Source of the DNA: Orenia metallireducens
GTDB lineage: Bacteria; Bacillota; Halanaerobiia; Halobacteroidales; Halobacteroidaceae
Reading direction: 5' to 3'
DNA: 64,000 bases
NCBI RefSeq assembly: GCF_001693735.1
Contig: NZ_LWDV01000010.1
Span: forward strand, 554,552-618,551
Under the pieces are notes generated by a model. The model saw only the letters and a program-made list of their open reading frames with translations. It ran no database searches and had not been told where the DNA came from. The position numbers were made by a program, and so were the translations under genes. Positions 1-64,000 of this stretch are shown here, piece after piece (position 1 is the stretch's first letter; each line of letters begins with the position of its first letter).

Positions 1-222
1 CCAAGACACAAAGTACACTGAAGATTCACAGAGTTTTATTATTAATTTTACTTACTTCTCTGTGTTAACTCCTTTCCTCTGTGACTCTGTGGTTATCTTT
101 CTATTCTTTATAATTTAAAGTCTACCACCAAGACACAAAGTACACTGAGGATTCACAGATTTTTATTATTAATTTTACTTAATTCTCTGTGTTAACTCCT
201 TTCCTCTGTGACTCTGTGGTTA
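1..222. repeat. Two direct copies of a 127-bp-period CACAGAG repeat
   Basis: Two near-identical copies start at 1 and 128, with similarity running to about 96 and 222. Each copy is itself an imperfect inverted repeat: the left arm begins CCAAGACACAAAG and the right arm ends CTCTGTGACTCTGTGGTT, so each can fold into a long hairpin. The second copy ends just below the stop of the rfbA-like gene and may act as its transcript end. Similar CACAGAG-rich intergenic repeats are known from several bacterial phyla, but their mechanism of spread is unclear to me. The first copy touches the window edge, so more copies may lie outside. Confidence 0.85.
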
Positions 223-232
223 ATTATCTATC

Positions 233-1099
233 TTATTTTTCTATAATTGATACAAGATACTTCCCATATTCTGTCTTCATCAGCGGCTTAGCCAATTCCC
301 GCAATTCATCATCACTAATATATCCTAGCCTATAAGCAATCTCTTCTATACAAGCCACATAAAGTCCCTGTCTCTTCTGGACTGCTTCTACAAAATTAGC
401 AGCATTCAATAATCCATCATGGGTTCCTGTATCTAACCATGCCATTCCTCTTCCAAAGTGTTCTACCATCAGACTACCTTCATCTAGATAGAGTCGATTG
501 ATATCTGTGATCTCTAACTCTCCTCTAGGTGAAGGTTCTAGATTTTTAGCCTTCTCTACTACTGTATTATCATAGAAATAAAGCCCTGGCACTGCATAGT
601 GAGATTTAGGCTTCTCTGGTTTTTCTTCTAAGGATAATACTTTACCATCTTCATCAAATTCAACTACACCAAAGCTACTAGGATCTTTAACATAATAACC
701 AAAGATAGTTGCCCCTTCTTCTAAGGAAGCAGCTCTCTGTAACATTTGGCTAAAATTCTGACCATAGAATACATTATCTCCTAAGATTAAAGCCACATTC
801 TCATCACCGATAAATTCTTCCCCAACGATGAATGCATCTGCCAATCCTCTTGGCTTATCCTGTACTTTATATGATAGTTCAAGACCTATTTGGCTACCAT
901 CTCCTAACATTTCCTCGTAAACTGGTAAATCTCTAGGAGTAGAGATAATTAATATCTCTCTAATTCCTGATAGCATTAATACTGATAATGGATAATAAAT
1001 CATTGGTTTATCATAGATTGGTAAGCTTTGTTTTGATAATGCTTTTGTTAATGGATAAAGTCTGGTACCTGATCCTCCTGCTAAGATTATGCCTTTCAT
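233..1099 (-). CDS. rfbA: Glucose-1-phosphate thymidylyltransferase
   Basis: This cytoplasmic enzyme joins dTTP and glucose-1-phosphate to make dTDP-glucose, the first step towards dTDP-rhamnose and related sugars. The 288 residues match the usual length of RmlA. The nucleotide-binding loop GGSGTRL is at residues 8-14, followed by [16 protein letters not shown], and the metal-binding LGDN is at about 106-109. A GGGAGG ribosome site sits 7 bases before the ATG. It is last in the O-antigen locus. The partner genes rfbB, rfbC and rfbD are not in the window, so the product's use cannot be told from context. Confidence 0.95.
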
Positions 1100-1264
1100 T
1101 GTTAGCCTCCCATATTATTAAATTGAATAACTAATATGCTTCCTAATTACTATTATATTAAAAATTTCACCTTAAATAAATACCAATCCTATTTAAAATC
1201 TAATAATCATCTATAACCCTATTTTTTATTATTGTATTAATATCTAATAACTATAATACAAAAA

Positions 1265-1296
1265 TAAGAGCCACAAGCAATCGCCAGCAACTCTTA
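1265..1296 (-). terminator. Candidate terminator after the ugd remnant
   Basis: Read on the minus strand, arms near 1287-1295 and 1266-1274 pair over about 9 bases, some as G-U, and are followed by TTTTTGTATT. It lies 53 bases past the ugd stop. The stem is modest, so this is a moderate-confidence call. Confidence 0.45.
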
Positions 1297-1348
1297 TCTA
1301 TTTTACCTTTTAATCTTAATTGTAAATTGTACATCCTCAATTTAGATC

Positions 1349-2517
1349 CTAGTCCCTTCTATACAAATCCCTTGTATATAATTTCTCCTCTACATCCTCT
1401 AGCTCTTGGTTCATTCTATTGGCAATTATTACATCTGATATTTCTTTAAATTCAGCCAAATCTTTAATCACCTTGGAATGGAAAACCTCTTCATCTTCTA
1501 AGGTTGGCTCATAGATAACTACCTCTGTCCCCTTAGCTTTGATTCGCTCCATTACCCCTTGTATAGCTGATGCTCTAAAGTTATCAGAGCCTGTCTTCAT
1601 TGTTAATCTATAGATTCCAACTACCTCTGGGTCTTTTTTAAGTATCATCTCAGCAATATGATCTTTTCTAGTACTATTGGTATCTACTATAGCATGAATG
1701 ATATTATTTGGTACATCAGCATAATTTGTTCTAAGCTGCTTCGTATCCTTTGGTAAAAACAGTACCCTCCATAACCAAAGGAAGGATTATTATAAAAATC
1801 ACCTATTCTCGGGTCAAGACAGACACCTTCTATAATCTGTTTGGTATTAAGACCCTTTGATTCTGCATAGGTGTTTAGTTCATTAAAGTAGGATACTCTA
1901 AGAGCCAAGTATGTATTGGCAAAAAGTTTGATAGCCTCTGCTTCTGTTGAATCAGTAAATAAGACTGGGATATCATCTTTGCTGGCTCCTTCAGCCAATA
2001 ACTCTGCAAATTTCTCTGCTCGCTGAGACTGCTCCCCTGCTACTATTCTGGAAGGGTATAAGTTATCATATAATGCCTTTCCTTCTCTTAAGAACTCTGG
2101 TGAGAAGATAATATTCTCGGTATTATATCTCTCTTTAATAGCCTTTGTATAGCCTACTGAGATTGTTGATTTAATTACCATTGTTGCCTCAGGATTTATC
2201 TCTAGAACATCTTCAATTACCGCTTCTACTGTCTTAGTATTAAAATAATTCTTCTCTGTATAATAATCAGTTGGTGTAGCAATGATTATAAATTCTGCAT
2301 CTTTATAAGCCTTTTCTTTATCTAAAGTTGCAGTTAAATTTAACTCCTTAGTAGCTAAATATTCCTCTACCTCTTGATCTACAATTGGTGATTTCTTATT
2401 GTTGATTAAATTTACTTTTTATTCCACTATGTCTAATGCTACTACCTCATTATTCTGAGCTAAGAGTATTGCATTTGATAAGCCCACGTAACCTGTTCCT
2501 GTTCCTGCAATTTTCAT
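1349..2517 (-). pseudogene. ugd: Broken UDP-glucose 6-dehydrogenase gene
   Basis: Intact UDP-glucose dehydrogenase would oxidise UDP-glucose to UDP-glucuronate. Three fragments lie in order. The first starts at ATG 2517 (good GGAG site) with [14 protein letters not shown] and stops after 32 residues at TAA 2421-2419. The same frame continues with [14 protein letters not shown] and runs to GYGGYC, the catalytic-cysteine motif. At a run of five A near 1755-1759 the frame shifts; the other frame then reads [18 protein letters not shown] and continues to the normal C-terminus at 1349. Sequence between the lesions is well conserved, so decay is recent or one lesion is a sequencing error. Two lesions of different kinds make a true pseudogene more likely. 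Confidence 0.88.
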
Positions 2518-2749
2518 ATAGATTCACTCCTTTTTTAAATCAGTTTACAGTATACAATATTCAGGGGGAAAAGAGCTCCCTCATTCATGCTTCACTACAA
2601 TGTACAGTTAAAATCTTTAATAATTTAAAATCTTAACTATATAATTATATCTATTAGCTAACCTCTAAACCACTATCAATTGTAACCTAATTTTAACTAT
2701 ATTGTAATTATCAATTTATTTCTATTCAATCAAAATGACGTTAAATAGT

Positions 2750-3859
2750 TTATTCACTAATTAATTTTTGATACAAATCAAAGTAACTTTCACCCATTTT
2801 TTCAACAGTAAATAATTCATTAACTCTTCTTTTAGCATTATCTCCATATTCTAACCTTATCTCTTCATTCTCTAACAATAAGTTTATAGCTTCTGCTAAC
2901 TGTTTTGAAGATTTTGGCTCTACTACTAGACCGGTTTCTTTATCTTTGTTAGCATAAGGAACTCCAGTAGGTAAATTTGTAGATATAACTGGTTTACCAC
3001 AAGCTTGAGCTTCTAATTGTACTATTCCAAAGGCTTCACTCTTGGCTACCGAAGGTAATACAAACATATCACTAGCATGATAATAAGCAGGTAAATCTTT
3101 ATCATCTACAAATCCTAAAAATTCTATTTTATCATCTAAATTATATTTCTTGCTTAAAGCTTTAAGATCATCAGATAATGAACCCGTTCCACCAATTAAT
3201 AATTTAGCATCAACATTTTGCATAGCTTCAACTAAGTATTTAACCCCCTTATAGTAAACTAATCTTCCTACAAAGAAGATGATAGGTTTATCATATTTAG
3301 ATTTTATCTTGTTGACCTTAATTTCGATATTGTTATCAATTTTAAATTGTTCAGTATCTACTCCTAATGGAATAACTGTACACTTTTCTTTAAAAGGCTG
3401 CAAAAAAGGAGAACTTTCAATTAAATTAGGAGAAGTAGCTACTATTTTATCTACTTTATCTAAAAATTTCATTAAGAATGGCTTGTATAATTTTAATATT
3501 TTTTTCTGCTTAACTATATCACTATGCCAAGTAACTATAGTTTTTGCTTTAGTTCTAGTCAATAAGTAAGACATAACCCCTAGTGGAAAAGGAAGATGAA
3601 AGTGTAAGATGTCTGAATCAAATTTTCTTAAATCAAAAGGAAAAGTAGGAGCAACAGGCATTGAAAAATAAGTTCCTATACTTGCAGAACGAAAAACTTT
3701 TATACCATTAACCTCTTCCTCTAGCTTTTTAAATTGATCATTAGCAACCAGTACATTCATATCTACTTTATCCTTTAATTGAGTACTGATATCATAAGCT
3801 ACCTGCTCTACTCCTCCAGTAAAAGGATAATATAGTTTATTAACCTGTAAAACTTTCAT
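2750..3859 (-). CDS. Family 4 glycosyltransferase
   Basis: A cytoplasmic or membrane-associated GT-B enzyme that probably adds one sugar to the O-antigen/exopolysaccharide repeat unit. It has 369 residues, normal for GT4. The N-terminal Rossmann half has GGVEQVAYDIS; the C-terminal half has IPLGVDTEQF, FVGRLVYYKG and the E-x7-E sugar-nucleotide motif in SEAFGIVQLEAQACGKPVIS. The sequence resembles mannosyl or rhamnosyl transferases of O-antigen loci, and manC in the same locus would supply GDP-mannose, but the donor cannot be read from sequence. It follows the next GT4 gene by 20 bases, with a clear AGGAGG site. Confidence 0.85.
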   Translation of the reverse strand: MKVLQVNKLYYPFTGGVEQVAYDISTQLKDKVDMNVLVANDQFKKLEEEVNGIKVFRSASIGTYFSMPVAPTFPFDLRKFDSDILHFHLPFPLGVMSYLLTRTKAKTIVTWHSDIVKQKKILKLYKPFLMKFLDKVDKIVATSPNLIESSPFLQPFKEKCTVIPLGVDTEQFKIDNNIEIKVNKIKSKYDKPIIFFVGRLVYYKGVKYLVEAMQNVDAKLLIGGTGSLSDDLKALSKKYNLDDKIEFLGFVDDKDLPAYYHASDMFVLPSVAKSEAFGIVQLEAQACGKPVISTNLPTGVPYANKDKETGLVVEPKSSKQLAEAINLLLENEEIRLEYGDNAKRRVNELFTVEKMGESYFDLYQKLISE

Positions 3860-3879
3860 AATTTATTCCTCCTAATCAT

Positions 3880-4959
3880 CTAACCCTTCAAAAGTTCTTC
3901 ATATACTTTTAATGTTTCTTCAGCCGTTCTTCTCCAAGTGAATTCCTTAGATCTCTCAAGACCTTTTTGACTCAACTCTTGTTGTAACTCTTTACTAGAC
4001 AAAACTTTATTAATAGAATCTGATAACTCTTCAATATTATAAGGATTTATAGTAATAGCAGCATCTCCTACTACTTCAGGTAGTGAAGAAACATTAGAAG
4101 TAATTACAGGAGTACCACAAGCCATTGCTTCTAATGGTGGTAAACCGAATCCTTCATATAATGAAGGATAAACAAATAATGTAGCAGCATTATATAATAG
4201 TATTAAATCTTCATCAGGAACAAAACCAGTAAAAATAACTCTTTCATTTAATTGATATTTATCAATAACTTCAAAAATTTCATCATAAGCTTTGTCTCTT
4301 TTCCCTACTATAATTAATTTACTGTCTTCATTTACTTTAGATAAAGCTTTTAATAACCTTGGAATATTCTTATGAGGCTTTATATTGCCTACATATAAAA
4401 TACAATTTTCACCTGTATTATACTTTTGTCTAGTATCTTTTAATAATTCTTGATCAATAAAAGGCTGATAAGATTCTTCTACCCCATTATAGATAACTTT
4501 AATTTTATTTTCTTTAAAGCCAAAGTTTTTTATTAAGTCTTCTTTAGTATTTTTAGATACAGTAATAATTTTATCAGCCTTAAATTTAGATAACCAAATC
4601 ATAGCCCTCATATAGCCCCTTGCAAAACTAGAAAAGTACTCTGGAAATAATAAAGGTGTCAAATCATGAATTGTCAAAACTAATTTATTAAACTTAAAAA
4701 TAGGAAAAACAAAGTGAGGAGAATGAAATAAATCAATTTTATTTTTAAGATTTAAATAAGGTAATTCAATTTGCTCACTAACACTAAATACATTAGAGTG
4801 ACAATTAATAATTTTAAAATCATCAATTTGTCTTTTTCCATAATTAGAAAATAAAGATAGCTGATCAGCTATCTTTATTTTACTAAGCTCTTCGATTAGG
4901 TTAGAAGAATATCTTCCAATACCCGACCAATTTTTCATTCTATAATCAAATAAAATCAT
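3880..4959 (-). CDS. Family 4 glycosyltransferase, mannosyltransferase-like
   Basis: A second GT4 of 359 residues, starting [18 protein letters not shown]. Visible motifs are [13 protein letters not shown] in the N-terminal domain, [19 protein letters not shown] and NIKPHKN, then [19 protein letters not shown] carrying the E-x7-E pair. These resemble WbaZ/MtfB-type mannosyltransferases of O-antigen assembly. The gene is 38 bases downstream of the membrane protein gene and 20 bases before the next GT4, so all three are probably co-transcribed. Role in repeat-unit assembly on undecaprenyl phosphate is inferred. Confidence 0.85.
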
Positions 4960-4997
4960 AAATTAAAATCTCCTTATTAAATAGTATTATAAATCAG

Positions 4998-6257
4998 CTA
5001 CATAACCATAAAATAAAAAATAGCAAATATAATCCCAAAACCACTCACAAATGAATATAATAATAAAACATTTGATTTTTTATAAAAATTAATCATATAC
5101 CCTACCATTAAATACAAAATCCATCCCCATATTAAAAAGTTTCTTATAACAAATCCTTTATAAGCAAACAAATATCCATAAATGGTCACAAACATTAATA
5201 TAAATAAAAAAAGATAATCTTTTTTTAAATTAATCTTCCTTGATATATTAACAATATAATGTAAGATAAAGCTAAAACATAAAGGACTTAAGAACATGTT
5301 TGTATATATAAGTGTTTTGCTAAATATATTAGAGACTATATGAGAAGAATAATAAAATGGAGATCCTCCAATTATAGCTATAACTGGTCCAGCCAATAGA
5401 ACTATAATAGGATTTGCACCTGCTAATGCTCCACCTTCCATTTTGGTAGAATATATGTTACCAGAAATTAAATTTTTAAAAATATTAATTCCCATAGGCC
5501 CCCATCTTGGTATCATACTAGTAACGAAATAAAATAACAATAGTATTAATGGCATAAAACTAATAACATACTTTTTATTATATATACTATAATAAATAAA
5601 CATAGTAATCAAAAATACTAATGCTAATGGTATTCGAAATAATATTAAAAAAATAAAAAATAATATAAATTTAAAATAATCTTTTTTTATAAATAAAAAA
5701 TAAAAACTAAAAAGAAGCATAGCAAGAACTAAATCATCTCTTAATAAAGAAGTATTAACGTATAAATAAATTGGATTAAAAGAAAATAAAATAAAAATTA
5801 ATATATTGACAATATATTTAAAATTAAAGTGTTCTAAAATATTAGCAAAAGCATACATAGCTCCAATATAAATAAATAATTTTAAAAAAATTACTATCAT
5901 ATGATTCTCATCAAACACTCTATAAATTAATGATATTATAAAAGGCCATACATTTCCGTAAACTGGTGAAAAAGCTAATTTCATTTCATTTAAATAATCT
6001 CCTATATTTAAGTTCTTTAAATAAATAGCATTATTATGGTAAGTTATTTCATCTAGCTTAATTTGAGACTGCACAATACCATATTGTATATTATAATCAT
6101 TAGAATGTAAATAATAGTGAACGAAAGAAATTAAAATAATATTAACTAGTAAAGAAATTATAGCTATAAACTTATATTTTTTAATATTTTCTTTTTTAAA
6201 AGAAAATAAAATCAGTATAATTTGTAATATAACTGCTGTAATTATAATGAGTATCAT
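4998..6257 (-). CDS. Multi-pass membrane protein, candidate O-antigen polymerase (Wzy)
   Basis: The protein is 419 residues and almost wholly hydrophobic, with about ten membrane segments. A longer polar loop near residues 50-100 contains DEITYHNNAIYLKN, and another near 250-290 contains STKMEGGALAGANP. An internal FRIPLALVFL segment recalls EpsG/Wzy-like polymerases. Wzy proteins share little sequence, so the call rests on topology, size and position between Wzx and glycosyltransferase genes in a locus with a Wzz-like protein. A GT-C glycosyltransferase is the main alternative. It has a clear GGAGGAG site, and a strong hairpin separates it from the upstream gene. Confidence 0.6.
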   Translation of the reverse strand: MILIIITAVILQIILILFSFKKENIKKYKFIAIISLLVNIILISFVHYYLHSNDYNIQYGIVQSQIKLDEITYHNNAIYLKNLNIGDYLNEMKLAFSPVYGNVWPFIISLIYRVFDENHMIVIFLKLFIYIGAMYAFANILEHFNFKYIVNILIFILFSFNPIYLYVNTSLLRDDLVLAMLLFSFYFLFIKKDYFKFILFFIFLILFRIPLALVFLITMFIYYSIYNKKYVISFMPLILLLFYFVTSMIPRWGPMGINIFKNLISGNIYSTKMEGGALAGANPIIVLLAGPVIAIIGGSPFYYSSHIVSNIFSKTLIYTNMFLSPLCFSFILHYIVNISRKINLKKDYLFLFILMFVTIYGYLFAYKGFVIRNFLIWGWILYLMVGYMINFYKKSNVLLLYSFVSGFGIIFAIFYFMVM

Positions 6258-6359
6258 ATATAACTCCTCCGTTTAAAATAAAAATATACAACTCAGATAA
6301 TTATATAAAAAGCTTTTTATCTTTATTGCTCTTAAATCATATTTTATCTATAAATGGAT

Positions 6360-6403
6360 TTAAAGAATATAATATTAAGATATCTTAATATTATATTCTT
6401 TAA
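6360..6403 (-). terminator. 44-bp perfect palindrome over the stop of a GT2 gene
   Basis: Bases 6360-6381 are the exact reverse complement of 6382-6403, with no loop and almost pure A+T. The stop codon of the GT2 gene at 6375 lies inside it. On RNA it would form a long hairpin at the end of the message. It lacks a G-C-rich stem, so it may protect or process the 3' end rather than terminate strongly. Confidence 0.6.
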
Positions 6404-7334
6404 TTAAATTCTTAATGAAATTCCAAGTTGAACTTCCTAAAATTGCTAATAATAATAATAATAAATTTTTAAATTTATAGCTCAAAGATTTAAACAAATA
6501 TATTTTCCCTAATCTAAAGTTTCCTAAATTGCAACACATTTTACCTAAATAATTATATTGACTACTATAAATTTCTTTTTGATCTCTTATATCATATTTT
6601 TTTATCTTTTCTTTTAGTTTGTCTAAAATTATTTCAGTCCCCTTAAGATTATACATATAATTAGAACTAATTGCATCATTAACTCCTCTATTTTTTCTAT
6701 ATATATATACTAATGGTTCATCCATATATATAAATTTATAATGTTCAGAAATCCTAATCCACATATCATAGTCTTGACGGGCTGGTAATGACTCATCAAA
6801 TCCCCCCACCTTTTTAAAACATGTTGATTTAACTAGAACAGTAGATGTTGGTCCTACATGATCCTTTAATAATTGTTTTTTATAGATATTTCCTTGAGCT
6901 TTAGGTTGTGATTCTTTAAAAGTCCCTTTTTCAGTTATAATATAATAAGACGAAAAGCAGACTCCATAGTCTTCTGATATATCTTTTATTTTATTTACCA
7001 TCTTTTCTAATTTGGTAAAATCCCACTTGTCATCATCATCTAAAAAAGCTATATATTCTCCTCTAGAATTTTTTATACCTGTATTTCTAGCAGCTGAACC
7101 TCCTTGATTTTCTTTATGCTTAATATAATTTATTTTTTTGTTATTAGTATAAGACTTCATAAATTTTTCAGTTTCTTGTCTATATTCACTGCCTTCGTTA
7201 TTATCATCTATAATCAACAATTCCCAATTATTATATGTCTGCTGCATAACACTATTAATAGCATCATCTAACTTATCTGGTCTCCTATATGTTGGTATAA
7301 TAACACTTACTAGAGATTTTTCTCTTTTATACAT
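6375..7334 (-). CDS. Family 2 glycosyltransferase
   Basis: A GT-A fold enzyme of 319 residues, likely adding a sugar to the polysaccharide repeat unit at the inner face of the membrane. VSVIIPTYRRPDKL starts the nucleotide-binding domain at about residue 9. Further motifs are LLIIDDNN, ENQGGSAARNTGIK, the metal-binding FLDDDDKW near residue 98, and a PARQDYDMWIRIS acceptor-side segment. The last 40 residues are hydrophobic or basic and may touch the membrane. It sits between the flippase and the candidate polymerase. A palindrome covers its stop codon. Confidence 0.85.
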   Translation of the reverse strand: MYKREKSLVSVIIPTYRRPDKLDDAINSVMQQTYNNWELLIIDDNNEGSEYRQETEKFMKSYTNNKKINYIKHKENQGGSAARNTGIKNSRGEYIAFLDDDDKWDFTKLEKMVNKIKDISEDYGVCFSSYYIITEKGTFKESQPKAQGNIYKKQLLKDHVGPTSTVLVKSTCFKKVGGFDESLPARQDYDMWIRISEHYKFIYMDEPLVYIYRKNRGVNDAISSNYMYNLKGTEIILDKLKEKIKKYDIRDQKEIYSSQYNYLGKMCCNLGNFRLGKIYLFKSLSYKFKNLLLLLLAILGSSTWNFIKNLIKEYNIKIS

Positions 7335-7376
7335 ATGACCTTCCCTTTCTTAAAATATATTAATTAAAAATATTGT

Positions 7377-8648
7377 TCAAGAAATCATTGTCCTCTTTAA
7401 TAAATATAATAAATAACTAGTACTAATAATAGAGCTAAATAAAAATATAGTCACTGTAGCTAATGCTGCACCAGTGGAACCCATTAACTTTACTAATATT
7501 ATGTCTAATATTATATTTAATAAGCCAACAATTATAGACATATAAAGTCCAAACTTCACCTTCTTTAACATTAGTAAAATATTTCCTGAAGGTATTCTAA
7601 ATGAAGCTGTAATAAAATACCCAAAAGATAAGATTCTAAATGTTAATATGCTATCTAAATATTCTATACCAAAAATGAACTTAATTATAAAAGGAGCAAA
7701 TAATATCAAAAATAAGCTTATTAAAAAGTTAAATGGAATTAAATATTTAATTAACATCAAATATTTTTCTTTAATCCAATTATTATTTTTGTTATTCCTT
7801 GCAAAGTATGGATATATAAAAGTCATAATTGATACAGGGATAAAATTTAAAGCAAAAGGAATTAATGTAGCTGTTTTATAACTTGCAATAATTTCAACAT
7901 CTTTTATAAAATAACCTATCAAAAATAAATCTAGTATATATAATAATTGAGAAATAGAATTATTTGCAGCTGAAACTAACGAAAATTTTATAAAGCCCTT
8001 TTTATTATTGCTTTGCAAATTATTAGCCGTAAAAATAGACCTAATTTTATCTTTTATTAAGTATATACCAAATAGGACACTTAAAAAATATGCAAAATAC
8101 CTAAGAACAACTAATCCTTCTACTTGGTATAATAATGCACCTAAAATAGAAAAACATAATAACAAGAAAGAATTAAATATTGTTAAATATGAAAAGTTTT
8201 TATTTAATATGCTAGCTCTCATATAAATCTGTATCATTTCGAATAGTAACGTAAAAATAGGCAACAAAAACATTAATATTAATACATTTCTACTTTCAGG
8301 TATTGTCAAGTTCCCAAATAAAGCATATAGTAAAATTAAAAAAGATAATAACAAATTAAAAGTTAAACCTAACTTTATACCATATTTAAAGTAAGAATTT
8401 CTTGTTTTCAAATTTTTACTTTCACTTCCATATTGTAAAACCCCAGAAATAGAACCTAATCCACTAAACAATAAGAAAAACGCTATTATATTACTTGCAT
8501 ATGAGTAAATACCAAAATGTTCCTTCGTTAATATCCTTACAACTAATATCCCACTAGAAAATTGAATTATTTTATTTATTACATTAGCGCCAAATATATG
8601 AAAAAAACCTTTTTCTAATAATTGTTTTATATTCTGTAATCTAATCAT
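7377..8648 (-). CDS. wzx: Wzx-type polysaccharide flippase
   Basis: A membrane protein of 423 residues with about twelve to fourteen hydrophobic segments, of the MATE/oligosaccharide flippase type. It opens with FHIFGANVINKIIQFSSGIL and VRILTKEHFGIYSYA, a pattern usual for Wzx. It would move undecaprenyl-linked repeat units across the inner membrane. The ATG at 8648 has GGAG nine bases upstream and begins right after the stop of the asparagine-synthetase-like gene; a longer frame from a TTG at 8663 would overlap that gene and places the ribosome site inside the coding region. With the candidate Wzy and Wzz it indicates a Wzx/Wzy-dependent pathway. Confidence 0.88.
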   Translation of the reverse strand: MIRLQNIKQLLEKGFFHIFGANVINKIIQFSSGILVVRILTKEHFGIYSYASNIIAFFLLFSGLGSISGVLQYGSESKNLKTRNSYFKYGIKLGLTFNLLLSFLILLYALFGNLTIPESRNVLILMFLLPIFTLLFEMIQIYMRASILNKNFSYLTIFNSFLLLCFSILGALLYQVEGLVVLRYFAYFLSVLFGIYLIKDKIRSIFTANNLQSNNKKGFIKFSLVSAANNSISQLLYILDLFLIGYFIKDVEIIASYKTATLIPFALNFIPVSIMTFIYPYFARNNKNNNWIKEKYLMLIKYLIPFNFLISLFLILFAPFIIKFIFGIEYLDSILTFRILSFGYFITASFRIPSGNILLMLKKVKFGLYMSIIVGLLNIILDIILVKLMGSTGAALATVTIFLFSSIISTSYLLYLLKRTMIS

Positions 8649-8649
8649 T

Positions 8650-10398
8650 TTATTTTTCTCCAAAATAAATTTTTATAGCAGATAATAATGTTAGTACTTG
8701 ATTTTTTTCCGTTACATTACCTATAGTATATAACTTCTCACAATCTTTCTTTAAATCAGAATAACTGTTTAATAGTTTAATATTATCTTTATAGTAGCAA
8801 TCCATAAACTTCTTTAAATTTTTATTAGTATTATACCAATAATCCAAAGGATTCATATGAAAACTAGTATTCATAGAATTATCTCCAAAACCTAACTTTC
8901 CCCTTAACTTATTAAAAAACTTCTTAGGCAAATGTTTTAATGGTATTTTTCTTCCCATTATATTTAAAATTGGTTCTGTTATTTTAGCATCTATTTTCTC
9001 CCATTTGTAATTAGCTGCATTTGGATATCGTTCTTTTATCCATTTAAAATAAATATAATGATTATACCTATATTTCAAAGGAATTTCCAAACAATAGTTT
9101 ATAAATTCAAGGTAATAAAAAGGAGAGGTAGCTTCTGTCACTTCTTGAATCGGCAAAAGTCCTTGATTTGCTCCCGTAAAACCCCTCCCATAAAACTTAA
9201 ATATCTCTTCATTTTTATAATCATATTTTAAATCTATATTATTGAGCCTATTTATTAATTTTTTTGAATAACTTCCATCCCCAATTTTAAAAGTTTGTTG
9301 ATTTTGATTATTTAAACTTGAAAAGAACGTCCCTAGAATTACATCTCCTAATTGACCTGTATGAACTAAACCGAAATTATCTAAATTAATCAAATCTAAA
9401 CAACTTTTACCATGGGCTAAGCCATAATATAATGCTCCCCCAAAAGACAAACCAACTACTTCTTCTATATCTTTTAGAAACTCACCATTATCCAGTGCTT
9501 TAAATATAAAATCATGCTTTAAATCACTAGCTATTTTTTTTGCTATTTTTTCATCTAGATAATCTGATTGTGAAAATGTAAAATTTAAAATATCAACATA
9601 TCCTAAATCGTGTGCAACCCATGTTGTCATTCTTGAATCAAGTCCACCACTTAACCCTGCTATATGTTTATAATTATACTCTATATCTTTTTCAAACTCT
9701 GCCCTTACCGCATTTCTAAACAGAATATCTATGTTTTGAATTATATCTTTTTCACTCTGCTTTTCGTTAGGCTTGTTATTTAATCGATAATACTCTTTTA
9801 CTTCAAACTTATTATTCTGTATTTTAATATAGTGACCTGCATTTAATTTTCTTATTTCTTTAAATAAAGTATAGTCTTCCAACATAAATCCATAAGTTAA
9901 TAAAAAATAAGCTGCATCAATATCTAAATTATAATTATAGCTATTATTATTCATATAGTTAATTAAGTAGTTTATTTCAGATCCAAATATAATAGAATTA
10001 TTTAATTTACAATAAAAAACTTGTTTATCTCCTATATGGCTAGTATAAATTACCCATTTGTCTTTCCTTTTATCATAAAAAATTCCTGAGAAACTTCCTC
10101 TAAATTCATTGAAGAATTGCTCACCCTCTTGTAAATACATTTCTTTTACAGTGTCTAAAAAATTATTTTGTTTATATTTTTTTATTAAATCTAACCTATT
10201 CAGTATTACTCCCTCTGTTATAATAATGAAATTTTCACTTTCTTTAAAAATTTTATCATTTAAAAACTTAGAATTTGTTCTTCTTTCAAGATAATAAAAC
10301 TTTCCTTCTATTTTACCTTTTACTAACTTTTCTTTTAAAGTCTTCCCAAAATTCTTTCGCAAATCTCCTGCTGCTATTTCTCCTAAAAAACCAGGCAA
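8650..10398 (-). CDS. Asparagine synthetase-like protein without the glutaminase cysteine
   Basis: A two-domain protein of 582 residues. The N-terminal class II glutamine-amidotransferase-like domain spans about 1-190; the C-terminal ATP-pyrophosphatase domain has SGGLDSR at 250-256. Active AsnB proteins need Cys at position 2 (MCG), but this one begins Met-Pro-Gly-Phe, from a TTG start with GAGGGAG seven bases upstream, so the glutaminase site is absent. Such proteins occur in O-antigen loci and are thought to amidate sugar acids, perhaps from free ammonia or another donor. Here the substrate is unknown. It directly precedes wzx. Confidence 0.8.
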   Translation of the reverse strand: MPGFLGEIAAGDLRKNFGKTLKEKLVKGKIEGKFYYLERRTNSKFLNDKIFKESENFIIITEGVILNRLDLIKKYKQNNFLDTVKEMYLQEGEQFFNEFRGSFSGIFYDKRKDKWVIYTSHIGDKQVFYCKLNNSIIFGSEINYLINYMNNNSYNYNLDIDAAYFLLTYGFMLEDYTLFKEIRKLNAGHYIKIQNNKFEVKEYYRLNNKPNEKQSEKDIIQNIDILFRNAVRAEFEKDIEYNYKHIAGLSGGLDSRMTTWVAHDLGYVDILNFTFSQSDYLDEKIAKKIASDLKHDFIFKALDNGEFLKDIEEVVGLSFGGALYYGLAHGKSCLDLINLDNFGLVHTGQLGDVILGTFFSSLNNQNQQTFKIGDGSYSKKLINRLNNIDLKYDYKNEEIFKFYGRGFTGANQGLLPIQEVTEATSPFYYLEFINYCLEIPLKYRYNHYIYFKWIKERYPNAANYKWEKIDAKITEPILNIMGRKIPLKHLPKKFFNKLRGKLGFGDNSMNTSFHMNPLDYWYNTNKNLKKFMDCYYKDNIKLLNSYSDLKKDCEKLYTIGNVTEKNQVLTLLSAIKIYFGEK

Positions 10399-10477
10399 AT
10401 TTATTCTCCCTCCTCTAGTAACATTATTAAAAACATTGAAATAATCTTATATTAATCTGCATTTTAAATAACAATTT

Positions 10478-11599
10478 TTATTTATATAACTCAATCCATT
10501 TAATAATATTATTTTCCCAACCACTTAGTTCCCATATTATTTTTTGATTTTCAGTTATATTTTCTTTATCATTCTTTTTTTCTATTAAAGAAATCAATTT
10601 AATTATTTTATCATTTAAATTTGAAAAGGAACTTATTCTAAATAAACTTATTCCCATATTAATGAAAGTATCATAAGGCAACCACTTACCAGTTATTATA
10701 TAATTACCTGCAAAAATATGCTCCTGCATAGAACCCGAAAATTGATCTGTTGTTTGTAGATTTATCATAATATCTGTTCCAACTCTAACATTCCCTAAGT
10801 CTTCTCCTACTAGATAATCTTCTAAGACCATATAATTCAAATCAGTCTTTTCTAAAATTCCTTTAATTTTATTTATTCTATTTTTTTTATCATATCCATA
10901 GGTCATTGGAAAAAGACATAAAATCTTTTCTTTTATATTTTTATCTAATTTAACTAATTGTTCTATAATCTTTTCATGCTGATGTTCTTTTATCGCACCA
11001 TAACCACATGTTACTACTATTTTCTCAGCTGAAATTCCAAGTTTTGCTTTTACTTCAGCCTTATTAGATACACTCATTATTTCTCTTATAACCTCTAAAT
11101 TCTTTAAGCCAAATCTAACAATAAATAACTTATCTGAATATTTATAGTTGAAGAATTTGTCGAACTCATCCCTCATCTCCTCGTTTGTAAAATTTATTTT
11201 GTATACTTTGCTTATAAGTTTTTCTAACTTTCTCTTTTCTTTATCAGTTCTTCGATAAAAATCACTCCCATAAAAAGTTAGGACAATTTTCTTATCTGTA
11301 AAAAAAGTAAAAAAATATAAAACCAAATAATTTACTTTATCTATAGAATGAAGATTAATAACTTTTTCTTCTACATTTAGTAATATAAAGAAAGTTTTAA
11401 TCAACATGTAGATACCTCTTAATTTAGGTATTTTCATAATAAAATTACGTTTTATCTTTATATCACTTTTCATTTTATCATAGTGGGAATTAACCCCATT
11501 AACAAAAGTTCTTACATTAATACCTCTTTTCAATAAATTTTCTTTCAATTCTCTATGAAATATCATATCTCCAGCGGATAATATTAATATTCTTCCCAA
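10478..11599 (-). CDS. Putative GT-B glycosyltransferase
   Basis: A protein of 373 residues that I recognise only by fold-level signs. It has an N-terminal GRILILSAGDMIFHREL Rossmann-like start, LTFYGSDFYRR near residue 100, a CGYGAIKEHQHEKII segment, and a C-terminal QFSGSMQEHIFAGNYIITGK stretch resembling the donor-binding part of GT-B enzymes. It is faintly like the WecF Fuc4NAc transferase group. The TTG at 11599 is preferred because AAAGGAG lies eight bases before it; a frame from GTG at 11608 would fuse the start to the ribosome site. Donor and acceptor are unknown. Confidence 0.6.
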   Translation of the reverse strand: MGRILILSAGDMIFHRELKENLLKRGINVRTFVNGVNSHYDKMKSDIKIKRNFIMKIPKLRGIYMLIKTFFILLNVEEKVINLHSIDKVNYLVLYFFTFFTDKKIVLTFYGSDFYRRTDKEKRKLEKLISKVYKINFTNEEMRDEFDKFFNYKYSDKLFIVRFGLKNLEVIREIMSVSNKAEVKAKLGISAEKIVVTCGYGAIKEHQHEKIIEQLVKLDKNIKEKILCLFPMTYGYDKKNRINKIKGILEKTDLNYMVLEDYLVGEDLGNVRVGTDIMINLQTTDQFSGSMQEHIFAGNYIITGKWLPYDTFINMGISLFRISSFSNLNDKIIKLISLIEKKNDKENITENQKIIWELSGWENNIIKWIELYK

Positions 11600-11613
11600 T
11601 AACAACACTCCTT

Positions 11614-12252
11614 TTATCTAAAACCCATAACTTTACAGGGAACTCCATAAGCAATCTTATTATCACCTATATGCCTAGTAACCACACTGCCAGCTCCAAT
11701 AATAGTATTTTTACCTATATATACATCTTGTATAATTGAACTTCCTATTCCTATCCAACTACATTCTCCAATCCTTACTTCACCAGCTAATGATACATTA
11801 GGAGAAATATGAACAAAATTTTCTATTCTATTATCATGGTCAATAACAGCAGATGTATTTATAATACAATGCTCACCTATATTAGTAGACCCATTTATAA
11901 CAACTCCTGGCATAACTACAGTACCTTCTCCTATCAGAACATCTTTACCAATTATTACACTTGGATGAATAGCAGTAAAATACTTTATATTTTTAAACTT
12001 ATTTTTTATTTGCTTCCTTATTAAATTATTACCAATAGCAATTAAATAAGAAATATCTTTGTCTAAATAATTAATCTTATCAATATTTCCTATTACAGGA
12101 ATACCATAAAGTTCACTACCAACTTTAGTATCATCATCATCAAGAATTCCGATAATTTTTATATTTTCTTTTAAATTTTTAATTCTCTTTAATAAAATAT
12201 CTATAACTACCTTAGCATGACCACCAGATCCAATCACAACAATTTTTTCCAT
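11614..12252 (-). CDS. pglD: PglD/NeuD-family sugar O/N-acetyltransferase
   Basis: A protein of 212 residues with an N-terminal Rossmann-like domain (IVVIGSGGHAKVVIDIL, about 3-19) and a C-terminal left-handed beta-helix of hexapeptide repeats from about residue 98. The catalytic His is likely His139 in SAVIDHDN. In the bacillosamine pathway PglD acetylates the 4-amino group of UDP-4-amino-sugar with acetyl-CoA. It lies 7 bases from the aminotransferase gene and after the dehydratase gene, the order expected for UDP-N,N'-diacetylbacillosamine synthesis. A NeuD-like sialate or legionaminate role is less likely because neuA/neuB genes are absent. Confidence 0.85.
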   Translation of the reverse strand: MEKIVVIGSGGHAKVVIDILLKRIKNLKENIKIIGILDDDDTKVGSELYGIPVIGNIDKINYLDKDISYLIAIGNNLIRKQIKNKFKNIKYFTAIHPSVIIGKDVLIGEGTVVMPGVVINGSTNIGEHCIINTSAVIDHDNRIENFVHISPNVSLAGEVRIGECSWIGIGSSIIQDVYIGKNTIIGAGSVVTRHIGDNKIAYGVPCKVMGFR

Positions 12253-12259
12253 AAAAAAA

Positions 12260-13432
12260 TCAACCTCTAAACTGTTTTAATTTGTCTATAACAGTTTCAA
12301 CCTCTTTTGTAGTTAAATTGCTACTACAAGGTATATTAATCAAATTTTCTTCAAAATAGTCAGCTCTATTTATCTCATATGTCTCACTATTTTGATATGG
12401 CTTTTGTTTATGAATTAATCTCCATAATGGTCTTGTTTGAATATTTATATTATTTAACTTAGTCAAAAGCTCATCTCTATCTATACCATATTTATCCTTA
12501 TTAACGATTATAGAATAAAACCAGTGGTTTGCTCTTATTCCTTTATTAAAAGGTAATAACTCTAATCCTTCTATCTTTTCTATTTCTTCTTTATAATAGC
12601 TATAATTTTTAATTTTAGTATTTATAAACTCCTCTAATCTATCTATTTGATCTACTCCTAATGCTGCCTGTAGATTAGTCAATCTATAGTTATAACCTAT
12701 TTCATTATGAACAAAATATAAAGAATCAGTTTTAGCTTGAACAGATAGAAATCTTACTTCATCAAGTAAAGACTGATTATTAGAAACAACCATTCCTCCT
12801 CCACCAGTAGTAATTATCTTATTGGCATTAAAAGAATATACTCCCATATCCCCTATTGTTCCTGCAAATTTCCCTTTATACTTACCTTCAGTATAATAAG
12901 TTCCAAGTGCTTCTGTAGCATCTTCCAATACTTTTAATTTATATTTCTTCGCTATATTCGTTATCTTTTCCATATTAGCCATATTACCAAATACATGCAC
13001 TACTACAATAGCCTTTATCTTTCTACCAGTTTTTTTATTAACTAAATTATTTTCTCTTAATTCGCACTCTTCTTTACAAAATCGTTCTAATTTATCAACA
13101 TTCATATTTAAACTTTCATCACAATCCATGAATACAGGGTTAGCTCCTAAATATTTAACAGGATTGACAGCTGCTATAAATGTAAGTGTAGGAACTATAA
13201 CTTCATCAGAATTATCTACACCTAAGACCCTAAGGGCAGTATGCAAACCTGCTGTTCCACTCTGAATTGAAACAGCATCATTTACCCCAACGTAATTTGC
13301 CATTTTCTTTTCAAATTCCGTTATAAATTTACCACCAGTTGATACCCAACCAGTTTCTATACATTCTTTTAAATTATCCAATATATCTAAAGATAAATTT
13401 GGAACTGATAAACCTATAAATTTATTTTCCAA
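12260..13432 (-). CDS. DegT/LegC-type PLP sugar aminotransferase
   Basis: A PLP enzyme of 390 residues that would transfer an amino group from glutamate to the 4-keto group of UDP-4-keto-6-deoxy-GlcNAc. The PLP-binding Lys is Lys205 in YSFNANKIITTGGGG, and EDATEALGT (about 170-178) contributes the ring-binding Asp. The sequence VPTLTFIAAVNPVKYLGANP resembles the LegC/PglE group. Translation starts at a TTG one base past the dehydratase stop, with AAGGTG seven bases upstream, which suggests coupling. The dehydratase upstream and acetyltransferase downstream complete the pathway. Confidence 0.88.
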   Translation of the reverse strand: MENKFIGLSVPNLSLDILDNLKECIETGWVSTGGKFITEFEKKMANYVGVNDAVSIQSGTAGLHTALRVLGVDNSDEVIVPTLTFIAAVNPVKYLGANPVFMDCDESLNMNVDKLERFCKEECELRENNLVNKKTGRKIKAIVVVHVFGNMANMEKITNIAKKYKLKVLEDATEALGTYYTEGKYKGKFAGTIGDMGVYSFNANKIITTGGGGMVVSNNQSLLDEVRFLSVQAKTDSLYFVHNEIGYNYRLTNLQAALGVDQIDRLEEFINTKIKNYSYYKEEIEKIEGLELLPFNKGIRANHWFYSIIVNKDKYGIDRDELLTKLNNINIQTRPLWRLIHKQKPYQNSETYEINRADYFEENLINIPCSSNLTTKEVETVIDKLKQFRG

Positions 13433-13433
13433 C

Positions 13434-14864
13434 TTAGCTCACCTTCTCATTATGATGCTCTGGTTCTTTATATGATTTTACTAAATCTTTTAATTTTTCT
13501 TTTATTTTCTTCTTATTATTTGATTTTATAATATTCGATAATTCTTTAAGCCCTTCTTCTATATTAACCTTTTCTTCTTTTAGTTTAGCTATAAAGATCT
13601 TTTGATTATCAGTTTTTATTGCAGAATTTACATCATAAAGCAATTCTTCATATAGTTTTTCCCCTGGTCTTAATCCAATTATATCTATATCTATATCTTC
13701 ATCTAAATTTAAACCCGAAAGTTCAATCATTTTTCTGGCTAAATCAATTATTTTAATAGGTTCTCCCATATCTAAAACAAAAACTTCCCCACCCTGTCCA
13801 AGCGTTCCTGCCTCTATAACTAGCTGACTAGCTTCCGGGATAGTCATAAAATACCTAGTTACCTCTGGGTGAGTAACTGTTAGATTTCTACCTTCCTGTA
13901 ATAATCTTTTAAAAAGAGGAATAACACTACCATTGCTTCCAAGAACATTACCAAATCTAACTGCCATATATTTAGTATTGCTTTTAATATTTAAATTTTG
14001 AATAATAATCTCTGCTAGCCTTTTAGTAGCTCCCATAACATTTGTTGGATTTACCGCTTTATCAGTTGAAATCAGAACAAATCTTTCAACATTATATTTA
14101 TCAGATAATTCTGCAATATTTCTTGTTCCAAAAACATTATTCTTTATAGCTTCTTCAGGATTGTTTTCCATTAATGGTACATGTTTGTGTGCAGCTGCAT
14201 GAAAAACTATATCAGGGGTATATTTTTGAAAAAGATATTCTAACTTATCTCTTTCTCTAATATTTGCTACCTCACTTTTTAGATTTATTCCTTTATGATT
14301 TCTTATTAATTCTAACTCTAAAAAATATAAATTATTTTCATTAACATCTAAATTTATTATAAGCTGCGGACTAAATTTAGCAATTTGCCTTGACAATTCA
14401 GAACCAATGGAACCCGCTCCACCTGTTATTAAAACCTTTTTTCCCTTTACTATCTCTTTAATATTATCATTATTTATTACAATAGGATTCCTACCTAATA
14501 AATCTTCTACAGAAACATCCCTAGCTTGTTTTACAAAAGGTCTATCTAACAAAATCTCATTAAACTCTGGTAAAATTTTAACTTTAACTCCAGGAGCATT
14601 ACATAATTTATATATTTCTTTAATTTTATAACTATTCGCAGAAGGAATTGCTATTATAATTTCATTAATTTGTTCTTCTTTTATAATCATAGGAATACAA
14701 TATCTATCTCCTATAACTTCAATACCTAATATCTTTAAACCTAACTTCTCCTTATCATCATCTATAATTCCTATGATTTTTAATTCACTATTTGTTAATC
14801 TATTTAATTCTTTGATAATATGTTTTCCGCCATAGCCAGCTCCAACCACTAATATATTTCGCAT
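13434..14864 (-). CDS. Soluble FlaA1/PglF-type UDP-GlcNAc 4,6-dehydratase
   Basis: A dehydratase of 476 residues. Residues 1-110 form a CoA-binding-like Rossmann domain (ILVVGAGYGG). The NAD-binding TGGAGSIG is at 147-154, and STDKAVNPTNVMGATKR holds the family's variant active site in which Met replaces the usual Tyr. It would convert UDP-GlcNAc to the 4-keto-6-deoxy sugar. Most WbpM/PglF/CapD proteins have about 600 residues with four N-terminal membrane helices; these are missing here, and the start is secure because GAGGAGGGAAG precedes the ATG. A soluble cytoplasmic location is inferred. It heads the bacillosamine-type trio. Confidence 0.88.
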   Translation of the reverse strand: MRNILVVGAGYGGKHIIKELNRLTNSELKIIGIIDDDKEKLGLKILGIEVIGDRYCIPMIIKEEQINEIIIAIPSANSYKIKEIYKLCNAPGVKVKILPEFNEILLDRPFVKQARDVSVEDLLGRNPIVINNDNIKEIVKGKKVLITGGAGSIGSELSRQIAKFSPQLIINLDVNENNLYFLELELIRNHKGINLKSEVANIRERDKLEYLFQKYTPDIVFHAAAHKHVPLMENNPEEAIKNNVFGTRNIAELSDKYNVERFVLISTDKAVNPTNVMGATKRLAEIIIQNLNIKSNTKYMAVRFGNVLGSNGSVIPLFKRLLQEGRNLTVTHPEVTRYFMTIPEASQLVIEAGTLGQGGEVFVLDMGEPIKIIDLARKMIELSGLNLDEDIDIDIIGLRPGEKLYEELLYDVNSAIKTDNQKIFIAKLKEEKVNIEEGLKELSNIIKSNNKKKIKEKLKDLVKSYKEPEHHNEKVS

Positions 14865-14900
14865 AGTAACTTCCCTCCTCTCAATAACACCTTATATTTC

Positions 14901-15977
14901 TTATAAACAATCTTCTAACCCCTTACTAGCCAACAAATTCCTAATTTCCTTAACCTCCTGTGCCCTCTTCTTATCACAGATTAATATAGCATCTTCAGTA
15001 TCAACAATTACAATATCATCTAATCCAACAGTAGTAATTATCTTTCCATTACCATGAACAATTGTATTCTTAGTATCAATCCCGATATGGTGACCTCGAA
15101 TCACATTACCATGCTTGTCTCTCTTCTCTACACGTTCTAGAGCAGGCCAGCTGCCGATATCATCCCAACCAAAGGAACCTGGAATCACATAAATGTCCTC
15201 TGCCTTCTCCATTATACCATAATCTATCGAAATATCAGCTAATTTCTCAAATTCAGCTTTAATAATTTCTTCTTCCTGAGCTGTTCCAATTGCCTCTTTC
15301 ATTATTTCTAATCCTTGATGTAACTGAGGCATATGAATCTCAAACATCTTACGGATAGTAGAGACCTTCCAGACAAACATCCCACTATTCCAAAGATAGG
15401 TTCCTGCCTCCAAGAATCGTTCTGCCTTATCTCGATTAGGCTTTTCAGTAAAAGCTTTGACCTCAAAGATTTCATGTCCATTGACCTCATCATATTTATT
15501 CTCATAATTAATATAGCCATAGCCTGTCTCTGGGTGACTTGGTTCAATGCCGATAGTAACTAAATTATCTCCTTCTTCAGCCACCTTTACAGCAGACTGT
15601 ACAGTATCTAGGAATCTCTCCTCATCGATAATAAGATGATCTGAAGGTAAGACTACCATTACCCCCTCTGGGTCCTTTCTCTCAATATATAGAGCAGCCA
15701 AACCAATACAAGCAGCAGTATTTCTTCTCATCGGTTCTACTGTCAGATTCTCTGCTGGAATCTCTGGTAGGTGCTCCTGTATCTTTCCTACATACTCTTG
15801 GCTAGTAGCGATAAAGATATTATCATGAGCAGTCAGTTTACTGATTCTATCTACAGTAGCCTGAATCATACTCCGATCCTTATCTACTAGGTTAAGAAAT
15901 TGCTTAGGTCTATCCTTTCTACTTAATGGCCAGAAACGACTTCCAACTCCACCAGCCATAATTAATGGGGTTATCAT
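14901..15977 (-). CDS. manC: Mannose-1-phosphate guanylyltransferase
   Basis: This enzyme makes GDP-mannose from GTP and mannose-1-phosphate. The protein starts MITPLIMAGGVGSRFWPLSR, the family nucleotide-binding signature, followed by RPKQFLNL. Other motifs are PMRRNTAACIGLAA, PSDHLI, FTEKPNRDKAE and WNSGMFVWK. At 358 residues it lacks the C-terminal phosphomannose isomerase domain of long ManC forms. The ATG at 15977 has GGAGGAG six bases upstream; an in-frame TTG at 15992 overlaps that site and is rejected. No phosphomannomutase gene is in the window. GDP-mannose probably feeds the GT4 genes of the locus. Confidence 0.93.
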   Translation of the reverse strand: MITPLIMAGGVGSRFWPLSRKDRPKQFLNLVDKDRSMIQATVDRISKLTAHDNIFIATSQEYVGKIQEHLPEIPAENLTVEPMRRNTAACIGLAALYIERKDPEGVMVVLPSDHLIIDEERFLDTVQSAVKVAEEGDNLVTIGIEPSHPETGYGYINYENKYDEVNGHEIFEVKAFTEKPNRDKAERFLEAGTYLWNSGMFVWKVSTIRKMFEIHMPQLHQGLEIMKEAIGTAQEEEIIKAEFEKLADISIDYGIMEKAEDIYVIPGSFGWDDIGSWPALERVEKRDKHGNVIRGHHIGIDTKNTIVHGNGKIITTVGLDDIVIVDTEDAILICDKKRAQEVKEIRNLLASKGLEDCL

Positions 15978-16055
15978 TCTGCTCTCCTCCAATCATTATT
16001 ATCTACATACCATTATAACTCATTAAATTAATTAAAAAGAACTTTTTTATCATAT

Positions 16056-17240
16056 TTAATTCCAATTCTTATTATCCCCCAAAAACATACTAAGCTCTTG
16101 ATTAATTTCTATTAAATTCTCCCATGTTATCTCATATCTTCTAGACACTATCTTATTATATTTTTTTTCTAAATCCATCTCATCATTTATAATTTCTTGT
16201 AGTACTTCTACAAATTCAGTTTTATTACCTTGAGGTATTACTCTTCCATATTCACCTTCTTCAGTAACCTCTTTTGCTCCTCCTACATCCGTTGTTACTA
16301 TATAATTTCCATAATATCTAGCTTCAGGTAAAACTAATGCAAAACCCTCTGTTCTTGAAGTCAGACAAAACACCTTAGACTTATTATAATAATTCAAAAG
16401 CTTATCTCTATCGCTAATATTACCAGTAAATATTACCCTTTCCTTCAAACTAGGATTCTCTTTATAAAATAATTCAATCTTCTTTTTAAATTCATCAGTT
16501 ATAGGTCCTACTAAAATGACTTTCCAATTTTTTAAATCTAATTCTTTTATTACATCAAGAAAAAATTCTGTATTTTTTGAGTGAATTCCTAATCTTCCTA
16601 CAGTTAATATTATATCTTCTTTTTGACTATATTTATTCAATTTAATATTATTTCTTTCATTATCCATACCATTAAACAGCAAAGTCAATCTATCTGATAT
16701 TTTGTTACCATATAATCCATGTTGATTTATATTTTCATAGACTTCTATAACCTCACTACTTATCAAATCAACATATTTAATAAAATAGAACTTTCTTCTC
16801 CTATATATTCTTTTTAATGTTTTTATTTTCCTCTGTATGAAATTATCACTTTCTTCTATTCTAATATCTTTATTGCTATACTTCTTATCATCTGAACTCA
16901 AATCTAGCTTTATATAAAACTTACCATTAGAGTTTAATTTCTTATACAACATACCTATAAGCAAATTACGAGATTTAAAATGAATTGTCATTAAGCAATC
17001 TATATTTTTTGCATTTTTTATTAGATAAAGATAAAAAAATATATTAAATCTATAACTAGGCAACCTTTTGATTTTAGTTATTCTATAATTCTTAAATCTT
17101 TTAAGTCCACAATCATCAGCTGTTATATATTCTAAATCTAAATTGAATTTCTTTGCTATAAAATAAGGCAGCAAACCCACATCTTTATTCAAATGTCTAT
17201 CTTTCATTCTATCAAAATACATAACTAATTTCTTCTTCAT
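16056..17240 (-). CDS. Family 4 glycosyltransferase
   Basis: A GT-B protein of 394 residues. The C-terminal half carries TVGRLGIHSKNTEFFLDVI, FTGNISDRDKLLNYY and TEGFALVLPEARYYG with the E-x7-E pair; the N-terminal half is basic and less conserved (KKLVMYFDRMKDRHLNKDVG). Lysine- and arginine-rich stretches near residues 140-150 could help membrane contact. It is flanked by galE and manC, so it likely acts in the same O-antigen/exopolysaccharide assembly. The ribosome site is weak. Donor sugar unknown. Confidence 0.8.
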   Translation of the reverse strand: MKKKLVMYFDRMKDRHLNKDVGLLPYFIAKKFNLDLEYITADDCGLKRFKNYRITKIKRLPSYRFNIFFYLYLIKNAKNIDCLMTIHFKSRNLLIGMLYKKLNSNGKFYIKLDLSSDDKKYSNKDIRIEESDNFIQRKIKTLKRIYRRRKFYFIKYVDLISSEVIEVYENINQHGLYGNKISDRLTLLFNGMDNERNNIKLNKYSQKEDIILTVGRLGIHSKNTEFFLDVIKELDLKNWKVILVGPITDEFKKKIELFYKENPSLKERVIFTGNISDRDKLLNYYNKSKVFCLTSRTEGFALVLPEARYYGNYIVTTDVGGAKEVTEEGEYGRVIPQGNKTEFVEVLQEIINDEMDLEKKYNKIVSRRYEITWENLIEINQELSMFLGDNKNWN

Positions 17241-17419
17241 TAAAGAAATTTCACACCCTTTAATCCCTCAATATATAATTTAACAAGCTTATAAATTACT
17301 CAACCTATCTTTTCTCACTAATAACCAAACTGTACAGATAAATTTCCTACAAAAATCATAAACATTAAGAAAGAATAAATCAAATCAACTTTAACTATTT
17401 TCTAAATCAATTTATAAAT

Positions 17420-18328
17420 TCATCTATAATACTCAAAGGTCTCTTTAAGTCCTCTTTTTAAATCATATTTCGCTTCCCAGCCTAAAATTTCTTTAGCCTT
17501 AGTATTATCCAAATAACTATCTTTGATATCTCCCGCTCTAGCATCTTGATACTCAGCTTCTAGACTGCTTCCTATTGTTTCCTTCATAATCTCTACCAAC
17601 TCATTAACTGAGGTCTGTACATTACAACTGATATTAATAATCTCTCCACTTCCCTTTTCCACAGCCAGTAAATTAGCCCAAGCTATATCATCAACATATA
17701 CAAAGTCCCTTGTCTGCTCCCCATTTCCAAAGATAATCGGTCTTTCATTATTCAAAAACTTATCAACAAAGATAGAGATAACCCCACCTTCACCTTTAGG
17801 ATCTTGACGAACTCCATAAGCATTGGCATAACGTAAGACAATATAATCTAAATTATATAATTCTTTAAAAACTTTTAAATAGTGCTCAGGGGTATGCTTA
17901 GATATCCCATAATAAGAGATAGGGTTAACTGGATGTTTCTCATCTATAGCCAAATATTCAGGTTGTCCATAAACAGCAGCCGAAGAAGCATAGATTACCT
18001 TCTTCACTCCAGCTTTTACAGCATGGTTAAAGAGATTAACACTACCAGTTATATTGACATCAGAATCAAAGTCAGGCTCACGCAAAGAGTATTGAATATC
18101 AATCTGAGCAGCGTGATGAATAATATAGTCAATTTTATGCTGGTTAAATAATTCAGACAGGTTATCTCTAATATCCAACTCATAGAAAATTGCTTCTTGA
18201 TTTATATTCTCCTTCTTTCCTGTAGAGAGGTTATCAATTATAATCACCTGCTTACCTTTTGCTATTAATTTATCTACTATATGAGAACCTATAAACCCTG
18301 CTCCCCCAGTTACTAAATAAGTTTCCAA
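17420..18328 (-). CDS. galE: UDP-glucose/UDP-GlcNAc 4-epimerase family protein
   Basis: A short-chain dehydrogenase/reductase of 302 residues. It begins METYLVTGGAGFIGSH with the NAD-binding glycine motif at about 7-14; the catalytic pair is YYGISK near residue 145, with SSAAVYG before it. It would interconvert UDP-glucose/galactose or their N-acetyl forms. The TTG at 18328 is preferred: AGAGGTGG lies six bases upstream and the protein then starts where the family starts. An in-frame GTG at 18337 overlaps that site. Substrate choice, and even a decarboxylating or uronate-specific role, cannot be settled by eye. Confidence 0.85.
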   Translation of the reverse strand: METYLVTGGAGFIGSHIVDKLIAKGKQVIIIDNLSTGKKENINQEAIFYELDIRDNLSELFNQHKIDYIIHHAAQIDIQYSLREPDFDSDVNITGSVNLFNHAVKAGVKKVIYASSAAVYGQPEYLAIDEKHPVNPISYYGISKHTPEHYLKVFKELYNLDYIVLRYANAYGVRQDPKGEGGVISIFVDKFLNNERPIIFGNGEQTRDFVYVDDIAWANLLAVEKGSGEIINISCNVQTSVNELVEIMKETIGSSLEAEYQDARAGDIKDSYLDNTKAKEILGWEAKYDLKRGLKETFEYYR

Positions 18329-18551
18329 GCCATCCACCTCTTATCTTATATTTAATTATCTATCATGAGCTATAAACAATTTCAAGCTTTGCCTTTATAT
18401 CTTCTATATCAATCAGTAACTAAGATATTTTTTAATCTTGATTTACGGTTGAAAATTCCTTTACCTTTCAAACTCTATTCCTGTAAATCTATGTCAATTT
18501 CTGGCTATTAGCTTTTATTCTTTAGTTCTTATATGTCAACTATACACTGGT

Positions 18552-19202
18552 TTATCTTGCTCCATCACCAAATATCATTACCAAAGCTGTTCTAATCATA
18601 ATCTCTAAATCTAATAAAGTACTTCTATTTTTTATATATAGCATATCCAGTCTTAATTTCTGTCCAGGAGTTAAATCATATCCACCTTTTACTTGAGCCA
18701 ACCCAGTTACACCAGGCTTTACTAACATACGGTTCTTAAACCCAGGATATTTTCTATCAAATTCCTCTATAAAAACCTCCCGTTCTGGTCGTGGACCAAC
18801 CAAAGTCATATCACCAATTAAAATATTAAAAAATTGAGGTAATTCATCTATTCTAGTCTTACGAATAAACTTACCTACCTTAGTTACCCGACAGTCATTC
18901 TTCTTAGCCCAAACAGCTCCAGTTTTAGCCTCAGCATTTTTAACCATAGACCTGAACTTATAAATTGTAAACTCCTTTCCATTCTCACCTAAACGAGCTT
19001 GTTTAAAGATTATTGGTCCAGGAGATTCTAACTTAATTACAATGGCTGTAAGCAATAAGATAGGTGAAGTAATAATTAAGCCTATAATTGCCACCAGAAG
19101 ATCAATTATACGTTTAACAAATAGATAACCACTCTTATCTAAACTTACCTCCTTTATTAATTCTGGACTAAAAGTATTGACTCTGCTTTCCAATTCAGAC
19201 AT
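18552..19202 (-). CDS. Initiating phosphoglycosyltransferase, small PglC/EpsL type
   Basis: This inner-membrane enzyme moves a sugar-1-phosphate from a UDP-sugar to undecaprenyl phosphate, starting repeat-unit assembly. One hydrophobic segment spans about 29-52 (IIDLLVAIIGLIITSPILLL), then GPIIFKQARLGENGKEF, IYKFRSM, the Asp-Glu catalytic dyad in RIDELPQ, and GDMTLVGPRPER. At 216 residues it is the short form, without the extra N-terminal helices of WbaP. With the dehydratase, aminotransferase and acetyltransferase nearby, diNAc-bacillosamine is a plausible first sugar, but that is inference. A good promoter lies 165 bases upstream. Confidence 0.9.
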   Translation of the reverse strand: MSELESRVNTFSPELIKEVSLDKSGYLFVKRIIDLLVAIIGLIITSPILLLTAIVIKLESPGPIIFKQARLGENGKEFTIYKFRSMVKNAEAKTGAVWAKKNDCRVTKVGKFIRKTRIDELPQFFNILIGDMTLVGPRPEREVFIEEFDRKYPGFKNRMLVKPGVTGLAQVKGGYDLTPGQKLRLDMLYIKNRSTLLDLEIMIRTALVMIFGDGAR

Positions 19203-19366
19203 GATTTAATCCTCCTCACTACTCATTATTAAACTAAAAAATTATATAAGCTATCAAAACTAGCAGAAAACAACTAATATATATAATCCACCCAATAACT
19301 TCTACTAAATAACGCTAAATCCCTTGTTAAATGATTAGTTTACCAAAAAATGAATTAGCTGTTATT

Positions 19367-19394
19367 ATTATAACAAACAACAGACTCTTTTCAA
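19367..19394 (-). promoter_or_regulatory. Sigma-A-type promoter before the phosphoglycosyltransferase gene
   Basis: On the minus strand TTGAAA (19394-19389) is 16 bases from TATAAT (19372-19367), which is preceded by TG to give an extended -10. The transcript would start near 19360, leaving a leader of about 158 bases. Confidence 0.6.
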
Positions 19395-19431
19395 GTATTT
19401 TTAAATAAAACTAAAATATTTATGAATAATA

Positions 19432-20217
19432 TTAACCAAAACTTAATCTTCTCTTTAACTTCTCAAGTAGTCCTTTTCTCTCTTCATATCTACATAATCC
19501 AATAGCATTAACCTCGTCATCATTAATGATAGCAACAGCATTCTTCTGATATCTATTGGCTCTTTCTCCAATCAACTGCTCTAGTCTATCATATCCCTCT
19601 GGTAAACATTCTCTTCTATGATTATTTGAATGTAAATCTGAAGCCATTAATTGCACCATATTATGATTTACTAAGACTTCTGCTGTCTCTTTTACCTCAG
19701 AACCAAACATTCCTAATAAGCTACCTGCATTAAGCTGAGCTAAAATACCATCCTTTACCCAATAATATAGTCGATTAGGATCTGTCTGTATCTCTTTATA
19801 CCGTTCAGGGTGAGCAATAATTGGAGTATATCCCATCACCTTTAAATCATAAAGTAGGTTATCAGTATAATCAGGAATCTTAGTCATAGGAAATTCTACT
19901 AAAATATATCTACCATTATTAATAGTCGGCACTATACCTTCTTTAAGCCGTTTAGCTAAATTAGGCATAATATAGATCTCTGCTCCCGGTAAAATCTTAA
20001 TATTTATCTCTGCTCTATTAAGTTCTTCCTGCAGCTCTTCTACTCGCTTCTTAGTCTCAGCAGGACTAATTCCATATCCCTCTTCCATATAATGGGGAGT
20101 AGCTACAATCATAGTAACACCTTGTCGCTCTGCTTCACGAGCAATCTCTAATGACTCACTTAAGTCTTTTGCTCCATCATCGACATTTGGAAGTATATGA
20201 GTATGAATATCTATCAC
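19432..20217 (-). CDS. cpsB: PHP-family protein-tyrosine phosphatase (CpsB/YwqE type)
   Basis: A metal-dependent phosphatase of 261 residues that removes phosphate from the tyrosine cluster of CpsD-like kinases. The PHP metal ligands are visible: HTHILPNVDDGA at the N-terminus, ATPHYME, AHPERY near residue 138 and ASDLHSNNH near 193. It is cytoplasmic. It lies downstream of the kinase gene with a 230-base gap and its own extended -10 motif, so it can probably be expressed apart from the kinase. Start is GTG with AGGCGGTG seven bases upstream. Confidence 0.92.
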   Translation of the reverse strand: MIDIHTHILPNVDDGAKDLSESLEIAREAERQGVTMIVATPHYMEEGYGISPAETKKRVEELQEELNRAEINIKILPGAEIYIMPNLAKRLKEGIVPTINNGRYILVEFPMTKIPDYTDNLLYDLKVMGYTPIIAHPERYKEIQTDPNRLYYWVKDGILAQLNAGSLLGMFGSEVKETAEVLVNHNMVQLMASDLHSNNHRRECLPEGYDRLEQLIGERANRYQKNAVAIINDDEVNAIGLCRYEERKGLLEKLKRRLSFG

Positions 20218-20269
20218 GATATTTCACCGCCTTCACTCTTATAGTGTAAAATTTCTAATTCTAACTTTT

Positions 20270-20278
20270 ATTATAGCA
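20270..20278 (-). promoter_or_regulatory. Extended -10 promoter element before cpsB
   Basis: TGCTATAAT on the minus strand, 53 bases from the cpsB start. No good -35 box is seen at 16-18 bases, as is common for extended -10 promoters. Confidence 0.4.
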
Positions 20279-20447
20279 AATAGTTACAGATATTTCATGT
20301 AATCAGTCATACAAATTTAAAATATATCTTAAGTTATAAAAAGAAACCAAAACCCTTTCTAGCCTCTTAACTTTTATTTGTGTACATTCATATTGATTAT
20401 AATAATTTTGATTTTTTACACTTAACTGTTAACTATCAATAAATCTC

Positions 20448-21191
20448 CTATCCCTTAAAGCTATTTCCATAATAATAGTAATAATTATAGTATCCACCCT
20501 TAGTACTTACAGGATATTTAGTTATTATAGTTCCAATAATATTGGCATTAGCTTTATCTAGATTCTCCTTAGCTCTAACCATCATCTGTTCTTCTGTTTG
20601 GTGAGAAGCTACTATCAATATAATACCATCCACCTTATTGGATAAGACTGCAGCATCGGTTACAGCAATCACAGGTGGTGTATCTATAAAGACCATATCA
20701 GCTTCTTTCTCTGCCTTTTTGATGACCTCTTCCATACGCTTTGAATTCAATAGTTCAGCAGGGTTAGGAGGAACTGTTCCTGTTGTCACGACTTTTAAGC
20801 CATCTATCCCCGTCTCTCGTAATCCATCCTCAAACTCAATTTCACTAGTTAAGATATTACTTAAGCCCTCAAAGTTAGGGAGATCATAGAACTTATGCTG
20901 CATTGGTTTACGCATATCTGCATCTATGATAACAACCTTCTTTCCATTCTGCGCCATAGAAACAGCTAGATTAGCAATGGTTAAGGACTTTCCTTCACTA
21001 GGACCACTACTAGTAACTGCAATCTTAGTCAATGGATTATCAGGGCTTAAAAAACTAATATTAGTTCTAATAGACCGATAAGCTTCAGAAGCAGGGGACT
21101 TAGGATTATGCTTAACTATCAATTCATTATTACGAGTCTTTAAGAGGCTTCGACTATCCTTCTTATTATTCTTCTTAAATATATTAAACAT
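20448..21191 (-). CDS. cpsD: Bacterial tyrosine kinase (CpsD/CapB type)
   Basis: A BY-kinase of 247 residues that autophosphorylates on C-terminal tyrosines and tunes chain length or export through the Wzz-like partner. Walker A is SSGPSEGKS, Walker A' is VVIIDADMRKP and Walker B is MVFIDTPP; the C-terminus carries a tyrosine cluster (GGYYNYYYYYG). It is the split form, with the membrane activator encoded separately upstream. The ATG at 21191 has GAAGGGGAG six bases upstream and lies just past the stop of that gene; an in-frame ATG at 21209 would overlap it and is less likely. Confidence 0.93.
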   Translation of the reverse strand: MFNIFKKNNKKDSRSLLKTRNNELIVKHNPKSPASEAYRSIRTNISFLSPDNPLTKIAVTSSGPSEGKSLTIANLAVSMAQNGKKVVIIDADMRKPMQHKFYDLPNFEGLSNILTSEIEFEDGLRETGIDGLKVVTTGTVPPNPAELLNSKRMEEVIKKAEKEADMVFIDTPPVIAVTDAAVLSNKVDGIILIVASHQTEEQMMVRAKENLDKANANIIGTIITKYPVSTKGGYYNYYYYYGNSFKG

Positions 21192-21192
21192 C

Positions 21193-22641
21193 TTATTCTC
21201 CCCTTCCATAACCTTGGGAATGATCTATCATATCCAAATGAGGAGTCATACCCAATACAGGCAATCCTGTCAAACGCTCTACATCACTTTCATCCTTAAT
21301 TGTTGTATCTAGATATTCAATTAAGAAGATTACTCCCACAGCTACAAATATCGCTAGCATCATAGCAACTACCATATTCAACTTAACATTAGGTTTAATA
21401 GGAAGCTCACTAGCAATTGCTGGATCTACCACTATAATATCAGAAGTCTTCATCGCCTCTTGAATCTGTGTCTCCTCTTTCTTCTGGCGTAACATAGTAT
21501 AAATGCTTTCAGTTACCTTACTCTCTCTTTGGAGTCTAGCTAACGCAAGTTCTTTTTCTGGTAAAGCACTTAACTCCTCTTTAATTTGATTAATCTGTGC
21601 TTGATAAGTCTTTAGCTGACTTGCTGTAGCAATAATATTAGTCTGTAAGCTAATCACATTACTCTTTAGAGAACTGTAAAGAGGATTAATCGTCTTAGTT
21701 TTTGAGCTAACTATCTCAGTCACTGCTTCTTCTAAACGATTTTTAATCTCTTCTCTCTTCTTCTCTAACTCCAATATCTTAGGATGCTTATCAGTATATG
21801 ACTCCTTCAAACCTGCTAGCTCAACCTCTAAATTAGCCAATTGCTGTTGATGGTTCTTCACTATTGGATTATCAGTTATAACCTTAGTAGATGTAATCTC
21901 TTTATCTTCCTCTGCTAACTTTTTACTCACCTCTGCTAGGCTAACTTCACTCTGTTTTAACTCCACTTCAGCTTTAGCCTTAGCTGTCTCCACCTCAGTT
22001 AGCTTCTCTAAAGTAACCTTGCCCTGCTCTGAAGGTAGAATAACTCCGTGTTCTTCTTTATAATTTAATAATCTATCTTCTAATTCTATCAATTTACTTT
22101 CAGTCTTAGCCAATTGTTCAGTAATAAATTTATCTGCTCCCTTTAGTTCAACACTATTCATTTCCCGATTCTCTTCCATAAACTCTTCTACTATAGTATT
22201 TGCTATATTTCTAGCCATCTCCGCATCTGAATAATTTACAGTAATCGTAATCAGATTATTCTCTCCACCACTGATAGAAATCATCTCTCTTAACTCTTTA
22301 ATTGAGATTAATTCACCTGTCTCTAGATCCCTTAAGTCTAATTTTTCAATAACCTTAGTTAAAATTCTCCTACTTTGTAGAATTTCAGTATAAGTACCTA
22401 CCTTATCATTCTTTCCCATCCCAAAGGAGAGCTGCTCACTGAATAAGTTCTCCATGCCATTATCCTCTTTGACCATTACTAAGGTAGAGGATTGATATAT
22501 CTTAGTTATATTGATACTGATAAAATAACTTGCTAATAGGGCTATTACCATTGCACCGATAACAAACCATTTACGATGCCAGATTATACTAAAATATTCA
22601 CGCAAATCTATCTCTATCATATCTTGCTCAAACTGTTCCAT
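21193..22641 (-). CDS. Wzz/GumC-type polysaccharide co-polymerase
   Basis: An inner-membrane protein of 482 residues that sets polymer length and activates the tyrosine kinase. The first membrane helix is near residues 28-47 (FVIGAMVIALLASYFISI), the second near 435-455 (VVAMMLAIFVAVGVIFLIEYL). Between them is a long periplasmic part with coiled coils around 165-315 and 330-390. PIKPNVKLN before the second helix is the usual proline-rich motif. It has no kinase domain of its own. ATG 22641 has GGGAGGAG upstream; an in-frame GTG at 22659 is inside that region and rejected. Confidence 0.9.
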   Translation of the reverse strand: MEQFEQDMIEIDLREYFSIIWHRKWFVIGAMVIALLASYFISINITKIYQSSTLVMVKEDNGMENLFSEQLSFGMGKNDKVGTYTEILQSRRILTKVIEKLDLRDLETGELISIKELREMISISGGENNLITITVNYSDAEMARNIANTIVEEFMEENREMNSVELKGADKFITEQLAKTESKLIELEDRLLNYKEEHGVILPSEQGKVTLEKLTEVETAKAKAEVELKQSEVSLAEVSKKLAEEDKEITSTKVITDNPIVKNHQQQLANLEVELAGLKESYTDKHPKILELEKKREEIKNRLEEAVTEIVSSKTKTINPLYSSLKSNVISLQTNIIATASQLKTYQAQINQIKEELSALPEKELALARLQRESKVTESIYTMLRQKKEETQIQEAMKTSDIIVVDPAIASELPIKPNVKLNMVVAMMLAIFVAVGVIFLIEYLDTTIKDESDVERLTGLPVLGMTPHLDMIDHSQGYGRGE

Positions 22642-22691
22642 CTTTCTCCTCCCAACCACTATAATTAGATTCTACATAACTAGGTTATAAG

Positions 22692-23570
22692 TTATTCTGT
22701 TAAATCCTTTATTCCGTTTAATCCTCCTATAAAGAAGAAGAGATTTGTCCAAAAGGATGATTTTCTTAAACTATATTTAACTTTCTCAATATAGAGGCTA
22801 TCACCATCTTGTAATAATTTATTACTATTTGAATCAAAAGAGACTATCTTATCCAAATTTAAATTTTCCTTTACTCCTCCTGATACATACTTAACCTGCT
22901 TAGAAGCATCTGTAGTTACTCCACCTGCTTGAGCAATCAAATCATTTATAGTAGCTCCTTGCTTTAACTTATATCTACCAGGACTGCTAACCTCTCCCAC
23001 AATATTCACCTCAATAGCTTCATCCCCTATATAGAGAACATCCCCCTCTTCTAAGAGATAATTCATCTCTGATTTCTTACCAGAAAGTAAATCCTTTAGG
23101 TTAATAGTTAAGGTCTCTTCTCCCCTAGTCAACTTAGCATTACTTAAATCAGCAGTTTCAGTCAAACCACCAGCTAGAGAGATTAGCTCCAATACTCTAC
23201 TTTGTGGTTCTAGCTGATAAGTTCCAGGCTTATCAACTTCGCCTAAAGCCATCACTCTAACCTTTCTATAGCTCTTTAAAACAACATTTACATAAGAAGG
23301 CTCTATCTTAACATACTCTTTTAATTCTGTAATAATTATATCAGTTAGTTGATTAAGGGTTAATCCTTCAGCCTTAATCTCACCTATTAAGGGAAAGGAG
23401 ATATTACCATCAGGCCCTACACTTACCTCCTGCTTTAAATCTTCATGCCCCCAAACAGAAATATAAAGTTGATCATCGATAGTCAACTTATACTCTGCTG
23501 CCATTATTTCCTGTGACATAATAATAGTAATAAATATAAATACAAGCAAAAATACTGATAATCTGCGCAT
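22692..23570 (-). CDS. Polysaccharide export protein (Wza-like), not a lipoprotein
   Basis: A periplasmic/outer-membrane exporter of 292 residues. A signal peptide ends near MAA before EYKLTIDDQLYISVWG. A Poly_export domain (about 25-105) is followed by two SLBB domains (about 107-180 and 187-260). Classical Wza is a lipoprotein, but no lipobox Cys is seen here. The C-terminus has SFWTNLFFFIGGLNG, possibly the amphipathic helix that spans the outer membrane. It is first in the wza-wzz-cpsD operon. ATG 23570 has AGGAGG six bases upstream, better than the GTG directly before it. Confidence 0.88.
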   Translation of the reverse strand: MRRLSVFLLVFIFITIIMSQEIMAAEYKLTIDDQLYISVWGHEDLKQEVSVGPDGNISFPLIGEIKAEGLTLNQLTDIIITELKEYVKIEPSYVNVVLKSYRKVRVMALGEVDKPGTYQLEPQSRVLELISLAGGLTETADLSNAKLTRGEETLTINLKDLLSGKKSEMNYLLEEGDVLYIGDEAIEVNIVGEVSSPGRYKLKQGATINDLIAQAGGVTTDASKQVKYVSGGVKENLNLDKIVSFDSNSNKLLQDGDSLYIEKVKYSLRKSSFWTNLFFFIGGLNGIKDLTE

Positions 23571-23729
23571 CACAAACCTCCTATGAATTATTTATCATTC
23601 CAATATATAATAAATTAAAAATTAATTCTTGTTTATTATATTTCAATAATATAATTGTAAACTCCTGCTCAATTAATAAAATACATCAATTTACTTTAAT
23701 TTCAATATAAATCCAAATAAATCAATACC

Positions 23730-23738
23730 ATTATAACA
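23730..23738 (-). promoter_or_regulatory. Extended -10 promoter element before the export operon
   Basis: TGTTATAAT on the minus strand, 160 bases before the Wza-like gene. A -35 box at normal spacing is not convincing. Confidence 0.4.
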
Positions 23739-23840
23739 TGATGTAGACACTATTATTGAACAATAATCCAGTTTTTTTATAAGAATAATCAAATTAAAAT
23801 TTAAAGTAGCAGACAATCTAATTGTTTAAAAATTGCTTTT

Positions 23841-23869
23841 TTGAATCTTTAAAAGATAAATGCTATAAT
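23841..23869 (+). promoter_or_regulatory. Plus-strand promoter-like sequence with no known gene
   Basis: TTGAAT (23841-23846), a 17-base spacer and TATAAT (23864-23869) preceded by TGC. No plus-strand gene follows; a transcript would run antisense into the GT2 gene ending at 24192. In such AT-rich DNA a chance match is possible. Confidence 0.3.
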
Positions 23870-24191
23870 TTTTAATGACAAATCTCTCTAAATCTATTTA
23901 ATCTAATTATTTCACCATACCATTAAGGTTCAATAACTATTTTATTAAATTATTTGCTGAACAAAATATTAGTTTATCTGAAATCATCTAAATAAAGGAT
24001 TAAAGCCTCATAATTATAATCCCAAAATTGAAAAATAGTATAATTTATTAAAATTATCGTCTTATAAATCCATAGAATTTAACCAATAAAGTAATTAGCT
24101 TCTATTATTTCTTCACTGTTTCTTATTAATTTTCATCTGAGTTATATCTAGTAAGTGCTTACTCCTACAATTAATTGTTAGTGCATATAAA

Positions 24192-24995
24192 TTATTGTTT
24201 TACTAAACCATTATCACAAAAGTACTGGTTTTTAGATTTTTTCTTCTGATATAACTTAAAGTTCTCTTCATAGATATCAGACCTATCTTTTCGTTTGTGA
24301 AATAAATGGTATTGAACAGCTTTATTTCTTAATGATTTGAATTTTATACCAGCTTCTTTTAGACGCCATTTTATATCGTCATCTTCCCCTATAGTAAGGT
24401 TCTTATAGTCTTCATCAAAGCCATTTATCTTATACATATCTTCTTTAGATATACCAAAATTACAGCCTTTTATTGCAACATTTTTAGCTCTTAAATTCAA
24501 TCTAAACCAAGGAAGATATATACCTTCCTCTAAATGACTACTATTTGTTCTAAATAACTTTAATAATGATAGTTGACTTATATCCTTAGTTTCTAATAAT
24601 ATATTAGTAATATCTTCATCCAGCATAACTCTTCTACCATATAAGCAATAATTTAATTTTTGATACTTAGCATACTCTCTTAAAAAATTCTTATGCAAAA
24701 TACAATCCCCATCTATAAAAACTAAAAATTGACCTTGGCTAATCTTTATAGCATCATTCAAAATTTTACACTTCCTTACTCCTATATCAGGATGAGATAC
24801 ATGTTGAATAGAGAAATTGTATTTTTTTCTTTGCTCATTTATAAATTCTTTCATTTTATCAGAATCATTATCTTCAGCAATAATTACTTCAAAATTATTA
24901 TAACTTTGTAATCCAACAGATTGAAGAACTAAATCTAGAAAGTTCATACTTTTATAAACAGAAATTATTAAAGATATTTTCACATTGTAATCCAT
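24192..24995 (-). CDS. Family 2 glycosyltransferase, paralogue A
   Basis: A GT-A enzyme of 267 residues. ISLIISVYKSMNFLDLVLQS opens the domain; VIIAEDNDSDKMKEFI and the DxD-like FIDGDCILH follow. The later GFDEDYKNLTIGEDDDIKWRL segment resembles the galactosyltransferase C-terminal region of chondroitin-synthase-like GT2 enzymes. It is a clear paralogue of the next gene upstream, sharing QYHLFH and the IAEDN motif. It ends the LPS core operon, so a role in core or outer-core sugar addition is inferred. The start has GGGAGG seven bases upstream. Confidence 0.82.
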   Translation of the reverse strand: MDYNVKISLIISVYKSMNFLDLVLQSVGLQSYNNFEVIIAEDNDSDKMKEFINEQRKKYNFSIQHVSHPDIGVRKCKILNDAIKISQGQFLVFIDGDCILHKNFLREYAKYQKLNYCLYGRRVMLDEDITNILLETKDISQLSLLKLFRTNSSHLEEGIYLPWFRLNLRAKNVAIKGCNFGISKEDMYKINGFDEDYKNLTIGEDDDIKWRLKEAGIKFKSLRNKAVQYHLFHKRKDRSDIYEENFKLYQKKKSKNQYFCDNGLVKQ

Positions 24996-25110
24996 CGCTA
25001 AACCTCCCTAGCTAAAACTAATTCTCTTCTTAACAATAAAAATTTTCGATTCCCAGTTTTACCAATAAATTTTTAATTCTCTAATCAAAACACCTTGATA
25101 ATAATACATA

Positions 25111-25917
25111 TTATTCATTTTTAATTAATCCATTTATACAAAATATATTTCCTTCCTTTTTCTTCTGATTATATAACTTCTCATTCTTATTATGGTCTTC
25201 AGTTCTATTTTCTCTACCATGAAATAAATGATATTGTATAGCTAGATTTCTTAAAGATTTAAATTTAATCCCTATTTCTGAAAGTCTCCATTGAAGATCA
25301 GTATCTTCTCCAAAAGTAGGTCTTTCATAGTCTTCATCAAAACCATTTATTTTATAAATCTCATCTTTAAATAGACCAAAATTAGATCCTATAACAAATG
25401 TTCTTCTATTAATAAAATTAAATTTAAAAGGAAAATAAATTCCTTCCTCCAAATGCTTACACCCATTTACTAAAATCCTTAAAAAAGATAATGCTTTAAA
25501 ATTTTTAGTTCTTAAAATCCTATTAGTTAATCTTGAATTTAATAAAACTCTTTTACTAAATAGACAAACCCCTTCACTTCTATTTTTATAATACTCTTCT
25601 AAAAATCTATGATGAAGAATAACATCCCCATCTAAAAAGACTATGAAATCAGTATTAGAAGATTTTATAGCTTTATTTAAAATTTTATTTTTTCTAAAGC
25701 CCTTATCCTGTTGTGATACATGTTTAATTAAAAATAAATGCTTTTTTCTCTCTTCTTCAATAAACTTCTTCATATCTTCTGAATTGTTATCTTCGGCTAT
25801 TATCACTTCAAAATTTTTAAAAGTTTGTATATCCAAGGACTTAAGGAGTAATTCCAAAAAATCTAACCTATTATAAACTGCAATTATAACAGAAATTTGG
25901 GCTGAAGTACTTACCAT
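25111..25917 (-). CDS. Family 2 glycosyltransferase, paralogue B
   Basis: A protein of 268 residues, like its downstream neighbour over the full length. Motifs are ISVIIAVYNRLDFLELLLKS, VIIAEDNNSEDMKKFI, VFLDGDVILHHRFLEEY and GFDEDYERPTFGEDTDLQWR. The best start is ATG 25917 with GGAGGT seven bases upstream; an in-frame GTG at 25932 is part of that site. The pair probably arose by duplication and may add successive or alternative sugars to the LPS core. Donor unknown. Confidence 0.82.
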   Translation of the reverse strand: MVSTSAQISVIIAVYNRLDFLELLLKSLDIQTFKNFEVIIAEDNNSEDMKKFIEEERKKHLFLIKHVSQQDKGFRKNKILNKAIKSSNTDFIVFLDGDVILHHRFLEEYYKNRSEGVCLFSKRVLLNSRLTNRILRTKNFKALSFLRILVNGCKHLEEGIYFPFKFNFINRRTFVIGSNFGLFKDEIYKINGFDEDYERPTFGEDTDLQWRLSEIGIKFKSLRNLAIQYHLFHGRENRTEDHNKNEKLYNQKKKEGNIFCINGLIKNE

Positions 25918-25964
25918 ATAGTTAACCTCCACATATATTCCTTATATTAAAATCATTCAAATTA

Positions 25965-26072
25965 CTATTTTGTATAATATATCTTCTTATTCATAATTGT
26001 TTCAATCTTAAAGTCATTTGCTTCCTTTATTGACCTATCTCTAAACCTTAAATATTTGTTTTCATCAAACAT
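25965..26072 (-). other. Possible 35-codon gene or gene remnant
   Basis: In the 320-bp gap between the ligase-like gene and GT2 paralogue B, a minus-strand frame reads MFDENKYLRFRDRSI and continues to IYYTK before a stop. The same frame is open for 16 more codons upstream with protein-like content (RFDDIRIFVYVIIEEL) but no start. Composition looks coding, unlike the surrounding AT-rich DNA. No good ribosome site is seen, so a decayed gene tail is as likely as a small gene. I do not recognise it. Confidence 0.3.
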
Positions 26073-26237
26073 TAGTTCTTCTATAATTACATAAACAAAA
26101 ATTCTAATATCATCAAATCTTTAACTTATTCTAAACGAGCATATATATATTACCAAAATAATAATAGCTCCAAAAATAATTTTAATATATAATGCTCAAT
26201 TATATAAATTACCAAACTTACCTTTTCTTCTTATATA

Positions 26238-27434
26238 CTACTCTTTTATATTATTACCTTGAATTAATCGATTAATTATCACTGTACTCAAACCCAAAAG
26301 AAACCATGTAGTTCTTCCTATCACTGATTTATAGAAGTTATATTCTGTCATTCCTTGAATCACATAAACACCAAAAACCATTGCAAAGGAAAATAAAATA
26401 AATAACTTGTAATATTCATCATTTACTTTACAGTAACTCCTATACAAGTAAATTAAAATAGAATAAAGTAAATAAATAAAACCTGATAAACCAATAATTC
26501 CAGTTTCAGCTAAAAAGTTGAAGAAGTTATTATGGGCATGGCTACTGGACGTAGTGTTAGGCTGTGTATATGAAGTATCATATACTTCTTGAAAATTACC
26601 TATCCCAACCCCATTAATAGGGTTATCCCTAAACATTAAAATTGAACCCTTCCATAATGCAATTCTACCTAAGTTACTCCTACTGTGCTCTATATCAATA
26701 ATACTTTTAATTCTATTCTGAATTACCTGAGGAGTACATAATCCTAATAAGACTATAATTAATAAAAAGATTGGAATCCATCTCTTATCTCGAATCCAGA
26801 AGACAAGAAATCCTGCTCCAATTAATCCTAACCAGGCCCCACGAGTCTGATTATAAAGTAAAGTCAAAGTAAATAATATAGCCAATATACTATAGCCTAT
26901 AATCCCTTTCAAATCCTTCCTTAACCATACAAGATAAACGATTACAAAAATTAAATAAATTAATAAAAGTGCACCAAAATCTAATGCCATATAATTAGCC
27001 TTAATTCTCCTAATTCCTAAATAATACTTTTGCCAACCAAGAGCATAAATCGATGCTATAGTCATTGATAACAGACCTGTCTTAAATAGTTTGTCTGCCA
27101 ACTTAGCATCTTTGACAGTAGTAATTATCATATAATATAGGATAAAAAATAAAATATAATCCTCTAAACCATCTATACTCTCTTCCAAATTATAAGTACC
27201 AATAAAGGATATCAATATAGTCAATAAAAATATTAATATCGGTAAATTAAAATAATTATTCTTAATACCAGAATTAAAATCTCTAGTTATTACAGCTTTA
27301 GTTAAGTATCCTAAAAAAGCTAATCCAAGACCAATACTTGATCCAGCAATCGATAAAGCTGAACTGAAAGCCATTATAAATAGCCCTCCAATGATTAATT
27401 TATCCAAATAACAGCTAGCTCTCCCAAAACTCAC
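26238..27434 (-). CDS. waaL: O-antigen ligase-like membrane protein
   Basis: An inner-membrane protein of up to 398 residues with about ten to twelve membrane segments. A large periplasmic loop carries the ligase/polymerase signature SSSHAHNNFFNFLAETGIIG near residues 300-319, and NPINGVGIGNF before it. WaaL joins undecaprenyl-linked O-antigen to the lipid A core at the outer face of the inner membrane. Position in the core operon supports ligase over Wzy. The start is uncertain: GTG 27434 has a weak site, while ATG 27374 has GGAGGG nine bases upstream but drops part of the first helix. Confidence 0.8.
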   Translation of the reverse strand: MSFGRASCYLDKLIIGGLFIMAFSSALSIAGSSIGLGLAFLGYLTKAVITRDFNSGIKNNYFNLPILIFLLTILISFIGTYNLEESIDGLEDYILFFILYYMIITTVKDAKLADKLFKTGLLSMTIASIYALGWQKYYLGIRRIKANYMALDFGALLLIYLIFVIVYLVWLRKDLKGIIGYSILAILFTLTLLYNQTRGAWLGLIGAGFLVFWIRDKRWIPIFLLIIVLLGLCTPQVIQNRIKSIIDIEHSRSNLGRIALWKGSILMFRDNPINGVGIGNFQEVYDTSYTQPNTTSSSHAHNNFFNFLAETGIIGLSGFIYLLYSILIYLYRSYCKVNDEYYKLFILFSFAMVFGVYVIQGMTEYNFYKSVIGRTTWFLLGLSTVIINRLIQGNNIKE

Positions 27435-27570
27435 ACAACCACACCCTTAATTATAAATTAACTGCTAAAACCATTACTAATAAACACCTTTTAAAAACTA
27501 AGTATTAATACATTCCAACAAATTTACTTATAGTTATATTGCTAAATATACTTCTTTAAATGAATATTTC

Positions 27571-28401
27571 TTATTTTCTTATTAATCCTTTGATATTTCT
27601 TTTCCATTTTAAAAATTTCTTTCGATTTTCTCTTAATCTAACTATCAATTCTACCAGTTTTTCGTAATTATCCAAATCATAACCTTTGATTAAAATCTCT
27701 TGTTCATCCCTTTTTAATTTAAACCTAGCTAAATCTTTCATTCGTGCTTTCATGGTCAAACGCTTTTTTATCCTACCCCTATTTAAATCTATATAGTAAA
27801 ATCTAGGTTTATTATCAATATCCTCAACCAAGATATTTCCAGCATGTAAATCATTATGAACTATACCTGCATCATGCATTTTTTTAATATCTTTAGCAAT
27901 CTGAGGTAACCACTCTTTCACCCTGCTTCTTAAAGGATGCTTATCATCTTTCAAAATATTTAATAAATTATAATCATAATCAATGTACTCAGTAATAAAG
28001 TAACTAGAGATTATCTTGTTAAATCTACCTCGTTTCTCTAACAAAGCAATTGGTTTAGGTGTTCTTAGACCAATCTCTTCTAAAGCTAAAGCTAACTTAA
28101 GAGATCTAACTGCTTTAGAATCTAAGAAACAGAATCTCAATTTATCATATTTTCTAGTTAAATTAAATTTCTTTATTATAATATCTTCATTAATTCCAGG
28201 AATATTGTCAGTTTCAAAGTGAATTAAAACATTCCGAACATCATATACCTTTTCTCCACCTTTTCGACTTTCAATCTCTTCAATAAATTTTTTAAACTCA
28301 GGGTTTTTAAAGCCTTCATTCATCCATAATAACTGATTATTATTACCAGTCTCCCTTTGAATATAATCAACTTTATTACCTATCTCTAATTTTAGAGACA
28401 T
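27571..28401 (-). CDS. Kdo/WaaP-family lipopolysaccharide kinase
   Basis: A small protein-kinase-fold enzyme of 276 residues. The catalytic loop is HNDLHAGNIL and the metal-binding segment reads IDLNRGR in place of DFG. YFITEYIDYDYNLL marks the hinge. WaaP/KdkA-type enzymes phosphorylate heptose or Kdo of the LPS core, giving sites for divalent cations. Its place among core glycosyltransferases supports this. ATG 28401 has AGAGGTG six bases upstream; an in-frame GTG at 28410 lies within that site. Which sugar is phosphorylated is not known. Confidence 0.8.
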   Translation of the reverse strand: MSLKLEIGNKVDYIQRETGNNNQLLWMNEGFKNPEFKKFIEEIESRKGGEKVYDVRNVLIHFETDNIPGINEDIIIKKFNLTRKYDKLRFCFLDSKAVRSLKLALALEEIGLRTPKPIALLEKRGRFNKIISSYFITEYIDYDYNLLNILKDDKHPLRSRVKEWLPQIAKDIKKMHDAGIVHNDLHAGNILVEDIDNKPRFYYIDLNRGRIKKRLTMKARMKDLARFKLKRDEQEILIKGYDLDNYEKLVELIVRLRENRKKFLKWKRNIKGLIRK

Positions 28402-28431
28402 GATTTTCACCTCTTACTAATAATACAAATT

Positions 28432-29538
28432 TTATTTCATTCTCAAGTAAACACTTTCCAGTTCTTTGACCTTATCTTCAAAAGTAAATTTTTCTTTTAC
28501 AATTCTTCTACCTAAACTCCCCATCTCAAGCCATAGATTCTTATCTTTAATCATCTTTATTACCTTATCTGCTATATCTTGGGGATTCTTGCTTTCAGCC
28601 AAATAACCACTCTCCCCATCTACTATAACTTCAGCAATATTGCTTACATCAGTGCTGACTACAGGTTTTCCTACTGCCATAGCCTCTGCAATAACAAAAC
28701 CAAACCCTTCCCATAAAGCTGTATGCAATAAGAAATCTATCTGAGACATAATATTATAAATATCTGTTCTAAATCCAGTAAATATAATATAATCCTCTAA
28801 ATTTAATTCCTTAACCTGCTTTCTTAATTCTTCTTCCAATTCACCTTTTCCTACAAGTAAAATTTTGAAGTTATCTATCTCTCTTCTTAAAAGATCAACA
28901 GCTTCTATCAAATATCTATGCCCCTTTTGTTTACTCAATCGTCCTATATTAGCTATTAGAATTTCACCATCTTTAATTCCAAACTCTTCCCTTATATTGG
29001 ATCCTTGGCTATTCTCTTTTATTCCATCTAACTTAATTCCATTATAAATAATCTCTATCTTATCTTCATTCAGCCAATCTGAAGTATTCGCTAAGATGGT
29101 ATCCTTAGTAGCTTGGGAATTAGCTATAATATCACTAACACAGTCTCTTAATAAGAATTTAGTATAAAATTTATCCTTAATAGGAATAGCACTACCTCTT
29201 CGATAAATAATCTGCTTTATACCTGCTAATTTAGCCGCTAATGCTCCAAACTTCAAATCCTGGGATAAATTTAAAAAGATGGTATCTATTCTTTCTCTTT
29301 TTAGAAAATTGATAAAAGAAAATAACTTTATAGGATTAAGGGCAGATAGACTTCCTTTTACAGAAACCACTTCAGTCCTAATCTCAGCATTTTGAGCTCT
29401 TTGATAAAGCTCGCTCTTAGGTACACTAGCGATAATTACTTCATACCCTCTGTTATGCAATTCATGAGCAGTATCAAAGGTCCATTTCTCTCCTCCACCC
29501 CACTCTACACAACTATTTAAAAATAAAATCTTCTTCAT
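28432..29538 (-). CDS. Family 4 glycosyltransferase of the LPS core operon
   Basis: A GT-B protein of 368 residues beginning MKKILFLNSCVEWGGGEKW. Typical elements are IYNGIKLDG, NIGRLSKQKGHRYLIEAV, FTGFRTDIYNIMSQIDFLLH and WEGFGFVIAEAMAVGKPV with the E-x7-E pair. The start overlaps the stop of the preceding GT2 gene by one base (TAATG), which points to translational coupling. It probably adds a hexose to the core oligosaccharide. Donor unknown. Confidence 0.85.
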   Translation of the reverse strand: MKKILFLNSCVEWGGGEKWTFDTAHELHNRGYEVIIASVPKSELYQRAQNAEIRTEVVSVKGSLSALNPIKLFSFINFLKRERIDTIFLNLSQDLKFGALAAKLAGIKQIIYRRGSAIPIKDKFYTKFLLRDCVSDIIANSQATKDTILANTSDWLNEDKIEIIYNGIKLDGIKENSQGSNIREEFGIKDGEILIANIGRLSKQKGHRYLIEAVDLLRREIDNFKILLVGKGELEEELRKQVKELNLEDYIIFTGFRTDIYNIMSQIDFLLHTALWEGFGFVIAEAMAVGKPVVSTDVSNIAEVIVDGESGYLAESKNPQDIADKVIKMIKDKNLWLEMGSLGRRIVKEKFTFEDKVKELESVYLRMK

Positions 29539-30293
29539 TATCTTTCTCTCCCTGACTCAAATTGATTCTTCTCCCATAGTTTAATATACTTTAAAAATTG
29601 ATAGTAAGATGATAATACTGATACTATTAACCCTGATACTCCTAATAAAAAACCCTTTTTTATGATGAATTTTTTAATAAATTCTGCTATAGGTCTCAAA
29701 ATGATATAAGCTATTCCCTTCTTCTTCCCTGCTTTATATTTTTTCTCAGCATCAAGACTAGTATACTGATTAATCTTACTTAAGTAATGACTTAAATCAC
29801 GATAAGTATAATGAATAAAATCATTATGTAATTTATCTATCTTTCCCTCTATATCTACCCCTTCATGGACTAAACCCCTATATCTATTATGGGATTTAAA
29901 TAATCTTAGAGTATAATCAGGATACCAACCACAATATTTAATCCATTTTCCTAAAAAATAATTCTTCCTAGGAATCTTATACCCTTCAGCATTAGCATTC
30001 TTTAATTTAGCAATAATCTCATCTCTCAACTCACGTGTAACTCTTTCATCTGCATCTATCGCCAATACCCATTCAGAATCTATCTGATCTAATCCAAAGT
30101 TACGTTGAGAAGCAAAGTCATCAAACTTCCTTTGATAGATTCTATTAGTATACTCTTTAGCCAATTCTAGAGTCTTATCTTGACTATAGGAATCTACTAC
30201 TACAATATCTTCAATCCAATCTATACTTTTTAAACACTCAGTAATATTCTCTTCTTCATTATAAGTTAATACTAAAGCTGATAATGATATCAT
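29538..30293 (-). CDS. WaaE/LgtF-like core glucosyltransferase (GT2)
   Basis: A protein of 251 residues. LSALVLTYNEEENITECLKS, DIVVVDSYSQDKT, FASQRNFGLDQ and AIDADERVT form the GT-A domain, and NYFLGKWIKYCGWYPDYTLRL with HEGVD is the signature of the WaaE/LgtF group, which adds glucose to the first heptose of the core. The C-terminus has a hydrophobic segment that may anchor it. It sits after two heptosyltransferase genes, fitting that role. Two adjacent ATG codons compete; the second, 30293, has better spacing from AGGAGG. Confidence 0.85.
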   Translation of the reverse strand: MISLSALVLTYNEEENITECLKSIDWIEDIVVVDSYSQDKTLELAKEYTNRIYQRKFDDFASQRNFGLDQIDSEWVLAIDADERVTRELRDEIIAKLKNANAEGYKIPRKNYFLGKWIKYCGWYPDYTLRLFKSHNRYRGLVHEGVDIEGKIDKLHNDFIHYTYRDLSHYLSKINQYTSLDAEKKYKAGKKKGIAYIILRPIAEFIKKFIIKKGFLLGVSGLIVSVLSSYYQFLKYIKLWEKNQFESGRER

Positions 30294-30415
30294 CATTTCC
30301 TCCTGACCAATTAAATATTAATAAATAATAAGTAATCTTTTGAATTACTAGTAGGCATTTATTGGGAAATCTTATGATCTTTTAAGGAAAACTGTCTTTT
30401 CCTATCAAATTCCTC

Positions 30416-31435
30416 TTATAAACTATTATCAACTCTCTTTAATACATCCTCAGCACTAATCTCCTCCAAGCACTTATGATGCTCTAAAGGGCAATGATGA
30501 TGTCCACAAGGGCGACAATCAATCCCATTTTCAATCACCTGATGGTTTTGCCCATATGGACGATACTTCTGCTCATCAGAAGGACCAAATAAGGCTATTG
30601 TAGGTGTTCCTACTGCTGCTGCCACATGGACTGGTCCAGTATCACCACTGATAAACAAATCACACCTTGCTGCTAAAGCAGCTAATTCTTTTAAAGTGGT
30701 CTTTCCAGTTGCAATAATTGGGGTAGTATTCATCATCTTAACTATCTCATTTACTCTCTCTACATCCCCTGGTCCACCAAAAAAGATAACCTTAGCTTTA
30801 AATTCTTCCTGTAATCTATCTCCTAGCTGAGCAAAACCATCTTTAGTCCATTGCTTAGTAGGCCAGCTACCTCCTGTGTTTAGACCTACTACTCTATCCT
30901 CATCCTTTATACCATGCTTCTGTAAGAAGTCTGCCATATTCTCACTAGCTTCCTGATTGACCTGTAACTCTATCCCTTGATTGTCTATGCTTTCAAAGCC
31001 TATCTCTGCTAAAAAATTAAGATAAACATCTACCATATGCATATTATCTGCTGGTGCTAACTCTTGATCGAGCCAGATTCCTCTTCCCTTACCACCAAAA
31101 CCAATAGTATAAGCTGGATTAATTACTTTCAATAATAGTGCTGTTCGCCAGTTCCCATGGGGATTAAGACCTAAATCATAATTATTCTGACTTAACCTCC
31201 TAGCAAAACTCCAACTCTCCTTTATACTCCATTTCTTATTATAGGCATAGACCTGGTCTAAGTAAGGATTTCCCTCTATAATATCAAAGAAGCTAGAATT
31301 AACAATCATATCTATCTTTGCCTTAGGATACTTATTTCTTAAATTCCTAATAAAGGGAGTTAAAAAGATTAAATCTCCTAGATATAAGAGGTCAATTATC
31401 AGGATTCTTTTGACCTTACTTATATTATCATTCAT
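30416..31435 (-). CDS. Family 9 heptosyltransferase (WaaF-like)
   Basis: A GT9 protein of 339 residues that would add heptose to the growing core. The N-terminus has RILIIDLLYLGDLIFLTPFI; the donor site has NTGGSWPTKQW and SGDTGPVHVAAAVGTPTIALF. The C-terminus carries CRPCGHHHCPLEHHKC, a Cys/His group common to this family whose role is unclear. Its start shares a base with the stop of the upstream heptosyltransferase gene. ADP-heptose synthesis genes are not in the window. Confidence 0.88.
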   Translation of the reverse strand: MNDNISKVKRILIIDLLYLGDLIFLTPFIRNLRNKYPKAKIDMIVNSSFFDIIEGNPYLDQVYAYNKKWSIKESWSFARRLSQNNYDLGLNPHGNWRTALLLKVINPAYTIGFGGKGRGIWLDQELAPADNMHMVDVYLNFLAEIGFESIDNQGIELQVNQEASENMADFLQKHGIKDEDRVVGLNTGGSWPTKQWTKDGFAQLGDRLQEEFKAKVIFFGGPGDVERVNEIVKMMNTTPIIATGKTTLKELAALAARCDLFISGDTGPVHVAAAVGTPTIALFGPSDEQKYRPYGQNHQVIENGIDCRPCGHHHCPLEHHKCLEEISAEDVLKRVDNSL

Positions 31436-32478
31436 TAAGTTTCACTCCTTAACATCAAATTAACAGCCCCTAGAAGATCAGCTACACCTATAGCCTTCAT
31501 ACATTCCTTATCATGCTGGCAAACTCTCTTCCAGCAGCATTTACATTGGGTATCCCCTCTAAGTACAATATTATTATCTCCATAAGGACCATGAGTTTTT
31601 GGATTTGTTGGACCAAATAGAGCAATCACAGAAGTCCCCATTGCTGCTGCCAAATGCATTGGTCCAGTATCACAACCAATAAACAAGTCTGCTCTATCAT
31701 AGATACCTGCAAGCTCTTTAAGGTTGGTCTTTCCAGCTAGATTATGTGATCTTTCCTTCATTAAATCTATAATCTCATTGACTCCAGCCCTATCAGCAGG
31801 ACCGCCAGTGAAGATAACTTCACAGTTTAAGTTTTTGATTAAATTATCAGCTACCTCTGCCCAACGTTGATTCAACCAATTTTTTGAGCTCCAACTAGTA
31901 TAGGGATTAATAGTGACTAATACTCTTTTATCTTCTATTCCCAACTCTTCTAATATCTGAGCAACCCTTCTCTTCTCTTCAGGTAAAAGAATTATATCAA
32001 AATCTACATCATCAGCTTGTACATCTATTCCTTGAGCTATCTGAAGATTTCTATCAATTTGGTGAATCTCTTCTGTAGGCAAATTAACCTTCTGTTGATA
32101 AAAAAGAGTAGAACCTTCTCTTCCATTAGCAGGACCAACTCTCTTCTTAGCTCCACTTAAATAGGCTGTTAAAGCACTCTTAAATAACCCATGTACATCT
32201 AAAGCTATATCAAATTGATGCTTCTGCAGCTCCTTAAAAAAGCTTCGTGCCTTCTTTAAGGTCGACCACTTCTTATCCTTAAATTCTCTCTTCCATTCTT
32301 TTTTAGGCAATATGATAATATTATCTATATTAGGATTTCCTATCACCAAATCCTTTGCTTTATCTTCTACTATCCAAGTAATCTCTGCCTTGGGATATCT
32401 TTCTCTAGTAGCTTTGGCAACTGGTAAGGCATGAATTACATCACCAATAGCACTTAACCTAATCAATAATATCTTCAT
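31435..32478 (-). CDS. Family 9 heptosyltransferase (WaaC/WaaF-like)
   Basis: A GT9 protein of 347 residues starting MKILLIRLSAIGDVIHALPV, the classic heptosyltransferase opening. NPYTSWSSKNW and GCDTGPMHLAAAMGTSVIALFG form the donor site, and a C-terminal CKCCWKRVCQHDKEC group follows. Its ATG overlaps the waaA stop by four bases, so it is probably translated right after waaA. As the first of two, it may add heptose to Kdo, but assignment to WaaC or WaaF needs alignment. Confidence 0.88.
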   Translation of the reverse strand: MKILLIRLSAIGDVIHALPVAKATRERYPKAEITWIVEDKAKDLVIGNPNIDNIIILPKKEWKREFKDKKWSTLKKARSFFKELQKHQFDIALDVHGLFKSALTAYLSGAKKRVGPANGREGSTLFYQQKVNLPTEEIHQIDRNLQIAQGIDVQADDVDFDIILLPEEKRRVAQILEELGIEDKRVLVTINPYTSWSSKNWLNQRWAEVADNLIKNLNCEVIFTGGPADRAGVNEIIDLMKERSHNLAGKTNLKELAGIYDRADLFIGCDTGPMHLAAAMGTSVIALFGPTNPKTHGPYGDNNIVLRGDTQCKCCWKRVCQHDKECMKAIGVADLLGAVNLMLRSET

Positions 32479-33791
32479 TTACTTAATTCCTTTCTTCCCT
32501 CTAATAGTCTACTTATTAACTTAATATTTCGCCAAGATGCCCCCTGATTATCCTTAATCATCTCTATAGCTTGTCTACTCTGTTCTTCTAAAATATTAGA
32601 ATTACTAAGGTAATATTCCATCTGTTCAATTAGTTCTGATACATTAGTTACTTGAATACCTACCTTATTCTCTAATAATAGCTTGGTACTATCTTTGAAG
32701 TTGAACATATGTGGTCCAAAAAAGACAAGCTTACCCAAAGAAGCAGGCTCTAATATATTATGACCTCCACGTTCAATTAAGCTACCTCCTACAAATACTA
32801 AATCTGCAATCCCATATAATTTAGCCAATTCTCCAATAGTATCTACCAAAATAACCGATTGCTTAGCTGAATCCCTATCCTTTACTCTGCTTCTTCTAAT
32901 TGTATTAATTCCTGCTTGATTATATAAACTCTCTATCTCTTCAACTCGATCAATATAACGAGGAACTAATAGTAAAACTAAATCATCAAACTTTATCTTT
33001 AATTCCTTATAAAGAGAAATTAACTGCTCTTCTTCATTATCATGGGTACTACCAGCAACGATAATGGCCTGTTTGGGGTCAAGCTTAAACTCTCGATAAA
33101 TAGCTTTCTTAGTTTCAGAATCAACTCTACCATATTCTTGGTCAAATTTAGTATTACCATTATTACAAACTTTATCTTCATCTGCTCCCAATTTTATAAT
33201 TCTATCCATATCTTTTTGAGATTGCATACTTAAAATATCTATTTGATCAAACATATTCTTTAATAAAGGCCCTAGATACTTATACTGTTTAAAGCTACTA
33301 TCACTTATCCTTCCACTGACAAGCATCACCTTGGCACCTTGCTTCTTACTATATTTTATTAGATTAGGCCACAGCTCTGTCTCCATAATCAACAGAAGCT
33401 CAGGATTAATTGCTTTTAAAACTTTCCCTATAATCAAAAAGAAATCAAAAGGGATATAAATAAATCCATCTGCTTCTTTGATAATCTTTTGGGCCATATT
33501 TCTTCCAGTATTGGTCATACTAGAAAAGACAATTTTATATTCAGGAAATCTCTGCTTTAACTTAGCTACAACAGGGCTAGCAGCACCAGCTTCTCCTACT
33601 GAAGCAGCATGAACCCAAATAACCTTTTCACCTTTAAATCTTCTTATAATATCCTTTGATAAAAAACCAAACCTCTCTAATAAAGAGGTTATATCTTCTT
33701 TATTAATTAAAACTCTATAAATTAGTATAGGAGAATATAATAATAAAATAATAAATACTAAAAAATTATAAGTAAAATAAGCCACTGACAT
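32475..33791 (-). CDS. waaA: Kdo transferase
   Basis: A GT30 enzyme of 438 residues at the inner face of the cytoplasmic membrane that adds Kdo to lipid IVA. A membrane anchor spans about 5-25. VHAASVGEAGAA near residue 60 contains the catalytic Glu, and GGSLIERGGHNILEPASLGK near 350 binds CMP-Kdo. ETELWPNLI and VSGRISDSSF are also typical. It is first in the LPS core operon, with an extended -10 element 26 bases upstream, and its length is normal. Whether it adds one, two or more Kdo cannot be told. Confidence 0.94.
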   Translation of the reverse strand: MSVAYFTYNFLVFIILLLYSPILIYRVLINKEDITSLLERFGFLSKDIIRRFKGEKVIWVHAASVGEAGAASPVVAKLKQRFPEYKIVFSSMTNTGRNMAQKIIKEADGFIYIPFDFFLIIGKVLKAINPELLLIMETELWPNLIKYSKKQGAKVMLVSGRISDSSFKQYKYLGPLLKNMFDQIDILSMQSQKDMDRIIKLGADEDKVCNNGNTKFDQEYGRVDSETKKAIYREFKLDPKQAIIVAGSTHDNEEEQLISLYKELKIKFDDLVLLLVPRYIDRVEEIESLYNQAGINTIRRSRVKDRDSAKQSVILVDTIGELAKLYGIADLVFVGGSLIERGGHNILEPASLGKLVFFGPHMFNFKDSTKLLLENKVGIQVTNVSELIEQMEYYLSNSNILEEQSRQAIEMIKDNQGASWRNIKLISRLLEGRKELSK

Positions 33792-33816
33792 ATTTAGACC
33801 CCTTTTTGTTGAGATA

Positions 33817-33825
33817 ATTATAACA
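33817..33825 (-). promoter_or_regulatory. Extended -10 promoter element before waaA
   Basis: TGTTATAAT on the minus strand, 26 bases before the waaA ATG. The transcript would have a leader of about 20 bases with the AAAGGGG ribosome site. Confidence 0.45.
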
Positions 33826-33958
33826 ATAAGTAAATTATATCATTCTATTTAATTATATAATAAAGTAATTAGCTCTTCAATACTAGCTAAGTAATATGAG
33901 CAATTAGTTCAATTAATATATAGTTTTTAACTTAAAGGAGTATATTATTAAAAATAGA

Positions 33959-33988
33959 TTAAGTGATGAGAAAATTCTCGTCACTTAA
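33959..33988 (-). terminator. Terminator after lptD
   Basis: Fourteen-base arms (33975-33988 and 33959-33972) with a two-base gap pair fully if one G-U is allowed; ATCTATTTTTAA follows on the minus strand. It ends lptD and separates it from waaA. Confidence 0.75.
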
Positions 33989-34016
33989 TCAATATCCAAT
34001 TAAATTAAATTCTATA

Positions 34017-35912
34017 TCAATACTTCAAGCGAAGGCTGAAATGAATATCATTCTCTAGTTGATCATATTCAATTCCAGTATTGAAGCAATCAAACTCTCT
34101 TGTTAAAGAGTATTTCAAAGTAGATAGTTCACTATCAATAAAATCATAGCCCGCCTCTACTTCTACATCCCAATAAGGGAATGCTAATTGATTAGTTTGG
34201 AAGTTATAACTTACAGTAACCTCATTATATAAGTCATCTCTTTCAACCTCTTCATCTTCAATAGGAGTTTCCCCTACAGTTCCTATATACTTATAGCCTA
34301 AACCGATACTATTAAATTCATTAATCTGATAAAAAGTCTTAGTATCAAATTGATAATAATTATAATCTTCTCTATTTTCATACTTACTATTACGAACCAG
34401 TGCATTCCATTTAAAATCTAAATTATCACTTAGCTTTAAATCACTCCCAATACTTGCCGTAAAATAATTTCTTTCTCCAATCTTTTGGTCTTCATCTGTT
34501 AATAAATCAAATTTAAAGGGAGTCTGTCCAAGTTCATCATAATATTGATAATCTAGATTAACATCGAGAAAAGCTATTTTTTGATCAATACCTAGATTAA
34601 AGTCATAGGTTTGGAAATCATCTCCTGTCCCATATTCAGACATAGATAATCCTCCATTCCAATAAAGATTAGTACTATCAGTTACTTTAACTTGACTATC
34701 CCTTAACCTCAAATCAATTTCTCTTTTAGATGTTTTAATATCAGTTTTTCTCTCATAAATATTTGCTATTCTAAGGTCTGTAGAGAATAAAGTTCCCTTT
34801 CCCAGATCTTTATCCTTAATCCCTAGAGAAAATTGTGGCTTATAGTCATATTCATTATCCTCTCCAGCTCGAAGCTGCCAATAATAATCTGACCACTTCT
34901 TATCAAAGGTAATCTCTTTTCCTGTCTCTAAATCATCTTCATCCCTTCTAAGGTGCAACCCAGATTTAACTCCAAAAATATCAGTAGTCAAATCCCACCT
35001 TGCTAACCATTCTTTTTCTTTATAATCTGGATCATCTTCATCATCTTCAATATAAGCATTATAACTAAGATTACTATTAATACCACCAAGCTTATTTATT
35101 AAATTAACACTACCATCTACACCTATCCCTTGCTCATAACTTAAATTAGGTCTAAACTGAAAGCTCTCACTTGGACTATAGTTATAATTTAAATCTAATT
35201 CATTCCCCTTCTTAGTTGTAGCCTTAAAATGAAGAGAACCTTCTAGATTTTCATCAACATAATGATCATAATTAACATCAAGATATGCTCCATCATTCCT
35301 ATTATATCCTAATTTAGGCTCAGGAATAGCATATTTTTTCCGCTCTACTGGATCTAAGCTCGTCGTATAGGTTGGTAGAGGCATAATCTTCTTACCCTTT
35401 ATCCATAAATAGACCCCTGTAGCAACAACTTTACCATCAGGATAGACCCTAATATTTTCAGCTGTTAATTTGTAATGGTAATCCTTATGGGTATGGTCAC
35501 CAGGAATTAATTCTGTCCCCTCCATAACCATCTCATCCTTTACAATATTAATCACCTTTCCTCTAAATGTAATACCCTCTTCCTTAGACTGAGCATTATA
35601 AAACTTTCCTTCTCCACTGATATAATCATATTCTAAGGCATCTCCAGAAACCTCTTGTTCCCCTTGAACTAAAAGAATGTTTCCTGAAGCTTTAATTATT
35701 TTGGTTATCAAATCAACTTCAACCTTATCAGCTCTAATAGAGTCCTCTTCCATTGTAATCAATACATTCTCTTCAGCTTGGATTATTTGAGATTCTTCAT
35801 CTAGCACCACAAATCCATCAGCACTGACTACAAAGGGAACTTCCTGATTAGCTTGTACAATTGGTGCACATAAAGCTGATATTAGTAATACAAAAAATAA
35901 TATTCTCTCCAA
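34017..35912 (-). CDS. lptD: LPS-assembly outer membrane protein LptD
   Basis: This protein would insert LPS into the outer leaflet. A signal peptide ends near residue 21 (VQANQ), an OstA/LptA-like jelly-roll domain spans about 28-190, and the rest is a beta-barrel rich in alternating aromatic residues ending FSLRLKY. At 631 residues it is shorter than E. coli LptD. Only one Cys (REFDCFN) is left after the signal peptide, so the disulfide pairs of proteobacterial LptD cannot form, and no lptE is visible. Start is TTG with AAAGGGTG seven bases upstream. It is a single-gene unit between two terminators, apart from the other lpt genes. Confidence 0.88.
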   Translation of the reverse strand: MERILFFVLLISALCAPIVQANQEVPFVVSADGFVVLDEESQIIQAEENVLITMEEDSIRADKVEVDLITKIIKASGNILLVQGEQEVSGDALEYDYISGEGKFYNAQSKEEGITFRGKVINIVKDEMVMEGTELIPGDHTHKDYHYKLTAENIRVYPDGKVVATGVYLWIKGKKIMPLPTYTTSLDPVERKKYAIPEPKLGYNRNDGAYLDVNYDHYVDENLEGSLHFKATTKKGNELDLNYNYSPSESFQFRPNLSYEQGIGVDGSVNLINKLGGINSNLSYNAYIEDDEDDPDYKEKEWLARWDLTTDIFGVKSGLHLRRDEDDLETGKEITFDKKWSDYYWQLRAGEDNEYDYKPQFSLGIKDKDLGKGTLFSTDLRIANIYERKTDIKTSKREIDLRLRDSQVKVTDSTNLYWNGGLSMSEYGTGDDFQTYDFNLGIDQKIAFLDVNLDYQYYDELGQTPFKFDLLTDEDQKIGERNYFTASIGSDLKLSDNLDFKWNALVRNSKYENREDYNYYQFDTKTFYQINEFNSIGLGYKYIGTVGETPIEDEEVERDDLYNEVTVSYNFQTNQLAFPYWDVEVEAGYDFIDSELSTLKYSLTREFDCFNTGIEYDQLENDIHFSLRLKY

Positions 35913-35934
35913 GGTCTTTCACCCTTTCTACCAT

Positions 35935-35993
35935 TTACTTAAGTGTCAGTGTGACAAATCTTAGTGGAAGTCACCCACACTCACACTAAGTAA
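35935..35993 (-). promoter_or_regulatory. Alternative hairpins in the lptD leader
   Basis: Bases 35937-35955 and 35970-35993 form an imperfect outer inverted repeat. Within it, CTTAGTG (35960-35966) and CACTAAG (35984-35990) pair perfectly. The two pairings share bases, so only one can form at a time. The element ends about 22 bases before the lptD TTG and could control lptD translation or mark an operator. Confidence 0.4.
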
Positions 35994-36103
35994 TTCAAAC
36001 ATATAAGTCTATCTTACTAAACAACTTAGTAAAATTCAAGTTTTAAAGGCTATTTAGCCCAAGTAATGACTGGATATTCAATTAAATTTATCGTAAAAAA
36101 GAA

Positions 36104-36141
36104 AAACCTACTTAAGTAGCATAAACTACCTAAGTAGGTTT
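36104..36141 (-). terminator. Strong terminator after the surface three-gene unit
   Basis: Sixteen-base arms (36126-36141 and 36104-36119) with a six-base loop pair throughout with one G-U, followed on the minus strand by TTTTTCTTTTTT. It ends the operon that begins at 41364. Confidence 0.88.
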
Positions 36142-36167
36142 ATAAAATACTTAGTTATTAATTTTTC

Positions 36168-37604
36168 TTAAAAATTCAATCTATATTTCAAAATTAAGTT
36201 CTTATATAAATAATTACTCGATTCTAAATAATGTTTTAGATTAAGACCTACTTCAAAACTATGCTTTTGATTAAATTCATAAAAGAGCATTTGCTTTAAA
36301 TTAATCCTTAAACCATATTTATCCTCTAACTCTAAAATTAAATTATAATCTATATCATTGAAAAAATTACGTTTATAATCTAACTTTAAACTATAATATC
36401 TTCTTAAACTACTATAACTTTTCCAGTTAATATTATAATCTAAGCTCAACCAATAATTAATAGCAGGATCATACTTAATAGAAATATTAGCTCCTTTTTC
36501 TATCAGTTCAAAACCACTAATCAAATAACTATCCTTGTTTTGACTTAGAGATAAATCATAGCTCCATTGATTACCTTCATAACTAAAAGCTAGGTTAGCC
36601 TTATCTTCTACAAAAGTATTAAGCATTGTAGCAGTTCTATATTCATTACTTCTATTATAGCTACCACTTAAAGCATAAACTCCATGATCATTTCCATAAT
36701 AATCGATATTAATCCCCAAGTCAAAATCTTTATTAATCCAGCTACTCTTCCTTGATAGATTATTTTCCTTGTATCCTAAATTGCTCCTTAGCAGATACCT
36801 TCCTAAATTCTTATAACCTTCTAAACTAATATTATATTTCCCATTCCCTGAATCAAATCTAGACTTAAGTGCTTCAAAATCAGCCGACTGATAATCTAAA
36901 TTAATAGTATAATCGATATCAAACAGATAGGAATTTAAATTCAAAGATACTGCTTCTCCTAACAAATCGTCTTCACTATTCTGTCCTATAATAGACTCTA
37001 AATATAAATCTAACTCATTTAAAGTATATCTATCAGCATAACTTAAATAATGATTCTTATCACCAGCTTCATCATTACTCAAACATCCTATCTTTCTACT
37101 ATTATTTTGCCAAAATACCCCCATCACTTGATTACTATTAATTCTAAATCCTGAGCTACTGCTATTAGTTCCATACCAGACTTGATAATTATCTTTTTTA
37201 AGGTGAACGCCTGATAAATCTCCTCCATATAAAAATTTAGAAACAGAAGGGACTGAAGTCATACCTAGACTTATTCTATTATCTCCTTGCCTTAGCTTAA
37301 AGAGATAGTTATCATAGTCCCAGTCTGTTTCATCTATGACTATTCCCTCTGTAAAAAAGTATCCCTTGTCCAAGTCCATTTGAAATTCAAGCTCATAATC
37401 CTTGGTATTTTGACTATAATCAAGGCTAATATACTCCAATATATTACTATTATATTCTCCTATATCTAACTTTAACATATAATAACTATTACTCTCTGCT
37501 CTCAGATTACAACTATAATTAATTACTATCAATATTACTAAAGTTAATACTATATTCAGTCTAGATACCACTTGCAGCCTGCACCCAATCTGGAGCAGCT
37601 TCAA
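36168..37604 (-). CDS. Exported protein of unknown function, probable outer-membrane beta-barrel
   Basis: I do not recognise this protein of up to 478 residues. It is rich in alternating hydrophobic/polar stretches with many Tyr, Asn and Asp, such as KYNISLEGYKNLGRYLL, and ends LKYRLNF, a final Phe as in outer-membrane barrels. No POTRA or plug domain is seen. The first ATG at 37604 puts eleven polar residues before the hydrophobic stretch; a GTG at 37571 would give a cleaner signal peptide (MVSRLNIVLTLVILIVINYS) but has a weak ribosome site. Either way the start lies inside the end of the lipoprotein gene, so the two are coupled. Function unknown. Confidence 0.6.
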   Translation of the reverse strand: MKLLQIGCRLQVVSRLNIVLTLVILIVINYSCNLRAESNSYYMLKLDIGEYNSNILEYISLDYSQNTKDYELEFQMDLDKGYFFTEGIVIDETDWDYDNYLFKLRQGDNRISLGMTSVPSVSKFLYGGDLSGVHLKKDNYQVWYGTNSSSSGFRINSNQVMGVFWQNNSRKIGCLSNDEAGDKNHYLSYADRYTLNELDLYLESIIGQNSEDDLLGEAVSLNLNSYLFDIDYTINLDYQSADFEALKSRFDSGNGKYNISLEGYKNLGRYLLRSNLGYKENNLSRKSSWINKDFDLGINIDYYGNDHGVYALSGSYNRSNEYRTATMLNTFVEDKANLAFSYEGNQWSYDLSLSQNKDSYLISGFELIEKGANISIKYDPAINYWLSLDYNINWKSYSSLRRYYSLKLDYKRNFFNDIDYNLILELEDKYGLRINLKQMLFYEFNQKHSFEVGLNLKHYLESSNYLYKNLILKYRLNF

Positions 37605-38328
37605 TCTGATCTACAGGAGCATCATCTACATCCAAATAATTGATTACCATACGATCAATCAACCATTCACCAGAAACTTTAGTAAATTGAAAAGTAACTG
37701 TTCCATAATCAGTAACCAAAGGTCCTATATCTTCATTCTGTTCATAGACCAAAAAGTATACTATGGCTTTAGCAGAATTTTGACTTTCTGGAATTACTTT
37801 TAAATTCTTTGACTCCACTCCATCCTTTAAGATTAGACTTGTCTTTAAATCCAAATCAATATTGTAATAATGTTTGTACTGATATTCTATATCACTTTTT
37901 AACTCTTCGCTGACGAGATAATATACTCCTAGATGGTAAACGCCTGGCTGTTTGATAAAGATAGAACCCATCTCTGTTAATTCATCTTCTAACTTATTAA
38001 AGTCTTTTTTATATTCAAGGTCATATTCACTCTCATAAATAGTCAATATCTGATAACCTTCATCATGATTACTATTGAACAACGACATAATATCTTCTAC
38101 AGTCCAATCATTTGCTGGATTCCAATTTACTCCCTCATTTTCTGTAGTCCAATTATCTCTAGGACTATCAAATTCATTATAAAGGAAGAAAGCTTCGATT
38201 TTATCAGCTACTGCTGCTGAAATTTCACCACTATTCTGTGTTGATTTGGTAGACTTGTCCGAAACTAAACATCCAGATAAACTTATAGCTAGCATAATTA
38301 AGAAGATCAATATCGATAACTTCTTCAT
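37561..38328 (-). CDS. Lipoprotein of unknown function
   Basis: A protein of 255 residues starting MKKLSILIFLIMLAISLSGC, a clear lipoprotein signal peptide with Cys20 as the lipid site. A low-complexity linker (SDKSTKSTQNSG) follows. The C-terminal third has VTFQFTKVSGEWLIDRMVI, a strand pattern like NTF2/SnoaL-type folds, but this is only a suggestion. It lies between the 1001-residue exported protein and the putative barrel, 30 bases from the first and overlapping the second. Periplasmic or surface display is possible; which membrane it sits in is unknown. Confidence 0.65.
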   Translation of the reverse strand: MKKLSILIFLIMLAISLSGCLVSDKSTKSTQNSGEISAAVADKIEAFFLYNEFDSPRDNWTTENEGVNWNPANDWTVEDIMSLFNSNHDEGYQILTIYESEYDLEYKKDFNKLEDELTEMGSIFIKQPGVYHLGVYYLVSEELKSDIEYQYKHYYNIDLDLKTSLILKDGVESKNLKVIPESQNSAKAIVYFLVYEQNEDIGPLVTDYGTVTFQFTKVSGEWLIDRMVINYLDVDDAPVDQIEAAPDWVQAASGI

Positions 38329-38358
38329 TACTTCCCCTCCTTTGTTCCCATATTACCT

Positions 38359-41300
38359 TTAATAAATTAATAAACGTCCAAACCCAAAACCTTTTCTAGG
38401 TGTTACTGTAAAGGATAATTCTTTAGCTGGAAGTTCACTATATTTATCTTCTGCTAAGACTGTTACCTTATGATTTCCACCCAAAAATGGGGTCTTAGCA
38501 AAGATGATAATTCTACTTACAACCTCATTTCCATCTTGAGTATTAGTAATCTTGCTAATATAGTAATCCTTTTTAGTCTCTGTTACTTGCTCTCCAGCTT
38601 CAATTATAGTTTTCTCATCAATCTTAACAGTTAAGCTTGTAAGCTTAATCTCTCTATTCTCTTTAAAATCAATTCTTATCGTTGAAGATTCATTAACACT
38701 TAATTTTTCTCCATCATTAATATTAAATTCTATATCTGCTACTACATTTTGATATTCAAATAAAGCTAGGAAGTTTATCAACCCTGATCCATTTCCCCAT
38801 TCATCTTGTATATCCATTTGTAAATTATATATACCATCAGCCAATGAAGATTTAGGTCTAAATTTAATAAGATAAACATTTTTGCCCTGATCTATCTCAT
38901 TTTTGATATCAGTCTGCATTGTAGCTGAAATATTAGTTGGAATTGAATCTACAGTTAGAGGAATTAATGAATTAAGTAACTCACCTGCTATCCCTCCACT
39001 CTCACCTTCCTTTACAAATTCTATATGTCTAAGATCAGTTATATTTGAAATATCACTAATAATAAGTTGGAATTGTGGAATTGCAGTATATATAACACCA
39101 AAGGTACCATTGCTTGTATCTTCTATAGTTGTTGTCTTAGAATTATAGTACTGAATATTACTTATAATCTGTGGAGCAGTTCCATCTACTTTGAATCTGA
39201 AGGCTTTAATTTGAGTTCGCTGCTCATCTAAAGTTATACCTGCACTCTCAAGTTGAGCCTTGATGTCACCTTCTATATCATTATTTGTACTATCTAAATT
39301 TATACTTTGAATCTCACTGATCAAGTCAGGACTTATCTGAATATCATCAGCTATAATTATTACCTCATAGGTCTCATCTTCAAGTGATGAAATTAAACTA
39401 GCTAAATCCTCCTCTATATAATCGGTCTTTTTATCTAAATTAGTCTTATATCTATAGGTCCATGGTTGTCCTACATCTGCACCTGACCTAATTTGATACC
39501 TCACTTCTTCAGAGTTATGAACATCAAAGTACAACTTACCTCCGTTAGTACTAATTACCTTATCAACCTGTTTATCTTTATTATCTTTCAAGGTTATATT
39601 GTTAATTATTGGTCTATTTTCATTAACCTCTAACATAAATGTAAAACCCGTAACTCCAGGGGTAAGTGTATCGGTATCATTTACATTTCCAGAGATGTCA
39701 GTAGCAGTAACTCTTATAACATATTTACCCTCTTTTAAAGTTCCATAAGGAAATATAGTAGCAGTCTTTGTATTTTCATTATAATCAATTACTCTAAAGT
39801 GTACATCTACTACTTGATCAAATTGATCATCTGTTTCATATAGATAGTCATTGACTATATCATCTATAACTCTATCATCATCTACCTTAACCCCTCTAGT
39901 ATTAATCAAATCTTCAGGTGTTAAAGAACCTCCTTCAAATCCTGAATAATTTTCACTAAAAGAAATTTTAATCTCTGGTTGGGAGTACTCTGCACTATTC
40001 GCTTTAACTATCTCAATTTTTTGACTATCAGTCGTTTGATTTAATATTTCTTTAAAGGAGACACCAGGAGTCACACCAATTACTTCAGGATCATCATCAA
40101 CATCTAAAGCAAAATAATAGGTATGATCTGTTGGAGTCTCTGCCCCAAAAGCAGATGCCTTCATTCTTACAGCTATAACATTAAGTTCAGTGCCAGCTGG
40201 TAACTTATTTAATTCTTCTGTAAAAGGAGTAATATTATCTATTTGCCAATTTGTCTTTGTTATTCTCTGATTTAATATACCTGCAATATCAGATCCACCA
40301 TCAATAGTCCTCCAAGTAGTATCTAAACTGATAGATCTATTTAAAGTATCAGGCTCAGTGTCTTGACTTGATCTAATAAATCGTTGATCAGCAATATCAG
40401 ATTGAGCAGTAACATCAACTATCAAATCTGATTTGTTTTTTAAGTAATAAACCTTACCCGGATCAAGAATTCCATACTGAAAGTGATTTTCAACCCTTAC
40501 ATCAATTCTAGGAGATGCGTAGGAAGACTTGATAGTAAATGTTGCTAATGTTGGACCTTGTTGACTACCAAGTCTAACCTCATAAGTATTATTGATTGGC
40601 ATATCACTAAAGAAACCATTTTTAAAAACGACCTTTCCATTAGATTCATCATACTCTATATCAGTACTACTATTCGCATCAGCCTCCAACAGGTCGTTAC
40701 TTGTATTAATAACGTAAATATTTGGAGCATCAGCACTGAATTGAAAGAGTATAGTAACATCATTACTATATCCTTCCAACCTGGCTTCAGGACGAAATTC
40801 AAACTTTCTAACGTCTACCTCTTTTACAATATGCCGTGGTCCAATCTCAAAATCAGTTACTTTCCCTTCAACAAATGTAGCTGTTACAGATTTATTACTA
40901 TCCATAAGGATATCGCCTTCTTGAGAGTTGATATCAAAATTAACATCCCCTCCCCAATGGTCAAATTCATAACCAGCATTGGCTACAGCTTTCAAATGTA
41001 GATTTGGATAAGTTCCTGTTACTTCTATCTCTCCATAATCAGTACTTGTGTTTAATTGATATTGCTCAGAATAAACTGCAGTGATAGTCTTATTACTATC
41101 CATAGTTATTGTTATAGGATTTGTAGTTCCTAAATTATTACCTAAATTATCTTCCCAGTGGCTAAATATATAAGCCGTATCAGGAGTAGCTGTTAACTCT
41201 ACATTAGTCCCATCAGGATAATCAGCTTGATTAGGGTTCTTAGTTACAGTACCATGATCAGAATTAACAGTTAGGCTAAAAGCAAAACTAGTTCCTGCAA

Positions 41301-41364
41301 AAACAAAAATAAATGTAAATATTAATAAAATACCAATAAATAATTTATTTATATATTTATTCAT
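38359..41364 (-). CDS. Large exported protein with InlB-like repeats and Ig-like domains
   Basis: The protein has 1001 residues and a signal peptide ending near GTSFA (28). Residues about 29-101 and 102-168 are two divergent InlB-type beta repeats (FSHWEDN, FDHWGGD, each ending in MDSNK then TAVY or TATF). The rest looks like a chain of Ig-like or cadherin-like beta domains, with VRVTATDISGNVND, FKVDGTAPQIISNIQYY and VTVLAEDKYSELPAKELSF. I see no Cys, no LPXTG, no SLH and no autotransporter barrel; the end is GFGFGRLLIY. It is first in a three-gene operon with a lipoprotein and a putative barrel. A surface adhesin or scaffold role is inferred. The start has GGAGGT upstream. Confidence 0.7.
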   Translation of the reverse strand: MNKYINKLFIGILLIFTFIFVFAGTSFAFSLTVNSDHGTVTKNPNQADYPDGTNVELTATPDTAYIFSHWEDNLGNNLGTTNPITITMDSNKTITAVYSEQYQLNTSTDYGEIEVTGTYPNLHLKAVANAGYEFDHWGGDVNFDINSQEGDILMDSNKSVTATFVEGKVTDFEIGPRHIVKEVDVRKFEFRPEARLEGYSNDVTILFQFSADAPNIYVINTSNDLLEADANSSTDIEYDESNGKVVFKNGFFSDMPINNTYEVRLGSQQGPTLATFTIKSSYASPRIDVRVENHFQYGILDPGKVYYLKNKSDLIVDVTAQSDIADQRFIRSSQDTEPDTLNRSISLDTTWRTIDGGSDIAGILNQRITKTNWQIDNITPFTEELNKLPAGTELNVIAVRMKASAFGAETPTDHTYYFALDVDDDPEVIGVTPGVSFKEILNQTTDSQKIEIVKANSAEYSQPEIKISFSENYSGFEGGSLTPEDLINTRGVKVDDDRVIDDIVNDYLYETDDQFDQVVDVHFRVIDYNENTKTATIFPYGTLKEGKYVIRVTATDISGNVNDTDTLTPGVTGFTFMLEVNENRPIINNITLKDNKDKQVDKVISTNGGKLYFDVHNSEEVRYQIRSGADVGQPWTYRYKTNLDKKTDYIEEDLASLISSLEDETYEVIIIADDIQISPDLISEIQSINLDSTNNDIEGDIKAQLESAGITLDEQRTQIKAFRFKVDGTAPQIISNIQYYNSKTTTIEDTSNGTFGVIYTAIPQFQLIISDISNITDLRHIEFVKEGESGGIAGELLNSLIPLTVDSIPTNISATMQTDIKNEIDQGKNVYLIKFRPKSSLADGIYNLQMDIQDEWGNGSGLINFLALFEYQNVVADIEFNINDGEKLSVNESSTIRIDFKENREIKLTSLTVKIDEKTIIEAGEQVTETKKDYYISKITNTQDGNEVVSRIIIFAKTPFLGGNHKVTVLAEDKYSELPAKELSFTVTPRKGFGFGRLLIY

Positions 41365-41584
41365 CTAATCTACCTCCTTTTTTCACATAATAATTCTATA
41401 ATATATTATTCTTTAGTCATACCTCATTTTCCTGTTAATCTGCCAAATAGTTTCTATTCTTTTTATTGGTACTGATACATTCATTTTAACATAAATAACA
41501 AAATAAAACACATTATATGTAATTAAGAATATTAAAACTATTTATCACCTTTTAAAATAAAACCAATAATTTTACTAAAAGAAC

Positions 41585-41616
41585 AAAAAGCTAAGTGGTT
41601 AACCACTTAGCTTTTT
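41585..41616 (-). terminator. Perfect 32-bp palindromic terminator, probably two-way
   Basis: Bases 41585-41600 are the exact reverse complement of 41601-41616. The G-C-containing stem is flanked by A and T runs so it could work on both strands. It ends the transcript of the small exported protein gene. Confidence 0.8.
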
Positions 41617-41623
41617 TATAAAC

Positions 41624-41914
41624 TCAATTAATTTGATAATAAATCCTTATCTTAGCACCTTCACCATACTCAAAATCAATAATACTAATCTTCTCTAATT
41701 CTACAATATTCTCTTCAGTAGATATATTTAGTTGAACTAATTTCTTCATAACAGTAGTTAAATTATCAAACTTCTCTTGACTTGCCAACTTTATCATTTC
41801 ACTCTCATCAACCTCTACTACCTTAGTATCTATTGTAACAGTTTCTGCCATAGCTAAAGGAGTATGCAAAGCCAAAATTACTAAAGCTAAACAGAGTATA
41901 AATAACTTCTTCAT
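41624..41914 (-). CDS. Small exported protein of unknown function
   Basis: A protein of 96 residues starting MKKLFILCLALVILALHTPL, with a signal peptide cleaved near AMA before ETVTIDTKVVEVD. The mature 73 residues are acidic, with a possible helix around 40-65 and two strands at the end (IIDFEYGEGAKIRIYYQIN). I do not recognise it. It is a single-gene unit between the terminator of the SLH porin gene and its own palindromic terminator, with GAGGAGGGG before the ATG. Periplasmic location is inferred. Confidence 0.7.
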   Translation of the reverse strand: MKKLFILCLALVILALHTPLAMAETVTIDTKVVEVDESEMIKLASQEKFDNLTTVMKKLVQLNISTEENIVELEKISIIDFEYGEGAKIRIYYQIN

Positions 41915-41981
41915 TATAAACCCCTCCTCAATTTATTTATATATTCTATTACTTTAGTCAAATACCTCCATTTTTATAAAA

Positions 41982-42010
41982 AAAAGCCCCTGGATAATCC
42001 AGAGGCTTTT
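41982..42010 (-). terminator. Terminator after the SLH porin gene
   Basis: On the minus strand AAAAGCCTCTGGA, a three-base loop and TCCAGGGGCTTTT pair fully with one G-U, followed by further T residues. It is close in sequence to the terminators of the two upstream barrel genes. Confidence 0.88.
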
Positions 42011-42026
42011 AGGTTAAAAGTACAAC

Positions 42027-43838
42027 TTAGAAGTTAACACTTACTCCACCAGTAATGCTATTTACACTAAAGTCTTCAGTAGCATTTACAGCATTTACAT
42101 AATCAGCTCTTTCAAAGTTAATTGTTGCTGAAGCAGAATCTGTTACCTTATATTCTAATCCTGCCTTAGCAGTAGTGAATTCTCCTTCCATTCCGTCATC
42201 TACTCTATCTTCTTTATCTGCCCAAGCATATCCAGCTGTTACATCTAACTTATCGTTAATTTGGTAAGATGCATCGATTCCAGCTTCTTTATTGATTCTT
42301 TCATTGTTATCGATATCATAGATAGCTGCTAATTGAGCAGTTGGTGCTAACTTAATTCCTGCTACATCAAATTCTGTACCATATGCTACACTTAATACCT
42401 TATCAGCTAAGTTATCTGTATTATCATAATCATAGATACCTGCTACAGTAATGTTTCCTAATTCTTTATTAGCTTCTAAATATCTAATTTCTTCTTCAGA
42501 TTTTACTGCATATTCATATTCACCAAATACATTTACACCAAGAATTGTGTAAGGGTTATCTTTACTTACTTCAGCTGCTAAAGTAATTTCTTCTCCACTT
42601 GTTTCATCACTGTCAGCTGCATATTCATAATCTTCATATAATGCTGATACTTCTACTTTATCTAACATTGTGCTAGCTTTTACATCATAACCCTTCTTAG
42701 TACTTTCAAATCCATCATCTTCATCAGTATCTACTTCAATTCCTGTGAAGTTTTCAGTAGATTCAATATTTCCTTCTAATTTAATGAATCCTAAGTCTTT
42801 ACTTGCACCTAATCTTGCTACTCTTTCATTCATATCTTTATCACTAAATGCTAAATCTCCTGTGAAGTCTACACCAGCTAAATTAAATGCTGTATCAAGA
42901 CCTGCAACTATATTTCTATCAGTATTATCTCTAACTCCAACAAATAGATTTACAGGTAAGTTAAATAAGTTATCCTGTTTTATAGCTATATCTCTTGTAT
43001 CATCACGTTGACCTACTGCAATTTGAGAGTTTCCTGCATTAAATATTACACCATCAATATCATCATCATTGAAGTATAAATAGTCTTTCCATTCTAGACC
43101 TTGTTCATCACCAATTGTAGCAACAAAGTCTTCTGTAGTAATAGAACCAGAAATTTCATCTAATTCTAATGCTGCTTCACTCATTCCATCTTCGTCATTT
43201 CCATAGTTTCCAAAGTAATTTCCTACTGCTAACATATTTAAGTCAGCAATTACTCCATCCTTTTCAATATTTACATTTAAATCAGTAAATTGCTTAAAGT
43301 AATCTTCAGCAGTAATCATATCATCATCATCATAATCAGTTGCATCTACATAATCATCATCATCATCATCTAAGTCCTTTGTAAATGGATCTTTATAAAC
43401 AACTGATTTTCCATCTTCTCCTGGCTTTACACCATTTCCTTCAAGCTCTACATCTTTGTATTCTACTCCAGTCTTACCAGAGATAGTTACAGCTGATGAA
43501 TTAGACAATTTTTCATTGATTTGAGCTAATTCAGCATCAAATTCTTCTGCTAAAGCTGTAATTGCTTCTACAGCCTCTGCACTTACTTGATTATCTCCAG
43601 TTTCTACTTTTTCTAATACTCTAGCTGTTAAAGCAGCAACCTCATAACGAGTTAAATCTTGAGCAGCTTTATAAGTTCCATCTCCATATCCTTCTAATAA
43701 TCCTGCTTGAGCGGCTTTTTGAATAGCATCATAAGCCCAATGCCCTTCGGGTACATCATTAAATGGATTTGCCATTGCTGGTACTGACATTGTAAATAAT
43801 AATGCTAATGTTAAAAAGCTTGTGATTAATTTTTTCAT
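42027..43838 (-). CDS. SLH-domain outer membrane porin (OmpM type)
   Basis: This 603-residue protein probably ties the outer membrane to the cell wall and forms a pore. The signal peptide ends near AMA (23). One SLH domain spans about 24-79 (FNDVPEGHWAYDAI, LLEGYGDGTYK, LTRYEVAALTARVLE), then a coiled coil at about 85-113, then a beta-barrel ending GGVSVNF. An Asp-rich loop lies at about 156-173. In diderm Firmicutes such proteins bind modified peptidoglycan through SLH and replace Pal/OmpA-type tethers. It is a single-gene unit with a long upstream region holding Spo0A-like boxes. Confidence 0.88.
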   Translation of the reverse strand: MKKLITSFLTLALLFTMSVPAMANPFNDVPEGHWAYDAIQKAAQAGLLEGYGDGTYKAAQDLTRYEVAALTARVLEKVETGDNQVSAEAVEAITALAEEFDAELAQINEKLSNSSAVTISGKTGVEYKDVELEGNGVKPGEDGKSVVYKDPFTKDLDDDDDDYVDATDYDDDDMITAEDYFKQFTDLNVNIEKDGVIADLNMLAVGNYFGNYGNDEDGMSEAALELDEISGSITTEDFVATIGDEQGLEWKDYLYFNDDDIDGVIFNAGNSQIAVGQRDDTRDIAIKQDNLFNLPVNLFVGVRDNTDRNIVAGLDTAFNLAGVDFTGDLAFSDKDMNERVARLGASKDLGFIKLEGNIESTENFTGIEVDTDEDDGFESTKKGYDVKASTMLDKVEVSALYEDYEYAADSDETSGEEITLAAEVSKDNPYTILGVNVFGEYEYAVKSEEEIRYLEANKELGNITVAGIYDYDNTDNLADKVLSVAYGTEFDVAGIKLAPTAQLAAIYDIDNNERINKEAGIDASYQINDKLDVTAGYAWADKEDRVDDGMEGEFTTAKAGLEYKVTDSASATINFERADYVNAVNATEDFSVNSITGGVSVNF

Positions 43839-44032
43839 TATTAATATTCCCCCTAGGTTGTTTTTAGTGTGTTTAGTAGTATTTTTCTTAAAATTATATT
43901 GGATATTTTAGCTTCTACTACATAACTTGGGGGGTATTTCCGAAGTTGAGTGGCCGTGTTTCCTCAATTCTTCCTTACTCCCTTAAATATGTTAGTTTTC
44001 TACCAAAGTATCCTTGTTAAGTTTACCATCTT

Positions 44033-44064
44033 AAACTGAAGGCTCTACGGGGGACACCTCCTTT
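44033..44064 (-). promoter_or_regulatory. Conserved leader box with orphan Shine-Dalgarno, copy 1
   Basis: The minus strand reads AAAGGAGGTG then CCCCC, GTAGAGCC and CAGTTTAAG. It matches the box at 48211-48243 in order and spacing. AAAGGAGGTG is the full complement of the 16S rRNA 3' end, yet no start codon follows at 5-10 bases. It lies about 195-225 bases before the SLH porin start. Confidence 0.5.
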
Positions 44065-44118
44065 CTTGAGCAGAATAAGTATTTATTAAGATGATAAAGC
44101 TTAAACACAAGTTAAAAA

Positions 44119-44153
44119 AACAGTGTACAGTGTACAATTTACAATGTACAGTT
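44119..44153. repeat. Dispersed TGTACA-type repeat
   Basis: Tandem short units of the form CAGTGTACAGTGTACA, then ATTTACAATGTACAGTTA. Related stretches occur at 1320-1335, 2533-2612, 44613-44650, 50423-50440, 57171-57196, 57234-57266, 62646-62672 and 62763-62795, nearly all between genes. Confidence 0.75.
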
Positions 44154-44166
44154 ATAGACCTCTTTT

Positions 44167-44183
44167 TTCGACAAATTTCGACA
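44167..44183 (-). promoter_or_regulatory. Two tandem Spo0A-box-like sites
   Basis: TGTCGAA occurs at 44183-44177 and again at 44173-44167, exactly 10 bases apart, inside AATGTCGAAATTTGTCGAAA. TGTCGAA is the core of the Spo0A box, and the 10-base period matches the paired boxes of the abrB promoter. Short arms AACCTCT and AGAGGT flank them. A weak TATAAC follows about 17 bases later (minus strand), which would put the boxes over a -35 position. Confidence 0.5.
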
Positions 44184-44387
44184 TTAGAGGTTAAAAAAAT
44201 TCAAAGCTTATATCATAGCCTTTTTTCAAATCTTAGAAGCTCATTATTGGAAATCATTAAGTAATCAATAGTGAGAACTAAGACTATTAAAATCTTAGTG
44301 ATTTTCAACAATCAATCTCTAAAATATTTTATGTTATTTCTTGTTTATCATTAAAAAACATTAAGTATTATCAACCTTTATAAGCTA

Positions 44388-44415
44388 ATTATAACATAAA
44401 TGGCTTTAATAGCAA
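44388..44415 (-). promoter_or_regulatory. Candidate distal promoter of the SLH porin gene
   Basis: TTGCTA (44415-44410), a 16-base spacer and TATAAT (44393-44388) preceded by TGT on the minus strand. Its transcript would have a leader of about 540 bases, so a closer promoter may also exist. Confidence 0.4.
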
Positions 44416-44656
44416 GTGGTAAAAGTATGAAATTGATTCTCTCTTTTAACTGCTCTTTGTAATATACTTATTCAACAGTTCCTTCTCAAATCCTTTAAGA
44501 AGGTTTATCCATTCTTTTTAAATTTAAGTAATTAATTGTCATTTATCTTCATATAATATTTATATTCTAGGGGATAGTTATAAATCCTTTTGGTAAGTAT
44601 AGGGGAATAAATTAGTTTACAGTGTACAGTTGACGGCTGACAGTTAAAATCAAAAA
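44416..44656. other. Spacer upstream of the SLH porin promoter
   Basis: Part of the 1100-bp gap at 43839-44938. It holds a short TGTACA-type repeat at 44613-44650. I see no gene here. The remaining elements of the gap are listed separately: leader box, Spo0A-like boxes, promoter, hairpin repeat and terminator. Confidence 0.6.
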
Positions 44657-44845
44657 CTCATACCTCACCCCCTAGCCCCCTACGAGTAATACAGTTCAAT
44701 TACTCTTCGTACACAACCAGTCTCTCCTTAACTAATGAGAGGGGGGAGCTGGAAATCGTTGTTTTTATTCCCTCTCCTCAGAGTAGGAGAGACTGGTTTT
44801 GTATGAAGGGTTGCTAAACCCTGAAGGGCTAGGGTGAGGTATGAG
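44657..44845. repeat. Hairpin-rich intergenic repeat, copy A
   Basis: The outer arms CTCATACCTCACCCC (from 44657) and GGGTGAGGTATGAG (to 44845) are inverted. Nested pairs include ACCAGTCTCTCC with GGAGAGACTGGT and a central GAGAGGGG with CCCTCTC. Bases 44681-44744 are identical to 48630-48693 in the same orientation. It has no open frame, so it resembles a MITE or another non-coding mobile repeat. Confidence 0.85.
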
Positions 44846-44886
44846 CTCTAAAAATATCATAATATCCCCATATTCAAAAAAGAAAA

Positions 44887-44915
44887 AACCCCTAGGATAA
44901 AATATCCCAGAGGCT
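44887..44915 (-). terminator. Terminator after barrel gene 1
   Basis: Minus-strand stem AGCCTCTGGGATA with TATCCTAGGGGTT (G-U pairs allowed), three-base loop and a following T run. Nearly identical to the terminator at 46907-46937. Confidence 0.85.
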
Positions 44916-44938
44916 TTAATTAATCTCTTTAGATTTAA

Positions 44939-46303
44939 TTAGAAGCTAACAATTAACTTAGTTTTGATAGAGTTACCTTCTCCATCTTGAGTATCAGCTG
45001 AATTACTTCCAGTAATATATTTAGCTTCAGTGTCCCAGCTAATATTATCAGAGATTTTTTGCTCTAAACCAGCTGCTAAATAAGTATATTTAACATAATC
45101 ATTATGATCCTTATAAGTTTCAGAAACATCATCAGCAGATTGATTAACTAACTTAGCAGTTAAAGTAGTAACATCACTCATTGCATACTCAGTTCCTAGA
45201 GTAAATACAGTGATATCAGTACCTTCCATATAGCCATTATTAGTAGTAAATTCTACACTAGCAGTATTAGTAAATGCTCCATTTACATTGTCTAAAGCTA
45301 ATTCAAAAGTATTTTTCTTTTCAGCTTCATCAGCATGGTCTACTACAGTATAGTCAGCCTTTACAGTATTGTTAGGATTTAGTGCAAAGTCAGCACCAAG
45401 ATTGAACTTGCTATAGTCACCTTCATTTTCTTCAAGGTCAGCTTGAGGAGCAGCTGCAAATTTCTCTCCAACAGTCTCAAACTCACCACGTACAGTTACT
45501 ATATCAGTAGCTTGGTAACTAGCACCTAAGTTGAATAGAGAATCACTATCATCAGTAATATCATTTTCCCAACTGTTGAATACAACTTCACCATTAACAG
45601 TAAATACATCAGTTACATCAACAGTAGCAGCTACAGCTAAATCAGTGATTTTATTAGCTGCTCTTACATGATATAACTTTCCAGTAAAGCTACCATTATC
45701 AAAGTTCTTAGTAGCACTTACACCATAGTAATCATCAGTCTTGTCACCATCTTCACCTACTACAAAAGCCTTAACAGCATAATCAGCAACTGCTGTACTT
45801 ACCTCTACACCTTCCATATCTTCTTCATCAATAAAGTAAGAGTCAACATCATAATCAGCTAAATCTCCTGCTTTCAATGTAGCAAATTCATTGCTAATTG
45901 TTAATAAAGCAGTATCAAATTTTAACCCCTCTGTATCATCATTTTCACCTAATTCTACATTATTATCATAAGGTACACGAGTAGCCTTAGCAAAACTATT
46001 AGTGATAGTGTCAACAGCTAAGTCAAAGCTAATATTATCAACATTTCCTGCGATATTTAAACCGATGTTTTGGTAAAATGCTCTCTCAGCAGGAAAGTCA
46101 TCACTATCATCAGCTAAGTCTAAATCTAAAGCATCACCATCAGCCCATAGTTCAGCAGTTGTATCTGCATCCTCCCCATAGTGACCAACTTCAAAAACAG
46201 TCTCAACCTCTCCAGTAATCTTCACGTTGTCTTCAGCTGCGAATGCTGGTACAGCTAAAGCCATAACTAAAGCAATAGTAAGTAATAAAGAAATCTTTTT
46301 CAT
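44939..46303 (-). CDS. Acidic outer-membrane beta-barrel protein 1
   Basis: A protein of 454 residues. The signal peptide MKKISLLLTIALVMALAVPA ends near AFA (22). The mature part is strongly acidic, with repeating amphipathic strands such as VTVRGEFETVGEKF and YTYLAAGLEQKISDNISW, and it ends KTKLIVSF with a terminal Phe as in outer-membrane barrels. There is no SLH domain. A general porin role in a halophile is inferred. The first 24 residues and the terminator match those of the next upstream gene, but the mature sequences differ. A near-consensus promoter lies 237 bases upstream. Confidence 0.75.
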   Translation of the reverse strand: MKKISLLLTIALVMALAVPAFAAEDNVKITGEVETVFEVGHYGEDADTTAELWADGDALDLDLADDSDDFPAERAFYQNIGLNIAGNVDNISFDLAVDTITNSFAKATRVPYDNNVELGENDDTEGLKFDTALLTISNEFATLKAGDLADYDVDSYFIDEEDMEGVEVSTAVADYAVKAFVVGEDGDKTDDYYGVSATKNFDNGSFTGKLYHVRAANKITDLAVAATVDVTDVFTVNGEVVFNSWENDITDDSDSLFNLGASYQATDIVTVRGEFETVGEKFAAAPQADLEENEGDYSKFNLGADFALNPNNTVKADYTVVDHADEAEKKNTFELALDNVNGAFTNTASVEFTTNNGYMEGTDITVFTLGTEYAMSDVTTLTAKLVNQSADDVSETYKDHNDYVKYTYLAAGLEQKISDNISWDTEAKYITGSNSADTQDGEGNSIKTKLIVSF

Positions 46304-46546
46304 TGTTGTTTTCCCCCTTATGTTCTTATAAAGTTGCTCAAAGCTATTTAAATTTTAATAACTTCCTAAAATTATATTACAAATACCATATTACTCTTAA
46401 GTAATTCCACCCCCCTTGTAAGTCCTAAGTTATTAAGATAATTAAAACTTTACTATACTTAAATAGATTAGTTACTCTAATAAAATTTTAATTATCCTTA
46501 CCTAAAGAATAAATTTAAATATCTTCTAATATTGACTTATATAATT

Positions 46547-46575
46547 ATAATACAACAATAATTTAACCATGTCAA
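46547..46575 (-). promoter_or_regulatory. Near-consensus sigma-A promoter of barrel gene 1
   Basis: TTGACA (46575-46570), a 17-base spacer and TATTAT (46552-46547) on the minus strand. The leader would be about 237 bases. It contains AAGGGGGGTGG near 46418 and a small TTACTTAAGAGTAA hairpin. Confidence 0.7.
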
Positions 46576-46906
46576 ATATTTCATTAAAAAGAATAATTAA
46601 ATATATATCTCTAAACATACCTGATATTACAATCATACTTATTTTTTAAAAAATTAATCCAAAAATTATTAATTTACTTCAAATTTTTTTGCAATTATTA
46701 AGATGACTTTCTGCATAAATACAAGTTAAATATATAGTGTTTTATAATATTTAATTTATAAATAATGAAATTACACCTAAAATTTTGAAATCTTTTTTAT
46801 TTATATTAATTTTATTAGATTATTATTACTTATAACCAATGTTAATAATTATAATAATTGTAATAATATATCTTATTTGAAGGATGGATTATCTGCAAAA
46901 AATAAA
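46576..46906. other. AT-rich gap between the two barrel genes
   Basis: This stretch lies between the promoter of barrel gene 1 and the terminator of barrel gene 2. I see no frame, repeat or clear hairpin. Confidence 0.6.
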
Positions 46907-46937
46907 AAACCCCTAGGATAAAATATCCCAGAGGTTT
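46907..46937 (-). terminator. Terminator after barrel gene 2
   Basis: Minus-strand arms AAACCTCTGGGATA and TATCCTAGGGGTTT pair over 14 positions with two G-U, three-base loop, then TTTTTTAT. Confidence 0.88.
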
Positions 46938-46957
46938 CCAGCTAGATTAAACATTAA

Positions 46958-48130
46958 TTAAAATGCTAATTCAACTCCAGCACTAATAGTAAATGTATTT
47001 AAATCGGCTTCAATTCCATTAAAATCAAGAGATTCAATTTCATAATTAGCTTCGGAAGTGAAAGTTAAGCTATCACTTAATGGCATTTCGTACTTAGCAT
47101 ATGGCTTAAGTACAGTTTCTGTTAACTCATTATCATTTGAATCACTACCAGTTCTATAAGCATACTCTCCACCTACAGCTAATCCTTCAACAGTAGCAAT
47201 TTCTAATTCTACATATGGCTTGATAGCGAAGACAGTAGCATCATAGTCACCCTTTTTATAGTAAACCAATAACTGGTCACTATCATAATCTAAGCCAATT
47301 TTATCATCAAATTCAAATCCAGCACCTGTAACTCCATACTTTAAGTTACCTTTAACAACTTCTAACTTAGGAGTTACTTCTAAAGTAGTAGCAGCATCAT
47401 CAGCTTCAGATTTTTTCTCAATTTCAAAGCTATTATCAGCAGTAAAAGTTACATCTTCAGCAATAGCTTGCTCTATATTGAAGTAAGGCTTAATAGTAAC
47501 TGTATTTGTAGTATCTTCATTGTCATAAACAAATTCTACATCAGATTCTACTCCAACAGTTCTTCCTTCAGCAACTACTACTTCATAATTAGCGAATGGA
47601 TTAACAGTTAGCTTTTTATCAAACTCATCAGCGCTACCTGTTTTCTCCATTTTAATATTATTGTCAGAACCAACAGTTAAGCCTGGAGCTACCTCCATTT
47701 TATAATCTCCATAAAATTTAAATCCTAAATCAGCATCGTTGTCTCCTGATTTAACAATCATGTAATCTACATCATCATCAGCAGGGTCAGTCCCCTTAAC
47801 ACCTAAGCTTACATTCTCAATTCCAGTGTACTCAAAGTTAGCTGCAAATTTAAAAGTATTGAAATCATTAGCATCAGCATCACTATAATCATTATTTAGA
47901 ACATACTCCTCTAAAAATAATACATTTAGAGCAGTATCAACTGGCATAGTAGTAACATCCATGTCAACCTCAGCAAGAGTAAATGTGATTTTTGCCTCAG
48001 TATCCTCAGTATCTACAGTTTCAATTTCAACCTCAGATTTAACAGTTCCTTCTACACCTTCAGCAGCAAATGCTGGTACAGCTAACGCCATAACTAAAGC
48101 AAACGTAAGTAATAAAGAAATCTTCTTCAT
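46958..48130 (-). CDS. Acidic outer-membrane beta-barrel protein 2
   Basis: A protein of 390 residues with signal peptide MKKISLLLTFALVMALAVPA, identical to that of barrel protein 1 except one residue. The mature part is very acidic, with strands such as LTVNPFANYEVVVAEGR and VTIKPYFNIEQAIAEDV at regular spacing, and it ends TISAGVELAF. No SLH domain and no Cys are seen. Porin function is inferred. The gene, its sibling and their terminators sit between two direct copies of a hairpin-rich repeat. The start has AGGGGG upstream. Confidence 0.75.
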   Translation of the reverse strand: MKKISLLLTFALVMALAVPAFAAEGVEGTVKSEVEIETVDTEDTEAKITFTLAEVDMDVTTMPVDTALNVLFLEEYVLNNDYSDADANDFNTFKFAANFEYTGIENVSLGVKGTDPADDDVDYMIVKSGDNDADLGFKFYGDYKMEVAPGLTVGSDNNIKMEKTGSADEFDKKLTVNPFANYEVVVAEGRTVGVESDVEFVYDNEDTTNTVTIKPYFNIEQAIAEDVTFTADNSFEIEKKSEADDAATTLEVTPKLEVVKGNLKYGVTGAGFEFDDKIGLDYDSDQLLVYYKKGDYDATVFAIKPYVELEIATVEGLAVGGEYAYRTGSDSNDNELTETVLKPYAKYEMPLSDSLTFTSEANYEIESLDFNGIEADLNTFTISAGVELAF

Positions 48131-48210
48131 TATTATTTCCCCCTTATTCTCTTATAATAATATCTTTTCAATTTTCAAATATTTTTTTCATTCTAAATCT
48201 AATTCCTAAG

Positions 48211-48243
48211 TTCAATCTGCGGCTTATAGGGGTTCACCTCCTT
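48211..48243 (-). promoter_or_regulatory. Conserved leader box with orphan Shine-Dalgarno, copy 2
   Basis: The minus strand reads AAGGAGGTG, CCCC, TATAAGCC and CAGATTGAA, in the same order as the box at 44033-44064. No start codon follows at a usable distance. It lies 80-113 bases before barrel gene 2. Confidence 0.5.
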
Positions 48244-48389
48244 CTTTGCCTTTATTTAATAAAATTTTTCTATATAATTTAAATTCTATGCAACTAACCA
48301 AACTCCTTTATTTTATTCTGTTTTTTATTAAAAAAAATAAATCAAAATTAATAACTAGTTAATTTTACAAATAGTTAGTATTTTTAATG

Positions 48390-48423
48390 TAATATATTAA
48401 ATTATATATAATTTAATATATTA
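48390..48423. repeat. 34-bp perfect palindrome of A and T only
   Basis: Bases 48390-48405 and 48408-48423 are exact reverse complements around a central AT. It is 260 bases upstream of barrel gene 2 and might be a regulator-binding or promoter-melting site. Chance formation in pure A+T DNA is easier than in mixed sequence. Confidence 0.6.
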
Positions 48424-48603
48424 TGTCTTATATAGTATTATATTATTTTATTGTTAATTAGAACCTTTATTTTTTTGTTATATTTTGAATTATCAGACAA
48501 TTGTTCTTTGGATGAGCTTATTCCACTGTCTTTATACTTACAGCAGAAATGATACTATAGAATGATATTGCGGCAGTTTTATAGTTAAAAATTAAGTTCA
48601 AAA

Positions 48604-48759
48604 CCTCACACCTCACACCTTAATCCCCTTACGAGTAATACAGTTCAATTACTCTTCGTACACAACCAGTCTCTCCTTAACTAATGAGAGGGGAAACTCT
48701 TTTTCTTTTACTTTTCTCCCTTCTCCTAAGAGTAGGAGAAGGGTTGGGGATGAGGTGTA
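48604..48759. repeat. Hairpin-rich intergenic repeat, copy B
   Basis: Outer arms CCTCACACCT... and ...GATGAGGTGT are inverted; the middle block 48630-48693 is identical to copy A. Beyond the element, ATATTGCGGCAGTTTT (48565-48580) and its near complement AAAAGTGTCGCAATAT (48760-48775) form an outer inverted pair that may be the true ends. The rest of the gap 48131-48854 shows only the leader box, the AT palindrome and the terminator listed separately. Confidence 0.85.
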
Positions 48760-48832
48760 AAAAGTGTCGCAATATACCCTTATCCGATACTCTATTAAAC
48801 TTAGGGATATAACCATTAATTACACATAAGAA

Positions 48833-48866
48833 AAAGAGAACTAAGTGAATTCACTTAGTTCTCTTT
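48833..48866 (-). terminator. 34-bp perfect palindromic terminator over the yqgF stop
   Basis: Bases 48833-48849 are the exact reverse complement of 48850-48866. The yqgF stop at 48855 is inside the stem, and TTTTTCTTATG follows on the minus strand. It ends the Lpt-side operon. Confidence 0.85.
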
Positions 48867-49253
48867 ATTAAAGCTATTTAAATACCTTAAGACCAATATA
48901 ACAGCTACATAATCATCTACTGGTTCTGGAGGCATTTGCATTGTAATAGGGAGTAACCTTCTCCAACCCCTCCTAGGGTTATCCTGCCAATAATATTCTC
49001 TAGCTTCTAAAGTAGAGTGGGATTCATCAATTATATGAATATTTTTAAAGAGACCTTCTAGCTTAGAAGCTATATTGTTACTTTTAGTCCCATCTCCCAA
49101 GACAATCTCTTCAATATCATAGTCTTCTTTTAATACCTTTAGTTTATCTATAAGACTATTAGTTTTTATAACCTCTTTAAATCTAATATTTAGTTTTTGA
49201 TCTACAACTGCTAAGCCACACTTATCCTTTCCTGGGTCAATTCCGATTATCAT
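48855..49253 (-). CDS. YqgF/RuvX-like RNase H-fold protein
   Basis: A protein of 132 residues with the RNase H-like motifs in order: GIDPGKDKCGLAVVD with the first Asp, ESHSTLEAREYY with the middle acidic residue, and PEPVDDYVAVILVLRYL with the last. YqgF proteins are linked to pre-16S rRNA processing and Holliday-junction-like substrates. This copy differs from typical RuvX and follows a DUF3084 gene, overlapping it by 17 bases. The ATG at 49253 has AGGTG six bases upstream; GTG 49262 and ATG 49259 are alternatives. The tie to envelope genes is unexplained. Confidence 0.75.
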   Translation of the reverse strand: MIIGIDPGKDKCGLAVVDQKLNIRFKEVIKTNSLIDKLKVLKEDYDIEEIVLGDGTKSNNIASKLEGLFKNIHIIDESHSTLEAREYYWQDNPRRGWRRLLPITMQMPPEPVDDYVAVILVLRYLNSFNKEN

Positions 49254-50400
49254 TATCATCACCTGATATCTTAAATTCTATATTATCTCTTAGATTATCA
49301 CTACGCCAAATATCATCAATTGCTACTATTTCAATCTTGATAGATTTCTTTTCTAATAAAAGTTTATCTATTATTGGATAAAGACTAATCAAGCTAATTT
49401 CTCCTTCCTCAACCTCAGAATCAACTAATAACCCATCACTGATAACTTTTTTATTCAGACTATCTAGCAAGAGATACAACTCCCTTTCAATAGATGACAA
49501 GTCATCACTGGGTTGTATATTAGCCATTAGGATAGTATCTCCTTGATGGTAGACTTTATAATCTTCATAAAGATCAAAATTGATAGATAGCACTTCATCT
49601 TTGAAGGTATTCTTAGCACTTAATAATCTTAAAATAACTCTACCCTTCTTCTCTTTCAAAATATCATGCAACCTATTCAACTCTTGAATATTATATTCAA
49701 GAATTTCTTTATTATCTTTAATCTCAATACCTGCTTGCCTAGCAAGCCTATCTGCTTCTTCTAATAAGTTATCAACCTTATTCTCTATCTTATCTGAGGA
49801 TTCTTCTAAATCTATTGATTCTTCAATTATAATCTCACCCTTTTGATAGACAATATCACCAGTCAATGAAGATAAGTATCTTCTACCAAATAGACTGATA
49901 TTATAGGCTAAATTATCAACCTGTTCAGTTAAAGAACTTTTTTGTAAAGTTAACTTCTCCACTTTATCCTCTAACTCTAGTTTACTCTCTTGAACAACTT
50001 GATATTCTTTCTTCAACTTTGTTAAATTTGATTCTAAAACATCTTTATCCTCTTGTAAGATAAGCAAATCGCTAACCTTCTTCTCAATATCACTTCGTAA
50101 CCCTAATAATTCATTATTTTTAGATACTAAACTCTGATTTAAAGCTGATAAACGCTCTAGCATTGCTTCCATATCAAATAAGGCCATTCGAACATCCTTA
50201 GAAGCTCCCATTAAAAGTAATAGAGAAGCCAGAGCAATTAAGATACCTGTACCTACAGTAATCACTATCGAAGTATGCTTAGGACGCAATCCAAAGAGGG
50301 ATAACCTCTTCTTTCCTATCTTCATTCCAATCTTATCACCAACATAAGCTATAGTTCCTGCTACAATAACTAGAGCCAACAATAATTTTATTCCATACAT
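49237..50400 (-). CDS. DUF3084 membrane coiled-coil protein
   Basis: A protein of 387 residues with two N-terminal membrane segments (about 3-22 and 44-66) flanking the DUF3084 signature IGKKRLSLFGLRPKHTSIV. A long coiled coil spans about 80-170, then a mixed alpha/beta C-terminal part. DUF3084 proteins occur in cyanobacteria and diderm Firmicutes; their role is not established. It begins 190 bases after lptF/G and overlaps the YqgF-like gene, so it may work with the LPS transport proteins or in wall-membrane spacing. That is inference. Confidence 0.75.
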   Translation of the reverse strand: MYGIKLLLALVIVAGTIAYVGDKIGMKIGKKRLSLFGLRPKHTSIVITVGTGILIALASLLLLMGASKDVRMALFDMEAMLERLSALNQSLVSKNNELLGLRSDIEKKVSDLLILQEDKDVLESNLTKLKKEYQVVQESKLELEDKVEKLTLQKSSLTEQVDNLAYNISLFGRRYLSSLTGDIVYQKGEIIIEESIDLEESSDKIENKVDNLLEEADRLARQAGIEIKDNKEILEYNIQELNRLHDILKEKKGRVILRLLSAKNTFKDEVLSINFDLYEDYKVYHQGDTILMANIQPSDDLSSIERELYLLLDSLNKKVISDGLLVDSEVEEGEISLISLYPIIDKLLLEKKSIKIEIVAIDDIWRSDNLRDNIEFKISGDDNDNRN

Positions 50401-50590
50401 ACTACATCCTTCCTTTCAGGATAGTGTACAGTTAAATCTTATAAAAAAATAAATCAGGCTTATCATAATAAGTCCTATAGATATACTCTAAATGCTAATT
50501 GACAGTTGTAAATTACTATTTTATAAGCAATACGGGTTATTAATATGAATCCTCTATTCTCTTTACACATTAATATTGAACTTTGAAATA

Positions 50591-51688
50591 CTATCTAGAC
50601 GCCTTATACATTAGTACAAATCCTACTATAGTAAAGATTATATTCTGACTCCAAGCTCCTAACCAAGGTGCTATAGTTCCTGCCTCACCCATGGAAGAAC
50701 CAATAGTCATAATTGTATAATAAATAAAAATAACTATAATACTCAATCCTAAACCTATAGAAGAGCCTGAACGATTAGGCTGTAAACCTAATGGTGCCCC
50801 TACTAAAGCAAAGATAAAACAAGCAAAGGGAATTGCATACCTCTGATGATAGACCACTTTCAACTCACTAACATCTCGACCTTCCTCTTCCATAAGCTTT
50901 ATATGCTCCCCCAACTCTGAGAGACTCATCTCTTCAGGGTCCTTCTGATTACGAGTAATTTGGGTGGGTGTTCTATTTAATTTATTCTTCATATTAAACC
51001 TTTTAAAGGTAGTCTGAGGTACTTGTCCATTATCTCCAATCGTATAGATAGTTCCGTCTATAAATACCCATTCTTCTTCTAACCACTCTGCTTTTTCAGC
51101 TTGAATACTTGTGACTAGCTTCCCATTCTCATAATCTTGCCAGGTTACCCCCTCTAACATTTGAGTATTACCATCATACTTATCAGCTGTTAAGATATAG
51201 TCTAGTTTTCCTGTCTGCCTGTTAACTGGAGATATTACTAAGTTTCTCTGAGTCTTAGGCTTAACTGTACCATGCTTTAACTTCCAGACAATATCTTCAT
51301 AAGCATTTATACTGGTTGGTACCAGACTATTTTCAAAAAAGATAGTCAATCCACTTATTAATAAACCAACTATCAAAACAGGAGTAACTATCTTAGTAAA
51401 ACTAATCCCTCCTGCTTTTAATGCTATTACCTCACTATCACCTGATAAACGTCCAAAGGATAATAAAGTAGCCAGCAACATTGACATTGGGAATGTCAAA
51501 ACAATTATCTGGGGCAAACTTAAAAAGAATAATTTCACTATTGTCAATAAAGGAACTCCATATTCGGACATCATCTTAGCCAAACTGATTAACACATCAG
51601 TACCAACAAAGATACTAGTAAAAGCAAAAACCCCAAAAAGAAATGGTTGAATCAGCTCAACCAATAAATATCGATAAATAATCTTCAT
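50591..51688 (-). CDS. lptF: LPS transport permease of the LptF/LptG family
   Basis: An inner-membrane permease of 365 residues (YjgP/YjgQ family). Membrane segments lie near 12-33, 55-85 and 98-120, a periplasmic beta-jellyroll spans about 130-265, and three more segments follow at about 280-365. YLLVELIQPFLFGVFAF at the N-terminus and FALVGAPLGL later are typical. With LptB it extracts LPS from the inner membrane. Proteobacteria use an LptF/LptG pair; only one gene is seen here, so it may act as a homodimer or the partner is elsewhere. It starts 11 bases after lptB. Confidence 0.9.
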   Translation of the reverse strand: MKIIYRYLLVELIQPFLFGVFAFTSIFVGTDVLISLAKMMSEYGVPLLTIVKLFFLSLPQIIVLTFPMSMLLATLLSFGRLSGDSEVIALKAGGISFTKIVTPVLIVGLLISGLTIFFENSLVPTSINAYEDIVWKLKHGTVKPKTQRNLVISPVNRQTGKLDYILTADKYDGNTQMLEGVTWQDYENGKLVTSIQAEKAEWLEEEWVFIDGTIYTIGDNGQVPQTTFKRFNMKNKLNRTPTQITRNQKDPEEMSLSELGEHIKLMEEEGRDVSELKVVYHQRYAIPFACFIFALVGAPLGLQPNRSGSSIGLGLSIIVIFIYYTIMTIGSSMGEAGTIAPWLGAWSQNIIFTIVGFVLMYKASR

Positions 51689-51699
51689 CTACTGCCACC

Positions 51700-52416
51700 T
51701 CACATACTAAATGTCTCACCTAGATAGAACTTCTTAGCCGTTTCACTATTAGCAATCTCTTCAGAAGTACCTGATAATAGTATCTTCCCTTGATGCATAA
51801 TATATGCCCTATCGGTGATTGCCAATGTTTCCCTGACACTATGGTCAGTAATTAGCACACCCAATCCTCTATCTTTAAGGTGAGAAACAATACCCTGAAT
51901 ATCACTAACAGCAATTGGATCTACCCCTGCAAAAGGCTCATCTAATAAGATATATTCAGGGTCTGTCGCTAAAGCTCGAGCAATCTCTACCCTTCTCCTC
52001 TCACCACCAGATAACATATAACCCTTCTGTTTACGAATATGAGCGATATCAAACTCTTGTAGTAAAGACTCTAGAATCTCATTATTATCCTCTTGGCGAT
52101 CTATCATCTCTAAAATAGCCAAAATATTCTGCTCTACTGTCAATTTTCTAAAGACCGATGCCTCCTGAGCTAGGTAACCAATCCCCTTTCTAGCACGTTG
52201 GTGCATCGGCAAAGGGGTAATATCATTACCATTTAAAGTAATATTACCTTGATTGGGGCTTACCAAGCCTACAACCATATAAAAGGTAGTTGTCTTACCA
52301 GCACCATTAGGACCTAAAATTCCTACAATTTCACCTTTATTAACTTCAAAGCTTACACCCTTTACTACATTTCTCTTATTATAAGTCTTAATTAAGTTCT
52401 CAGCCTTAATCGCCAT
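51700..52416 (-). CDS. lptB: LPS export ABC transporter ATPase LptB
   Basis: A cytoplasmic ATPase of 238 residues that powers LPS extraction and transport. Walker A GPNGAGKT is at 35-42, the signature is [15 protein letters not shown], Walker B is [13 protein letters not shown] and the switch His is in ITDHSVRE. Spacing to lptA (2 bases) and to lptF/G (11 bases) points to one operon. The LptB-specific FAGVDPIAV stretch separates it from amino-acid ABC ATPases. Confidence 0.95.
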
Positions 52417-52418
52417 TC

Positions 52419-53135
52419 TTAATCACCCTTTTCATCACTAGGAATAACAAATTTTGTCTTCCCTTTAGCAACCATCTTTCTAGTCTTTAAATTGATGCTC
52501 ACCTGTTCAGCATTTACTGTCTGTGCACCTCGTTTCGCATAGACATTACCAGTTAATATTACCTTTTGGGACTGATCATTATACTCCAATTTTTCTGCCT
52601 CAGCCATTAAACCTTCACTCTCATCTACAATATGGGCTCCACCATAAACAAAGAACTTCTTAGTATCTAAATCAAATTCAAATCTATCTCCAGTTATAGT
52701 AGCACCCTCACTCTCCATTTTGGGCTTACCAGTTAATAATCCTTGATTGGATTTATTATTAAATGTTAATTTTTGACCTATTATCTTTCTTCCCTGTTGT
52801 TCAATAACAACTCCACCTGTAAAAACTAATCTCTCTAGTTCCTCTTTACCAGTCATCTCTTGAGCTGATAACTTTATATCCTCTCTAATTAGAATAACCT
52901 CACCTATAGCCTTTATTTCACCTAGACTTTGATTTGCAGTTAATTTATTAGAGGTTAACTTTGAATTATCCCTATTTAATATAACATTTCCTATAGCAAT
53001 AATCTCAGACTTTATATCATCAACTACCAATTCATCTGCCATTAATGTAGTTTCTTCTTCCTTAGCCAATAGATTAACTGATGTAAATAACAAGGTTAGT
53101 ATAACTAAACTTAAAATCAAGAATTTATTCTTCAT
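52419..53135 (-). CDS. lptA: Periplasmic LPS-bridge protein LptA/OstA
   Basis: A protein of 238 residues with a signal peptide ending near NLLA before [16 protein letters not shown]. It consists of OstA-type beta-jellyroll repeats ([38 protein letters not shown], and so on) that form the periplasmic bridge for LPS. It is longer than E. coli LptA (about 185), with extra strands. ATG 53135 follows GGGTG by six bases and overlaps the end of lptC by 11 bases; a GTG at 53144 is less likely. Confidence 0.88.
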
Positions 53136-53712
53136 TATCTTCACCCATTTCTTCAGAAATGACTTTTACATTCCCTAATATCTGTAGTTTTTTTAAATCC
53201 ACCTGACTTATAAATCGCTCACCTCTAACCTTTAATCCAGGTTGTTTGATTAATACATGCCCTAATCCTATTAACTCATTTTTTGCACTATTCCAATTTA
53301 GAATATCAGCTTTAAGCAACTTTTCTTGACTTCTAATGGTTATAGGTCCTTCTAATCCAATAAAGCCTGTTTCTATATCTACTTTACCTTTATTAGCTAT
53401 AACATTGATTACTTCTTCCTCTTCTTGATAGACCTTAGCTTGGATTTGGTTCAATATAACCTGACTTCCAAGCTCAAACTGTTGAATTGATTTAGCCCCT
53501 AACTGCCATTTAGTAATACCATCTTCACTATATAAAGTTATAAATGATTCCTCTAACTCAAGACGCGGTTCATCTTCTTTCTTTTCTTGCAAAGGGTCTG
53601 GTGAAATTTTAACTTCTGGCTTTTGAGAGAACTTACTTATAGCAAAGATAATCAAAACAATTATTAAAATTATCAAAGCAACCACAAGATACTTTTTACT
53701 TAACTTCTTCAC
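53125..53712 (-). CDS. lptC: LPS transport anchor protein LptC
   Basis: A bitopic inner-membrane protein of 195 residues. One membrane helix at about 8-27 (YLVVALIILIIVLIIFAIS) is followed by a proline-rich link and a jellyroll domain (LEESFITLYSEDGITKWQL, IVNVIANKGKVDIET-like strands). LptC passes LPS from the LptB-F/G complex to LptA. Start is GTG sharing a base with the acyltransferase stop, with GAGGGGG seven bases upstream. Confidence 0.85.
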   Translation of the reverse strand: MKKLSKKYLVVALIILIIVLIIFAISKFSQKPEVKISPDPLQEKKEDEPRLELEESFITLYSEDGITKWQLGAKSIQQFELGSQVILNQIQAKVYQEEEEVINVIANKGKVDIETGFIGLEGPITIRSQEKLLKADILNWNSAKNELIGLGHVLIKQPGLKVRGERFISQVDLKKLQILGNVKVISEEMGEDNEE

Positions 53713-54590
53713 TATGAAGCCCCCTCAGCCTTTGTCTTCCACCTACGATGTAACCATAGCCATTGGTCAGGATAATCTCTGACTTGGTTTCCTAAAGAGT
53801 AAGCCAACTCTTGTAATTTAGCCTTTATCTCATCTTCATTTGCATCCTTGGCAACCTCAATACCTTCTTCTATAATCAACCGATAATTCTCCCCTTCCCT
53901 TACCATATAAGCAGGAAGAATTACTGCTCCAGTCTTTTGAGCAAAGACCACTGGTCCTGTAGGGGTAGATGCAGGTCTATTTAAAAAATCTATAAAGGTT
54001 CCTTTAGAATGAGCATCTTGATCACCTAAAATTAGAAGTAACTCTTTTTTTATTAATGATTTAAAGGCTCCTCTAACCCCTTTACCCTTCTTATCAAAGA
54101 CCTTACCACCTTTACTCTTTCTAATCTTTAGAATTTCTTTATTAATAAAGGGATTCTTAAACATCCGAGCAATCCCATTTATAGGATAACCTAACCAAGA
54201 TAAATATAGACCCAATAAATCCCAATTACCTATGTGACCAGTAAATACAATTACACCTTTGTTCTTGCTATAGGCTTTTTCTAGATATTCTAACCCATTA
54301 ACCTTAATCTTATTATTAAAATCAGTATCAGTCCAGTTTTCTAAAGTAATAGTTTCTACAAATTTAATAGCTATATCCTGAAAAACCAACTTAACTAGCC
54401 TTTCAGCCTCTTCTCTAGAATAGCCTAAAGATAATTTAATATTTTTAACAGCTAACTTCCTACGATCTTTGACAATATAATATAATAAACTACCCAATAA
54501 TTTAGCAAAAAGATGATTAACCTTTCTAGGTATCAGGTTAATCAGTGATTTAAATGACTTAAAAAGCCAATAAAAAAACTTATCCCTCAT
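53712..54590 (-). CDS. lpxL: Lipid A lauroyl-type acyltransferase (LpxL/HtrB family)
   Basis: A membrane-associated enzyme of 292 residues that adds a secondary acyl chain to Kdo-lipid A. The H-x4-D catalytic motif is HIGNWD in VIVFTGHIGNWDLLGLYL, near residue 115. Later motifs include LILGDQDAH and NRPASTPTGPVVFAQKTGA. An N-terminal hydrophobic stretch could anchor it. ATG 54590 has AGGTG six bases upstream; the GTG at 54599 is within that site. Only one such gene is in the window, so lipid A may carry fewer secondary chains than in enterics. Confidence 0.88.
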   Translation of the reverse strand: MRDKFFYWLFKSFKSLINLIPRKVNHLFAKLLGSLLYYIVKDRRKLAVKNIKLSLGYSREEAERLVKLVFQDIAIKFVETITLENWTDTDFNNKIKVNGLEYLEKAYSKNKGVIVFTGHIGNWDLLGLYLSWLGYPINGIARMFKNPFINKEILKIRKSKGGKVFDKKGKGVRGAFKSLIKKELLLILGDQDAHSKGTFIDFLNRPASTPTGPVVFAQKTGAVILPAYMVREGENYRLIIEEGIEVAKDANEDEIKAKLQELAYSLGNQVRDYPDQWLWLHRRWKTKAEGAS

Positions 54591-54612
54591 AACAGCCACC
54601 TCTTAACAAACA

Positions 54613-55119
54613 TTATTCCCCTTGACACTCTAAAATAAATTCTATAGCCTCTCTTACAGCCCCTTGTCCACCTTCTTTAGTTGTGATGTAGTCAACTACC
54701 TCCTTTACCTTTTTCACACCATTAGCTGGAGTAAAGGATAATCCAACCCTTTCTAAAATATCTAAGTCATTGACATCATCACCAATATAAGCAACTTCTT
54801 CTTTAGTTACATTATATTTATCTAAGACATTATTAAAGACTTTAATCTTATCTTTAATATTTTGATGGACTTCCTTAATACTCAATTCCTCAGCCCTACG
54901 CTCTACCAACTTTGATTCTCTTCCTGTAATAATAGCAGTTGAAATCCCAGCCTCATGGGCTAGCTGAATCCCTTTTCCATCATGAACATGAAAGAATTTA
55001 AGTTCTTCACCATTATTCCCTAAAATGATTCTACCATCAGTTAAAACACCATCTACATCAGTAATAAATAACTTTATTCTTTTAGCCTTCTCTCTTAAAA
55101 TCAACTCCACCCTATTCAT
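54613..55119 (-). CDS. kdsC: Kdo-8-phosphate phosphatase
   Basis: A HAD-family phosphatase of 168 residues that removes phosphate from Kdo-8-phosphate. DVDGVLTDG places the nucleophile and general acid at Asp21 and Asp23; ITGRES and YIGDDVNDLDILE supply the other HAD motifs. It lacks a cap insertion, as expected for the tetrameric KdsC group. The promoter upstream (55174-55203) suggests it opens a unit running through lptC-lptA-lptB-lptF. The exact start is unsure because AGGGG abuts the ATG. Confidence 0.93.
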   Translation of the reverse strand: MNRVELILREKAKRIKLFITDVDGVLTDGRIILGNNGEELKFFHVHDGKGIQLAHEAGISTAIITGRESKLVERRAEELSIKEVHQNIKDKIKVFNNVLDKYNVTKEEVAYIGDDVNDLDILERVGLSFTPANGVKKVKEVVDYITTKEGGQGAVREAIEFILECQGE

Positions 55120-55173
55120 CCCCTATATTTTTATTATAGATACTCAATTTCAATTATACCTTGCCCTATATTA

Positions 55174-55203
55174 ATTTTAAAGGTTAGACCTAGTATTTGT
55201 CAA
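55174..55203 (-). promoter_or_regulatory. Promoter before kdsC
   Basis: TTGACA (55203-55198), an 18-base spacer and TAAAAT (55179-55174) on the minus strand. The start would be near 55167, giving a leader of about 48 bases before kdsC. Confidence 0.5.
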
Positions 55204-55262
55204 TCAAACACAGACAATGACAAAATTTACTTTCTTTATTTTTAATTGTTACTTATAAATTG

Positions 55263-56249
55263 CTAAAGTACCCCAGCCTTTAATAAATCTTGGAAGTTGA
55301 GTAGTCCTAAAGGTCTGTATTCCTCATCAACTACTGGTAAATCACTAATCTCTCTCTCTTGCATAAGCTTTAAGGCTTCAGCTGCTAATTTATCTTTAGT
55401 AATTGTAGATGGGTTCTTACTCATAATCTCTTGAGCAGTCTTCTCTAATAAATCAAAAGATTCTTCTAACTGGCGCCTAATATCACCATCTGTAATAATA
55501 CCTACTAGCTTTCCTCTATCATCAATAATATTGGCTGCTCCCATTCTAGATGAAGTCATAACAAATAAGGTCTCTTTTAATGTAGCTTCTTGATCTACAA
55601 CAGGATTTCTCTCTCTAATATGTAAGACATCCTCTACTGTTAATAATAGTCTCCTACCAAGACTTCCCCCTGGATGATAAAGGGCAAAATCTTCAGGCTG
55701 AAAATCTCTTGCCCATAATAAAGCGATTGCTAAGGCATCCCCTAAGGCCAAAGTTGCTGTAGTGCTTGCTGTTGGGGCTAAATTTAAAGGGCATGCCTCT
55801 TCTTCTACACCTGTATCTAAGATATAATTAGCAGTTTCTGCTAAAGTAGAGGTCTTTCCACCAGTCATAGCAATTAGCTTTGCTCCAATTCTTTTAATAA
55901 CTGGTAAGATTTTAATAACCTCTTCTGTCTCCCCACTATTGGATAGAGCAATTACTATATCCTGATTGGTTACCATCCCTAAATCACCATGTATCGCTTC
56001 AGCAGGATGTAAAAAGAAGGAAGGTGTTCCTGTACTAGATAAAGTCGCTGCTAGTTTTTTAGCGATAAATCCTGATTTGCCCATACCAGTCATAATCACC
56101 CTTCCACTACACTCTAGAATTTCTTTGACTACCTCTATAAACTCTTCATCAACTGATCTTTTCAAATTTAAGATTGATGCAGCTTCAATCTCCAAAACCT
56201 CTATAGCCTGCTTCTTTATCTCTGTTATATCTAATTTGTCTATATCCAT
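55263..56249 (-). CDS. kdsD: Arabinose-5-phosphate isomerase
   Basis: A protein of 328 residues that turns ribulose-5-phosphate into arabinose-5-phosphate, the first step of Kdo synthesis. The SIS domain (about 35-175) has VIMTGMGKSGFIAKKLAATL, SSTGTPSFFLHPAEAIHGDLG and ALSNSGETEEV; two CBS domains follow at about 205-325. This is the usual KdsD build. ATG 56249 has AAAGGAG eight bases upstream; an in-frame GTG at 56258 directly abuts that site and is rejected. Confidence 0.94.
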   Translation of the reverse strand: MDIDKLDITEIKKQAIEVLEIEAASILNLKRSVDEEFIEVVKEILECSGRVIMTGMGKSGFIAKKLAATLSSTGTPSFFLHPAEAIHGDLGMVTNQDIVIALSNSGETEEVIKILPVIKRIGAKLIAMTGGKTSTLAETANYILDTGVEEEACPLNLAPTASTTATLALGDALAIALLWARDFQPEDFALYHPGGSLGRRLLLTVEDVLHIRERNPVVDQEATLKETLFVMTSSRMGAANIIDDRGKLVGIITDGDIRRQLEESFDLLEKTAQEIMSKNPSTITKDKLAAEALKLMQEREISDLPVVDEEYRPLGLLNFQDLLKAGVL

Positions 56250-56318
56250 CAAGAACACTCCTTTTTTCTATAATCGATAAGTTAAGGCGAGGTAACCTCG
56301 CCATTAAAATGTTATCTA

Positions 56319-57146
56319 TTAAATATCTTTAACAATTTCATCAATTGCTTTAGCTTTGCTTAAAAGCTCTTCTAAATCTTCTAATCTAACCATATTTGGA
56401 CCATCACATAATGCTTTAGAAGGCTCATCATGCACCTCCATAAATAGTGCATCTACTCCTGCTCCTACTGCAGCTCTAGTTAAGTAAGGAACAAATTTTC
56501 TCTCTCCTGCTGAAGAGTCTCCTGCTCCTCCAGGCAACTGTACACTATGAGTTGCATCAAAGACTACTGGATATCCTGTATCTCTCATTATTGGGAAGGA
56601 ACGCATATCTACAACTAAGTTATTATAGCCAAAGCTTACCCCACGCTCTGTTAATAAAATCTTTTCATTACCAGTACTTTCAATCTTCTTTACTACCTGC
56701 TCAATATCCCAAGGTGCTAAAAATTGTCCCTTCTTGACATTAATTACTCGGTCAGTCTTTCCTGCTGCTACTACTAAATCTGTCTGTCTAGATAAAAATG
56801 CTGGAATCTGCATAATATCTAATACTTCTGCAGCAGCCTTTGCTTGATCTATAGTATGTATATCAGAGATAACTGGTAAATTAAACTGATCCTTAACCTT
56901 CTGTAAGATTCTTAATCCTTCTTCCAAGCCTGGACCTCTAAAGGATTCTATTGAAGAACGATTGGCTTTATCATAAGAACTCTTAAAGACATATGGAATT
57001 CCTAATTTCTCTGTAATCTCTTTTACCTTTTCAGCAATTCTAAGTACTCTATCTTCACTCTCAATAGCACAAGGTCCTGCCAATAAAACAAAAGGACGAT
57101 TATTACCAAAGATAACTTTATCATTTAATGCAACCTCTTTAACCAT
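56319..57146 (-). CDS. kdsA: Kdo-8-phosphate synthase
   Basis: This 275-residue enzyme condenses arabinose-5-phosphate with phosphoenolpyruvate. [55 protein letters not shown] and the [13 protein letters not shown] segment match KdsA throughout and the length is normal. It lies between kdsD (69 bases away) and kdsB, so the full Kdo pathway kdsD-kdsA-kdsC-kdsB is clustered. The ATG has GGGGGG seven bases upstream. Confidence 0.96.
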
Positions 57147-57170
57147 CTTAATACCCCCCGTTTTTTAATT

Positions 57171-57266
57171 TATAGTTGACAGTGTACAATTAAAACCATT
57201 TGGAATATTTTATACCAGCATCAAATCTTGATCTTAACTGTCAACTGTACACCGTACACTGTCAAC
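57171..57266. repeat. TGTACA-type repeat pair that runs into kdsB
   Basis: Two short repeat stretches, 57171-57196 and 57234-57266, are inverted relative to each other. The second supplies the last ten codons and stop of kdsB. The family is the same as that at 44119-44153. Confidence 0.75.
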
Positions 57267-57977
57267 TATCTCTCTAACTTTCTCCAAATCTTCTTCAGTA
57301 TCTACACCAATTGCTTGATGCTTGGTCTCTACAACCTTAATTTTATAACCATTCTCTAAAACCCTTAGCTGTTCTAAGGACTCTTTCTGTTCTAAAGGTG
57401 TAGCCTTCATCTTAGCATAATCTAATAAAAATCCTCTACGGTAAACATACAGCCCAATATGCTTATAATATGTATTGTCAATATCTGTTCTAGGGTAAGG
57501 AATCATGGCTCTTGAGAAATAAAGAGCAAAATCATCCTTATCTGTTACTACTTTAACAACATGAGGACTCTCTAATTCTTCTTGAGAGGTTATCCTCTGT
57601 TTTAAAGTCCCCATCTTAATAGAAGTATCTTCTAATAATGGTCTGACTGCTTGATCAATCATTGCAGGATTGATTAAAGGTTCATCACCTTGGACATTGA
57701 CTATTATCTCCGAAGATAGTTCTTTAGCTACTTCTGCCAATCTATCAGTCCCAGTTTTATGCTCTGCAGAGGTCATCACTACTTCTCCACCAAAAGCTTT
57801 AACTGTATCATAAATTCTACTATCATCTGTAGCTACAATAACTTTATCTAATGTAGTAGATAGTTTGACCTGTTCATATACTCTTTGAATCATTGACTTA
57901 CCACAGATATCTTTAAGGGGCTTTCCAGGTAATCTAGTAGATGAATAACGCGCTGGTATAATTGCTATTACTTTCAT
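57234..57977 (-). CDS. kdsB: CMP-Kdo synthetase
   Basis: This 247-residue enzyme activates Kdo with CTP for WaaA. It starts [20 protein letters not shown], followed by [35 protein letters not shown] and [12 protein letters not shown]. The normal family ends shortly after the [14 protein letters not shown] region; here ten extra residues [11 protein letters not shown]-like, rich in Val, Asp and Ser, come from a dispersed repeat. The fold should be unaffected. The start has GGAGG seven bases upstream and overlaps the lpxK stop by four bases. Confidence 0.95.
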
Positions 57978-59095
57978 CTTACTACCTCCAATCTATCAAT
58001 CAACTCATCAAACTTATAAATTGAGTCAATAATCCCTATCTCTATTCCTAATACTTCAAAGGATATCATCTCTAATTCAATCTCCTCTAATAAATCATCA
58101 TCAATACTAACAGCATCCTTCTCTGTAGTAATAATTCTATCAACATTCTTCTCACTAGCTAAAGCATATATCTCTAAAACTTCCTTACGAGTATAAGTAT
58201 GATGGTCAGCAAATCTTAGCTTATCGATTAATTCTGCCCCCAAACCACGTAAGGTCTCCTCAAAAGCTTTAGGGTTACCTATACCCGAGACAGCTAAAAT
58301 TTTCTCACCAGTTAAATTAATTTCATTCTGTTGATTGCTATTTATTTTACGTAAGTAAGTTGGATTATGTTTAGTGGTGATTATCATAGCCGCAGGATTA
58401 ATCTCAATCAGCCTTTTTTTAATATCTCTTAACTTATTATCCCCAATCTGATCTACTTTAGTTAAAAAAAAGATATGAGCTCTCTTTAAAGAACTTAAAG
58501 GCTCTCTTAATAAACCTCTAGGTAAGAGATGTTCATTACCAAAAGGATTAGTAGCATCAATTACTACTAGATCATAATCTCTAGCAACCTGTAAATGTTG
58601 AAAAGCATCATCTAAAATAATAAAATCAGGGTCAAATTCCTGGCAAGCAAACTCTCCAGTTTGGCTTCTTTCTGAACCAATAATGACTGGTATACCTTTT
58701 AAACTACTTGCCAACATATAAGCCTCATCACCAGCTTCCTCAGCATTCATTAAAACCTCATTACCATCAGAAACCAAACCTATCTCATCAGAAAAATTAG
58801 CTTTATAACCACGATTTAAAATAACAACTTTATGCCCCTTCCCTACTAAAGTCTTAGCCAACAGTTGAACTACTGGTGTCTTTCCAGTACCACCAACGGT
58901 TATATTACCTACACTAATTACCTTGGCTGCTAAACTCTTCTGCTTTTTTATCCCCCAGCTATACATTAACTTCCTTAAATTCACTATTCCTTGGTATAAA
59001 AATGATAATAAATTTAATACTATTAAAATTATTTTAGCTATAATTCCAGTCTCTTTACCATTAATAACATCCAACAAATATTCTTCTATCTTCAT
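57974..59095 (-). CDS. lpxK: Tetraacyldisaccharide 4'-kinase
   Basis: An inner-membrane kinase of 373 residues that phosphorylates the lipid A precursor at the 4' position. An N-terminal hydrophobic segment (about 18-40) is followed by [21 protein letters not shown] with the Walker A loop, [27 protein letters not shown] and DAVSIDDD. Length is a little above the family norm. The ATG overlaps the upstream acyltransferase-like stop by four bases. Confidence 0.94.
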
Positions 59096-59748
59096 ATCAT
59101 TTCACCTAACATATCCTTTGCAGTTTTAACTGTTTTATTTAGACCATCTTCAACAGATTTTCTATACTCTTCTAGCTTATCATCAGATAAGTTATCTTCT
59201 ACCTCTATACTCTCTCCAAAAGCTAAGGCTACCTTAGAGAATGGTAAAGGAAGTTGAAATTTATCCCAGCTATTAAAGACCTTCTCTTTAGAAAAAGCAA
59301 CCCCACCAGGAATTATAACACTATTACTCTTCTGTGCCAAATAAACAACCCCTGCTTGAGCTTGGTACCTTGGACCTCTAGGTCCATCGGGTGTAATAGC
59401 TATATTCTTTCCTGCTTTCAATTTCTTTATTAACTTTAATAAAGAACGAGCTCCACCTCTAGAAGTTGAACCTCTAACCATCTCCCAGCCCATCTTCTTT
59501 AATACCCTGCTAATATACTCTCCATCTCTACTCTGACTAGCTAAACCTACATAACCTTGATCTTGAAGATAGTATGCAGGAAACCATAGTTGTCCATGCC
59601 AAAAAGCTAAGATAATAGACTTCCCAGACTCTTTTGCTTCTAAGAGTCTCTCTTTATTCTTTACTTCTATCTTTAAAGTACCACTAGTAATCCTTTGTAA
59701 AAGATAAGCAAATTGAGGAATTATTTTATATTTCAATCCCTCTTTCAT
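59092..59748 (-). CDS. DUF374 lysophospholipid acyltransferase-like protein
   Basis: A protein of 218 residues with the DUF374 pattern: IILAFWHGQLWFPAYY near residue 40, SQSRDGEY, RGSTSRGGARSLLKL and ITPDGPRGPRYQAQAGVVYLAQ. DUF374 proteins resemble glycerol-phosphate/lipid A acyltransferases and sit in lipid A gene clusters, but the exact reaction is not established. Position between msbA and lpxK with close spacing or overlap supports a lipid A role, perhaps Kdo-dependent acylation. Confidence 0.82.
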   Translation of the reverse strand: MKEGLKYKIIPQFAYLLQRITSGTLKIEVKNKERLLEAKESGKSIILAFWHGQLWFPAYYLQDQGYVGLASQSRDGEYISRVLKKMGWEMVRGSTSRGGARSLLKLIKKLKAGKNIAITPDGPRGPRYQAQAGVVYLAQKSNSVIIPGGVAFSKEKVFNSWDKFQLPLPFSKVALAFGESIEVEDNLSDDKLEEYRKSVEDGLNKTVKTAKDMLGEMI

Positions 59749-59756
59749 AAGATCAC

Positions 59757-61493
59757 CTACTTATTGAACTGTATTTCATATAACTTCTTATATAATCCAC
59801 CTTTTACCAAAAGCTCCTGATGACTTCCCATCTCTACTACCTTTCCTCTTTCCATAACTACAATCTTGTCAGCATCTAAAATAGTAGACAATCTATGTGC
59901 AATGACAAAAGTTGTTCTATTCTTCATCAATCTATCTAAGGCCTCTTGAACTAAAGCCTCTGATTCTGTATCTAAGGCTGACGTAGCTTCATCTAGAATC
60001 AAAATATCTGGGTCCTTTAAAATTGCCCTAGCTATAGCAATTCTCTGCTTTTGTCCCCCAGATAATCCTGCACCCCTCTCACCAATCTCTGTCTTATAAC
60101 CCTTAGGGAATTGAATAATGAAATCATGGGCATTTGCTGCCTTAGCAGCATTAATAACCTCTTCCTCACTGGCATCTAAACGACCATAGAGAATATTGTC
60201 AGCAATAGTTCCACTAAATAGAACAGTCTCTTGAGGAACGATTCCAATCTTATCCCTTAGTGACTCAATGGTAACATCCCTTATATCTATACCATCAATA
60301 GTTATCTCTCCACTATCTGGATCGTAAAAACGGGGTATCATATTGACTAGAGTAGATTTTCCTGCCCCACTAGAACCTGCCAAAGCAATAACTTGTCCAG
60401 GATTGGCAGCTAGGTTAATACCATCTAAGGCTATCTCATCATCTTTATAACTAAATTTAACATCTTTAAATTCTATATATCCATTAATATCATTAAGTTC
60501 TTTAGCATCTTTTTTATTTCGAACTGTTGGCTCAATATCGATAACCTCAAATATCCGTTCAGCAGCTGCTAAAGCTCTCTGGATTGTACCAGATAGTCTA
60601 GTTAAAGATTTTAAGGGATTTGTAATATATAATAATAAAGCAAAATATCCTGTCAATTCTCCTGGAGTCATTTTACCTGCCATAACCTCTCGTCCACCAT
60701 ACCATAAAATAATGATAAAGGATAGAGAAGCTAATAATTCAGTAATTGGAGTTAAAGTAGCATTCAATTGAGAGTTTTTCATATTAGCACGGAAGTTTTC
60801 AAAGTTTTCATTGCTAAAACGTTCATATTCATACTCTTCACGACCAAAAGATTTGACAACTCTAATTCCACTGATCGTCTCTTGTAAGATATCTGACACG
60901 CTAGCTACCTTAACCTGAGCCTTCTTACTTACCTTCCTAATCTTCTTATTAAACTTGTCTATAACATAAGCAATTAGTGGAAAGACAATAAAGGTAGCTA
61001 AGGTTAATCTCCAATTATCATAAAACAACTTGAATAATCCAAAGGCAAGCTGGAAGAACAAACTGAAGATACCAATAGCGCCAGAGACAATAGCTCCCTG
61101 TAAAATCCCTACATCATTGGTTGCTCTAGACATTATCTCCCCAGTCTTATTTTTAGCATAAAAATCTAAAGATAAACACTGTAAATGTCCATATAAATCA
61201 TTACGCATATCCTTAATCGCACTTTGGGAGACATAAGCTGTAAAATATTTCTCCCCATATTGAAAGATTGCTCTAAAGAAAAATATTAAGAACATTCCTA
61301 TCGCAAGGAGATTTAATTCTGTAATACTTGATTCATTCTCATAAAGTCCACTAATAATTACATCCATTAATTTTTGAAATTGGTCAAAAAAGAACACAGT
61401 AAAAAAGGCATTACAAAGCATACTGATAACTCCCAATACTAATCGACCTTTATAGGGTTGTAGATACCTAAGTACACGTTTAGCTAATTCCAT
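59757..61493 (-). CDS. msbA: Lipid A flippase MsbA
   Basis: A half ABC transporter of 578 residues that flips lipid A-core across the inner membrane. Six membrane segments occupy about 15-310. The ATPase domain follows with Walker A GSSGAGKST near 370, Q-loop VPQETVLFSGT, signature LSGGQKQR, Walker B ILILDEATSALD and IAHRLST. It lies 8 bases before the DUF374 gene and directly after lpxB. General lipid/drug exporters look alike, but this context makes MsbA the best call. Confidence 0.92.
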   Translation of the reverse strand: MELAKRVLRYLQPYKGRLVLGVISMLCNAFFTVFFFDQFQKLMDVIISGLYENESSITELNLLAIGMFLIFFFRAIFQYGEKYFTAYVSQSAIKDMRNDLYGHLQCLSLDFYAKNKTGEIMSRATNDVGILQGAIVSGAIGIFSLFFQLAFGLFKLFYDNWRLTLATFIVFPLIAYVIDKFNKKIRKVSKKAQVKVASVSDILQETISGIRVVKSFGREEYEYERFSNENFENFRANMKNSQLNATLTPITELLASLSFIIILWYGGREVMAGKMTPGELTGYFALLLYITNPLKSLTRLSGTIQRALAAAERIFEVIDIEPTVRNKKDAKELNDINGYIEFKDVKFSYKDDEIALDGINLAANPGQVIALAGSSGAGKSTLVNMIPRFYDPDSGEITIDGIDIRDVTIESLRDKIGIVPQETVLFSGTIADNILYGRLDASEEEVINAAKAANAHDFIIQFPKGYKTEIGERGAGLSGGQKQRIAIARAILKDPDILILDEATSALDTESEALVQEALDRLMKNRTTFVIAHRLSTILDADKIVVMERGKVVEMGSHQELLVKGGLYKKLYEIQFNK

Positions 61494-62630
61494 TTAAATA
61501 ATACCTCCTGTGCTTAGCACTAACTTAGCTACTCTTGTGGTTGCTCCACTTTCTCCTAATTTTATTATAACCTCTTTTAACCCTGCCTTTATTTCTTCTG
61601 TTCTTTCTTTTGAATTTAATATAGCAATTGCTTCTTTAGCTATTCTCTGACCAGTTACTTCCCCTTGTAACAACTCTGGAACTATTTCCTTCTCAGCTAT
61701 GATATTAGGTAAACCTATATAAGGTAATTTAACCAACATCTTTCCTAACCAATATGTTGTCTTGGTTGTTTTATAAACAATCACCATTGGAGTTTGAAAG
61801 CAGGTAGCCTCTAAAGTAGCTGTTCCTGAAGCTACTAATAATAAATCAGCTACCTCCATCACCTCATAAGAATGGCCAGCAACCAACTTAATATCAAGAT
61901 TATACCCTCTTACCCTCTCTTCAATATTCTCTTTAGATATACTGTCTGCTAAAGGAAGTATAAATTGAATATTTTCATAGCTATTTTTAATCTCCTCTGC
62001 AGCCTCTAACATAGGGGTTAATAACCCTTCTATCTCCTGCTGACGACTCCCAGGTAATAAACCTATAACTTTGTTATTAGAATTAATATTATAAGACTTT
62101 TGAAATTCATCTCTAGATAATTCAGGCTCTACTAAATCTAAGATAGGGTGACCTACAAATTCTACATCTGCACCTGCCTCACGATAGACCTTCTCTTCCA
62201 TAGGAAAGACTGATGCAATCTTTACTTGGCATTTAGCCATCTTTTTAGCTCGCCCTTTCCCCCAAACCCAAGCAGAAGGTGCAAAATAGTTAACAGCAGG
62301 AATCCCATTCTTCTGAGCTATTTTGGCCACTTTCATATTAAAGCCAGAGTAATCTACTAATAAGATCACATCTGGCTTCTCTTCTTTCATAGCTTTATCT
62401 AATTTATTCAAAATCTTATAGGCTAATCTTAAATGCTTAATTGCCTCAATAAAACCAATAGTACTTAGTTTGGTAGGATCATAAATTAATTCTACACCTT
62501 CTAACTTCATACGTCGACCACCCATCCCAATAAACTCAAGGTCTGGATAAATCTTTTTCATCTCTTTGATTACCTTAGCTGCATACATATCTCCAGATAC
62601 TTCGCCAGCTACTACCATTATCTTTGGCAT
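61494..62630 (-). CDS. lpxB: Lipid-A-disaccharide synthase
   Basis: A GT19 enzyme of 378 residues that joins UDP-diacylglucosamine and lipid X. MVVAGEVSGDMYAAKVIKEM opens the protein; DYSGFNMKVAKIA, YFAPSAWVWGKGRAKKM, FVGHPILD and GLLPGSRQQEIEG follow. Length and order are typical. It is membrane-associated at the cytoplasmic face. Its stop is next to the msbA start. A promoter candidate upstream means it could be expressed apart from lpxI. Confidence 0.95.
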   Translation of the reverse strand: MPKIMVVAGEVSGDMYAAKVIKEMKKIYPDLEFIGMGGRRMKLEGVELIYDPTKLSTIGFIEAIKHLRLAYKILNKLDKAMKEEKPDVILLVDYSGFNMKVAKIAQKNGIPAVNYFAPSAWVWGKGRAKKMAKCQVKIASVFPMEEKVYREAGADVEFVGHPILDLVEPELSRDEFQKSYNINSNNKVIGLLPGSRQQEIEGLLTPMLEAAEEIKNSYENIQFILPLADSISKENIEERVRGYNLDIKLVAGHSYEVMEVADLLLVASGTATLEATCFQTPMVIVYKTTKTTYWLGKMLVKLPYIGLPNIIAEKEIVPELLQGEVTGQRIAKEAIAILNSKERTEEIKAGLKEVIIKLGESGATTRVAKLVLSTGGII

Positions 62631-62645
62631 TTAATCCCCCACCCT

Positions 62646-62795
62646 TAGTTCAATTTACAATGTACAATGAACACTTAAAAAAATAATTCTTAAAGATATT
62701 AAGAATAACTATTATTGTAGATTTAGGTTCTCTATTACAAAATTTTATTTAAGCAGTCTTAATTATCAATTGTAAATCGTACATTGTACATTTAA
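62646..62795. repeat. TGTACA-type repeats between lpxI and lpxB
   Basis: Short repeats at 62646-62672 (CAATTTACAATGTACAATG) and 62763-62795 (CAATTGTAAATCGTACATTG) are in opposite orientation and flank the candidate lpxB promoter. A hairpin of about 20 bases per arm could form across the gap. Confidence 0.65.
62742..62769 (-). promoter_or_regulatory. Candidate promoter before lpxB
   Basis: TTGATA (62769-62764), a 16-base spacer and TAAAAT (62747-62742) on the minus strand, about 110 bases before the lpxB start. Confidence 0.4.
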
Positions 62796-62862
62796 AAGTA
62801 TAACTTTATATCTATATCTATGTCTATATCGAAATTAAAATAGCACATAAATTAATATAATA

Positions 62863-63675
62863 TCAATCTTCTTCCATTGCTACAACTGCAATCCCTGCTT
62901 CATTTGCTCCTTTGATAAACTCTTCTTGATTGACAATAAAGGTCTTTTTGGCTTCAATTATCAAGCCTTTAGCCTTTACTTTAACCAATTTATCCAAAGT
63001 ATCTAAACCAACAGCAGGAATATCGAATCTAAAGTCTTGCTGAGGTTTACTTACCTTTGCTACGATAACTCCTCCTCGCCCTAGTTGACCACCTCTTAAA
63101 ATAGCTTGGTCGGTTCCTTCAATAGCTTCTACAGCCATTACAGCTTTATCCTTGACAACAACAGTTTGCCCAATATCCAAGCCTCCTATTTCTTTTGCCA
63201 TCTTAAAACCATACTTCATATCAGCTAATGTTTCAGCATCAGGCTCAACTTCTGTTAAAAGCCCCTCAGCTGGTAATAATGCAGCTATATATTTAGTCTG
63301 ATTACTGATTTTAATGCCAGCTGATTCTAATTCCTTAACAATTGCTAGCATAATCGAATCATCATTCTTTTCTTTTAAATTGCTAAGTAGAAGCATAAAT
63401 CTCTGATCTAACTCTATTCCTTGATAAAGTAGCTCTTTAGTTACCTTACCTAGCATTACAACCTCAGAAATTCCTTCTTCTTTGAGAGTATTTATAATTT
63501 TATTTAATTGCCCAGCACTAATCTGATACAACTTAGTTGCTACGCTTTTTAGCTTATCAACTTCTGCTTCTGGAGTAAGGGCAATAGCAACAACTTCATT
63601 TCCTTCTGCCTTTGCAGCATAAGTAAATTCAACAGGTAAATTTCCATTACCTGCCAGCAAACCTATTCTAGCCAT
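62863..63675 (-). CDS. lpxI: UDP-2,3-diacylglucosamine pyrophosphatase LpxI
   Basis: A protein of 270 residues that cuts UDP-2,3-diacylglucosamine to lipid X; it replaces LpxH in many bacteria. MARIGLLAGNGNLPVEFTYA, VVMLGKVTKELLYQG, AVEAIEGTDQAILRGGQLG and FRFDIPAVGLDTLDKL match the family. The ATG at 63675 has AGGAGG six bases upstream and gives the normal length; a frame from 63768 would add 31 odd residues and overlap lpxA. It sits between lpxA and lpxB, the usual order. Confidence 0.94.
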   Translation of the reverse strand: MARIGLLAGNGNLPVEFTYAAKAEGNEVVAIALTPEAEVDKLKSVATKLYQISAGQLNKIINTLKEEGISEVVMLGKVTKELLYQGIELDQRFMLLLSNLKEKNDDSIMLAIVKELESAGIKISNQTKYIAALLPAEGLLTEVEPDAETLADMKYGFKMAKEIGGLDIGQTVVVKDKAVMAVEAIEGTDQAILRGGQLGRGGVIVAKVSKPQQDFRFDIPAVGLDTLDKLVKVKAKGLIIEAKKTFIVNQEEFIKGANEAGIAVVAMEED

Positions 63676-63742
63676 AGTCAACCTCCTACTTAAGATCGAG
63701 TCTAAGCTTAAGCAAGAACTAAAACTTAAGCTCAAACTTAAT

Positions 63743-64000
63743 TTATCTGCAAATTCCCCGTTGAGCATTTCTTAAAAATCTCAAGAAATGTTCAATTAAA
63801 GGATTACTATCCAACTCTTGATCCATCTTCTCAATTGCTTGAGATATATTTAAATTGGATCTATATAATAACTTATAAGCCTCTTTGATCTGTGATCTCA
63901 ATTCAGGACTGATACCATTTCTTCTTAATCCTACAATATTAATCCCTTTAACACAAGCAGGATGTCCATCTACCAATACATATGGAGGAACATCTTTAAC
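63743..64000 (-). CDS. lpxA: UDP-GlcNAc acyltransferase LpxA, C-terminal part
   Basis: This is the 3' end of a gene that runs off the window. The frame is open to base 64000 and reads KDVPPYVLVDGHPACVKG, then INIVGLRRNGIS, which is the LpxA C-terminal signature, followed by the helical tail ending RNAQRGICR. LpxA adds the first acyl chain to UDP-GlcNAc. The last 85 codons are present. lpxD, lpxC and fabZ probably lie just outside. Confidence 0.93.
   Translation of the reverse strand, partial: VKDVPPYVLVDGHPACVKGINIVGLRRNGISPELRSQIKEAYKLLYRSNLNISQAIEKMDQELDSNPLIEHFLRFLRNAQRGICR

Follow-up and report, generated by a model that had tools for sequence, protein, structure and literature searches.

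A family-restricted trio of genes beside an lptD-like gene in Orenia metallireducens encodes an Ig-like exported protein, a lipoprotein and a predicted 26-strand barrel and may form an outer-membrane display system

The giant Ig-like adhesin SiiE is exported by a type I system, and MtrB, the barrel of a porin-cytochrome conduit, is composed of 26 strands and has a lumen that is filled by a partner protein and is not used for secretion. In the chaperone-usher systems, the barrel of FimD is composed of 24 strands surrounding an open pore of 44 × 36 Å, through which folded pilins of ~20–25 Å are passed (PMC11459180). In the diderm Firmicutes, outer-membrane biology is poorly known, and little is settled about how surface proteins are carried to the far side of the outer membrane. 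Here, we describe a trio of genes that is located in a 64,000-nucleotide stretch of Orenia metallireducens DNA, which we refer to as the window, and that encodes a large Ig-like exported protein (the big protein), a lipoprotein and an outer-membrane barrel.

The trio lies on the minus strand in the order big protein, lipoprotein and barrel, followed by a terminator-like stem and then by the lptD-like gene (Table 1). The genes of the big protein and the lipoprotein are separated by 30 bp, the open reading frames of the lipoprotein and the barrel overlap, and a second terminator-like stem parts the trio from the gene of a small exported protein. It is well supported that the trio constitutes a tight unit between the two stems. 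An earlier note, made from the letters of the window, had proposed a single transcription unit ended by a terminator, with overlapping lipoprotein and barrel genes, and both proposals stand. The same note had used a longer reading frame for the barrel, starting at TTG 37604; the start is probably GTG 37568 instead, because a compact signal peptide results from it.

Table 1. Features of the trio and its surroundings, given as positions in the window
Feature	Coordinates	Strand	Basis or remark
Large Ig-like exported protein, 1001 aa	38359..41364	-	ORF list, Pfam, profile search
C-terminal motif RxGFGFGRLL(I) of the big protein	38362..38397	-	GFGFGRL at 38371-38391
Lipoprotein with LSGC lipobox (38269-38280)	37561..38328	-	Predicted NTF2-like globular domain
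Outer-membrane barrel, 466 aa	36168..37568	-	AlphaFold2 model, 26 strands counted
Terminator-like stem at the end of the trio (36141-36104)	36104..36141	-	17 pairs, then T-run
Terminator-like stem upstream of the trio (41616-41585)	41585..41616	-	With T-run
LptD-like protein, neighbour outside the trio	34017..35912	-	OstA-type N-terminal domain; C-terminal barrel-like region with a conserved DC motif at its end
Exported protein, 96 aa, loosely linked neighbour	41624..41914	-	

The product of the 36168 gene is predicted by AlphaFold2 to fold into a barrel with high confidence (pLDDT 86.6, pTM 0.72), and its C-terminal residue is Phe in 8/8 members. This agrees with the earlier description of a putative outer-membrane barrel ending in Phe; a soluble, non-barrel fold, which that description had set against itself, is not what is predicted. 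The count of 26 strands is taken from the DSSP list, with one five-residue strand left out. As the first strand begins ~4 residues past the signal peptide and the last strand ends at the C terminus, there is no room for a POTRA or other soluble domain. No Pfam family is matched by any of the eight members, and the Usher, POTRA and MtrB_PioB profiles in particular are unmatched (MtrB_PioB at E up to 1). The model contains neither a plug of the usher type nor the N- and C-terminal soluble domains of ushers, and the barrel lacks the OstA/LptD_N periplasmic domain that is present in the neighbouring LptD-like protein. A small internal plug between the strands is possible in the model, and part of the region of strands 5–10, which displays weak alternation, could fold inward as a gate.

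Structural comparisons place MtrB as the best match (6r2q_B, Z 17.2, 403 residues aligned, 5.2 Å). The PapC and FimD ushers come next, with Z of 13–16 over 335–370 residues (3.5 Å over 335 residues for 9fxb_D), and many other barrels are matched as well. These matches to MtrB and the ushers are read as the resemblance of one large barrel to another, and are no proof of relationship. The barrel of FimD, which passes folded pilins, has 24 strands, and the predicted 26-strand barrel of the trio would be expected to be at least as wide.

The big protein is composed of a signal peptide, two InlB B-repeats at approximately residues 30–166 (Pfam Flg_new_2, E 8.6e-22), a string of Ig-like domains and the C-terminal RKGFGFGRLLIY, and is devoid of cysteines; the earlier reading of a 1001-residue, cysteine-free protein with two InlB repeats and Ig-like domains is thus borne out. 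A Big_13 Ig-like match is found in 8/8 members (best E 7e-10), and the profile of the family matches the Ig-like structure of SiiE, 2yn3 (E 7.8e-08). The InlB repeats are present in five of the eight members and missing from the other three. A separate open frame of 3704 codons with at least 10 InlB-type repeats is found in a congener (G011:C7:427224-432608) and encodes a probable giant surface protein.

Between genera, the identity of the big protein is often only 23–43%. In the eight-member alignment, the sole seven-residue window that is fully conserved is GFGFGRL (identity of 1.0 versus a mean of 0.26), the next-best window reaching 0.735. A codon-degenerate DNA pattern for GFGFGRL occurs exactly once per genome in 8/8 family genomes, each time where the big gene ends, and does not occur in five sister-family genomes; the reversed pattern, which served as the control, has two occurrences in the 13 genomes. 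With one occurrence per genome, always at this position, GFGFGRL is the signature of one protein, and a general sorting tag carried by many proteins is ruled out. Searches of the trio proteins returned no family match to C-terminal sorting signals of the type I, T9SS or sortase kind, the conserved end being GFGFGRLLI, and Pfam identified no autotransporter domain in the big protein, the last part of which is Ig-like. Since the tail is invariant on an otherwise fast-evolving protein, this C terminus of alternating Gly and Phe is best read, from the alignment, as a docking or recognition element. A variable N terminus combined with a fixed C terminus is as expected for a protein with one end exposed and the other anchored.

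Docking of this kind would also suit a static envelope complex, with the barrel serving as a porin or scaffold instead of translocating the Ig-like protein, and with the C-terminal motif of that protein plugging into or holding the barrel-lipoprotein pair. The Ig-like protein would then be periplasmic, or would reach the surface by another route, and could serve, e.g., as a spacer, a tether or a partner in nutrient capture. The top fold match, MtrB, is itself a 26-strand barrel with a partner-filled lumen and no secretion role, SLH porins adjoin the trio in the window, and the conserved C terminus fits periplasmic docking as well as it fits arrest in a pore. However, the variable N-terminal InlB repeats resemble surface-exposed modules, and docking alone would not call for a barrel of a width that admits folded Ig domains. 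We consider a static complex rather unlikely.

The LSGC lipobox, by which the earlier note had recognised the second gene product as a lipoprotein, is invariant in all eight relatives. Among the fold matches listed for the AlphaFold2 model of the lipoprotein, almost all have an NTF2-like or cystatin-like fold, and the best of them aligns over 124 residues (Z 11.6). With a pLDDT of 66.6 for the model, the NTF2-like fold is assigned with moderate confidence. Pfam matches to SnoaL_4 and tRNA_anti-like are below threshold.

Links within the trio were probed by rate covariation, computed from pairwise distances in eight genomes in six tests with lptD and waaA controlled. In this small sample, weak covariation is observed between the last Ig domain and the lipoprotein (partial r 0.54, p 0.007) and between the lipoprotein and the barrel (partial r 0.42, p 0.023). 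Over the same eight genomes, the N-terminal part of the big protein displays no covariation with the lipoprotein (-0.13), and the two halves of the big protein, which constitute the positive control, yield 0.45 (p 0.012). Coming from eight genomes and six tests, these values agree weakly with a chain that would run from the tail of the big protein through the lipoprotein to the barrel.

In 8/8 genomes of the salt-loving family (Orenia and relatives), the trio is single-copy and syntenic, with the same order and strand, with gaps of at most ~32 bp or overlaps between the genes, and with the lptD-like gene beside it. This recurrence is more than chance. A search for the barrel across the order returned 8/8 family genomes and 0/5 sister-family genomes, and among 398 genomes of the phylum the trio barrel was not found outside its own family. 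Matches covering most of the big protein are confined to these eight genomes, as are those to the lipoprotein apart from one further weak match that spans just the N-terminal 70 residues. A wider contig scan found only Orenia metallireducens, a plasmid search for the distribution of the trio found nothing, and matches to PHROGs are all below threshold. The joint conservation for which the earlier note had called is therefore observed, with the same gene order in every family genome. The note had suggested looking for it across the diderm Firmicutes, but the trio is confined to one family, and other families have an unrelated pair of genes in the slot upstream of the lptD-like gene.

The three genes could be mere neighbours, each acting separately at the outer membrane from within a large envelope gene cluster, and the whole region is indeed an outer-membrane gene cluster with an order that is common across the class (PMC5007114). 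Against this, the three genes, which overlap or nearly do so, are either all present or all absent across 59 class genomes, and the trio is kept together even where flanking genes have moved (the g5 genomes). In two of the eight genomes, the trio and lptD are separated by other ORFs, and at least one of these two (L048) also has unrelated genes that part the trio from the small exported gene; the trio is intact in both. Separate action of the three proteins is accordingly judged very unlikely. The small exported protein is encoded near the trio in 7/8 family genomes and has no Pfam match.

The LptD-like protein that is encoded next to the trio has relatives in 56 of the 59 class genomes; an earlier study reported neither LptD nor LptE in Halanaerobiales (PMC5007114). 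In the LptD-like protein of the window and of Orenia metallireducens, an N-terminal Cys that is otherwise conserved has been lost, and the C-terminal Cys has been kept. A second OstA protein of the same genome, with 921 aa and an LptC/OstA-like N-terminal region, is encoded ~10 kb beyond the window beside two LptF/G-like genes (L116:3187-5952). Elsewhere in the window, a RuvX/YqgF-like protein with a nuclease-like fold (48855-49262) is encoded beside an SLH porin and a DUF3084 protein, an arrangement shared by most of the class genomes that were examined.

The slot that separates the SLH porin from the lptD-like gene is filled, in the sister family and several further families of this class, by the pair A7, a barrel of ~370 aa, and A6, an exported protein of ~315 aa; examples upstream of lptD-like genes are L111:5496-7571, L113:10989-12933 and L133:8138-10645. 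The pair is possibly a set of companions of LptD, and A6 is found in 85 of the 398 phylum genomes. As a candidate homologue of the trio the pair was rejected, as the profile comparisons aligned nothing beyond signal peptides or stretches without significance. Judged by searches of the eight trio genomes, the trio family has lost the pair that is held elsewhere in the diderm Firmicutes, the exceptions being a partial A6-like match in one trio genome (150 residues of 318, in G011) and a marginal A7 match in another. Loss of the pair in exactly the family that bears the trio would constitute a natural experiment on the role of the pair.

Because the trio occupies the slot of this LptD-associated pair, it may be asked whether the trio replaces the ancestral companions of the LptD-like protein, with a function in the export of LPS or in building the outer membrane, and with the lipoprotein perhaps as an LptE-like plug. 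In addition to the shared slot, which in other families also holds a barrel and an exported protein, and the absence of the pair from the eight trio genomes, such a replacement is consistent with the gene order in Veillonella parvula, in which lptD follows two uncharacterised outer-membrane genes that were suggested to be LptE equivalents (PMC5491611). The trio, however, is a separate transcription unit, and its own terminator and independent mobility, seen in the two genomes with intervening ORFs, speak against a tight link with lptD. There is no sequence homology between the pair and the trio, and known LPS export has no role for a 1001-aa Ig-like protein. LptE itself is not known to be NTF2-like. 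A function of the trio in LPS export is thus unlikely.

We tentatively favour, at somewhat less than an even chance, a dedicated outer-membrane display system for one substrate, for which we infer passage through the barrel, orientation and docking as follows. Sec export would carry the Ig-like protein into the periplasm, the 26-strand barrel would provide a wide pore, and the NTF2-like lipoprotein, anchored in the outer membrane, would act as the periplasmic plug or adaptor of this pore. The Ig-like protein would thread the barrel so that the variable N-terminal part, with the InlB and Ig modules, faces out, and the GFGFGRLLI stretch and the last Ig-like domain would stay docked to the lipoprotein and the barrel, retaining the protein at the outer membrane. 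In favour of such a display system, a candidate substrate, the string of Ig-like domains, is encoded beside a wide, usher-like barrel. Against it, the trio unit contains no chaperone gene, neither a source of energy for export nor a mechanism of assembly is apparent, and lumen-facing residues, with facing assigned by hydropathy, are poorly conserved in strands 14–26 (0.17 versus 0.32 in strands 1–13).

A fuller version of the display system is more doubtful. It holds that a plug-free barrel and an NTF2-like lipoprotein form a new secretion or display system whose one Ig substrate is recognised and retained by GFGFGRL, and that this system took over the place of the ancestral LptD companions in a single family of the diderm Firmicutes. 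Should the trio move or hold a chain of Ig-like domains, it would be the simplest display system with a large pore so far described, having neither POTRA nor plug nor chaperone.

The earlier note had seen no POTRA, autotransporter, SLH or sortase signal in the three proteins and no fit to a described secretion system, and the family searches, in which none of these families, nor the usher family, was matched, lead to the same view. Two-partner secretion (TpsA/TpsB) resembles the trio in that a large exported protein is encoded beside an outer-membrane barrel, but the trio has no POTRA or TPS domain, a barrel of 26 rather than 16 strands, and an additional lipoprotein. In the autotransporters (type V), passenger and barrel are one protein, unlike in the trio. 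The Ig-like repeats of the big protein are similar in sequence to those of the SiiE-type giant adhesins, as the 2yn3 match shows, whereas the trio unit has no gene for an ABC exporter or a membrane fusion protein, and none for a type I C-terminal signal.

LptD-LptE likewise combines a 26-strand barrel with an outer-membrane lipoprotein, and the trio adjoins an lptD-like gene. The main differences are that the trio barrel has no OstA domain, that its lipoprotein is predicted to be NTF2-like, and that an Ig-like protein is added. The trio barrel was also considered as a homologue of the neighbouring LptD-like barrel, and this was rejected, as profile comparison of the two families gave no significant match. 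The MtrB/PioB conduit provides the best structural match, a barrel that likewise has 26 strands and no soluble domains and that pairs with partner proteins; it differs in that the trio barrel has no sequence match to this family and that no CXXCH haem motif is present in any trio protein. The role in haem binding or electron transfer that the MtrB match had suggested was rejected on the latter ground.

By the tests made, i.e., family profiles, domain layout and haem motifs, the trio falls outside the chaperone-usher, two-partner, autotransporter, LptD and MtrB systems. The chaperone-usher systems (PapC, FimD) share with it a wide barrel of usher-like fold (Z 13–16) and an Ig-like partner. The trio barrel, however, has 26 strands compared with 24 in the ushers, lacks the plug and the N- and C-terminal domains, and matches no usher family; no chaperone gene accompanies it, and its substrate would be one long protein in place of pilin subunits. 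By analogy of fold and size, in which the resemblance consists, the trio may work like an usher pore.
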